From positions 138,762 to 176,433 of the forward strand of contig VGGK01000001.1 in the NCBI GenBank assembly GCA_016868665.1: a stretch of 37,672 bases of DNA. The letters run 5' to 3'. Shown piece after piece: positions 1 through 37,672 of this stretch (within the stretch, counting starts at the first letter, position 1; every line of letters begins with the position of its first letter). The position numbers and the translations under genes were made by a program. The notes under the pieces were generated by a model. The model was not told the DNA's origin. It made no database searches and saw only the letters and a program-made list of their open reading frames with translations. This stretch comes from Chlorobiota bacterium (lineage in GTDB: Bacteria > Bacteroidota > Chlorobiia > Chlorobiales > Chlorobiaceae).

Positions 1-1708
1 ACTGCGTCACAACCTGCTTTTCATCAACAGCGTCAGTACCCTTCAGGCTTCCCGAAGAAAGATCTTCAAGATCTATCTCATCGGCATAACGCCGCACCTC
101 GGTTTCTATCTTGTTCGACACATAGAGCGGAACCTGCTCTTCGAGCGGCCCGTCGGTAATCACCACCGCTCCGGCATGCATCGATACGTTACGGGCCCTC
201 CCTTCGAGAGCATGGGCATACTCGAGCAATGTCCTGGTCTCGGGAGAGCTGTCCGCAAAATCTTTCAGCTCACGGTTTTCGGCAAGGGCCTTTTCAAGAG
301 TGATTCCAGGCTTTCCCGGCACCATCTTGGCAAGTTTGTCCACCACAGGAAGCGGTACTTCAAGCACCCGGCCTGTATCACGGATCGCTGCCTTCGCGCC
401 CAGCGTACCGATAGCTACGACCTTGGCCACGCTCTCTGCCCCATACTTCTCCACGGTATACTCCAGCACCTTCTGCTTGCCGACCGGAGTGAAATCGATG
501 TCGATATCGGGCATGGAAAGCCTTTCCGGGTTGAGGAACCGCTCGAAAAGCAGCTGATATTTCAGCGGATCGATCCTCGTGATACCGGTCAGGTAGGCCA
601 CGATACTGCCTGCTGCAGACCCTCTTCCCGGACCGACCGAGTAGCCCATTTTCCTCGACGCTGCGATGAGATCGCTGACTATCAGAAAATAGGAACTGAA
701 CCCCATCTTTTCGATAACTCCGAGTTCCAGCTCGATCCGGGCCCGAACATCCTCCTGCGTAATGCCCTCGCTCGACGCATCAGAATACTTCTCCCTGGCG
801 CCCTCCCAGGTAAGATGACGCAGGTACTTCGCCTCGTCTTCGAAGCCTTCCGGCAGAAGATAATGCGGAAGTATGGGATCTTTTTTCCTGAACGCGTAGG
901 TGCAGGATTCGGCAATAATTGACGTATTGGAGAGTTCACCGTGCGTATCCGCAAACAATGCGGACATCTCATCGGCGGTTTTAAGATAATATTCACTGCC
1001 CGGCAGGGCCTGCAGATTCTGGCTCGAAAGCTTTTCCTTCGTTCTGTTGGCAATCATTGCCCGGTATCGCCCTGCATCTTTCCGCTCCAGATAATGCACG
1101 TTGTTGGTTGCCACGAGCGGCAGGGACAATCTGTCGGCAAGCGCAATCGCAGAAGCATTGAGCTGCTCGTCGAAAGACGTCGCGTGTCTCTGCAGTTCCA
1201 GATAGAATCGATCTCCGAACAGCTCACGATAGTAAGCGGCTACACTCTCCGCCTCATGCACCGCGCCGGCAAGCAGGGCCCTGCCGATCCTTCCCGAACA
1301 GTAGGACGAAAGGCAGACGAGACCCTCATTAAAGGTTTCGAGAAGTTTTGTTTCGAGATGCGGCATGCCGTTGACGAAACCATCACGAGCCGCTCTGGAA
1401 AGCAGAATGCAGAGATTCCGGTAGCCGGTTTCATTCTGGACCAGGAGGACGATAGAGGGAGAAACGGCATTCCTTGAAGAGGAATGCACGGCCGATTCAA
1501 GCAGATACAGTTCGGTACCGATAATGAGCTTCACACCGGCTTTTTTCGCTTCGCTGAACAACTCGGGCATGTTGAACAGTGAACAGTAATCGGTAACAGC
1601 AACGCTCTTCATGCCGAGTTTCACGCATGCAGCAAAGAGCTCTCCGGGGAATACCGGACTGCTCTGCATGGAGTAATGGGTATGAACGTGGAGATGCACA
1701 AATTCCAT
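1..1708 (-). CDS. dnaE: DNA polymerase III alpha subunit, N-terminal part (cut by left edge)
   Basis: Catalytic alpha subunit of the replicative DNA polymerase III holoenzyme. About 569 codons are visible and the frame is still open at base 1, so the C-terminal half lies outside the window. The protein begins MEFVHLHVHTHYSMQSS, the N-terminal PHP-domain signature of DnaE. Around residues 365-410 it has the palm motif GPGRGSAAGSIVAY, then FERFLNPERLSMPDIDIDF, with the two catalytic Asp residues in DIDID. Further on, the MHAGAVV segment is typical of bacterial DnaE. The ATG at 1708 fits the family N-terminus and has no strong Shine-Dalgarno site. The 227 nt upstream hold no gene. Identification is from the motifs seen; the function is that of the family. 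Confidence 0.96.
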   Translation of the reverse strand, partial: MEFVHLHVHTHYSMQSSPVFPGELFAACVKLGMKSVAVTDYCSLFNMPELFSEAKKAGVKLIIGTELYLLESAVHSSSRNAVSPSIVLLVQNETGYRNLCILLSRAARDGFVNGMPHLETKLLETFNEGLVCLSSYCSGRIGRALLAGAVHEAESVAAYYRELFGDRFYLELQRHATSFDEQLNASAIALADRLSLPLVATNNVHYLERKDAGRYRAMIANRTKEKLSSQNLQALPGSEYYLKTADEMSALFADTHGELSNTSIIAESCTYAFRKKDPILPHYLLPEGFEDEAKYLRHLTWEGAREKYSDASSEGITQEDVRARIELELGVIEKMGFSSYFLIVSDLIAASRKMGYSVGPGRGSAAGSIVAYLTGITRIDPLKYQLLFERFLNPERLSMPDIDIDFTPVGKQKVLEYTVEKYGAESVAKVVAIGTLGAKAAIRDTGRVLEVPLPVVDKLAKMVPGKPGITLEKALAENRELKDFADSSPETRTLLEYAHALEGRARNVSMHAGAVVITDGPLEEQVPLYVSNKIETEVRRYADEIDLEDLSSGSLKGTDAVDEKQVVTQ

Positions 1709-1935
1709 AACGCTTTCCCGGGCGATTACTGTTCAAAAAAACGCTGACCTGCGGCTCTGCTGGGAAATAGTACAATTTTTTCCGTTCTCCTGCCATCGTG
1801 AAAATCGTATCAGCAGGCTTTTTTGAGGCCGTCGGAGCAATTACGGAGAACCGGAACAGCACGGGCAAGCATCTCGTGTTCTTCCGTTAGACTGTAACTG
1901 ACCCCCCTGACCCGGAATTACCTCATGGAGATCCG

Positions 1936-4299
1936 TCAGATGGAACAGAAATGAAGCAGCGCCGTTTTATTTGTGGGAATTTTATGCGTCGTGCGGTACA
2001 GGCTTACAGTTATCTCGCCATCATAAGGAGCATGCACATGGATCGAAAGCCGGTCGTGCGAAATAGAGAGATCGATCTTCCGTTCATGCCACCGCACTGA
2101 AAAGGCGAGACGCTTCCATTTTTTCGGCAGCCATGGCCTCAGCTCAAGCCTGTCCGATTTTATCGAAAGTCCCCCGAAACCGGATACCACCGTCTGCCAG
2201 GTTCCCCCCACTGCGGCGGCATGAATGCCCATGGCGGTATTTCCGTGCAGATTGTCGAGATCGAAAAGCGCTGTTTTCATGAAATAGTGATAGGCCCTCA
2301 CCCTGTTGCCGACGGCAAGCCCCATCATGGCATGTGTACAGTGGCTCAGAGACGACTTGTGTGCCGTACGTTTTTCATAATAATCGTAATTCGCCTTCTT
2401 CTGCTCTTCACTGAACGCATGGGGAAACAGATGCATCATCATCAGCACATCGGCCTGTTTAATGAGAGTCGTCGATCCGATATTCCGGTAGGTCACTCCT
2501 TTTGGCAGAACGGGATGACCTTTGCGGTCAAACCCTTCGATTACGTGGTCCTTGAGCGAAAAATACCCATCGAACTGCTCGACGAGATGCGTATCCGGAT
2601 CGATTCTGAATTTTATGCTCCTGCTGACTGAAAGCCAGTCGGCAACCTCCTCCTCGTCAAGACCGATTTTTTCCGAAAGCCCATCAAGAGTGGCGGTATG
2701 CTTGCGCGCCATGTACCTGTAAAGCAGAACGGCAAGCCGGAGATGCCATTTCACCAAATAATTGGTATATGCGTTGTTATCGACATGCTCGTGAAACTCG
2801 TCGGGACCGATCACCCTGCGTATCTCATGCATACCATCGACACATACCGTCCGGCTGGCCCAGAAGCGCGCTGTCAGAAAAACCATCTCGGTGCCGCAAT
2901 CGAAAAGGAAATCCCTGTCGCCGGTTACCCGGAAATATTTCTCGACCCCGTAAATAACGTCCGAAACGATATGATCCTCCTCCATACCCGTATAGATAAG
3001 TCTGATGGTGCGTTCAAGTTTGGATGCAAACCTCGGCGTCACATCCTCTCCTGTCGCGGCAGACTCCCATGCGTACCTTGCGCCCCTGTAACCGCTCCGC
3101 GAGGCGTTCAGGAGAGCGCCCGGAAGCGTCGCATACCGGTAGAGAAGCATGTTTCTGGCTACCGGCGGAAAGTTGTATATGAAAAACGGAAGAATGAAGA
3201 TCTCGGTATCCCAGAAGACATGACCGAGATAGCCTTCGGAACTGAGGAATTTCGCGCCTATGCTGCCGACGGCAGGTGGCGCGTTGATGAGAAGCTGGTA
3301 GATATTGTACCGCAGCGCCTTCTGTGCATGAGGATCGCCCACAATCGTTATATCGGCCTGACTCCATCGATCGCGCCATGCTTTGAGATGAAGTGCGATA
3401 TGCTTTTCGGCACCTGCACGGATAAAGGATTTCAGTTCGCATATCGAACGGCGGAACATGTTTTCCGGCGGAATCTCACGGCTCGTATGGACGACAACGA
3501 GTTTTTCGAATACATAGGTTTCACCCTTCCTCACATCGAGCGTCATCTCGCTGGTGAACTTTTCCCCATAGATTCTCGGCTCGGGATGCACCTGATGACG
3601 ATGCGGACTGACCAGTTTCCATGATGCCGCTTCGGAGATCCTGATCCCATGCTCCCTTGTCCTCATTTCAAGATACATGAAATTCCTGCCTCGCTCGATC
3701 TTTTCGAGCTGCAGGTGCTTCAGACGCTCCTCAGGAAAAAAACCGCGATTCAATACCTCGCCGTTCAGGCCGCTGAATACCCTGACGGGGCCTGAAAAGT
3801 TTTTCGGCGTAATGCTGAACCGCATGTATCCCAGATGCATCTGATGCATACAGACGAGTCGCACGCTGTCAATACCGATAATCCTGCCCGCTGGGTTTTT
3901 CATGATTGTCGAACGACGCAGCATCCCCTTTTTCATATCGAGCGACTGTTCATGCGAAAGTGTTCTGCAGGTTGACATGCAGAATTTCTCTCCTTCGCTC
4001 CATACCGATACGTCTGTCCACATAGGGCACTTTACCAGTTCCTCCACATCGGCTTCCGACTTGTCGTATATGCCGTTGAGATACATACCTCCGGCATTGC
4101 CCGGTGGCAGCTCCTCGAGGCTCCCGCGGATGTTGAGATACCCGTTTCCCAGGGTCAGCAGAGACTCGTTGATCTGTATAGTCCGGGAGTTTCTTCGAAA
4201 TCCCTTTCTTATGATCATCCAGGCATCCTCGGAACGCGCGAGCAGTCTGTCGGATTGACGGTCGGTACCTGCAGGATGCAGGAGTTCAGAAGTTGACAT
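1936..4299 (-). CDS. Glycoside hydrolase family 65 protein (maltose/trehalose/kojibiose phosphorylase type)
   Basis: Predicted cytoplasmic inverting phosphorylase that splits an alpha-linked glucose disaccharide with phosphate to give beta-glucose 1-phosphate. About 787 residues, the usual GH65 length. Visible landmarks are the N-terminal beta-sandwich start (NESLLTLGNGYLNIRG), the HVFWDTEIF segment near residue 360, the GPDEFHEHVDNNAYTNY block whose Glu (about residue 501) corresponds to the GH65 general acid, and the late HGNTAMGIHAAAVGGTWQ block of the phosphate/substrate site. Which disaccharide is used cannot be read from sequence by eye. An in-frame ATG lies at 4320, but the ATG at 4299 has a better placed purine-rich site (AAGGGA about 9 nt upstream), so I chose it. 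It is a single gene, divergent from the LRR gene. Confidence 0.9.
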   Translation of the reverse strand: MSTSELLHPAGTDRQSDRLLARSEDAWMIIRKGFRRNSRTIQINESLLTLGNGYLNIRGSLEELPPGNAGGMYLNGIYDKSEADVEELVKCPMWTDVSVWSEGEKFCMSTCRTLSHEQSLDMKKGMLRRSTIMKNPAGRIIGIDSVRLVCMHQMHLGYMRFSITPKNFSGPVRVFSGLNGEVLNRGFFPEERLKHLQLEKIERGRNFMYLEMRTREHGIRISEAASWKLVSPHRHQVHPEPRIYGEKFTSEMTLDVRKGETYVFEKLVVVHTSREIPPENMFRRSICELKSFIRAGAEKHIALHLKAWRDRWSQADITIVGDPHAQKALRYNIYQLLINAPPAVGSIGAKFLSSEGYLGHVFWDTEIFILPFFIYNFPPVARNMLLYRYATLPGALLNASRSGYRGARYAWESAATGEDVTPRFASKLERTIRLIYTGMEEDHIVSDVIYGVEKYFRVTGDRDFLFDCGTEMVFLTARFWASRTVCVDGMHEIRRVIGPDEFHEHVDNNAYTNYLVKWHLRLAVLLYRYMARKHTATLDGLSEKIGLDEEEVADWLSVSRSIKFRIDPDTHLVEQFDGYFSLKDHVIEGFDRKGHPVLPKGVTYRNIGSTTLIKQADVLMMMHLFPHAFSEEQKKANYDYYEKRTAHKSSLSHCTHAMMGLAVGNRVRAYHYFMKTALFDLDNLHGNTAMGIHAAAVGGTWQTVVSGFGGLSIKSDRLELRPWLPKKWKRLAFSVRWHERKIDLSISHDRLSIHVHAPYDGEITVSLYRTTHKIPTNKTALLHFCSI

Positions 4300-4544
4300 A
4301 TTTTGCTTTCCCTTCAGCATTGCATCAACATCTTAAAAAACATCGGACTTCAGCTTATTGCCGCTTTTGAATCAGACTTTTATAAAACCGATAAAAGATA
4401 CAGTTCGTTTGTTTTTAAGAGTACTCACCAAAAAGGAGATCAATCAAAAAAAGCAGATTATGCGACAGCACCTCTTTTTTTCTTATACTCCAGACTGGAC
4501 ACTGTCACTGTTCCCTTACAACAATATTAACCGCCTTCTGAACT

Positions 4545-5747
4545 TTGGAACAGAACACCTACAATAACTGCCCGATCTGCGGCTTCCCGCTGACAAGCGA
4601 CAACGCTGTCTGCCCCCGTTGCGGCAATGATATTCTTGAGGACATCACATCCCTCGACGAACAGAGCCAGGAACTGCACCGCATGAATATCGAAGAAAAA
4701 AAAGCCGCATGGTATACCCGCTGCATTACTGAAAATCTCGGAGTCTGCGATACTCCCGGTACGGAAGATCTCCCGTGTCCCCGCATTCCTTCGGGAAACC
4801 GTCACATATACTGCAGCAGCGAAGAACTCGAATTCCTTGCAACGTGCTCGAAAAATTCCCTCGCAGAGGATAGCGGATTACGCAGAAAGTGGTGGAACTG
4901 CCTGAGCGAAGAATGGAAAGAGGTTGTAAAAAACACCCTGAAACTGGTGCGGGAACCGGGCGAAAGCGAACTGCTGGACTTTTTCGCAACAACCCATCTC
5001 CGCTGCGATAACCGCCGCGTACACGATCTGCTTCCGGTGCGGATGCTTGATCATCTTCAGCAGCTCCGCTGCGACGAATCGCCGGTGGAACATCTCGACC
5101 CTGTTGCCGGTCTCGTCAATCTGCAGCGTCTCTACGCGTTCGATTGCGATATCGACTCCCTCGAACCGCTCAGACGTCTTGTTAAACTGAAGCTGCTCTG
5201 GGTATCGAGCACACAGATCACCTCCCTGGAACCGCTCTGCGGACTCCTGAATCTCGAAGAGCTCTATTGTTCGGAAACCCTGGTTTCGGATCTCACACCC
5301 CTCAAATCGCTGATAAACCTCGAAAAGTTGAGCTGCTATAAAACGGACATACCAAACATCGCAGCGCTTGAAGGTCTTGAGAATCTCATAGAACTCGGCA
5401 TCAACAATACTTATGTAGATGATCTTTCGCCTCTTGCCGACCTGCGTAACCTCGAATACCTCCGGTGCAACAAAACCGCTATAGAGTCGCTCGAGCCCCT
5501 GCGCTACGTAACCTCACTCAGGGAACTGAGCGTCTCGGTAACCCCTGTTGCATCGATCGAACCGCTGGCCGGGCTCCCCGACCTCGAAGAACTCGATATC
5601 GCCAATACGGAGGTACGCTCCATCGAACCGCTCATGCACCTCGTTAACCTCGAAAAACTCGAACTCAGCGTCGGGCAGGTTCCTCAGGTGGAGATCGAAC
5701 GTTTCGTGGAACTGCATCCCGGCTGCGAAGTCATCCTTAAAAACTGA
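4545..5747 (+). CDS. Zinc-ribbon plus leucine-rich-repeat protein, TTG start
   Basis: Cytoplasmic protein of about 400 residues, function unknown. It opens with a CPIC...CPRC pair of CxxC knuckles (residues about 9-26), a short zinc ribbon. A linker rich in charged and Trp residues (RKWWNCLSEEWKEVV) follows. From about residue 150 to the end there are some 10 leucine-rich repeats of about 22 residues with the pattern L.NLE.L....T.I.SLEPL, like SDS22/internalin-type bacterial LRRs. There is no signal peptide, sortase motif or membrane segment. The start is TTG: a stop lies two codons upstream in frame and the next Met is after the zinc ribbon. LRR arcs normally bind proteins, so a scaffold role is an inference. 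It converges with oadB across a shared terminator. Confidence 0.85.
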   Translation: MEQNTYNNCPICGFPLTSDNAVCPRCGNDILEDITSLDEQSQELHRMNIEEKKAAWYTRCITENLGVCDTPGTEDLPCPRIPSGNRHIYCSSEELEFLATCSKNSLAEDSGLRRKWWNCLSEEWKEVVKNTLKLVREPGESELLDFFATTHLRCDNRRVHDLLPVRMLDHLQQLRCDESPVEHLDPVAGLVNLQRLYAFDCDIDSLEPLRRLVKLKLLWVSSTQITSLEPLCGLLNLEELYCSETLVSDLTPLKSLINLEKLSCYKTDIPNIAALEGLENLIELGINNTYVDDLSPLADLRNLEYLRCNKTAIESLEPLRYVTSLRELSVSVTPVASIEPLAGLPDLEELDIANTEVRSIEPLMHLVNLEKLELSVGQVPQVEIERFVELHPGCEVILKN

Positions 5748-5775
5748 TCTGAAGTTCAGCCCGATCAGAAAAAAC

Positions 5776-5822
5776 ACACGACGAAAAAAGGCGGCATTTG
5801 ATGCCGCCTTTTTTCGTCGTGT
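5776..5822. terminator. Bidirectional terminator between LRR gene and oadB
   Basis: A perfect 21-bp inverted repeat (5776-5796 and 5802-5822) with a 5-nt loop. The stem contains a GGCGGCA/TGCCGCC core flanked by A6/T6, so both strands read as a GC hairpin followed by T's. It sits between the convergent stops of the LRR gene (5747) and oadB (5851). Confidence 0.93.
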
Positions 5823-5850
5823 CGAGAATCCTCGATGCAATCGGAAAGGT

Positions 5851-7401
5851 CTACATGAACACAGCAAGCAGAACGCCTGCAGCAACAGCAGAACCGATAA
5901 CACCCGATACGTTCGGGCCCATGGCATGCATGAGCAGGAAGTTGTGAGGATCGGCTTCGAGTCCCACCTTGTTCGATACGCGGGCCGCCATCGGCACGGC
6001 CGAGACGCCTGCAGAACCGATCAGCGGATTGATCTTCTGTTTCAGGAAAAGGTTCATGAACTTCGCCATCAGAACACCGCCGGCGGTTCCAAGCGCGAAA
6101 GCCACAAGCCCGAGCACGATGATGCCGAGCGTTTCGAGGTTCAGGAACTTCTCGGCTGAAAGCTTGCTGCCGACGCCGAGCCCGAGGAAAATGGTAACGA
6201 TATTGATGAGCGCATTCTGTGCCGTATCGCTCAGGCGGTCGACGACGCCGCACTCCTTCATGAGGTTACCGAACATCAGAAAACCGATAAGGGGAGCGGC
6301 CGAAGGGAGCAGAAGCGCGCAGAGCACTATAACAACGAGAGGAAAAATGATCTTTTCCCGCTTCGATACATAACGGAGCTGGGTCATCTTGATCTTCCGC
6401 TCATTCTCGGTGGTGAGCAGCTTCATGATAGGCGGCTGAATAATCGGCACGAGCGCCATGTAGGAATATGCCGCAACGGCGATGCTTCCAAGCAGAGCCG
6501 GACTCAGACGCGAGGCCACGAAGATCGACGTCGGGCCGTCGGCTCCACCGATGATGCCTATCGATGCCGCATCTTTCATGGAGAAGTTGATACCAGGAAC
6601 ATACTGCGAAAGCACAAGCGCGCCAATCAATGCGCCGAAAATACCGAACTGGGCAGCCCCGCCAAGGAGGCTGGTTTTCGGGTTAGCGATCATCGGACCG
6701 AAGTCGGTCATGGCACCGACCCCCATAAAAATCAGGAGCGGAAAAACACCGCTCTGTATACCGACGTTGAAGATATAGTATAGAATACCGCCTTCGTCAT
6801 TGATGAAAGCAAGCGGAATGTTCGAAAGCACGGCCCCCATGCCGATAGGGATGAGAAGCAGCGGTTCGAAACCTTTCGCTATTGCAAGGTATATCAAGAG
6901 AGCTCCAACGCTCATCATGAGCACCCTGCCAAGACCTTCCGTCCAGGTAAGTTTGCTGTCGACGATGAGAGCGTAGATTCCGGTACTTTCGACAAGGTTG
7001 TCAAACACATTCCGGAGCGAGAGCCTTTCACTCGCACCGCTCGAACCCTGCACGCTTGTAAGCAGTTCCTGCTTTTCGATCTTCAGGAGCACCGCGCCGG
7101 CCGGAATTTTGGTGTACTTGCCATACAGGCTTTCGTTGATATAAGTCACATGACCCGATACGCCTGCGGTAACGGTGATCTTGTTGTGGTGCCTGTCGGT
7201 GAAAAGACCGAGAAAATCGCCCTGGCGAATATCGTCGCCCACTTTCAGGCTGCGGCTGTCCCTGACCGGTACCTTCAGCAGTTCGAGATTTTCCGGAACC
7301 TGCAGGGTTACCGAACCCCCTTCTGTCTTAAAGAATTGCTGAGCATGCCCTGCCGTGGAGAAACAGAGCATGGAAAGCAGAATGAATAGAATTTTACGCA
7401 T
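5851..7401 (-). CDS. oadB: Na+-translocating decarboxylase beta subunit with secreted N-terminal carrier-like domain
   Basis: Integral membrane subunit that decarboxylates carboxybiotin and pumps Na+ outward. 516 residues, clearly longer than a standard OadB (about 400-430). The extra N-terminus has a signal-peptide-like start ([20 protein letters not shown]) and then, at about residues 25-115, a biotinyl/lipoyl-like barrel ([40 protein letters not shown]) without an MKM biotin site. Multi-pass hydrophobic sequence begins at about residue 155. The family hallmark [13 protein letters not shown] is present near residue 287, including the conserved Asp of the ion path. It is last in the uspA-fum-oadG-oadA-oadB group and ends at the bidirectional terminator. 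AAGGA lies about 12 nt before the ATG. The barrel domain is expected outside the cytoplasmic membrane if the leader is cut, which is an inference. Confidence 0.92.
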
Positions 7402-7442
7402 GATGTATGCTTGTCCTTTATAGATTCAGGTGAATTGGTATT

Positions 7443-9278
7443 TCAGGCAATATACATCAGCACGTCGCCGGTAGCCACGGTATCGCCGACGGCGACATCG
7501 ATCGAAACCACCTTTCCGCTCTTCGGCGCCTTCACAGGCGACTCCATCTTCATCGCTTCGATGATCACAACGTCGTCACCCTCCTTCACCGTATCTCCCA
7601 CCTCGACTTCGATGGCCATGACGGTACCCGGAAGCGCTGCCTCAACAGGGGTACCCTCGCCTGCCGACTGAGCCTGAGGGGCCGGAGACATAACAGCTGA
7701 TGGAGTTACGGATTTCACAGCGCCGGTTCCTTCGACTACCGAAACATTGTAGGACTTGCCGTCCACGGTAATGATATAGTTTGACATACCTGATTTTGCC
7801 GGTTTGGCGGTTGATGCGTTCTGGGTTGACTGTTGTTTGGGTGCCGCCTTTGCCGCAGCTTCGGCTTCGACATCGGCCTTGTAGCGAATGCCGAGCGGCT
7901 TGTCGCCATTAAGAAATGCAATGCCTTTGGCACCGCAGGTCGCTGCAATGAAAATGTTCTCCTCGGTTACCGGCAGACCGGCTTTTTCAAGCAGCCCCCG
8001 GTTATATGCGATACCAAGCTCTGGATTGCGATCGTTGATATCGTGCACATCCTCGGTGGTGGGCTGGAGACCGAGCTGTTCGGATGCGAGGCGAACCACT
8101 TCAGGATCGGGTTCAGCCGGAGTACGACCGAAGTATCCGAGCACCATTTTGCCGTAGCTGTCTGTGATCTTTTTCCATGGCCCCTGAACCGTATTGGCGA
8201 AAGCCTGCTGGAAATAGAACTGCGAAACCGGGGTTACCGACGAACCAAAGCCGCCTTTGGCCACCACCTCGCGCATGTTGCGGATCACTTCCGGGAAAAG
8301 ATGCAGCGAATTGTTATCGCGCATCATCTGCGTGTTGGCGGTCAGCGCTCCGCCCGGCATGGGCGAAAAGGGAATGAGCGGATTGACCTCCTTGGCTTCG
8401 GGAGGCATGTAGTACTTTTCCATCTGGTTCATGAAAAGCGCCTCGACCTCGATGTACTTCTCGTGATCGATGTCGAGCGTGTAATCGGTACCGCGAAGCC
8501 GGTGCCACATGGTGAGGATATCCACCTCGGAGGTGCCGCCGCTCACCGGAGCCATGGCCAGATCGATGATGTCCGCACCGCCCTCTATGGCGGCATAGTT
8601 GCAGGCAACGCCCATGCCTGCGGTGTCGTGGGTATGAAACTCTATCACCGTGCCTGCAGGAAGCATTTTCCTCGCCCCCTTGATGGACTCATAGACGACA
8701 ACCGGAGTGGTTGCTCCCGAAGCATCCTTGAAGGCGACGCTGTCGAACGGAATGCCTGCATCGAGAATTTCGCGAAGTTTGTCGAGGTAGAACTGCGGGG
8801 TATGGCAGTAGCTCTCCTTCAGTCCGGGAGGAAGGCCCATGAGGGCTATGACCACCTGATGCTTCACCCCTGCGTTGTGGATGCACTGGCCGGAATAAGC
8901 GATGTTGCGCACATCCATCAGCGCATCGAAATTACGGATGGTGGTAATGCCGTGCTTTTTAAACATGCGGGCGTGCAGATCGATGATGTCGCGCGACTGC
9001 GATACCAGGCCGACCACGTTGGCGCCCCTCGAAAGCGTCTGAAGGTTGATGTCCGGACCCACGATCCTGCGAGCGGTGTCCATCATGTCGAAAGCATCCT
9101 CCTGGCAGTAGAAATAGAGGCTCTGGAAACGAGCCCCGCCGCCGATCTCGAAATTGTCGGTACCTGCCGCAACGGCAGCTTCAAGCGCAGGCACGAAATC
9201 CGCAGTTTTCACCCTCGCTCCGTAACAGGACTGAAACCCGTCACGGAAAGACACATCCATAAACCGTATTTTTTTCAT
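7443..9278 (-). CDS. oadA: Biotin-dependent carboxyltransferase alpha subunit (oxaloacetate decarboxylase / pyruvate carboxylase subunit B type)
   Basis: Moves the carboxyl group between oxaloacetate (pyruvate) and protein-bound biotin; a soluble subunit that docks to OadB/OadG. 611 residues with the expected order. First is a carboxyltransferase TIM barrel starting MKKIRFMDVSFRDGFQS (usual form DTTLRDxxQS), with AFKDASGATTP carrying the active-site Lys and EFHTHDTAG giving the metal-binding His pair. Next comes a PYC/OADA domain, an Ala/Pro/Gln-rich linker at about 475-545, and a C-terminal biotin carboxyl carrier domain with EAMKMES, where the Lys between Mets is biotinylated. It lies between oadG and oadB with gaps of 56 and 41 nt, which supports a Na+-pump complex rather than an ATP-dependent pyruvate carboxylase, although an unlinked biotin carboxylase could also use it. 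Confidence 0.93.
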   Translation of the reverse strand: MKKIRFMDVSFRDGFQSCYGARVKTADFVPALEAAVAAGTDNFEIGGGARFQSLYFYCQEDAFDMMDTARRIVGPDINLQTLSRGANVVGLVSQSRDIIDLHARMFKKHGITTIRNFDALMDVRNIAYSGQCIHNAGVKHQVVIALMGLPPGLKESYCHTPQFYLDKLREILDAGIPFDSVAFKDASGATTPVVVYESIKGARKMLPAGTVIEFHTHDTAGMGVACNYAAIEGGADIIDLAMAPVSGGTSEVDILTMWHRLRGTDYTLDIDHEKYIEVEALFMNQMEKYYMPPEAKEVNPLIPFSPMPGGALTANTQMMRDNNSLHLFPEVIRNMREVVAKGGFGSSVTPVSQFYFQQAFANTVQGPWKKITDSYGKMVLGYFGRTPAEPDPEVVRLASEQLGLQPTTEDVHDINDRNPELGIAYNRGLLEKAGLPVTEENIFIAATCGAKGIAFLNGDKPLGIRYKADVEAEAAAKAAPKQQSTQNASTAKPAKSGMSNYIITVDGKSYNVSVVEGTGAVKSVTPSAVMSPAPQAQSAGEGTPVEAALPGTVMAIEVEVGDTVKEGDDVVIIEAMKMESPVKAPKSGKVVSIDVAVGDTVATGDVLMYIA

Positions 9279-9334
9279 ATACCTTATCTGGTTTTGTAAG
9301 CTGTTTTTAATACTGCTCCTGATTTCCCGAAAAA

Positions 9335-9616
9335 TTACCGGTCACGGTGTGCCTGCACCGCAGCAGCAATCACAGCAGTCAGTCGTGACGAATCGTCAAC
9401 GGACGGGCCGCCGGCAAAAGCTGCGGTTTTCTTCATATCTTTTTCCCTCTTTTTCCTGCGTTTCATCTCCGCTTCCTGAAGCAGCATTTTTTCCTCTTTG
9501 AGCGCATGCTCGCCGAATGCCGAAGAAAGCAGTTTTATGATCACGTTCATAACCACGAGAAAAAGGTATACCGTGAGCATACCTACAATCATGAGTATTA
9601 AGCCGTCGAAAACCAT
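9335..9616 (-). CDS. oadG: Oxaloacetate decarboxylase gamma-type small membrane subunit
   Basis: Small membrane anchor/assembly subunit of the Na+ pump. 93 residues: one transmembrane helix (GLILMIVGMLTVYLFLVVMN, residues about 5-24), then a charged Lys/Glu/Arg-rich stretch (EMKRRKKREKDMKK) and a short C-terminal tail ending VIAAAVQAHRDR. This matches the OadG/OadC layout of one N-terminal helix plus a hydrophilic tail. It lies 56 nt upstream of oadA and 69 nt downstream of the fumarase gene on the same strand. Sequence conservation is low in this family, so the call rests on size, topology and position between oadA and fumarase. Confidence 0.85.
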   Translation of the reverse strand: MVFDGLILMIVGMLTVYLFLVVMNVIIKLLSSAFGEHALKEEKMLLQEAEMKRRKKREKDMKKTAAFAGGPSVDDSSRLTAVIAAAVQAHRDR

Positions 9617-9685
9617 GCTGTCTGTATTTAGAATTGTTAATTATTTCCGGATACGAATTTACAGAGAACTCCGCAGTAAAAAAAA

Positions 9686-11206
9686 TCAGGACATCGCTTC
9701 AAGCAGGCCGAACGACTCCTCCTCCACCTTCCGATGCAGGCTGTTGCCGTGCGCGTCCATGGTGACGATCGCCGGAAACGAATCGACCTCGAAATGCCAC
9801 ATCGCCTCGGGAACGCCCATCTCTTCGAGAAAATCCACGCCGGTCACCGTACGGATGCACTTCGCATAATACTGGGCAGCGCCGCCAATCGCATTCAGGT
9901 AGACCGCTCCATGCTCCTGCAATCCCTTAAGGGTTCTGGGGCCCATGCCTCCTTTTCCGATAATGGCGCGAAGTCCGAGTTTTTTTATGACATCTGCCTG
10001 ATACGGCTCCTCCCGGATTGAAGTGGTCGGGCCTGCTGCCGTCACCCGGTAGCTGCCGTCATCGTTTTTCAGTACGACCGGGCCGCAATGGTAGAGAATA
10101 CCCCCTTCGGTATTGATGCCTTCGGGCAGATCGTGATGCATGACATGGTGATGAAACGCATCGCGTCCTGTGTGCATGGCACCGTTGATGATGACGATAT
10201 CTCCGACCCGAAGGTTGCGGATCGCTTCCTCGGTGACCGGAACCTGCAGAACAACCTCCCTGCCGGTCAGAGGTATGCCCTCGCCCCTGGCCATGCGGAC
10301 AATCTCGTCGACATCCCGGTAGTGCCACCGGATGATCGAACCTGTCGCAGAATCGAGCGATACGCCAAGACGACGGTAAGCCCAGCAGTTGTAGGCTACA
10401 GAAACGAAAAAGCTTGCCGGCACCCTGTGGGATTTGCCGATCTTGCATCCAAGCAGCGTGGTTTTGCCGCCGAATCCCATCGGACCGATCTCCAGAGAAT
10501 TGGCTTTCTCCAGAATTTCCTCTTCGAGCGCTTTCAGGTCGTCGTCGGCATTGCTGTCGTCAACCCTTCTGAAAAGCTGCTTCTTGGCCAGTTCATATCC
10601 GCTGGTACGATCACCGCCGATACCGACGCCGATAAAGCCAGGACTGCACCCCTGGCCCTGTGCCTGGTAAACCGAATGCAGCAGGCATTTGCGAACGCCG
10701 TCGAGATCGCGGCCAGCCTTGCCAAGGCCGGGAATTTCCGCCGGAAGCGAGTATTGGATGTTCTTGTTCTCGCAGCCGCCACCTTTGAGAATCAGCTTCA
10801 CCTCGATCTCGTCACGATCCCAGGGTTCGAAATGGATGACCGGAACGTTGGTGCCGAGATTGTTGCCGGAGTTCCTGCCGGTAATGCTGTCAACGGCATT
10901 CGGACGAAGCTTGCCGGTTCTTGTAGCCTCGGCAACAGCCTCTTCGATCTCCCTCTTCATGGCAAGCTGGTCAGCTCCCCTGGGGGTATGCAGGAAAAAG
11001 GTCGGCATGCCCGTATCCTGGCAGATCGGCGAAACGTTATCGACCGCCATATCGATATTGACCGATATGGCCGACATGGCCAGTCCCGCCTGGGAAGTCG
11101 GATCCTCGCGGTCGATGGCTCGTGCAATGGCTCGACGGACATCCGAAGGAAGATTTGCCGAGGTCTCGGTAATGAGCGACAGTACGGATTCCCTGAAATG
11201 GTTCAT
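9686..11206 (-). CDS. Class I (iron-sulfur) fumarate hydratase, single-chain
   Basis: Interconverts fumarate and malate with a catalytic [4Fe-4S] cluster. About 506 residues combining the alpha and beta domains found separately in two-subunit forms. Cysteines placed to hold the cluster are in PICQDTGMPTFF (about C62), QGQGCSPGF (about C187) and YNCWAYRR (about C274); the exact ligand set is inferred. The C-terminal beta domain carries MHTGRDAFHHH and GPTTSIREEPYQ, then GKGGMG. A longer frame begins at a TTG at 11233; I prefer the ATG at 11206 (MNHFRESV), although neither has a good ribosome site. It is on the same strand and tightly spaced with uspA upstream and oadG downstream, so malate/fumarate and oxaloacetate chemistry are probably co-expressed. 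A second, class II fumarase is at 20560-21963. Confidence 0.92.
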   Translation of the reverse strand: MNHFRESVLSLITETSANLPSDVRRAIARAIDREDPTSQAGLAMSAISVNIDMAVDNVSPICQDTGMPTFFLHTPRGADQLAMKREIEEAVAEATRTGKLRPNAVDSITGRNSGNNLGTNVPVIHFEPWDRDEIEVKLILKGGGCENKNIQYSLPAEIPGLGKAGRDLDGVRKCLLHSVYQAQGQGCSPGFIGVGIGGDRTSGYELAKKQLFRRVDDSNADDDLKALEEEILEKANSLEIGPMGFGGKTTLLGCKIGKSHRVPASFFVSVAYNCWAYRRLGVSLDSATGSIIRWHYRDVDEIVRMARGEGIPLTGREVVLQVPVTEEAIRNLRVGDIVIINGAMHTGRDAFHHHVMHHDLPEGINTEGGILYHCGPVVLKNDDGSYRVTAAGPTTSIREEPYQADVIKKLGLRAIIGKGGMGPRTLKGLQEHGAVYLNAIGGAAQYYAKCIRTVTGVDFLEEMGVPEAMWHFEVDSFPAIVTMDAHGNSLHRKVEEESFGLLEAMS

Positions 11207-11253
11207 ATGATCGGGAGAAAAAAAATTATGCAATTATCATAGCTGACACAGGA

Positions 11254-11718
11254 TCAGTCCCTTACGGCTTTTTCCGGCCCTGACTGCTTGACGAGAAGCA
11301 CCGGCACGTCGGCCGTCCTGAACACCGCTTCGGCAACGCTTCCCATCATGAAGCGCACCAGACCGGTTCTGCCGTGAGAACCCATGATGATCAGGTCGGC
11401 ACCCCAGGAGTGCGCATGGCTTGCGATCACCTTTGCAGCCTCTCCGCGCATGATGTGCATATCGGCTGAAAGGCCTTTCTTTTTTTCCGACATGAGCAAC
11501 GCCGAAAACAGCTGCGGAATTACCTCGAAAGCATCATCACCACCGACACTCAACCCGTAACCGGCAGCAGTTTTTGCGGCGATATTCTCCGGTGGATGCA
11601 CATGCAGGAACCTGACGTGAGCGTTAACGCTTCTTGAAAACTCGATAGCATATCGTACCGCCTTGTCCGAAGTTACGGAATAATCCGTGGGACAGAGAAT
11701 CCGTGAAAGATGAATCAT
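11254..11718 (-). CDS. Universal stress protein, UspA family
   Basis: Small cytoplasmic nucleotide-binding stress protein of 154 residues, one Usp domain. It begins with a strand and LCPTDYSVTSDKAVRYAIEF, and near the C-terminus has the ATP-binding signature GSHGRTGLVRFMMGSVAEAV (G-x2-G-x9-G-S), followed by the edge strand VPVLLVK. It is therefore probably an ATP-binding Usp. It is the first gene of the minus-strand group; the fumarase ATG follows 47 nt after its stop. The 228 nt upstream, shared with the divergent APH/kinase gene, are AT-rich and should hold both promoters, but no convincing element was picked out. Confidence 0.92.
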   Translation of the reverse strand: MIHLSRILCPTDYSVTSDKAVRYAIEFSRSVNAHVRFLHVHPPENIAAKTAAGYGLSVGGDDAFEVIPQLFSALLMSEKKKGLSADMHIMRGEAAKVIASHAHSWGADLIIMGSHGRTGLVRFMMGSVAEAVFRTADVPVLLVKQSGPEKAVRD

Positions 11719-11946
11719 GGCAAGGTCTGAAACGGATGACTGATAACGGAGGATTACTTCTGTTACGGATTTTTAATTTACAATATTTTTTATTGAAAAC
11801 CGCACCGGAATACCGTAATCCTCAATGCCATATGCAGGAAGGAAAAGGAAAAACAAAAGCGCAAGGCGACCGTTTTCCTTGTACTTGCGTATATTGAATA
11901 GCAAAACACCGCAGACACCCGCCGAAGGTGACAAAACACTGAAACG

Positions 11947-13503
11947 ATGTACCCTCTCGCAGAAGCCCTCAGCCATCCCGGAGCCTATCCGCACGATACT
12001 TCGCCATCGATACAGGTTGCAGAAACCCACATATCATGGGTATTTCTTACCGGTTCGTTCGCATACAAGGTCAAAAAACCGGTCAATCTCGGATTTCTGG
12101 ATTTCACGAGCCTGCAGCAACGCGAACATTTCTGCCGCGAAGAGGTTCGGCTTAACCGGCGCTTATGCCCTGAGATCTACATCGACGTCGTACCGGTTAC
12201 CGCTGCTGATGATGCTGTAAGCATGGGGGGAGAGGGTTCCGTTGTCGACTTTGCGGTAAAAATGGTTCAGTTCGACCGCTCGCAGGAACTCGACCGGCTG
12301 CTTGCATCCAACAGGCTTACCGCAGAACAGATCGACAGCATCGTCGAGACGGTCACCGCATTCCACAAGGCCATACCTGCAGCGCCCGACGATTCGGAAT
12401 ACGGAAAACCGGAAATTCTCATACAGCCGCTGCTCGACAATTTCCGCCATACCGCCGAACTGGTTTCCGGCAGTGCGGAACGGCAGATGCTCGAAAAACT
12501 GCATCTCTGGGCAGAGAACGAACATCGCAGACTGACTCCCCGTTTTCTTGAAAGAAAAGCTCGAGGGTTCATCCGCCACTGCCATGGAGACATGCATACC
12601 GGCAACATGGTCTGGCACCAGGGCCGGGTGCTCATTTTCGACTGCATCGAGTTCAGCCCCACGCTCTCCATGATCGACGTGACAAGCGATATAGCATTCC
12701 TCTTCATGGACCTCCGGCACGGCGGCCATCCGGAACTCGCCTGGAGGTTCCTGAACGGCTATCTCTCCGGAACGGGCGATTACGAAGGAATCCGGCTGCT
12801 TCGTTTCTACAGCCTTTACCGGGCCATGGTACGCGCGAAGGTAACGGCGATCCGTTACACTCAGGAACCTGACGAACAAAAAAAGCATGCCATACGAGAA
12901 GAGCACCTCTCCTACGTACGGCAGGCATTTCACGACACGATAGCGGAAGGAGGGCATCTCATCATCACCTGCGGTGTTTCGGGAAGCGGAAAAAGCACGG
13001 CGGCATCAGCAATCGCTCCAGCATCAGGGGCAATCCACATCAGGTCGGATATCGAGAGAAAACGTCTTGCAGGTCTCGGCGCCCTCGAACGCAGCAGCCA
13101 TGACAACGACGACATCTACGCTCCCCGCTTTACCGAAAAAACCTATGATCGGCTCGCCGATGTCACGTCGATCTGCCTCGAAGCCGGATATCCGGTCATT
13201 GTCGATGCAACATTTCTGCGCATGGATGAGCGAAAAAGGTTCAGGGATATAGCCGAAAAACACGGGAGTCCTTTCACCATCATGCATGTTCATGCCGATA
13301 TGCACATACTTCGCGAACGCGTGAGCAGAAGACTCAGGGAAGGACGCGACCCGTCGGAAGCCGACCTGGGGGTGCTGATGGAACAGCTGAAAACGCGGGA
13401 TCCATTGACGGAAGAAGAAAAGCGCCTTACGCTGGAAATCGATTCAGGCGAAGAAACGGATTACGGTCTGATCACAGAAAACCTCCGGCACCGCGCCGGC
13501 TGA
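11947..13503 (+). CDS. Aminoglycoside phosphotransferase-like domain fused to a P-loop kinase
   Basis: Two-domain cytoplasmic protein of 518 residues; substrate unknown. Residues about 1-330 are an APH/kinase-like fold: HCHGDMHTGNMVW (about 209-221) is the catalytic HGDxHxxN loop and IFDCIEF supplies the metal-binding Asp. Residues about 335-510 form a second phosphotransferase domain with Walker A GVSGSGKST and a downstream IVDATFLRMDERKRF segment, as in the zeta-toxin/gluconate-kinase-like AAA group. The same architecture is known in many bacteria as a bifunctional phosphotransferase/ATP-binding protein and is not an antibiotic resistance gene by default. The ATG at 11947 gives the family start. 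Its stop codon lies inside the terminator stem shared with the convergent VIT gene. Confidence 0.88.
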   Translation: MYPLAEALSHPGAYPHDTSPSIQVAETHISWVFLTGSFAYKVKKPVNLGFLDFTSLQQREHFCREEVRLNRRLCPEIYIDVVPVTAADDAVSMGGEGSVVDFAVKMVQFDRSQELDRLLASNRLTAEQIDSIVETVTAFHKAIPAAPDDSEYGKPEILIQPLLDNFRHTAELVSGSAERQMLEKLHLWAENEHRRLTPRFLERKARGFIRHCHGDMHTGNMVWHQGRVLIFDCIEFSPTLSMIDVTSDIAFLFMDLRHGGHPELAWRFLNGYLSGTGDYEGIRLLRFYSLYRAMVRAKVTAIRYTQEPDEQKKHAIREEHLSYVRQAFHDTIAEGGHLIITCGVSGSGKSTAASAIAPASGAIHIRSDIERKRLAGLGALERSSHDNDDIYAPRFTEKTYDRLADVTSICLEAGYPVIVDATFLRMDERKRFRDIAEKHGSPFTIMHVHADMHILRERVSRRLREGRDPSEADLGVLMEQLKTRDPLTEEEKRLTLEIDSGEETDYGLITENLRHRAG

Positions 13504-13544
13504 CAAAAAAAAGGGAAGCCTGCCTGCCTCCCTTTTTTTGTCAG
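13501..13544. terminator. Bidirectional terminator between kinase fusion and ferritin/VIT gene
   Basis: Inverted repeat TGACAAAAAAAAGGG (13501-13515) and CCCTTTTTTTGTCA (13530-13543), one A bulged, loop about 14 nt. The A/T tracts serve as T-runs for either strand. The left arm starts exactly with the TGA stop of the plus-strand gene. Confidence 0.85.
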
Positions 13545-13548
13545 AAAA

Positions 13549-14424
13549 TCACAGCTCTATACCGAAAACATAGCGAATTCCGTAACCTGCGGCAAAACTG
13601 AGCGCCGCAACGATAAAACAGAGACCGACCATCTCGAAAAATCTGCTTTTGAACGGCACATCCCTGGCTACGGCTATATAGAAATTGAAAAAACCTATGA
13701 TGCATAGCGCTGCGGCGAATGCGATACCGAGGCTCATATAGAGATCGGTAAAAATCAGGTAGGGGGTAATCAGCACCAGAACCGTAAGAATATAGGCAAA
13801 TCCCGTATAGAACGCCGCCTTGAGAGGATGTTTCCCGCCGGGCTCGGACTTCGTGGAAAGATACTCCGATGAAGCCATGGAAAGCGCAGCGGCAAAACCT
13901 GTGATCGAAGCCGTCAGAGCGACAAAAGAGGTATCCTGCAACGCAAAGGTCAGACCCGCAAGCACACCCATCAGTTCGACGAGCGCATCGTTGAGCCCAA
14001 GCACGACGGAGCCGGTGTACTTGAGACGATCCTCGTCGAGCAGGGTCATGAGAGCCTGTTCATGCTCCTCCTCGTCACGGATGATGCCGTTAATCTCCTT
14101 GAAAGATCCCGGAATTCGACTATACACGTCGTGCGACATCTTCTCGGCTTTCTCCATGAGCTTGATGCCGAAGGTAAACCCGAAAAGCATGCTGACAAAG
14201 GTATAGAACCACACTTTCAGCCTGCTCGGAGCGATATCCTTCCGTGTATATGTCTTCCAGACGTTATAGTGCCGCAGTTCGTCATCGGCTATCTGACTGA
14301 GAATGCGGCGATTTTTCACGCCGCTCACCTTTCCGGAAAGATGCTTGTAAATGTAATGCTCGGTGATCTCGTTTTTCTGGAAAACCGCCGCATCCCGCGC
14401 ATCGAAATTCCCGCTCTGTTTCAC
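13549..14424 (-). CDS. Ferritin-like domain fused to VIT1/CCC1-type iron(II)/manganese transporter (MbfA-like)
   Basis: Predicted inner-membrane metal exporter that protects against excess iron. 291 residues. The N-terminal half (about 10-125) is a rubrerythrin-like four-helix domain with diiron-type ligands E19/E22 (KNEITEH), E49xxH52 (DDELRHY), E91 and E118xxH121 (DEEEHEQ). The C-terminal half (about 138-291) is a VIT1 domain with [30 protein letters not shown] and three further hydrophobic helices. Fusion of these two modules is the known MbfA architecture. The start is GTG at 14424; no in-frame ATG lies nearby upstream before htpG. It is on the htpG strand, 39 nt downstream of it. Confidence 0.9.
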
Positions 14425-14463
14425 AAATGTACCGGTTATGGAGTTGAATAAGATTTACACGGC

Positions 14464-16341
14464 TTACCGCTGCAGCGTCGCCGCTTCGATCAGGTCGTTC
14501 ATTCTCGAAAGAAAGGCCGTTGTCGAATCGAGACCACCCTCATGCAGAAGCGCACCGTCATAGAGCTGCTCGATAACCGTTCTGATGAGCGGATTTCCGG
14601 CATTTGCCATATACATACCCGAAAGGTTCCGGATAATGGGATGAGCCGTATTGATTTCGAGTATCTTTTTCCCGGCAGGCATATCGGCCTGCATCATCTT
14701 CATCATCCGCTCCATCTGGCTGTCCAGCGCATCCTTGCCGCTCACCAGCGTAACCGGGGAGCTTACAAGCCGATGCGACTCGACAGCATCCTCGATCCGA
14801 TCTCCGAGGGTATCCCTGAAAAGGGCAAGTACCGGCTGCAGGAGATTCTCCGGAAGCTGTTCGCTGCTATCCTTTTTCTCTTTCGAAAAGTCAATATCGG
14901 CTTTTTCGATGGATTTCAGCGGTTTTTTCTCATACTCGCTGATCGAGGGAATAACGAATACATCGACGGGATCGCTGAGCAGCAGCACTTCGATACCCCT
15001 GTCCTGGAAATACTCGAGATTGGGATGTGCCAGCAGCTGCGCACGATTGCTGCCGGAATGATAATAGATCTCTTTCTGCTCTTCCGCCATCCGCCCGATA
15101 TACTCTTTCAGGGTCACGTACTCTCCCTCGGCAGTTTTCGTGCTCTCGAAGCGCAGCAGCTCTATCAGCTTGTCACGGTTGGTGAAATCCGTATTCAGTC
15201 CGATCTTCACGATCGGCCCGAACGCCCTGTAGAATGTGCGGAACTTCTCCGGCTGTTCCCTGGCAAGGGATTCGAACCACGCAAGAATCTTGCCGGTGAG
15301 AATCTGGCGGATCTTCGCCATAACCGGGCTCGACTGCACGATCTCCCTCGACACGTTCAGCGAAAGATCCTCGGTATCGACCACGCCGACAATGAAACGA
15401 AGGTATTCGGGAAGCAGGTCGCGGCACTCATGCTGGATCATTACCTTTTTCACATAGAGCTGCGGCCCGCGGTTTTCCAGCTCGCTCTGCCGGTAGAGAA
15501 GATCCATCGGGGCCTCTTTCGGAAGAAACAGCAGCGCCTTGAAGCTCACCATGCCTTCGACGGAAACATGCAGGTAATCGAGCGGATCCTGAAAATCGTT
15601 GGCAACGAATTTGTAGAACTCGTTGACCTCTTCGTCCTTCAGCTCGCTTTTCGATCGCTGCCAGAGCGCTGTCATGCTGTTGACCTGCCTGGCTCCCAGC
15701 CGGATCGGAAAATCGACGAAGTTCGAATACTTTTTGATGATATGCTCTACACGGTACTCCTCGGCAAACTCCTTCGACTCTTCCTTGAGCCTGAAGGAAA
15801 TTCGCGTGCCGCGTCCGGCTTTTTCGATTTTCTCTATCGTGTAGGTACCCTGCCCGGAGGATTTCCACCGGTATCCATTGGAACCGGCTCGGGCGCTGCG
15901 GGTTTCGACCGTCACTTCGTCGGTAACCATGAACACCGAATAGAAGCCAACACCGAACTGGCCGATCAGATTGCCGTCCAGCTCCTTCTGCTGCTCCTTA
16001 AGCGCCTGCATGAACCCGAGCGTACCCGATTTCGCCACCGTACCGAGGTTTGATATCAGTTCCTCTTCCGTCATGCCGATGCCGTTATCCTCGATCACGA
16101 AAGTCTGCTCCCCGGAATCGACTGTTATTCTTATGCCCGGATCGCCATCGCCTTCCAGAAGCGACTGATCGGTCAGAGCGTCAAATCGCACCTTTGCCAG
16201 GGCATCGGAAGCATTGGAAATCAGCTCGCGCAGAAAAATTTCGGGGTGGGTGTAGAGCGAATGGACGATAAGGTCCAGAAGCTGCTTCATTTCGGCTTTA
16301 TATTCGAACTCCTGAACAGGAGAAACCGGGTTGCTGCTCAT
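14464..16341 (-). CDS. htpG: Hsp90 chaperone HtpG
   Basis: ATP-dependent cytoplasmic chaperone of 625 residues, normal length. The GHKL ATPase motifs are intact: [40 protein letters not shown] and [13 protein letters not shown]. The middle domain ([10 protein letters not shown]) and C-terminal dimerisation region follow. A candidate promoter of the TTG-N20-TAnnTTT type lies about 80 nt upstream of the ATG (16424-16454). No heat-shock operator such as CIRCE was noticed. The ferritin/VIT gene follows closely on the same strand and may be co-transcribed. Confidence 0.97.
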
Positions 16342-16423
16342 AATGCGAATTATCTGATGGATTGTGATAACGAATGAAAAACCTGCGGCACAGCGCCTCT
16401 CCGGCAGCCGTGCAATCGAGGGG

Positions 16424-16454
16424 TAAATTTAAGGGAGGAAAACAAATATCGCAA
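16424..16454 (-). promoter_or_regulatory. Candidate htpG promoter (TTG-N20-TAAATTTA)
   Basis: On the minus strand TTG (16452-16454) is followed after 20 nt by TAAATTTA (16424-16431), close to the Bacteroidetes/Chlorobi TTG-N19-TAnnTTTG consensus. It would place the transcript start about 75 nt before the htpG ATG. Confidence 0.45.
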
Positions 16455-16500
16455 GAATCGAATTAGTTCTCGGGTCTTATCGGTGCCATAAGCGGAAAAC

Positions 16501-16539
16501 AAAAAAGCCGCTTACGTTTGAGGTGTCATAAGCGGCTTT
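16501..16539 (-). terminator. Terminator after secreted protein gene 16569-17456
   Basis: AAAGCCGCTTA (16504-16514) pairs with TAAGCGGCTTT (16529-16539), 14-nt loop; on the minus strand the hairpin is followed by a run of T. A related GGTGYCATAAGCGG sequence occurs twice here (about 16482 and 16522). Confidence 0.85.
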
Positions 16540-16568
16540 GTATCAACAATCAAGAGTATATGATTTTT

Positions 16569-17456
16569 TCATTCGTTTTCCTTTGTAGCTTCAAACTTCT
16601 TTTTGTTATTACCGTTTACGTACACACTATGAGGCTCCTGCATATTATAATTTGACGTCAGATCGACAATTCGACTCCGATCACTGTCAACAAGCACAAG
16701 GAACGTACACCCTACCAGAGCGGTAGGAACCGTAACACCACCGGATTTCGAAAAACCCGAAGCGAGTCCCGCCATAACCCCGGTAGGACCGTTGATCAAA
16801 CCGGAAAGAAGTGGTGAGAGAGAAAAACCGCTTGACCTGGCATCCACCCCCAACGCATACGTAAAACTGTTCTTGACTGTCAGCAGGGTAACATTGTAAC
16901 CCTTCAAAGCCTTTACATTGCCTATGTATTGAGCAGCATCATACATCAATGTTGAAAAATCAACCTCATCCGCTTTGTTTTTTTTACTCTGAATCGTAAT
17001 CGATCCAATCAGTTCACCCTCACCGACACCGGTAAGATTCAAGTAGATATTTCTTTCTTTCTTTTCAGGTTTTGCAGGAAGTGCTGATGCATTGTAGATT
17101 ATCTTCGTGCCCCCACTGCGCCCGAAGGCAACGTCATGGTATGATGGAGAAAAATAGTTTTTGGAAAGAACAGGCAATCCGGCAACATGGGCGGGCAATC
17201 CCTGAAGACTGAAAAGGGTCGGAGAATTTAATGAAACTCCAGGAGTTCCCGGTAAATATGGAATAAGTTGGGGCGCCTCGAAATTCTGAGTTACATGACC
17301 CCCGGAGTAGTTGTAAAACAAACCGTCAGCTGCAGCGGTAGCTTTGTTGCTGTTATCGTTAGTGATTGCGCCAATCGTCACATCTGCGAATACGACACTA
17401 TTCGACATAAGCATCAAGAGACTTAGTGATAATAAAAAACGCGTAATACGTTTCAT
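16569..17456 (-). CDS. Secreted protein of unknown function
   Basis: 295 residues, not recognised. A clear signal peptide covers residues 1-24 (MKRITRFLLSLSLLMLMSNS, likely cut after VFA). The mature part has a Gly/Asn/Thr-rich start, LPGTPGVSLNSPTLFSLQGL, a Lys/Glu patch (ALPAKPEKKERN) that separates a first region from a beta-rich second region (LNLTGVGEGELIGSITIQ), and a Gly/Ser-rich stretch at about 207-245 (LSPLLSGLINGPTGVMAGL). It ends with a charged tail. No lipobox or anchoring motif is seen. A run of eight G's on the coding strand (17463-17470) sits just before the ATG and forms part of the ribosome-binding region. It follows the Ala-rich secreted protein on the same strand with a 95-nt spacer and has its own terminator, so the two are probably one operon for an exported structure. 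The role is unknown. Confidence 0.75.
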   Translation of the reverse strand: MKRITRFLLSLSLLMLMSNSVVFADVTIGAITNDNSNKATAAADGLFYNYSGGHVTQNFEAPQLIPYLPGTPGVSLNSPTLFSLQGLPAHVAGLPVLSKNYFSPSYHDVAFGRSGGTKIIYNASALPAKPEKKERNIYLNLTGVGEGELIGSITIQSKKNKADEVDFSTLMYDAAQYIGNVKALKGYNVTLLTVKNSFTYALGVDARSSGFSLSPLLSGLINGPTGVMAGLASGFSKSGGVTVPTALVGCTFLVLVDSDRSRIVDLTSNYNMQEPHSVYVNGNNKKKFEATKENE

Positions 17457-17492
17457 TGCTCTCCCCCCCCATCTCTTTTAAATAATATTTAT

Positions 17493-17519
17493 GCTTGGCC
17501 GGAGAAACCCCGGCCAAGC
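17493..17519 (-). other. Intercistronic hairpin between the two secreted-protein genes
   Basis: GCTTGGCCGG (17493-17502) pairs with CCGGCCAAGC (17510-17519) across a 7-nt loop. On the minus strand it is followed by mixed A/T and not a clean T-run, so it is more likely an attenuator or mRNA stabiliser than a full terminator. Confidence 0.6.
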
Positions 17520-17551
17520 CTTAGACAGAACAACAGCAAGCACAGCTCCAA

Positions 17552-18196
17552 TTACGGCGTAACTGCAGGAGGAGCATAAGATCCACCGACAGCCAATGCT
17601 GTCGCAGCATTGCTCAGATCGATAGTAACCGCACCCGTCGAAACAGCTCCGGTTGTGATCCCTGAGAATGACACATAACCTGAATCCCCACCAGCGGCTG
17701 CACCAGCGGCTGCGGCATCAGCTGCGGCTGCACTGCTGGCTGCTAAACCTGCAGCAGCTGCGGCATCTGAAGAAGCAGATGCTGCTGCAGATGCTGCTGC
17801 CGCCGCTTCACCGCTTCTGGCCATAGCACCACCTGAACCCATGAATGCAAGATCAGCATAAACAGGAGCTACTTCGCCCCGCTGGATGGCAATCGCTTTT
17901 GCTGAAATCTCAATAAGATCGCCAGCTACGGCAGGAGCCTCATATGCCACCGGACCGATATTACCTCCTGCAGCAGGAGCCTTGAAATCAGCTTCCACGC
18001 CCCATTTGTTAATGGTCTTGTTGATGTCCACAGTCGTTGTTTTTGTGATGGTTTTACTCGCGTCCACACCAACAGAAACATCCTCGATATCAATCAAACC
18101 ACTCGAACTTGAGCTTGATCCACCCCTTGCAAAAGAAGTGCTGCTGAAACCAATTGCAGCTACAGCTACCAACGCTGTAATCATTGTTTTTTTCAT
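17552..18196 (-). CDS. Secreted Ala/Ser-rich low-complexity protein
   Basis: 214 residues, not recognised. It has a signal peptide (MKKTMITALVAVAAIGFSST, cut after SFA), then GG and a six-Ser run. Residues about 30-60 have alternating Thr/Lys/Ile (KTITKTTTVDINKTINKWG). At about 126-170 there is an extreme Ala/Ser tract broken by Asp, Gly and Leu. The C-terminus is beta-prone (SGYVSFSGITTGAVST) and ends YAPPAVTP. The frame opens further upstream, but the ATG at 18196 has a strong GGGGGA site and starts a proper leader, so the upstream 59 codons are rejected. It is likely an exported structural or matrix protein, an inference from composition only. Neighbour 16569-17456 is downstream on the same strand. 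Confidence 0.75.
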   Translation of the reverse strand: MKKTMITALVAVAAIGFSSTSFARGGSSSSSSGLIDIEDVSVGVDASKTITKTTTVDINKTINKWGVEADFKAPAAGGNIGPVAYEAPAVAGDLIEISAKAIAIQRGEVAPVYADLAFMGSGGAMARSGEAAAAASAAASASSDAAAAAGLAASSAAAADAAAAGAAAGGDSGYVSFSGITTGAVSTGAVTIDLSNAATALAVGGSYAPPAVTP

Positions 18197-18458
18197 GATT
18201 GATTCCCCCATGTTGTTTTTAAGAGAGTTCTGCGTCTTTACCACGTCTTCATCATGAACTGAACCACCATTCGATAAGGTCTGGTGGTCTGAAGAAAAGA
18301 ACATTTGCGCTTTGTTATCAAAAGCGCTTATATCTATACCCAACAAAGCAAAAAAAAGTTCCCTGTAAAACAATGCCTATAAAAAAAACAGTCCTTACCC
18401 CAAACTCCTTAAAAGACCCAATGCCGCCAACATCAGTTGTAAGCCTCCTTACATGCAT
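18197..18458 (-). other. Upstream region of the Ala-rich protein gene with two short inverted repeats
   Basis: No gene seen. It contains ACCACCA/TGGTGGT (18263-18269 and 18282-18288) and GCGCTTT/AAAGCGC (18307-18313 and 18321-18327). These could be operators or leader hairpins of the minus-strand secreted-protein genes. No known riboswitch was recognised. Confidence 0.35.
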
Positions 18459-18499
18459 AAAAAAAGCCGCAGGCGAGCCGAAAAGGCTCGCCTGCGGCT
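18459..18499 (-). terminator. Terminator of the neuB/kdsC-like operon
   Basis: Perfect 15-bp stem AGCCGCAGGCGAGCC (18465-18479) and GGCTCGCCTGCGGCT (18485-18499), 5-nt loop, followed on the minus strand by T7. It lies 33 nt after the neuB-like stop. Confidence 0.92.
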
Positions 18500-18531
18500 G
18501 AATTTGCTGCCGGCATATCGAAAAAGATTCC

Positions 18532-19401
18532 CTACACTCTCCGCAGCTTTTTCCTGGCCGCGAGTTCACCGGCATAGACCCGCTTGACACCGTCGCCAAG
18601 CGCCTTTTCGATATCGCGTATATTCGAAACAAGCCGCTGCATGCCTGAAAGCTCAACCGATGCGGCCTGGTCGGAGCCCCACATGGAGCGGTCGAGCGTC
18701 ACGTGCCGTTCGACGAATGTCGCGCCAAGCGCCACTGCCGCCCATGTTGTGGCAAGGCCGACTTCATGGCCAGAGTACCCTGCGGGCAGATCGGGAAAAC
18801 AGGTCTTGAGCGTGTGAATCATTCGAAGATTCAACTCTTCCACCGGGCAGGGGTATGTTGAATTCGTATGGGCTAAGAGCAGGTTACGATGTCCTGTCTC
18901 AAGTACAGCCTGATCTATTTCATCCATGGTTGACATGCCGGTCGAGATGATAAGCGGCCGTCCTGTCCCTGCTGTTTTTTTCAGCAGCGCGATATCGGTC
19001 AGCGAAGCGGAAGCCGCCTTGTAGCATGGAGGTTCGAACTGCTCCATAAAATTCACCGCCTCTTCGTCCCAGCATGATGCGAACCACTGAATTCCGTTCT
19101 GCCGGCAGCAGTTGTCGATTTCGACATACTCTTCGCGCCCGAACTCCACTTTGTACCGGTAATCGATATAGGTCATCCTGCCCCAGGGAGTATCGCGCTC
19201 TATCATGCGCTGATCGGCAGGCACGCAGAGGTCGGGAGTGCGCTTCTGGAACTTGACCGCGTCGCATCCGGCAAGTGCGGCACCTTCAATCAGTTTTTTC
19301 GCCACATCGAGCGATCCGTTATGATTGATGCCGATTTCAGCGATGACAAACACAGGGTGCCCGTCACCGACATAGCGGTTTCCGATTTTGACTTCAGCCA
19401 T
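18532..19401 (-). CDS. NeuB-family nonulosonic acid synthase, no SAF domain
   Basis: Predicted to condense phosphoenolpyruvate with a six-carbon amino sugar or sugar phosphate to give a nine-carbon sialic-acid-like sugar. About 289 residues forming a TIM barrel. Landmarks are PVFVIAEIGINHNGSLDVAK, AVKFQKRTPD, YKAASASLTDIALLKK, PLIISTGMST, LLLAHTNSTYPCP, AGYSGHEVG and VERHVTLDRSMWGSDQAAS, all NeuB/SpsE family blocks. The usual C-terminal SAF/antifreeze-like domain (about 60 residues) is missing; the protein stops soon after the barrel. An in-frame TTG lies six codons upstream, but the ATG at 19401 gives the normal N-terminus. It is next to a KdsC-type phosphatase, which favours a 9-phosphate route as in KDN/Neu5Ac 9-phosphate synthesis. 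The sugar made is not determined. Confidence 0.85.
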   Translation of the reverse strand: MAEVKIGNRYVGDGHPVFVIAEIGINHNGSLDVAKKLIEGAALAGCDAVKFQKRTPDLCVPADQRMIERDTPWGRMTYIDYRYKVEFGREEYVEIDNCCRQNGIQWFASCWDEEAVNFMEQFEPPCYKAASASLTDIALLKKTAGTGRPLIISTGMSTMDEIDQAVLETGHRNLLLAHTNSTYPCPVEELNLRMIHTLKTCFPDLPAGYSGHEVGLATTWAAVALGATFVERHVTLDRSMWGSDQAASVELSGMQRLVSNIRDIEKALGDGVKRVYAGELAARKKLRRV

Positions 19402-19457
19402 GGAAATAATTATTGTCAATTAGTGAATAAATCCGGAAAGGACTGGCGCATACCCAG

Positions 19458-19988
19458 TCAATGCAAAAATGAAATTCCTTTTGCGGCAATAAGCCATTCA
19501 GCAAAATCCCTGAAAGCCCCATATCCGCCTCCAGACCCGCAGATATAATGAACTATTGGCCGGACACAGGGCATCGCATCGCCCGGGCATGCCGTAATAC
19601 CAGCTTCGGCTATCGCATGAAGGATACCGAGATCATTGACATCGTCACCGATATAGGCAATTTCATGAAGATGCAGCCCCGTCTCCCGGAGGACTTCCTG
19701 CAATTTCGAGCGTTTATCCTTCACACCGAGATACAGGTGACGCATCTGCAGTTTTTCCGCCCGCCTGACGATACTTGGCGACACCTCACCGGTCATGATG
19801 GCCGTCTCGATACCATACTCCCTCAGCCGTTCCACACCCATGCCATCACGGATGGAATATCGCTTCATCACCTCCCCGGTTTCACTGTAATAGACACCGT
19901 TATCGGTAAAGACACCGTCGTTGTCGGAAATGACCAGTCTTATGTTTCGGGCCCTCCTTTCGAGTTCCCCTGCCGCGAGTTCAATCAT
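19458..19988 (-). CDS. HAD-family KdsC-type sugar-acid phosphatase
   Basis: 176 residues, the length of KdsC (3-deoxy-D-manno-octulosonate 8-phosphate phosphatase) and of the related nonulosonate 9-phosphate phosphatases. HAD motif I is SDNDGVFTDNG with nucleophile and acid Asp both present (usual DVDGVLTDG), motif II IMTGE, and motif IV YIGDDVNDLG. No cap domain is inserted, as in the C0 group that works as a tetramer. It is 56 nt upstream of the neuB-like gene on the same strand, with a shared terminator, so it probably dephosphorylates the NeuB product and not Kdo8P. A Kdo role cannot be excluded if no other kdsC exists. Confidence 0.85.
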   Translation of the reverse strand: MIELAAGELERRARNIRLVISDNDGVFTDNGVYYSETGEVMKRYSIRDGMGVERLREYGIETAIMTGEVSPSIVRRAEKLQMRHLYLGVKDKRSKLQEVLRETGLHLHEIAYIGDDVNDLGILHAIAEAGITACPGDAMPCVRPIVHYICGSGGGYGAFRDFAEWLIAAKGISFLH

Positions 19989-20059
19989 GGTTCGAAGAGA
20001 AAAATATACCGCCTTGCTTTGCAGGCAACATGCATCTGCAAATTCTTCCGTTATGTCGG

Positions 20060-20088
20060 CAAATATAGAACTTTTACACTTGTTTCAA
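20060..20088 (-). promoter_or_regulatory. Candidate promoter of the kdsC-like/neuB operon (TTG-N18-TATATTTG)
   Basis: On the minus strand TTG (20086-20088) is followed after 18 nt by TATATTTG (20060-20067), matching TAnnTTTG. The expected transcript start is about 65 nt before the ATG at 19988. Confidence 0.5.
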
Positions 20089-20136
20089 GCGTGAGGCAGG
20101 TAAACGACCGATGCGGTCTTCAGATAATCCGGGTTG

Positions 20137-20164
20137 TCAACAGGTTATCAACATTCCGTCAACA
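20137..20164 (+). repeat. Three TCAACA direct repeats at 11-bp spacing
   Basis: TCAACA at 20137-20142, 20148-20153 and 20159-20164, exactly 11 bp apart, so all on one face of the helix. They lie about 50-75 bp upstream of the candidate kdsC-like promoter. They could be a small operator or iteron-like array; chance is possible with a 6-mer. Confidence 0.45.
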
Positions 20165-20422
20165 CAACAAAAACCTGAACAGAAAGCAGATATGATGCAA
20201 AATGAAGTAACTCAGGAAGGCGGAACCAAAACCATAAAATCATACAGAAAAACAACTTGAAGAAGAAACAGCATAAACATACGTATTTGACGCAATTTGA
20301 TTCATCACTCGCTATCCTCTTTTGCGGCAATAACTGCAGCATGTTATCAACAAACCCTCAATCCCCGATTTCCTCAAGGTAAAAATAAAAACACGCACGC
20401 TATCGAAAACGTAAAATACGGC

Positions 20423-20465
20423 AAAAAAAACAAAGCCTGCCCTTTTTCAAACGTTAAGGGCAGGC
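20423..20465 (-). terminator. Terminator after class II fumarase gene
   Basis: GCCTGCCCTT (20435-20444) pairs with AAGGGCAGGC (20456-20465), 11-nt loop; on the minus strand it is followed by TTTGTTTTTTTT. It is 95 nt beyond the fumC stop. Confidence 0.85.
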
Positions 20466-20559
20466 CTGACGGAGAAAACCACCAAAAGAACACTAACCAC
20501 ACATGTTACTTTTATGACAACAACAGCAACCCGCTTTTTGTTCGGTCAGACTCGCAAAT

Positions 20560-21963
20560 TCAGGCTTTTTTCTTTATGCCGCACATTCCGGCAGGATCCA
20601 CCCAGGCGTCGAACTCTTCTGCGCTGAGATATCCGCTCCTGACTGCCGCATCCCGCAGGGAAATCCTGTCGCGCATCGCAAGGTGAACGATCTGCGAAGC
20701 TTTATCATAACCAATATGCGGATTCAGAGCCGTGACGAGCATGAGATTCGTCGAGAGATGAGCGGCAATGACCTCCCTGTCGGCTCGCAGCCCGACGATG
20801 CAATGGTCGGCGAACGAACGGCTCGCGTCTCCCAGCAGTTCCGCCGACTGGAGAAAAGCGCTGATTATTACCGGCTTGTATACATTGAGTTCTAGCATGC
20901 CGCCTGCCCCGGCCACAGAAAGCGTAACGTCGTTTCCCATCACCTGCGCGCAAACCATTGCGAGAGCTTCCGCCTGCGTGGGGTTGACCTTGCCGGGCAT
21001 GATTGAGGAACCGGGTTCATTGGCAGGAAGCACGATTTCACCGATCCCGCATCGCGGACCTGAAGCGAGCAGCCTTATATCGTTGGCTATTTTCATGAGG
21101 CTTACAGCAATCGTCTTCATGACCCCATGGGCAGCCACAAGAGCGTCATGAGAAGCAATAGCCGCAAAAGCATTCGGCGCACAGGAAAACGGATGCCCGG
21201 TAAGCGATGCGATGATGCCGGATGCCTTTGCGGCAAATCCGTCCGGTGCATTGAGTCCGGTACCGACCGCAGTGCCTCCTATAGGAAGCCTGGCAAGCCA
21301 GTCGAGGGAACCCTCGAGCATCTCGACACCCTGCCGGAGCTGTGCGGCATATCCCGAAAACTCCTGCCCGAGCGTAAGAGGAGCCGCATCCATCAGATGC
21401 GTGCGCCCTGTCTTTACAATGTTGCCAAAATCCCCGACTTTTTCACGTAATGCCTGTTCCAGATGTTTGAGAGCAGGAATGGTGTTGGCGGCAACGAGGC
21501 TGTATGCGGCAATATGCATTGCCGTCGGAAAGACGTCATTCGAAGACTGCGACATGTTGACGTCGTCAATCGGATGCAACATTTTTTTTCCCTCGCCAGA
21601 CAGATGCCCGGCAAGCTCCTGCGCACGATTGGCGATTACTTCGTTGACGTTCATATTGCTCTGTGTACCTGACCCTGTCTGCCATACGACAAGCGGAAAA
21701 TGATCTGACAAACCGCCGGCGGCGATGTCGTCGCATACAAGGGCGATAGCATTCATCTTTTCGGGTTCAAGCAGGCCGCATTCGCAGTTAACGATAGCAG
21801 CCGCTTTCTTCACGACAGCGATCGCTCGTATGACCTCGCGAGGCATCGTTCCGGGAGGTCCTATGCGAAACAGGTCGATGGAGCGCTGTGTCTGGGCTCC
21901 CCAGTACCTCCCTTCCGGAACAATCGTCTCCCCGAAAGCATCCTTTTCCCTCCTACCTTTCAT
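20560..21963 (-). CDS. fumC: Class II fumarate hydratase
   Basis: Iron-independent fumarase, a soluble homotetramer in the fumarase/aspartase family. About 467 residues, normal length. Motifs in order: [72 protein letters not shown] (with the catalytic-site His) and the family signature [13 protein letters not shown]. The frame is open upstream to 22098 but the ATG at 21963 ([12 protein letters not shown]) has a GGGGAG-type site and fits the family start; the upstream part overlaps the ppk2-like gene. It starts 4 nt after the ppk2 stop, so the two are one transcript. A class I fumarase is present at 9686-11206. Confidence 0.95.
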
Positions 21964-21967
21964 TCTC

Positions 21968-22885
21968 TCAATTCTCCCCTTCAAGCAGACGACGACACTC
22001 CTGCAACTCGCGCTTGCGTTCTTCACCGGTTTCGGGAAAACGCACATCCAGGCTGCTGAACATGTCGAGAATGATGTTCGAAACAAGAAGACGGGCATTT
22101 TTCCTGTCGTCCGCCGGAATCACATACCAGGGGGCGTGCGCAGTACTCGTAGCTTCAAGACAGTGCTCGTAAGCATTCATATAGTCATCCCAGTATTTCC
22201 TCTCCTCGATATCGGCCTTGCTGAACTTCCAGTTTTTTTCCGGCTTGTCGATCCTTTCCAGAAAACGCCGGCGTTGTTCCTCTTTTGAGAGATGCAGAAA
22301 AAACTTGAGAATCCGGGTGCCGTTCCGGTACAGGTGTCGTTCAAGATCGTTGATGGAACGATATCGCTCTTTCCAGACATCACCGTTTTTGAGATGCGTT
22401 TCAGGAATGCGCTGGTGGCGGAGAATTTCGGGATGAACGCGTACGATAAGCACCTCTTCGTAGTAGGATCGGTTGAAAATGCCGATGCGTCCTCTTTCCG
22501 GCAGGCTGCAATTACTCCTCCATAGAAAATCGTGATCGAGCTCTTCCGGCGAGGGATGCTTGAAACTGAACACCTGGCAACCCTGCGGATTGATGCCCGA
22601 CATCACATGGCGTATCATACTGTCCTTTCCGGCGGCATCCATAGCCTGAAAGATAAGGAGAACGGCATACCGGTTGTCGGCATAGTGCGCTTCCTGTATA
22701 TCGCTGAGCTTCCTGACCTGGGCTTCGAGCTTTTCGCGATATTCGCTCTTCGAACTGTAGCGGGGAGATTCAAGTGAAGGAAAACGGTCGAGATCCACCT
22801 TTTGCCCTTCACGCACGAGATAATCGTCATGATTGATATCCATATGCAGTGCAGCTTCAAGCATTTGAATAACCCGTCTGTGCAT
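21968..22885 (-). CDS. Polyphosphate kinase 2 family protein (class III-like)
   Basis: Transfers phosphate between polyphosphate and nucleotides (AMP/ADP or ATP). 305 residues, single domain. It has the P-loop-like [20 protein letters not shown] followed by [20 protein letters not shown], the second loop [19 protein letters not shown], and the lid region [20 protein letters not shown] with basic residues. The GINPQGCQV block resembles PPK2 class III enzymes that can phosphorylate AMP, but subclass by eye is tentative. Start ATG 22885, with internal Met codons at residues 8 and 15 as alternatives. It is upstream of fumC (4-nt gap) and near inorganic pyrophosphatase. Confidence 0.9.
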
Positions 22886-22981
22886 TTTGCCTGATTTTTT
22901 ATTTCAACGGTTATACATCGTTGATCGTTCGAACCCGGATGAGCGGCAGCGATACTGCAGAATCCGGAATAGCGACAAGGC

Positions 22982-23019
22982 AAAAAAAAGCGACGAAGGA
23001 AAAACATCCCCTCGTCGCT
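22982..23019 (-). terminator. Terminator after inorganic pyrophosphatase gene
   Basis: AGCGACGA (22989-22996) pairs with TCGTCGCT (23012-23019), extended by partly paired AGG/CC; T7 on the minus strand follows. It separates ppa from the ppk2-fumC unit. Confidence 0.8.
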
Positions 23020-23069
23020 CACTGTTGTTTCAATAGATGATCCCCTGAGTCTATCGGATAATTGCAGCC

Positions 23070-23603
23070 TCAGGCATAAACCTTGTTATAGTTGTCGATC
23101 GCATGGATAACGCTCTGACGGGCGACGTCGGCATCCTGAAAATCCTCGACGAGAACGGTCTTTTTTTCGAGCGCCTTGTACTCTTCGAAGAAGTGCTTGA
23201 GTTCCGAGTTGAAATGCGGTCTGAGCTGGTCGATATTGTGAACGCTGCTCATGCTCATATCGTCTTCAGCAACGGCAATGATCTTGTCGTCACCCTCGCC
23301 ATGATCGATCATGCGCATGACGCCGATAACGCGAGCACGCACGATGCACATAGGCACGATATCGCACTGTGAGATCACCACAATATCGAGCGGATCATGA
23401 TCGTCACCGAGGGTTCTGGGAATAAAGCCATAGTTGGCAGGATAAAAAACCGAGGAAAACAGCACCCGGTCGAGCTTGAGCATACCGGTCTTTTTGTCAA
23501 GCTCATACTTGGTCTTGCTCCCTTTGGATATCTCGATAATGGCATTGACGACGTTCGGCTGACCTTCTCCTGTCTCGACATGGTGCCACGGATTGAAATT
23601 CAT
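23070..23603 (-). CDS. ppa: Inorganic pyrophosphatase, family I
   Basis: Soluble Mg2+-dependent hydrolase of pyrophosphate. 177 residues from the ATG at 23603 ([12 protein letters not shown]), the usual family I length. Landmarks: [38 protein letters not shown], and the signature [12 protein letters not shown] with the metal-binding Asp triad; [16 protein letters not shown] supplies further acidic ligands. The frame is open to 23711, but that part covers the promoter and is not family-like. A TGCTATAAT element lies about 50 nt upstream. Confidence 0.96.
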
Positions 23604-23651
23604 AGCTTCTTCTGGATAATATGTTTTATTATGGTAAGCGAAAAGCGTGGC

Positions 23652-23660
23652 ATTATAGCA
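23652..23660 (-). promoter_or_regulatory. Extended -10 promoter element of ppa
   Basis: Minus-strand TGCTATAAT, a perfect TGnTATAAT extended -10, about 50 nt before the ppa ATG. No good -35 at 17 nt, as extended -10 promoters may lack. Confidence 0.5.
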
Positions 23661-23730
23661 TTTTTTTTCAAACCCGCATGAAAAGAAATCAACGAAAAAC
23701 GGTAGATTCAAGCCTCTGCCGATTATCCGG

Positions 23731-25062
23731 TCAACTCTTCCGGTGTCGTTCGAAATACGCCTTCGTTTCGGCAGCGACTACCGGACTCAATACAAGAAGC
23801 GATACGAGGTTCGGTAATGCCATAAGCGCATTTGCGATATCGGCAAATGTCCAGACTACCTGAAGCGACACAACCGAACCGACCATAACCGCTGCAACCC
23901 AGGCCCAGCGGTAGGGAACGACAAGCTGTTTGCCAAACAGATACTCCATGGCTTTTTCGCCATAGTACGACCAGCCGAGAATGGTAGAGAAAACGAAGGT
24001 CAGCAACCCGAAAGTCAGCACGACATTGCCGACGTGAGGCACCTCCCTGAAAGCCGCATTGGTCAGTTCAGCGCCCTTCAACCCTTCCTGCCACATACCG
24101 GAGTTTACCACGACGATACCGGTGACCGCGCACAGCACGACCGTATCCCAGAAGGTGCCGGTCGCGGAAATCAGCGCCTGGCGCACCGGGTGGCTGGTCT
24201 GAGCGGCAGCTGCCACGATAGGAGCGCTGCCAAGGCCCGACTCGTTCGAAAACAAACCGCGTGCGATACCGTACCGCATGGCCTCCCTGACGCCTGCCCC
24301 GGCAAACCCCCCAAGCGCAGCCTGACCGTTGAAGGCCGACGACACTATAAGCTGCAGGGTTTCGGGCAGGGTTTCGCTGCGCAGAACCAGCAGCACGATG
24401 CAGCCGGTAACATAGAACAGCGCCATTAACGGAACCAGATACTCGCATACCTTTGCGATCGACCTGATGCCGCCGATGATCACGACGCCGGTGAACACCG
24501 TCAGCAGCGCGCCGGTAATCCAGGGAGCAATATTGAAATTGGTCTCTACCATCGCGGCAATGGAATTGGCCTGTACCATATTGCCGATACCGAACGACGC
24601 GATAACGGTGAATGCGGCAAAGAGCACAGCAAGCCACTTCATGTTCATGGCTTTCTCGAGCACATACATCGGACCGCCAGCGACCGATCCGTCTTCGCCA
24701 ACTACCCTATACTTCACCGAGAGCAAGGCTTCGGAATACTTCGTCGCCATACCGAAAACGCCGGTCAGCCACATCCAGAGCACCGCTCCGGGTCCGCCTG
24801 CAGCCACAGCCGTTGCGACACCGACGATGTTACCGGTACCGATAGTTGCTGCAAGAGCGGTCACAAGAGCGCCGAAATGGGTAATCTCCCCTTCTCCCTC
24901 CCTTGTCCTTGTCAGCGACATGCGGATAGCGCTGAAAGTGTGTTTCTGTATGAAACCGAGCCTGAAGGTCAGGAATAAATGAGTACCGAACAGTACGGCA
25001 AGCAGGGGCACGCCCCACACATAACCGCTGATGGTGTCGAGAAGTTGTTCAAATCCGCTCAT
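23731..25062 (-). CDS. Sodium:alanine/glycine symporter, AGCS family
   Basis: Inner-membrane Na+-coupled importer of alanine or glycine. 443 residues with about 10-11 hydrophobic helices. Family blocks: [20 protein letters not shown] and [10 protein letters not shown] near residues 68-97, [20 protein letters not shown], and the conserved [20 protein letters not shown] near 270-290. The start at 25062 has a GGAGG site 4 nt upstream (25067-25071), the strongest ribosome site in this part of the window. It is divergent from prfC; the 195 nt between the genes hold both promoters. If the OAD complex makes a Na+ gradient, this carrier could spend it (inference). Confidence 0.94.
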
Positions 25063-25180
25063 GCTGCCTCCGGAATGGGGTTAAGGGTAATAAGCCGTTA
25101 ACATAAGACAAAGCATAAAAATACGGTATTGAACGGTAAGAGCATGAACCTGCCGATTCTTTTTTTATACCCTATCTTCG

Positions 25181-25188
25181 TATCTTTG
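25181..25188 (+). promoter_or_regulatory. Candidate prfC promoter -7 element (TATCTTTG)
   Basis: TATCTTTG matches TAnnTTTG and would start the transcript about 63 nt before the prfC ATG, the same distance as for the htpG and kdsC-like candidates. No TTG at the expected upstream spacing. Confidence 0.3.
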
Positions 25189-25257
25189 CGCCTTGCGTCG
25201 ATTTTTCACCTTCCGCAGCCACGGAAACACCGGAACAGAGAAGATAACAAACAGAGC

Positions 25258-26856
25258 ATGGACGGAGCATTGAACAGGGAAACAGCCAAACGGAAAACCT
25301 TTGCCATCATCAGCCACCCTGATGCCGGCAAAACCACCCTCACCGAAAAGTTTCTGCTTTTCGGCGGCGCCATCCAGACGGCCGGTGCGGTCAAAAGCAA
25401 CAAGATCCGCAAGACCGCAACAAGCGACTTCATGGAGATCGAGAAGCAGCGCGGCATCTCGGTAGCCACGTCCGTTATGGGATTCGAGTACAAGGGACGC
25501 AGGGTCAACATCCTCGACACACCCGGCCACAAGGATTTCGCTGAAGACACCTACCGTACGCTCACTGCCGTCGACAGCGTCATTCTCGTCGTGGACTGCG
25601 TCAAAGGCGTCGAGGAACAGACAGAGCGGCTCATGGAGGTGTGCTCCATGCGCCATACGCCGGTCATCATCTTCATAAACAAAATGGACCGCGAAGGACG
25701 GAATCCCTTCGAGCTTCTCGACGAAATCGAGGAAAAACTCAAGGTGCAGGTTCGGCCTCTCACCTGGCCTGTCGGACAGGGCCAGAACTTCAAGGGTGTC
25801 TACAACCTCTATAAAACAGAGCTGAACCTTTTCGAGGCCAACGCCACGAAAATCAGCGATACACTTATTAAAATCCAGAGCCCTGACGATCCCGAGCTGA
25901 AAAAATGGATTCCGGACAGTTTCTGCGAAAAACTGCGCGAGGATATCGACCTCATCGAAGGGGTCTATGAACCTTTCAGCGAGGATCTCTATCGTGACGG
26001 CCTGCTCGCCCCGGTCTTTTTCGGCAGCGCCATAAACAATTTCGGCGTGAAGGAACTGCTCGACACCTTCATACAGATCGCGCCGAGCCCGCACGAGCGC
26101 GAAGCCGCACAGCGAACGGTCATGGCATCGGAAGAAGCCCTGACCGGCTTCGTTTTTAAAATCCATGCCAATCTCGACCCCAATCACCGCGACCGGACCG
26201 CCTTCTTCAGAATCTGTTCGGGAAAATTCGAGCGCAACAAATTCTACCTCCACACCCGACTCGGCAAGAAAATCCGTTTCTCCAGCCCGACGCAATTCAT
26301 GGCGAACGAAAAAAGCGTGATCGACGAAGCGTGGCCGGGAGACGTCATCGGCCTCTACGACAACGGCTCCCTGAAAATCGGTGATACCCTTACCGAAGGC
26401 GAAGACCTGCAGTTCCGCGGCATCCCGAGCTTTTCCCCGGAAATCTTCAAGGTGCTTGAAAACCGTGACCCGCTCAAAAGCAAGCAGCTCGACAAGGGCA
26501 TCCGGCAGCTCACCGAGGAGGGCGTCGCGCAGCTCTTCATCCAGTACGGCAGCCGCAAGATCGTCGGAACGGTCGGCGAACTCCAGTTCGACGTCATCAA
26601 ATTCCGGCTCGAACACGAATACGGCGCCCAGTGCGACTTCCTGCCACTCCGCTACCACAAGGCATTCTGGATCACCAGCGACAACAAAGAGCAGCTGCAG
26701 GAGTTCATGCGTCGCAAGTCTAACGCTATCGCGCTCGACCGCGAAGATCATCCGGTATTCCTTGCCGAAAGCGAATGGATGCTGAAGGTCGCCCGCGAAG
26801 ACTACCCCGAACTGGAATTCCACGCCACCTCCGAATTCAAGACCGCCGGGGAGTAG
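25258..26856 (+). CDS. prfC: Peptide chain release factor 3
   Basis: Translational GTPase that removes RF1/RF2 from the ribosome after peptide release. 532 residues from the ATG at 25258 ([14 protein letters not shown]), normal for RF3. G-domain motifs: [20 protein letters not shown] (P-loop), [17 protein letters not shown] (switch I), [10 protein letters not shown] (G3) and [13 protein letters not shown] (G4). The frame is open upstream to 25129 but that stretch covers the promoter candidate and is not family-like. A weak terminator follows at 26872-26907. Confidence 0.96.
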
Positions 26857-26871
26857 CCTCCCGCCCTTACA

Positions 26872-26907
26872 TGCAGAAACCCGACATGAAACCGGGCTTT
26901 TGCATTT
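26872..26907 (+). terminator. Weak terminator after prfC
   Basis: TGCAGAAACCCG (26872-26883) pairs with CGGGCTTTTGCA (26893-26904) with one G-T wobble and one mismatch; short T's follow. Confidence 0.55.
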
Positions 26908-27180
26908 GAGCATTTCAGTTACCGGAGAGATACGAAGGACTCCGGAATTCGCTGATGGCATGAGCTGAACCCTCAACGACATCAACGCAGTAAAACGAAC
27001 CTTCAGGCATGAAAACCCGGAACTTGCCGCGTGTAACTCACCAGCAATCTGAATGGCCCCAAGCAAAAAAATCAGGGAAAAAATGTAAGTTTACCCGGTA
27101 GCGATAATAAGCCTCCCCTGCCCTGCCCTGCATGATGAAATATCACAGTAAAAATCCGAACCAGATTCATACGAGAAGTA
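26908..27180. other. Gap between prfC and the restriction-modification genes
   Basis: With 26857-26907 this makes 324 nt without a gene. It becomes AT-rich toward the methyltransferase. TAAGTTTA (27086-27093) could be a -7 element for the methyltransferase gene. A CTGCC-type microrepeat (CCCTGCCCTGCCCTGC, about 27116-27131) is the only other pattern. This is the left border of the defence island; no attachment site or tRNA remnant was recognised. Confidence 0.4.
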
Positions 27181-28062
27181 ATGGAAATTAAAACCGATCT
27201 CTATTTGGGTGACTGCCTGAATATCCTCAAAGAGCTACCGGACAACTCGACAGACCTGATATTCACCTCACCGCCATATGCAGATCAAAGAGAGAAAACC
27301 TATGGCGGCATTCATCACGATAAATACGTTGCATGGTTTCTGCCCATAGCCGAACAACTTTTGAGAGTCCTCAAACCAACCGGTACGTTTGTGCTCAACA
27401 TAAAGGAAAAGGTTGTCAACGGAGAAAGAAGTACCTACGTGATGGAACTCATCCTTGAGATGAAAAGAGAGCAGGGCTGGCTTTGGACCGAGGAATTCAT
27501 CTGGCATAAAAAAAACTGCTACCCCGGTAAATGGCCAAACCGGTTCAGAGACTCCTGGGAAAGACTGATCCAGTTCAATAAAAACAAACAGTTTTACATG
27601 AACCAGGAAGCCGTCATGGTTCCTATGGGCGAGTGGTCGAAAAGCCGTCTCAAGAGACTCAGCGAAACAGACAAAACCCGTGATGAATCCAAAGTCGGCA
27701 GTGGATTCGGGAAAAACATTTCAAACTGGCTTGACCGGGAAAAGGCCTATCCGACAAATGTACTCCATCTGGCAACAGAGTGTAACAACAAAAACCACAG
27801 TGCTGCATTTCCGCAGGGACTTCCGGAATGGTTCATCAAGCTCTTCACCAAAGAAGGCGACACTGTACTTGACCCGTTCATGGGCTCCGGCACAACCAAC
27901 GCTGTAGCCAAAAGAATGAAACGAAACTCGATCGGCATAGAAATTGTCCCGGAGTACTACGAGATGGTCAAAAACGAACTCGAACCGACGGAACTTTACC
28001 TGCTGGAAAAAAAGAACAGCTATGCAGCAAATCTCCCTGAACGACGTATCGACATACGTTGA
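27181..28062 (+). CDS. Type II DNA methyltransferase, beta class (probable N4-cytosine)
   Basis: Protects host sites from the neighbouring nuclease by methylating DNA with S-adenosylmethionine. 293 residues. The catalytic motif IV, DLIFTSPPYADQRE (about 25-38), comes before the SAM-binding motif I, VLDPFMGSGTTNAVA (about 223-237), the beta-class circular order. TSPPY is typical of N4-cytosine enzymes, though some N6-adenine enzymes share it. The variable region between (about 100-200, KNCYPGKWPNRFRDSWERL) should hold target recognition. The ATG at 27181 starts MEIKTDLYLGDCLNIL, a standard motif. It overlaps the nuclease gene by 41 nt, so the pair is co-translated. Confidence 0.92.
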   Translation: MEIKTDLYLGDCLNILKELPDNSTDLIFTSPPYADQREKTYGGIHHDKYVAWFLPIAEQLLRVLKPTGTFVLNIKEKVVNGERSTYVMELILEMKREQGWLWTEEFIWHKKNCYPGKWPNRFRDSWERLIQFNKNKQFYMNQEAVMVPMGEWSKSRLKRLSETDKTRDESKVGSGFGKNISNWLDREKAYPTNVLHLATECNNKNHSAAFPQGLPEWFIKLFTKEGDTVLDPFMGSGTTNAVAKRMKRNSIGIEIVPEYYEMVKNELEPTELYLLEKKNSYAANLPERRIDIR

Positions 28063-28756
28063 AAACAATATCGGCACCTTTCACCAGAAAAGGATTGCAA
28101 GCCTCGACGGCTTGAGCCTGACGAAAGTCCTGAAGAGAAAAAATCCCTACCTTTTCAAGGCGAAGTACGTTCTGACTGCTGAGGAAATCATCAGAGGCCT
28201 TGTCGATGCCCATATTTCATCGAACGAAGAAACGATTTTCGGCGACTGGCTTGAGGGACTTGCAATTTTCATCAACGGAAAAGTCTATGGAGGCTGGAAA
28301 TCAGGAATTGAGGGAATAGATCTTGAATTTGACAACAATGGGCAGCGATTCATGGTTAACATCAAGTCCGGCCCGAACTGGGGAAATGCAAGCCAGATAA
28401 AAAAAATGAAATCCGACTTCAGAATAGCCGCCAAAACGCTTCGTACCAGTAATTCAGGCCTGCAGGTTGTTGCGATCAACGGCTGTTGCTATGGAAAGAG
28501 CACCAATCCCGATAAAGGGGACTATTTCAAGTACTGCGGTCAAAGATTTTGGGAATTCATCTCTGGAAATGCCGAACTTTACATAGAAATCATCGAACCA
28601 TTGGGACATAAAGCGAAAGATAAAAACGATGAATTTCAGCAATCCTACGCCCAGAGAATCAACATGTTCACGAAGACCTTCACCTGCGAATACTGCAAGG
28701 ACAACGGAGCCATCGACTGGAAAAAACTCGTGGAATTCAACTCGTCGGCCCGGTGA
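28022..28756 (+). CDS. Type II restriction endonuclease, PmeII-like
   Basis: Partner nuclease of the upstream methyltransferase. 244 residues from the ATG at 28022 (MQQISLNDVSTYVENNIGTF), inside the end of the methyltransferase gene. Blocks that resemble the PmeII-type family: KVLKRKNPYLFKAKYVLTA, DAHISSNEETIFGDWLEGLA, VYGGWKSGIEGIDLEF and FMVNIKSGPNWGNASQIKKM. The PD-(D/E)xK-like core is probably E...GID...(x)IK: Asp in GIDLEF and Lys in NIKSG, with N in place of the usual E/D of ExK. A CEYC pair near the C-terminus (TCEYCKDNG) is isolated. Cleavage site unknown. The family name is from memory of similar sequences. Confidence 0.82.
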   Translation: MQQISLNDVSTYVENNIGTFHQKRIASLDGLSLTKVLKRKNPYLFKAKYVLTAEEIIRGLVDAHISSNEETIFGDWLEGLAIFINGKVYGGWKSGIEGIDLEFDNNGQRFMVNIKSGPNWGNASQIKKMKSDFRIAAKTLRTSNSGLQVVAINGCCYGKSTNPDKGDYFKYCGQRFWEFISGNAELYIEIIEPLGHKAKDKNDEFQQSYAQRINMFTKTFTCEYCKDNGAIDWKKLVEFNSSAR

Positions 28757-28783
28757 AACGTGTGACTTCGAATTTTTTTTCAG

Positions 28784-28981
28784 ATGCTGCCGGTTGATCT
28801 GGTTGCGGATTTGACGAAGTCGGCGGTGACGATGGTGTCGCCGAATGTGGCGGTTGTGGTGCTTGGTGCGCTGAAACCGACGGCGCCGCTGATCGGGAGT
28901 ACGGCTTATGTGGGGTTTTCGGTGTACAGCAAGACGACCGGACTTGGGGAGTGCGTGTTCAGGGGGTTACGGGTGGTGTGA
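28784..28981 (+). CDS. Short GC-rich open frame, possible gene remnant
   Basis: 66 codons, not recognised: starts MLPVDLVADLTKSAVTMVSP and ends GECVFRGLRVV. Its GC content is clearly above the flanking restriction and Abi genes and its third positions are mostly G or T, so it may be a piece of a different gene. No ribosome site is visible before the ATG. The preceding bases would read SNFFSDAAG in another frame just before this one opens, which could mean a frameshifted remnant. Real expression is doubtful. Confidence 0.25.
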   Translation: MLPVDLVADLTKSAVTMVSPNVAVVVLGALKPTAPLIGSTAYVGFSVYSKTTGLGECVFRGLRVV

Positions 28982-29068
28982 GGATGTATAGCATCGAACT
29001 GAAAGTGTAAAAAATTTTAACCTGGAGTATTGTATTCCGGAAACATTTACGTATTATGTGAACAACAC

Positions 29069-29122
29069 GCTCACCCCGCTTCCCGTCAGAACAGCGCGCT
29101 CAGGGTGAGCTTTTTGTTTTTC
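29069..29122 (+). terminator. Terminator between the restriction genes and Abi gene
   Basis: GCTCACCC (29069-29076) pairs with GGGTGAGC (29103-29110); TTTTTGTTTTT follows on the plus strand. It ends 11 nt before the Abi start, so the Abi gene needs a start site inside or after it, or read-through. Confidence 0.65.
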
Positions 29123-29132
29123 TACCCCGCCT

Positions 29133-30065
29133 ATGGCTGTACCATATAATAAAAGGGCTCTCGACCATGAAGAACAACTGCTGCTCCTCAAAGAACGTGG
29201 CCTCGGTGTTGAAGATGAGAGAAAAGCCCTCCATTTGCTCCGGCATATCAGCTATTACCGCTTAAGCGGTTATTGGTACCCTCTGCTGCAAGAACCAAAA
29301 TGCGAGCATTATTTTAAAGATAATGCGACGTTCAGTACCGCATTCAGGCTCTATTGCTTTGACCGGGAGTTGCGGCAACTGGTACTTGGAGAAATTGAGA
29401 AGATCGAGGTTGCCGTAAGAGCACAGATGATCAATACGTTATCGCTTGCATTCGGGCCTTTATGGTACACCGATTCGGCCCGGTTTAATAATCATAAGTT
29501 TCGGCATGACAAGATCATACAGAAACTGGAGGATGATTTTGTGAATAGCCAGGAAGAATTCATTCTGGCGTTCAGAAAGAAATATTCGGATCCTTACCCG
29601 CCCTGCTGGATGATTATGGAAATTGCATCCTTCGGGCAGATATCCACCTTGTATTCCGATATGAGGGGAGGAAAAAGCAAACGGATTATAGCGAAGCATT
29701 TCGGGCTCGACGATACAACGTTTGCCTCGTGGCTTCACTGCATTGTTTACTTGCGTAACCTTTGTGCACACCATTCCCGATTCTGGAACCGGGAATTCGG
29801 GGTGAGCCCTCAGATTCCAAACCGCCCGTTGAAGAGTTGGTTGTCAGAAGACACCATAAAGGCGATCAGAGGCGCAAACAGTGGAAAGTCGAATAACCGT
29901 GCATTTTACATGCTTTCGATTCTGTTGTACTTCCTGCAGACCGTCAATCCGAAAAGTACGTTCAGGCAGAAGTTTTGCAGCCTGACGAGTAAATATCCAA
30001 ACATTGATCTTGCAGCCATGGGGTTTCCGGCAACACTGGACAGCGAGACGTTGTGGAATGGTTAA
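29133..30065 (+). CDS. Abi_2 family abortive-infection protein (AbiD/AbiF type, HEPN)
   Basis: Predicted phage-defence protein that stops growth or infection by RNA cleavage. 310 residues. N-terminal block MAVPYNKRALDHEEQLLLLKERGL and HISYYRLSGYWYPL is the Abi_2 signature, FDRELRQLVLGEIEKIEVAV the central helix, and YLRNLCAHHSRFWNREF (about 205-221) contains R-x4-H (RNLCAH), the catalytic motif of HEPN ribonucleases. No partner antitoxin or AbiE-like gene is adjacent. The ATG at 29133 directly follows a terminator hairpin. It converges on the UDG-like gene with a 70-nt gap. Confidence 0.88.
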   Translation: MAVPYNKRALDHEEQLLLLKERGLGVEDERKALHLLRHISYYRLSGYWYPLLQEPKCEHYFKDNATFSTAFRLYCFDRELRQLVLGEIEKIEVAVRAQMINTLSLAFGPLWYTDSARFNNHKFRHDKIIQKLEDDFVNSQEEFILAFRKKYSDPYPPCWMIMEIASFGQISTLYSDMRGGKSKRIIAKHFGLDDTTFASWLHCIVYLRNLCAHHSRFWNREFGVSPQIPNRPLKSWLSEDTIKAIRGANSGKSNNRAFYMLSILLYFLQTVNPKSTFRQKFCSLTSKYPNIDLAAMGFPATLDSETLWNG

Positions 30066-30135
30066 CTTTTTTCTGCGCCTGCACAAGCAATTCTTAATCG
30101 GAATGTCTTTCGTTTTTTTCTGTCGTCTTACCAGT

Positions 30136-31167
30136 TTATAAGGGCGGAATTATTTCGAAATCATAGATGTCGTTTCCATAGCTGAATGACTGCTTCCCTG
30201 CCTGTTTCAGTTTAATTCGAAACGGGATATGTTTGCTATCAGGAAGACCCAATACCTTGAACGCCTGCCTGAGTGAGGTGAAATCGCCAATAAACGTGCC
30301 GTGTCGGTGCACCTTGACAGCATTCTTTTGCATCCTCTTTTTGCGGATTTCAGGATCTTCCCAGCTTTTTCTTACACCTTCTGAAATATTCTGATTTTTC
30401 TGCCCTTCATGAAAACCAAACACTTCCCCTCTGTTTTTTTCATTTCTGATTGTGTCAACCTGGATAGCCGATGTCCCTGTAACTTCATAAGTAGTATGAT
30501 GACTTGTTGACAAGTCAGGGAGTGTGTTGAAGACCGAAGGTGTTTCTATCTGCAATATTTTTCCTGCCTGTATGAACTTATCAGCGAGATCCTTTTTGCG
30601 ACGATCCCGTTCTATTGGGTCTTTAGTCCAAAAGGCCCGGGAACTGGTGTGATATGTATCTAATACCCGTAGCCTTGACATTTCGGGATATTTTCTCAAT
30701 AATCGTTTCCACAGATGCTTTGCTTCTCCACCATGCAGCATCAGAACAGTAAGGTTGGGCAGCAAATCGATAATTGTTTTCAGAGGCAGGATGCCGGCTT
30801 CGAGCTCTGATGGTGTTGGCTTTTTGTTGATGTACCATGGGTAGGCGTTCCATGGTACAATATCTTCTGCAGGAATGTTAACCCCGGCAAAAAGGTTGCT
30901 GAGTCTTTCAGCTGTTGAGTCATCATTTTCCATGCAAATGAACCCGCTTCCTCCGATTTTATCCTGGGTTTTGGGGCCAGGGTCTCTCAGAACACTCAAT
31001 AAACGGGCCTTGATACCGCCGTACATAGGCGGCACGTAAGGAACAGAATCGTTTCCGGCAACCTTGCGCAGCGTATCGACGTATTGATTGATCGGCGCAA
31101 TATGATGATCAAACCGATGCTCCCATTGCCGTTGGCGGAATTCAGGGTTTCTCATGAGACGGGCCAT
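30136..31167 (-). CDS. Uracil-DNA-glycosylase-fold protein with extra basic C-terminal domain
   Basis: About 343 residues. Residues about 45-205 look like the UDG superfamily: LLSVLRDPGPKTQDK (motif A, like xNPGxxS/xDPGxxT), FICMENDDSTAERL, DIVPWNAYPWYINKKPTPSE, VLMLHGGEAKHLWKRL (central strand) and LDTYHTSSRAFW (motif B position, with His). The usual Ung motif GQDPYH is absent, so this is not housekeeping Ung. Residues about 240-343 are Lys/Arg/Ser-rich: NISEGVRKSWEDPEIRKKRM resembles the small NUMOD3-like DNA-binding repeats of homing endonucleases, followed by FTSLRQAFKVLGLPDSKHI. The start is ATG 31167; GTG at 31173 is possible. It lies between Abi and jetD, which suggests a defence role such as excision of modified bases in invading DNA (inference). 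Confidence 0.7.
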   Translation of the reverse strand: MARLMRNPEFRQRQWEHRFDHHIAPINQYVDTLRKVAGNDSVPYVPPMYGGIKARLLSVLRDPGPKTQDKIGGSGFICMENDDSTAERLSNLFAGVNIPAEDIVPWNAYPWYINKKPTPSELEAGILPLKTIIDLLPNLTVLMLHGGEAKHLWKRLLRKYPEMSRLRVLDTYHTSSRAFWTKDPIERDRRKKDLADKFIQAGKILQIETPSVFNTLPDLSTSHHTTYEVTGTSAIQVDTIRNEKNRGEVFGFHEGQKNQNISEGVRKSWEDPEIRKKRMQKNAVKVHRHGTFIGDFTSLRQAFKVLGLPDSKHIPFRIKLKQAGKQSFSYGNDIYDFEIIPPL

Positions 31168-31368
31168 TGTCACTGCTTTTTGTTATGGATATAATTGAGA
31201 TTCTTGTCCAAACTTCGGCACATCCCTCTAACTCAAACGGCTGAATTCTCCAATTTCCGCTGAACCAAAACACGTAATACGGTAAAGGTACTGATTTTTT
31301 CGGTAAAAAAAGGAAAAGGAGGCACAGAACCTGCCGACCAACCGATACTGCGCTTCGTCGGAAAAACG

Positions 31369-32553
31369 TCACAATGTCGAGAGCGCAGCAACCAGATAAT
31401 CGAACCCGATCCGTTCCTGTTCCAGCCTTACCCGCTCACCCAGGCTGCCGCTGCGCAAATCGTCGTAGAGCGCCATTTCCTCACCGGTCAGCCTCGTCAG
31501 CTCCACAGTCTCGGGTGATGGCTCAACGCCCCAGAGCGTTCTGTGAGTCAGAAGCGTCTCTTTGTCCATAAGCAGGGAAACTGCCTCGGGAAAGAACCTG
31601 CGCAACTGATTGAGAATGGCGAAACCATGGGTATCGATGTCCCCCCAGTAATGGATCTTCCGCTCATGAAGCCAGTGGGCGGTGGCGAGATTTTCGAAAC
31701 CGTAACCGGCCCCGAAAATCACCATCGACCGGGAAACAGGGGGAAATGCAAGGAAGTTGATTTCGTTTTCGGTAATGAACACCGTTTCAATCGCAAGGTC
31801 CAATCCGGCAAACGCGCCCTCTGTCAGGGCGATATCCTGATCGGCATCCACCGGCAGGAGAGCCAGTTCGGGATCGAGAATTCGGAACCGTACCCTCAGG
31901 GGTTTATCCCTGAATCCGTAACGACGACAGAATCCGGCAGCGCCTGAAGCCCCGGCATCGGTGGGGTCAATCCGCTCCGGCGGAAGAGCGAGGTCGAACA
32001 GCTCGCCCAAAACGCCACGGTGAACCTCGATAAACTTGCTGTGCACGCCCGGCAGGTCGATCTGCCGCAGATAGATATCCGGACGCGGATGCATCTGCAG
32101 CCATGCGACGATCTGCAGAAGTTTCGGCCACGACCCGGCAAGTTCCAGCGTACGCAACGGACGCTTCCGGAGCCACGGAATGAGTTCCGGTTTCGTTTCG
32201 CGAGTCAGGGAAAGGAGATCGGCAAAGCGTTCGGCATCGCGAACCTTGCCGATGAAGGCCAATGCATCATCGATCGAATCGATCCATATCTCCGCCGGAA
32301 TCTCGTTGACTCCGAGAACGCGATGATTGAGCGTGCGCCAGACAATCCGGTAGTGCTTCGCCGAACCGGACAGCTGCGCAATCCAGTCGCGCACATCGGA
32401 AAACGATTCGCTGAGCTGCCTCGAATCCGGCCCTTTCAGGGTCAGACGCCGTGGAAACAACTCATCGTCTCCCATCAGAGAGGAGAGCAGAAGTCCTCGA
32501 TCCCAGAGCTTCTGCACATGGGTACGCAGATCAGCCGGAGTCGTCCAGTTCAC
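31369..32553 (-). CDS. jetD: Wadjet type I nuclease subunit JetD (DUF3322/DUF2220)
   Basis: DNA-cleaving subunit of the Wadjet anti-plasmid complex. 394 residues. The N-terminal half (about 1-180) is the DUF3322 arm (MNWTTPADLRTHVQKLWDRG, YRIVWRTLNHRVLGVNEIPAE). The C-terminal half is the DUF2220 TOPRIM-like nuclease: VFITENEINFLAFP with E262/E264, then IHYWGDIDTHGFAILNQLR with D305 and D307, placed to bind the catalytic metals. The start is GTG; its GTG overlaps the TGA of jetC (GTGA), indicating coupled translation. All four jet genes run on the minus strand. No clear terminator follows in the 195 nt before the UDG-like gene. Confidence 0.94.
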   Translation of the reverse strand: MNWTTPADLRTHVQKLWDRGLLLSSLMGDDELFPRRLTLKGPDSRQLSESFSDVRDWIAQLSGSAKHYRIVWRTLNHRVLGVNEIPAEIWIDSIDDALAFIGKVRDAERFADLLSLTRETKPELIPWLRKRPLRTLELAGSWPKLLQIVAWLQMHPRPDIYLRQIDLPGVHSKFIEVHRGVLGELFDLALPPERIDPTDAGASGAAGFCRRYGFRDKPLRVRFRILDPELALLPVDADQDIALTEGAFAGLDLAIETVFITENEINFLAFPPVSRSMVIFGAGYGFENLATAHWLHERKIHYWGDIDTHGFAILNQLRRFFPEAVSLLMDKETLLTHRTLWGVEPSPETVELTRLTGEEMALYDDLRSGSLGERVRLEQERIGFDYLVAALSTL

Positions 32554-35500
32554 CCCGGTTCTCCCTGTTTGGCAGCGCGATACTCCTCGATGGTGAGGTT
32601 GCGCAGCACCGAAGCCCGTCCATCCTCGTTACAGACAAAACCCACTCCGGAAACATAGGGCTCGATGATATGGATTTTCTGCAGCGGGGTTACGATGAGC
32701 AGCTGCAGGTTGAGCTGCGCGAAAAGCTGCAGGCCGTACTGTGCGGACTCGTCGGAACCGCGCCCGAACGCCTCGTCGATAACCACGAACCGGAACGACC
32801 GCGAACGCACCGCGCCCCACTCCAGACCGAACTGATAGGCAAGGCTTGCCGCAAGCACCGTATAGGCAAGCTTCTCCTTCTGCCCGCCGGATTTGCCTCC
32901 CGAATCGGCATAGTGCTCATGCTCGCTGTCATCTTCGCGCCACCGTTCGCTCGCCGCGAAGACGAACCAGTTGCGTACGTCCGTAACCTTGGCGGTCCAG
33001 CGCCGGTCGAGGTCCGCATGTTCCTCGCGACCGCGGAACCGGTCGATAATCCGCCGCACCTGAAGGAATTTCGCTTCGGAGTACTGCGCGTCATCCGAAC
33101 CGGTCAGGGACCCCTCGGTGCAGGCACGCAGTTCCGACTGAAAGTCACGGATATCGGCATCGAGGCTCATCTGCGCTTCGAGGGTGATGTAGCGGCCGGG
33201 ATTGTAATCGATCTGCGTGAGCGACTCGTTGATGCGGGCAATGCGCTCTCTGATACTCTCCCGTTCACGGGCGAGCTGCGACTGAAAATTGGCGACTTCC
33301 CGGATGGTGTTCTCGTTGAGCAGCTCCTTGAACCGTCCCTCGAAACGAGGCAGGTCGTCGGCCCGGAGCTGATCGAGCATCGAACGGTACTCGAACCCGG
33401 CGGCAATGTTCACATCGACCTCGCGGGTTTCAAGTTTCCACTCCTCCTTATACTCGGTCATCGCCCTGATGATCTTTTCGCCTATGCGGGAGAGTTTTTT
33501 ATCTTCCGAGTCGATTCTGTTCTGCAGAAAATCGCGCATTTCCCGTTCGCGGTTGTCGCATGACTCCACCGTCAGAGGCTGCACGCCAAGCGCTTCGTCG
33601 CGCATCGACTCGAGCAGGGCGAACTGCCCCGCTGCCTCAGTACCGGCTTCATCCCGCAGTGCCTCCGCCTGCTGCCGCAACTCCCGGAACCCGCTGATCT
33701 TCTGCTCGGTTTTCGACCGCTTGTCCTTGCGTTCGTCGAGCTGGAGCTCCGTTGCCTGCAGTTCGCCCTCCACTTCGGCAAGCTGCCCGGCAAGGGTTTT
33801 CAGAATATCCGAAGCCGCTTCGAGATCACGTTTTTCCGCTTCGAGCCTGGCAATGGCGACGGCCAGCGGCTGCCAGTCGAGATCGCGGAAATCGGGGTAC
33901 TCGTCGAGCTTTGAAAGGACGGTGAGCCGATCCTTCAGCGCCTTCTGCTCCTGCTGCAACGCATGGATCCTGCCGGCAAGTCCGGCAAGATGCTTCTCCT
34001 GCCGTGCGGCACTCTCTTCGAGCGCCGCGATCTTGGCGGCATTGCTCCACCCCAGCACATAGCGACTGCGGTCGTCAATCGGATGACGGTCGTCTTTTTC
34101 GTGGCGTTCACCCGGAGCCTTGATCTGGCCGGTGATGGTAACAGCTTTTTTCTCGCGCCGGAACTCCTCCTGATCACTGCAGCATACCAGATCGAAACGA
34201 TTGGCGATCTCACGCTCCATCCAGTCGAAATAGGGCGAATCGGCCTTGATGGCGATCTTGCGTACGAGAGAGGCTTCATGATCAGGTTGCCGACCCGACT
34301 GCGACTGCTGCCGTACCCGGAAATAGACCAGCCTTCCGTGAAGGTGGGTACGATCCACCCATGCCGCAACCGCGCCGTAATGACGGTCAGGCACCAGCAG
34401 GGAGAGGCCGAAGTTCCGTAAAAGGCGTTCGACAGCACCTTCCCACTCCCGCTCCTCTTCGAGAACCTGCAGCAGCTCTCCGGCAAAGGGCATCTCATCT
34501 TCGGCAATATCCAGCGCATGGCAGAGCGAACGACGAATGGCGACCTGCTTTTCATCGATGTTGCTGCGCCGCGCTTTCAGCCCCCGGATTTCGGCTGTCA
34601 GCCGCTCATGCTCCTGCCGCCCCTGGGTAAAGAGGACGCCCGCCTCGTTGAGATCGTTCTGCACCCTCGCCTCCCCGTCTGCACACTCCTCGCGCATTGT
34701 GCCATGAGTGAATCGCTGATCGAGGAACTCATCCACGTTCGATGCCGGACGTTCCCCGAGCTGACGCACAAGCTCCTCGTACCGAACCGCCTTCTGCCGG
34801 CACCGTTCAAGCTCTGACTGTTTCTGGCGGATTTCCGCACCGATATTCTCAATCCGGTCACCTCCGTTCTCGGCAATGGTGCGGCGCAACTCCCGCTCGC
34901 GCTCCTGCTTCAACCGGCGCTGTTCCTGCAGGCGCTCTACAGCCATGCTGTGTCGACTCAGCTCATCGTCAAGCGAGGCAAGACGCTTGTCGAGCAGGTC
35001 GAGCTTCAGCGTCGCGAACCAGGGGCGCAGCGATTCGCGGCATGAGCGAAGGTTCTCGGCTGTCGCGGCAATCTCATGATGACGGTCGCAATCGGCGACA
35101 AGAGGACTCAGCATCTCTATCTGACGCCGTGCCTTGAGCACAGCTTCATGAGCGCGGTTGAGGTTTTCGAAATGCTGGATAAGCGCGGCTATGCGGGGCT
35201 CCACATCGAACGGTTCGAGCATGTGCGTGCGCACGAAATCTGTCAGATTGCCCACCGACTTGAGCGAAACGGTCTGATGGAAAAGGTCGAGCGCCTGTTC
35301 GTTGTCAATGCCGAAACGGCGACGGAACCATGCCCCGTAAGGAGGAAAACTGTCGAACAGCTCGGCCCCCTCACTGCGCAGCCGTTTGCGCAGACCGGCT
35401 ATTTCAGTCCCGAAACCCGTAAAATCCCGAGCGATGGAGAGGTCGCGTTCACATGCCGTGTACAGGCGCGCAGGCTGTGCGACAGCATCCTTCATCCAGA

Positions 35501-35915
35501 AAACCTGGGCCAGGGTCACCGTCTTGTCGTACCCTTCGTTATGGAAGACGCCGAGAATCACCGAATAGCTGTTGTTGTCGCGCAGAGCGACCGGCTTCGC
35601 TCCGCCAATGCTCTCCTGACGTTCCGACTTGAAATAGCCAAGCACATATGAACGCAGCGAACGCTCGCGGGTATCGGCGCCTGCCGCCTTGTTATAGGCA
35701 ATACGCTGGCTTGGCACCAGAAGCGTGGTCACGGCATCGACCAGCGTCGATTTTCCCGATCCGATATCCCCGGTCAGAAGCTCGTTTTTTCCGCCAAGCC
35801 TAAGCGTCCAGACCCGTCCGTCGAAGGTTCCCCAGTTGAAAACCTCGAGTCGCTGCAATCGGAAACCGGCCAGACGATCATCGGCAACAAATCCCATTTC
35901 AAGCAGCTCACTCAT
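32550..35915 (-). CDS. jetC: Wadjet type I SMC-like ATPase JetC
   Basis: MukB-like SMC motor that extrudes DNA loops in the Wadjet complex. About 1121 residues from the ATG at 35915. The N-terminal ATPase half has LTGDIGSGKSTLVDAV (Walker A, 49-57), preceded by FRLQRLEVFNWGTFDGRVW. Long coiled-coil stretches rich in Glu/Arg/Leu run from about residue 280 to 900 with a middle globular part near 430-560. The C-terminal half has SGGKSGGQKEKLAYTVLAA (ABC signature, about 1005-1023) and RFVVIDEAFGRGSDE (Walker B plus D-loop, about 1043). The true start has a GGAGGG site 5 nt upstream (35921-35926) and overlaps the jetB end by 8 nt; the longer open frame to 35993 is rejected. Confidence 0.96.
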   Translation of the reverse strand: MSELLEMGFVADDRLAGFRLQRLEVFNWGTFDGRVWTLRLGGKNELLTGDIGSGKSTLVDAVTTLLVPSQRIAYNKAAGADTRERSLRSYVLGYFKSERQESIGGAKPVALRDNNSYSVILGVFHNEGYDKTVTLAQVFWMKDAVAQPARLYTACERDLSIARDFTGFGTEIAGLRKRLRSEGAELFDSFPPYGAWFRRRFGIDNEQALDLFHQTVSLKSVGNLTDFVRTHMLEPFDVEPRIAALIQHFENLNRAHEAVLKARRQIEMLSPLVADCDRHHEIAATAENLRSCRESLRPWFATLKLDLLDKRLASLDDELSRHSMAVERLQEQRRLKQERERELRRTIAENGGDRIENIGAEIRQKQSELERCRQKAVRYEELVRQLGERPASNVDEFLDQRFTHGTMREECADGEARVQNDLNEAGVLFTQGRQEHERLTAEIRGLKARRSNIDEKQVAIRRSLCHALDIAEDEMPFAGELLQVLEEEREWEGAVERLLRNFGLSLLVPDRHYGAVAAWVDRTHLHGRLVYFRVRQQSQSGRQPDHEASLVRKIAIKADSPYFDWMEREIANRFDLVCCSDQEEFRREKKAVTITGQIKAPGERHEKDDRHPIDDRSRYVLGWSNAAKIAALEESAARQEKHLAGLAGRIHALQQEQKALKDRLTVLSKLDEYPDFRDLDWQPLAVAIARLEAEKRDLEAASDILKTLAGQLAEVEGELQATELQLDERKDKRSKTEQKISGFRELRQQAEALRDEAGTEAAGQFALLESMRDEALGVQPLTVESCDNREREMRDFLQNRIDSEDKKLSRIGEKIIRAMTEYKEEWKLETREVDVNIAAGFEYRSMLDQLRADDLPRFEGRFKELLNENTIREVANFQSQLARERESIRERIARINESLTQIDYNPGRYITLEAQMSLDADIRDFQSELRACTEGSLTGSDDAQYSEAKFLQVRRIIDRFRGREEHADLDRRWTAKVTDVRNWFVFAASERWREDDSEHEHYADSGGKSGGQKEKLAYTVLAASLAYQFGLEWGAVRSRSFRFVVIDEAFGRGSDESAQYGLQLFAQLNLQLLIVTPLQKIHIIEPYVSGVGFVCNEDGRASVLRNLTIEEYRAAKQGEPG

Positions 35916-36543
35916 CGCGACCCTCCAACGGTTCCGCAGGTCGCTGCAGGTATTCGTCGAGCCGACGATCGAAATCCGACAGCCACTGGGCATCGATAAA
36001 AGCCTTGATGATCCGGCGGACTTCGATCATCTGCCTCTCTCCCCGCAAACGGCGGATAAAACCAAGCTCGGCGATTTTATTGAGCGAGGCATCCACCTGA
36101 TCGATCAGCCTGACCTCGTTACTGCCGGGCGGGAGGAAAATCCGTATCAGTTCGACCACCTCATCCCGCGACATAATCAGTCGCGTCTCTCCGGCACCGG
36201 CATCGAATTCGGCAAGTTTTTTGCGTAACAGCGCCAGGAGCAGGCTGACCGGATAGCTGAGCTGACGGCGTGCCATCAGGCGGGGAGTAGGAGTCGTCCC
36301 CTCTTCCTGGCTGTCAGAGCGGGAACGCAGAAAAGCATACCCTTCAGCTTCGTCGAAAATCAATTCCAGACCAAGCACCGCCACGTAATCGCGCACGGCA
36401 GCCGACAGGTTAAAGAGGGAACTCCACAACGCAGGGCTTTCGTCCTGGTAGATCACCCCCTTCAACAGGGGAATCACGACAAAAGAGAGATCCTGAGCTG
36501 CGTATTGCGAATGGCTGTTTTCTCTATCTGTATGGTTCATCAT
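35908..36543 (-). CDS. jetB: Wadjet type I subunit JetB (DUF4194, MukE/KITE-like)
   Basis: Small winged-helix subunit that binds the kleisin JetA and bridges the JetC heads. About 211 residues: LSFVVIPLLKGVIYQDESPA at the start, LFNLSAAVRDYVAVLGLELI, RRQLSYPVSLLLALLRKKLA, and VRLIDQVDASLNKIAELGFI, matching the DUF4194 pattern of short helices and a winged-helix core. The ATG at 36543 overlaps the TGA of jetA (TGATG); a second ATG follows immediately at 36540. The frame is open further up into jetA but that part has no family sequence. It overlaps jetC by 8 nt. Confidence 0.93.
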   Translation of the reverse strand: MMNHTDRENSHSQYAAQDLSFVVIPLLKGVIYQDESPALWSSLFNLSAAVRDYVAVLGLELIFDEAEGYAFLRSRSDSQEEGTTPTPRLMARRQLSYPVSLLLALLRKKLAEFDAGAGETRLIMSRDEVVELIRIFLPPGSNEVRLIDQVDASLNKIAELGFIRRLRGERQMIEVRRIIKAFIDAQWLSDFDRRLDEYLQRPAEPLEGRDE

Positions 36544-37672
36544 CAGTTTCTCAACAATATAATACGAGGCAGGGTCGCCTGCCGGGTGATGCCCGATGCA
36601 CTCTGCCATCTTACCTCATCCTCCTCACTTTCATCCACCGTCGTCCGCGGCCACTCCCCGGCAATCTGCAGATAGGCAACCAGCTCGGCCAGCCCGTTTC
36701 GCAAAGGATGACGCATCACCACCTCCCCGATGGTGATCTGGTTGCTGGTCTGAAGTTCGATCCGGATATTTCGCAGCAGCTCGGCCCTGTCGATCCTAAC
36801 CTGGGCGTAAAGAATTGCGGTATCGATTTCCGCATCCCCTTCGTCCATTGCGACGCCGGCAATCACCGGAGTGAATGGAAGCCGATAGAGCGCCCGTTCG
36901 AAAGGCAGTTCGATGAGAGCCGAAAAACCATCGAGAGGCATAAACCCGCCCGAAGGAAAATCTTCGCGCAACTCGAGCGCACGGGTTTCAATCCCGCGAA
37001 GAATATCCATGATACGCCGGTTCTCAAGCCACGCCTTGTCATCGAGAAACCTGCGCAACTGCTCGGAAAGCCGGGCCACCGTCCGCTGCGTATGCTCTCC
37101 GGCCTCCAGCCAGTCGTAGTGAACGCGCCGCAAACGGCTGTCGGGACGCATCGTCACGATCGGCGGCAGATCGAGCACCGTTTGCAGAAGCAGGCTCAAC
37201 TCCTCCTGGCGGGACTGCGACATCAGAAAATCCCAGAATGCCCTGAAACTTTTGCCCTGATCGGAATCTGCGATGGCATCGCGCTCTCCCATGATCTCCT
37301 CGAGCAGTGCGCCCTTCGATCCCTCCCAGAGGGCGATACGCTCGCGCACCCGGCGATCGAGAATGCGAAAGTTATGCTCCACCTCCCGAAAATCCGACAG
37401 CAGATCGCGCGCCAGCTGCAGAAACTGCTGGAACCGATCCTTAAGAGCCGTATCGTCGAGCATCGATATTTCTCCGGCAAGAATGCGCTCGATTTCGGCA
37501 TCGATCTCATGACGACGCTCCTGAAGTTCGGCAATCCGCACCTCGGGATCTGCCTGGCTTCCCGTACTCATCTGGCGCAACAGCTCAAACAGGGTGATCA
37601 GCCGGGACTCCGTGCCGACAAAAGCCCGCTCCGTCAGCCCCTCAAGCCAGGCCAGCGCCTTTTCGGTTGCCG
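36543..37672 (-). CDS. jetA: Wadjet type I kleisin-like subunit JetA (DUF3375), cut by right edge
   Basis: MukF/kleisin-like subunit that closes the JetC ring. About 375 C-terminal residues are visible and the frame runs on past base 37672 (TEKALAWLEGLTERAFVGTE), so the N-terminal roughly 100 residues are missing; full DUF3375 proteins are about 480-500 residues. Helical, charged: RIAELQERRHEIDAEIERIL, LLSDFREVEHNFRILDRRVR, SFRAFWDFLMSQSRQEELS, then a beta-rich end with EVVMRHPLRNGLAELVAYLQ. Its stop overlaps the jetB start. First gene of the jetABCD operon; the promoter is outside the window. Confidence 0.93.
   Translation of the reverse strand, partial: ATEKALAWLEGLTERAFVGTESRLITLFELLRQMSTGSQADPEVRIAELQERRHEIDAEIERILAGEISMLDDTALKDRFQQFLQLARDLLSDFREVEHNFRILDRRVRERIALWEGSKGALLEEIMGERDAIADSDQGKSFRAFWDFLMSQSRQEELSLLLQTVLDLPPIVTMRPDSRLRRVHYDWLEAGEHTQRTVARLSEQLRRFLDDKAWLENRRIMDILRGIETRALELREDFPSGGFMPLDGFSALIELPFERALYRLPFTPVIAGVAMDEGDAEIDTAILYAQVRIDRAELLRNIRIELQTSNQITIGEVVMRHPLRNGLAELVAYLQIAGEWPRTTVDESEEDEVRWQSASGITRQATLPRIILLRN

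Follow-up and report, generated by a model that had tools for sequence, protein, structure and literature searches.

Among the known phage defences, base excision has been added only recently, with Brig1 to Brig3. Brig1 excises alpha-glucosyl-5hmC and Brig3 excises 5hmC, the resulting abasic sites block phage replication, and Brig2 is reported to act against modified thymine (PMC11078745, PMC13160076). With Brig1 and Brig3, defence glycosylases of the uracil-DNA glycosylase (UDG) superfamily are a kind already known. In the published description Brig3 consists of one domain, whose pocket contains Asn50-Pro51-Ser52 and Asp127 (PMC13160076). Base excision also serves as restriction in the R.PabI-type enzymes (PMC10273834); these differ from the protein described here in that they have the unrelated HALF-PIPE fold and are paired with their own methyltransferase. 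A further point of comparison is Odn of the phage ICP1, a chimeric nuclease with an origin-binding domain borrowed from its target (PMC8263062).

The gene we investigated is located on the minus strand at positions 30136 to 31167, stop codon included, of a 37,672-nucleotide stretch of DNA from a Chlorobiota bacterium, hereafter the window. It encodes 343 amino acids, and its full-length homologues are 70-71% identical to it. An ATG at 31167 is preferred as the start to an upstream GTG because the N-terminal MARLM is kept in the homologues. The protein comprises a UDG-fold catalytic core (residues 1-208; 30544 to 31167), recognized by PF03167, Foldseek, VIA-align and dN/dS; a linker predicted to be disordered (residues 209-252; 30412 to 30543; pLDDT below 50); and a C-terminal NUMOD-like module (residues 253-343; 30139 to 30411), recognized by PHROG 4730, structural matches and dN/dS. 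Comparison of the window gene with its relatives gives dN/dS values of about 0.10-0.16 for the core and 0.15-0.26 for the tail, which are both under purifying selection; the linker, at 0.57-0.76, is nearly free of it. The value for the core rules out a chance reading frame and reveals a selected protein. Scans for promoters and terminators gave only chance-level hits.

Like Brig1 and Brig3, the protein belongs to the UDG superfamily, is found in a defence-island setting, has no second catalytic domain and is proposed to act by base excision. Unlike Brig3, with which it was compared by the described residues, it has Arg61-Asp62-Pro63-Gly64 and the second, NUMOD-like domain. The reading we prefer, and consider reasonably probable, is that this accessory, horizontally acquired glycosylase is a base-excision effector directed against phages or other invading elements. 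We prefer it because the protein combines a UDG fold and conserved motifs with selection on both domains, an accessory spread and defence genes as neighbours. Counted against it are two solitary homologues (in genomes G005 and G061), a relative in a fluoride operon, the unusual Arg61 and a poorly modelled active-site loop.

The core is a member of the UDG superfamily by its PF03167 profile and its predicted alpha/beta fold, as the initial annotation had proposed. The Pfam UDG profile PF03167 matches residues 51-188 with 26.1 bits, above the cut-off of 24.3, and relatives that do not carry the tail score 31-40 bits. The structure was modelled with AlphaFold2 from a shallow alignment; the predicted core matches UdgX in Foldseek (E 4.6e-6), and VIA-align gives Z 15.3 over 164 residues for UdgX and Z 15.2 over 167 residues for the Sulfolobus family-4 UDG, the matches to family-4 UDG and UdgX overall having Z 14-15, with Z 15 over 164-171 residues. 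The model has poor confidence at residues 62-81, the active-site loop, and the motif argument therefore rests on sequence. Searches with the 343-residue protein in NCBIfam, in PADLOC and, as a single sequence, in the PDB gave no match.

Following the published definitions of the UDG motifs (PMC5387724), we recognize on the minus strand motif 1, RDPGPKT (residues 61-67; 30967 to 30987), motif 3, WNAYPWY (residues 106-112; 30832 to 30852), and motif 2, HTSSRAF (residues 173-179; 30631 to 30651). Asn107 of motif 3 and His173 of motif 2 are invariant among 15 homologues. The profile of these 15 homologues matches a Thermotoga UDG weakly (E 0.011); in this alignment motif 1 falls on GEGPG, the motif-3 Asn on the Asn of the Thermotoga enzyme and His173 on the His of THPS, and Asp62 has the position of the water-activating Asp of UNG. 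RDPGPKT, HTSSRAF and the absence of GQDPYH had been noted before and are evident in the translation; the absence of GQDPYH does not amount to a loss of the family-1 catalytic residue, since RDPG retains an Asp at that place. Because the Asp at the UNG catalytic position is kept and the Asn and His are invariant, the glycosylase is probably catalytically active.

Three described families were considered for the core and rejected: family 1 UNG (GQDPYH is absent, with LRDPGP in its place and Asp62 kept at the catalytic position), family 4 UDGa (RDPG, not GE(G/A)PG, and one cysteine) and UdgX (neither GEQPG nor the KRRIH loop is present, by the motif definitions in PMC10359453). The nearest solved folds are those of family-4 UDG and UdgX, which have the motif-3 Asn and the motif-2 His in common with the core, but the core has RDPG where these enzymes have GE(G/A)PG or GEQPG and lacks both the KRRIH loop and the Fe-S cluster; with a single cysteine in the whole protein, a family-4 Fe-S cluster is impossible. 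The clade of ten sequences to which the core belongs is monophyletic with full support, in all bootstrap trees. In this clade RDPG is the motif 1 of the Chlorobium-type proteins with the tail, of a proteobacterial relative (G061) and of Streptomyces; a further tail-less relative (G471) has SDPG, and of two Rhodococcus sequences one has QDPG and the other PTPG. The Asp is near-invariant within the clade, and the sister branch mostly has E-x-PG. The Arg61 of the window protein is an unusual residue at the second position of motif 1 and may contribute to setting the substrate. What the protein would add to the base-excision defences is a UDG subfamily that is separate in phylogeny and whose motif, R/Q/S-D-P-G, is unusual. 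The initial annotation had called it a candidate undescribed effector, which holds for the architecture but not for defence by base excision in the UDG superfamily, already published for the Brig proteins (PMC11078745, PMC13160076). In the open-licence literature searched we found neither this subfamily nor a glycosylase of this kind fused to the NUMOD-like module that phages and McrA-like nucleases also have, and no paper that combines NUMOD, glycosylase and defence.

The main rival to the preferred reading is that the protein is an extra DNA-repair glycosylase for uracil, hypoxanthine or another damaged base, which travels on mobile DNA and is found among defence genes only as that is where mobile genes land. 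Members of the UDG superfamily usually repair DNA, and plasmid copies are annotated as uracil-DNA glycosylase. However, the distribution of the gene is very patchy. Among the 37 genomes of the genus that were searched first, five contain the full-length gene, and of the 170 genera in a sample of the phylum (394 genomes), one yielded the core of this clade. The same genome also encodes a separate UDG of the family-4 type, with GEAPG and cysteines, and on this ground we rejected a housekeeping UDG as an explanation of the window gene. The GC content is 45% in the glycosylase gene, 46-47% in the neighbouring restriction-modification (R-M) pair and AbiD, 59% in Wadjet and approximately 52% in positions 1-27000; since it differs between the parts of the island (27181 to 37580), the island is a mosaic. 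The patchiness within one genus, the low GC content and the presence of the host's family-4 UDG mark the gene as accessory. A GC content as low as that of the adjoining R-M and AbiD genes, the separate family-4 UDG and the precedent of Brig1 and Brig3 are further reasons for reading the protein as a defence effector, and on balance we regard the repair explanation as rather unlikely. Viral contigs queried with the whole protein and with the core yielded no relative.

The location between an Abi gene and a Wadjet system, described in the initial annotation, was confirmed by PADLOC. The Abi gene is AbiD (29133 to 30065, plus strand; E 1.3e-75), which is convergent with the glycosylase gene and 70 bp from its stop, and it is adjoined by an EcoO109I-type R-M pair (27181 to 28756, plus strand; PF01555 methylase, PF14511 RE_EcoO109I, PADLOC MTase_II). 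The Wadjet system is of type I and lies on the minus strand: jetD (31369 to 32553; JetD1, E 3.2e-153) is upstream of the glycosylase gene with a gap of 201 bp, and jetC, jetB and jetA (32550 to 37580; JetC1, JetB1, JetA1) extend with jetA to the end of the contig. Among the other tail-bearing homologues, that of G022 (locus L001) is next to a 2013-residue helicase-nuclease that matches the PADLOC candidate PDC-S37, and those of G019 and G031 (L002 and L003) lie on the same strand as the gene for a type ISP restriction-modification enzyme, which is 37 bp upstream of them, but that of G005 is solitary in housekeeping surroundings. The expected defence-gene setting was seen in the window, in G022 and in the context of G019 and G031, but not in G005, the third of the other contexts with a tail-bearing homologue. 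Three of four contexts adjoin defence genes, and although four are too few for statistics, the neighbourhoods favour a role in defence, which also speaks against the repair explanation. The tail-less homologue of G061 is likewise solitary, between cell-wall and pyrimidine genes; 40 bp upstream of the one in G471 is a WYL regulator gene, and the Streptomyces plasmid copies, also tail-less, are near transposases. The two solitary homologues, in G005 and G061, fit an enzyme of repair better. In the neighbourhood survey homologues were next to defence genes or solitary and not scattered among repair genes.

The position of the gene on the same strand as jetD and 201 bp downstream of it, together with the 37 bp that separate its homologue from the type ISP gene in G019, could also mean that the protein is an accessory subunit of whichever system adjoins it (Wadjet in the window, type ISP in G019) and no effector in its own right, possibly a non-catalytic DNA-binding protein. 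This is very unlikely: the partner systems vary from context to context and none is present in G005, the catalytic positions are conserved, and the GC content of 45% contrasts with the 59% of Wadjet.

A relative from the sister branch illustrates a different setting. On the Pantoea agglomerans plasmid NZ_CP126685.1 this UDG gene (L077:4983-5582) is found within a fluoride operon with genes for a TDT-family transporter, a DHHA2 protein, a universal stress protein, enolase, phosphoglycerate mutase and CrcB, and Rfam identifies a fluoride riboswitch at L077:5632-5701. The wider family is thus not uniformly defensive, and a sister-branch gene in a stress-type operon is what one might expect if these glycosylases repaired DNA.

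The C-terminal tail of approximately 90 residues has a calculated pI of 9.9 (residues 253-343) and matches PHROG 4730 over residues 252-340 with an E-value of 1.3e-24. Its predicted structure consists of two helices, a beta hairpin, two more helices and a second hairpin. Among the chains re-aligned with the second-look aligner, the C-terminal part of the HNH homing endonuclease I-HmuI came first, with Z 5.6; third was I-TevI, by its DNA-binding domain, with Z 3.0. These Z values are low and have little meaning alone. Foldseek returned nothing for the tail at E below 0.1, and the homing endonucleases emerged only with the second-look aligner; a Pfam scan of the 343-residue protein gave no match to a curated NUMOD profile. 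However, with the Pfam profile I-HmuI_NUMOD-like, whose cut-off is 27, a Paraburkholderia HNH nuclease that carries the module scores 19.2 (E 9e-4), and I-TevI_DNA-bd is matched by a phage copy with E 0.11, likewise below the cut-off. Given the structural matches and these independent sub-threshold hits of its relatives, the comparison of the predicted tail to the NUMOD-type domains of I-HmuI and I-TevI is reasonable, though the tail has no curated membership; unlike in those proteins, the module is joined to a glycosylase and not to a homing nuclease. The initial annotation had proposed a basic, NUMOD-like tail: the charge stands and the resemblance is found twice independently, but every score is below the curated threshold. 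Nor is the tail a generic module: it is a specific one, common to phages and HNH nucleases. We infer that the tail binds DNA. When a profile of the tail was searched against the PDB, the only matches were fluorescent proteins, none better than E 0.12, and these were judged to be due to chance and discarded.

In phages the module is found in 352 records at 34-53% identity, mainly Pbunavirus-type Pseudomonas phages and Wifcevirus-type coliphages, and most of the records of Pbunavirus and Wifcevirus contain the conserved PHROG 4730 gene. It forms the C-terminal part, of approximately 85 residues, of phage proteins that have another N-terminal region and no glycosylase core. Two of these proteins (L065:3428-4228 and L006:2602-3228) have the N-terminal stretch LVAFYN...KKFADR.TAE.RV in common, and the one in L065 also has CxxC pairs that resemble those of a zinc ribbon. 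In bacteria the module is found at the head of HNH nucleases, in two genomes from the window's genus (G018 and G029) and in one case on a Paraburkholderia plasmid; the HNH nuclease of G018 matches the PADLOC type IV methyl-directed (McrA-like) enzymes. Within the bacterial family of the window, 9 of 86 genomes contain the tail, on this UDG in five, on an HNH nuclease in two, in a short reading frame in one and as a fragment in one; it was not found in 249 genomes of the phylum of G061, a sample that has no positive control. That the tail is common to McrA-like HNH nucleases and phages, and not to repair enzymes, is a further point against an extra repair glycosylase. The reading as a defence effector, in turn, gains from the occurrence of the same tail on a McrA-like HNH nuclease in a defence island and from a UDG-HNH fusion in the sister branch.

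The defence island of G018 (L057:5523-16840) contains, in addition to the tail-bearing HNH nuclease, a sacsin/TmtA-like gene, a HEPN-SNF2 DrmD-like gene, a HEC-02-like gene and a Septu pair. The fusion, in G076 (L061:8285-9571), is a protein of 429 residues in which a sister-branch UDG is joined to a middle part that matches the PADLOC candidate PDC-S36 and to a McrA-like HNH domain, so that a single chain has domains both for excising bases and for cutting strands.

As to how the preferred defence effector would work, the NUMOD-like tail may keep the enzyme bound to DNA, whether in general or at certain favoured sites. Judging from the motif positions, the core would flip out a base which host DNA lacks or seldom contains and break its glycosidic bond; Asp62 and Asn107 would position the water, and His173 would stabilize the leaving base. 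By comparison with Brig1 and Brig3, the abasic sites would then stall phage replication or be cut by AP endonucleases. If this were the case, then defence by base excision would be built from modules and might be directed to sites, and the family would provide glycosylases with novel specificities for bases or sequences; the glycosylase is, in any event, seen joined to a module of the targeting type, found as well in phages and on McrA-like nucleases.

A more specific proposal is that the protein is a chimeric immune glycosylase whose tail was captured from the phage PHROG 4730 protein, so that excision is directed to the binding site of that protein, with the tail swapped between the glycosylase and the McrA-like HNH nuclease within one genus. 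We consider this version improbable. Like Odn, such a protein would combine an effector with a DNA-binding domain that a mobile element also has, but Odn is a nuclease and has a known origin target. Steering of the glycosylase by a tail captured from a phage DNA-binding protein to that phage's own site, as in Odn (PMC8263062), would fit the finding that the tail of the window protein is 48-53% identical to the Wifcevirus module, as close as to the HNH copies of its own genus. The presence of the module in most Pbunavirus and Wifcevirus records and the modular swapping among UDG, HNH and phage proteins are consistent with it as well. However, for green sulfur bacteria no such phage came to light, and since the branching of the tail tree is unresolved, it gives no direction of transfer; we therefore think such steering to be doubtful at best.

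Two further observations concern the surroundings of the homologues. A gene of 230 residues is located beside the UDG gene in G022 (L056:1320-2009) and beside a sister-branch UDG gene in G033 (L059:8582-9259), the two copies being 59% identical; it was dropped as a candidate for a conserved partner, being absent from the window. In G022, inspection by eye also revealed an ADP-ribosylglycohydrolase-like gene (L056:13275-14219) and a macro-domain-like gene (L056:11221-12129) approximately 10 kb from the UDG gene; Brig1 and Brig3 are likewise located near a predicted ADP-ribosyl glycohydrolase (PMC11078745, PMC13160076).

Follow-up and report, generated by a model that had tools for sequence, protein, structure and literature searches.

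A predicted type I Wadjet operon in a green sulfur bacterium, with split forms of the operon among its relatives

In type I Wadjet systems, JetABC extrudes DNA loops, and completion of extrusion on a small circle unites the motors, whereupon JetD is activated and cuts; in one such system, an IFDR motif at the JetB N-terminus contacts JetD (PMC10586767). The MksBEFG system of Corynebacterium glutamicum, a bacterium of a different phylum from the host studied here, is encoded in the order mksFEBG; its nuclease, MksG, binds the kleisin MksF, and mutation of MksG E236 and D279 drastically impairs cleavage (PMC10123090). We analyzed a window of 37,672 nucleotides from a Chlorobiota bacterium (NCBI GenBank assembly GCA_016868665.1, contig VGGK01000001.1, positions 138,762 to 176,433), in which a sequence-only reading had placed a jetABCD operon. 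The locus resembles the experimentally studied JetABCD systems in its four-gene order, its kleisin and KITE subunits, the Walker A, signature, and Walker B motifs of its SMC ATPase, and the glutamate (the E248 equivalent) and DxD of its TOPRIM nuclease. However, its proteins show low sequence identity to those of the studied Gram-negative systems, and its JetB has 211 residues, against about 250 for the JetB studied, and no N-terminal IFDR.

The ORF listing places jetA, jetB, jetC, and jetD next to one another on the minus strand (31369–37670), i.e., in type I Wadjet order, as had been claimed. The first gene, jetA (36543–37670; kleisin, DUF3375), encodes 375 aa corresponding to residues 107–481 of a full-length homologue, its 5' end being cut by the contig end. 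It is followed by jetB (35908–36543; KITE subunit, DUF4194/MksE-like), which gives 211 aa when translation begins at the ATG overlapping the stop codon of jetA, by jetC (32550–35915; SMC/MukB-like ATPase), with 1121 aa from an ATG at 35915, and by jetD (31369–32553; DUF3322 plus TOPRIM JetD_C nuclease), with 394 aa from a GTG at 32553 that overlaps the jetC stop. The coordinates also bear out the three junctions of the sequence-only reading: TGATG at 36545–36541 contains both the jetA stop and the jetB start, the end of jetB and the start of jetC have 8 nt in common (35915–35908), and jetC and an intact jetD overlap by the 4 nt GTGA (32553–32550). Longer ORFs for jetB (from 36609) and jetC (from 35993) are upstream in-frame extensions, and the PADLOC family profiles begin at about residue 33 and residue 31 of these longer frames, respectively.

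Profile searches gave type I Wadjet scores far beyond chance, and the poor scores that would have spoken against the assignment were not seen. The best PADLOC matches were JetA1 (1.5e-166), JetB1 (2.4e-88), JetC1 (0), and JetD1 (3.2e-153); type I models came top for all four proteins, with JetD3 models reaching only 1e-4 to 1e-5. Among Pfam families, JetA matched DUF3375 (1.9e-118), JetB matched DUF4194 (8.8e-46), JetC matched AAA_29 (9.7e-24) and SbcC_Walker_B (9.4e-24), and JetD matched DUF3322 (5.9e-60) and JetD_C (2.5e-58). Solved structures were likewise recovered, with JetC matching 8as8 (2.1e-58), JetA and JetB matching 8dk1 (1.2e-17 and 1.7e-7, respectively), and JetD matching MksG of C. 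glutamicum best (8b7f, 3.7e-18), followed by the JetD chains 7til (8e-9) and 8q72 (2.8e-8); these sequence matches suffice to establish the fold. Together, the type-specific models, the gene order, the solved JetA/B/C/D and MksG chains, and the catalytic residues uphold the proposed identity, and we assign the operon with high confidence to type I Wadjet (JetABCD, also MksFEBG), a predicted loop-extruding, circle-cutting system. As a Wadjet it is ordinary in kind, a further member of type I.

In one respect, the contact between JetB and JetD, the locus may depart from the arrangement described for a studied type I system. IFDR was found neither in the window JetB nor in 52 related JetB sequences; the motif is a trait of a PA14-like subgroup, not defining for type I, and the window JetB lacks it. 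Since it is missing across the whole JetB subfamily, JetD docking may differ here, and by analogy with MksG on MksF, the window JetD may dock on the kleisin.

From characterized homologues we infer motor assembly, extrusion, and cutting as follows. A loop-extruding motor would be built from JetC dimers together with the JetA kleisin and the JetB KITE subunit. A dimer-of-dimers would have two such motors, which on a small closed circle would meet once all of the DNA had been reeled in, and this meeting would activate the JetD TOPRIM nuclease, so that the circle is cut. An active SMC nuclease might instead be aimed mainly at other small circular DNA, e.g., circularized phage or satellite genomes, and not at plasmids. 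The operon does lie among anti-phage genes (restriction–modification and AbiD), and in a close relative, the Wadjet operon has as neighbors (L030, 15802–23307) an integrase, a D5-like primase, and a phage terminase small subunit, a set that resembles a phage satellite. We nevertheless consider this target unlikely, as small circular plasmids are the target of characterized type I systems, whatever the plasmid sequence (PMC10586767). Our preferred reading is that, in its host, the operon most probably makes small plasmids and other circular DNA less persistent.

The anti-phage genes just mentioned make up, with the operon, a small defense island. An N4/N6 DNA methyltransferase gene (27181–28062, plus strand) overlaps, and is paired with, the gene for an EcoO109I-type restriction endonuclease (27944–28756, plus strand); the partner of EcoO109I itself is a C5 methylase, whereas that in the window is of the N4/N6 type. 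An AbiD/Abi_2 protein is encoded at 29133–30065 (plus strand), and a protein of 345 aa resembling the UDG superfamily at 30136–31173 (minus strand), after jetD. The C-terminal domain of this UDG-like protein, of about 80 residues, also occurs in many proteins of Pseudomonas and Escherichia phages (phrog_4730), and the protein may be a defense glycosylase comparable to Brig1 (PMC11078745). Both the UDG-like and the AbiD gene are missing from the two nearest relatives, where the endonuclease gene comes directly after jetD. A search of the window and of two relatives for attachment-site repeats around the island, in the form of duplicated ssrA 3' ends, found none.

We then considered whether the operon is intact. 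All of the active-site motifs named by the sequence-only reading, i.e., Walker A, ABC signature, Walker B, and a TOPRIM-like E...DxD, are present and conserved in aligned relatives. In JetC, Walker A (GDIGSGKST) occupies residues 49–57, the ABC signature (GGKSGGQKEK) residues 1006–1015, and Walker B (RFVVIDEAFGRGS, containing VVIDE) residues 1042–1054. The signature and Walker B are identical in 31 of 31 aligned copies, and Walker A is identical among the aligned relatives except in one copy, where it is cut by an assembly gap. The JetD metal site consists of E262, D305, and D307, with E262 and the DxD conserved in all 39 alignment rows. E262 aligns with the position that is altered in the JetD(E248A) structure from E. 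coli, and by count along the 8b7f alignment, E262 and D305 lie opposite the catalytic MksG residues E236 and D279, a numbering that uses an inferred constant offset of 106 for the 8b7f fusion tag. Against the two nearest relatives, dN/dS was 0.076–0.080 for jetA, 0.10–0.18 for jetB, 0.064–0.066 for jetC, and 0.19–0.21 for jetD. Because these values are low, all four genes are kept by selection, and the range (0.06–0.21) argues for a working system.

The operon had been called complete-looking, and this holds for jetB, jetC, jetD, and the rest of jetA, but not for the start of JetA, which lies outside the assembly (100 contigs, 2.38 Mb). The final base of the window is also that of the contig (C1, 176,433 bases), and the truncation of jetA is an assembly gap; 375 of about 481 JetA residues are present, and the first 106 or so are absent. 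In known systems, this N-terminal part dimerizes the kleisin. Searches of the same genome's contigs with the DUF3375 profile, a full-length JetA, and the DNA upstream of jetA in a relative found no JetA 5' end elsewhere, returning only the known jetA piece and a contig (C84) that starts at ssrA. In the closest relatives, the tmRNA gene ssrA lies in the DNA upstream of jetA; since this part, with ssrA, makes up one end of contig C84 in the window genome, the gap falls between ssrA and JetA residue 107. A stop or frameshift in the absent segment is unlikely, because jetA is full length (481 residues) and uninterrupted in the two closest relatives.

Could the locus nonetheless be a decaying, inactive remnant? 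The incomplete jetA, together with broken copies in relatives (a jetC frameshift in G010, a jetD frameshift in G006, and a TGA in jetA of G005), would fit such a view. However, the jetA break coincides with the contig end, all frames in the window are open, the catalytic motifs are intact, and dN/dS is low, so that we regard decay as very improbable. Least probable of all is a housekeeping chromosome-folding condensin of the MukBEF/MksBEF type with an incidental JetD, for although the MksE model also hits JetB, and the bacterial SMC model gives a weak JetC match that falls far short of its cut-off, those condensins have three subunits and no JetD/MksG nuclease, whereas here jetD is present and joined to jetC with its TOPRIM site conserved, every best match is a type I Wadjet model, and the operon sits in a variable island beside ssrA and is patchy, with DUF3375 in 23 of 37 genomes sampled from the genus and in 0 of 24 others of the order and phylum.

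Of the related loci, the nearest, in a Pelodictyon luteolum metagenome-assembled genome (MAG; 98% JetC identity) and a Chlorobium sp. MAG (95%), identify the host as a green sulfur bacterium, which the sequence-only reading had called probable. JetC identity is mostly 71–82% to other Chlorobiaceae and 63–79% to Desulfuromonadales and other groups; among other Chlorobiaceae, Desulfuromonadales, methanotrophs, and Betaproteobacteria as a whole, it is 63–98% over most or all of the length, and most loci of these four groups share the window's gene order. Within the genus, jet genes occur in about two thirds of 65 genomes (jetA in 45, jetC in 43). Plasmid-borne close relatives are rare, with one record above 60% identity.

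Several Chlorobiaceae have a split operon and extra partial copies. The window differs on both counts: its operon is contiguous, and no extra partial copies were found in it. Operon mapping covered 59 stretches of DNA from the genus, whose genomes are mostly MAGs. In four genomes, the jetAB and jetCD halves share a contig, with a distance between them of 11.9 kb in G003 (L141/L142, contig C5), 6.7 kb in G012 (L143, C6), 29.7 kb in G077 (L181/L182, C71), and 2.1 kb in G080 (L191, C24), and the intervening DNA holds unrelated genes, including toxin–antitoxin modules. Four others (G014, G018, G031, and G088) have the two halves on separate contigs. A split jetCD is preceded by the last 50–100 nt or so of jetB, a stretch that includes the bases shared with the jetC start. 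In G011, an open frame of 4425 residues at jetC was rejected as an artefact of a run of N.

Most Chlorobiaceae loci carry, about 50–70 bases before jetA, a conserved leader in which a short GC-rich hairpin precedes a T-run immediately upstream of the jetA start; this may be an attenuator or a terminator. In G031, G072, G077, and G088, the jetB end is fused to this leader and the first 43 or so jetA codons at nearly the same breakpoint (A43::B179). The resulting in-frame mini-ORF, with about 43 JetA and 34 JetB residues, stands directly before an intact jetC, with a copy of the jetA leader in front, in L041 (9600–10037) and L038 (3581–3832).

Extra copies of a jetC tail plus jetD were detected in G077 (L179/L180, C33), G085 (L183, C48), G079 (L184/L185), and G014 (L145, C39), with cargo genes between; some are complete, and others have lost most of jetD at a shared junction. 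Three complete jetD copies behind jetC tails in G077 are 0.25–0.28 synonymous changes per site apart. As this divergence is about that between species, it suggests acquisition of the extra copies rather than recent duplication. Both halves of split operons are under purifying selection: median dN/dS for jetA, jetB, jetC, and jetD was 0.05, 0.11, 0.08, and 0.15 in split operons versus 0.06, 0.11, 0.09, and 0.13 in contiguous ones. Beyond the broken copies in G006 and G010, jetC of G080 is frameshifted near its end. The split form shows clustering in the jetC tree, yet still requires several changes. We put forward, at slightly less than even confidence, the reading that in these relatives the operon works as two separately expressed halves, jetCD in several genomes having its own leader copy and a mini-ORF in which the ribosome-binding overlap of jetC is retained, and that the locus serves as a recombination platform, taking cargo and swapping nuclease alleles while the complex stays functional.

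In the literature searched, we found no published description of a type I Wadjet in Chlorobiaceae or of split Wadjet forms. The present locus thereby documents the type I system in this family, and, if active, it would be relevant to anyone maintaining small plasmids in Chlorobiaceae. The split forms in the relatives are the part worth following, since they raise the question of whether co-transcription of the four subunits is needed for assembly of the complex and for the safety of the chromosome.
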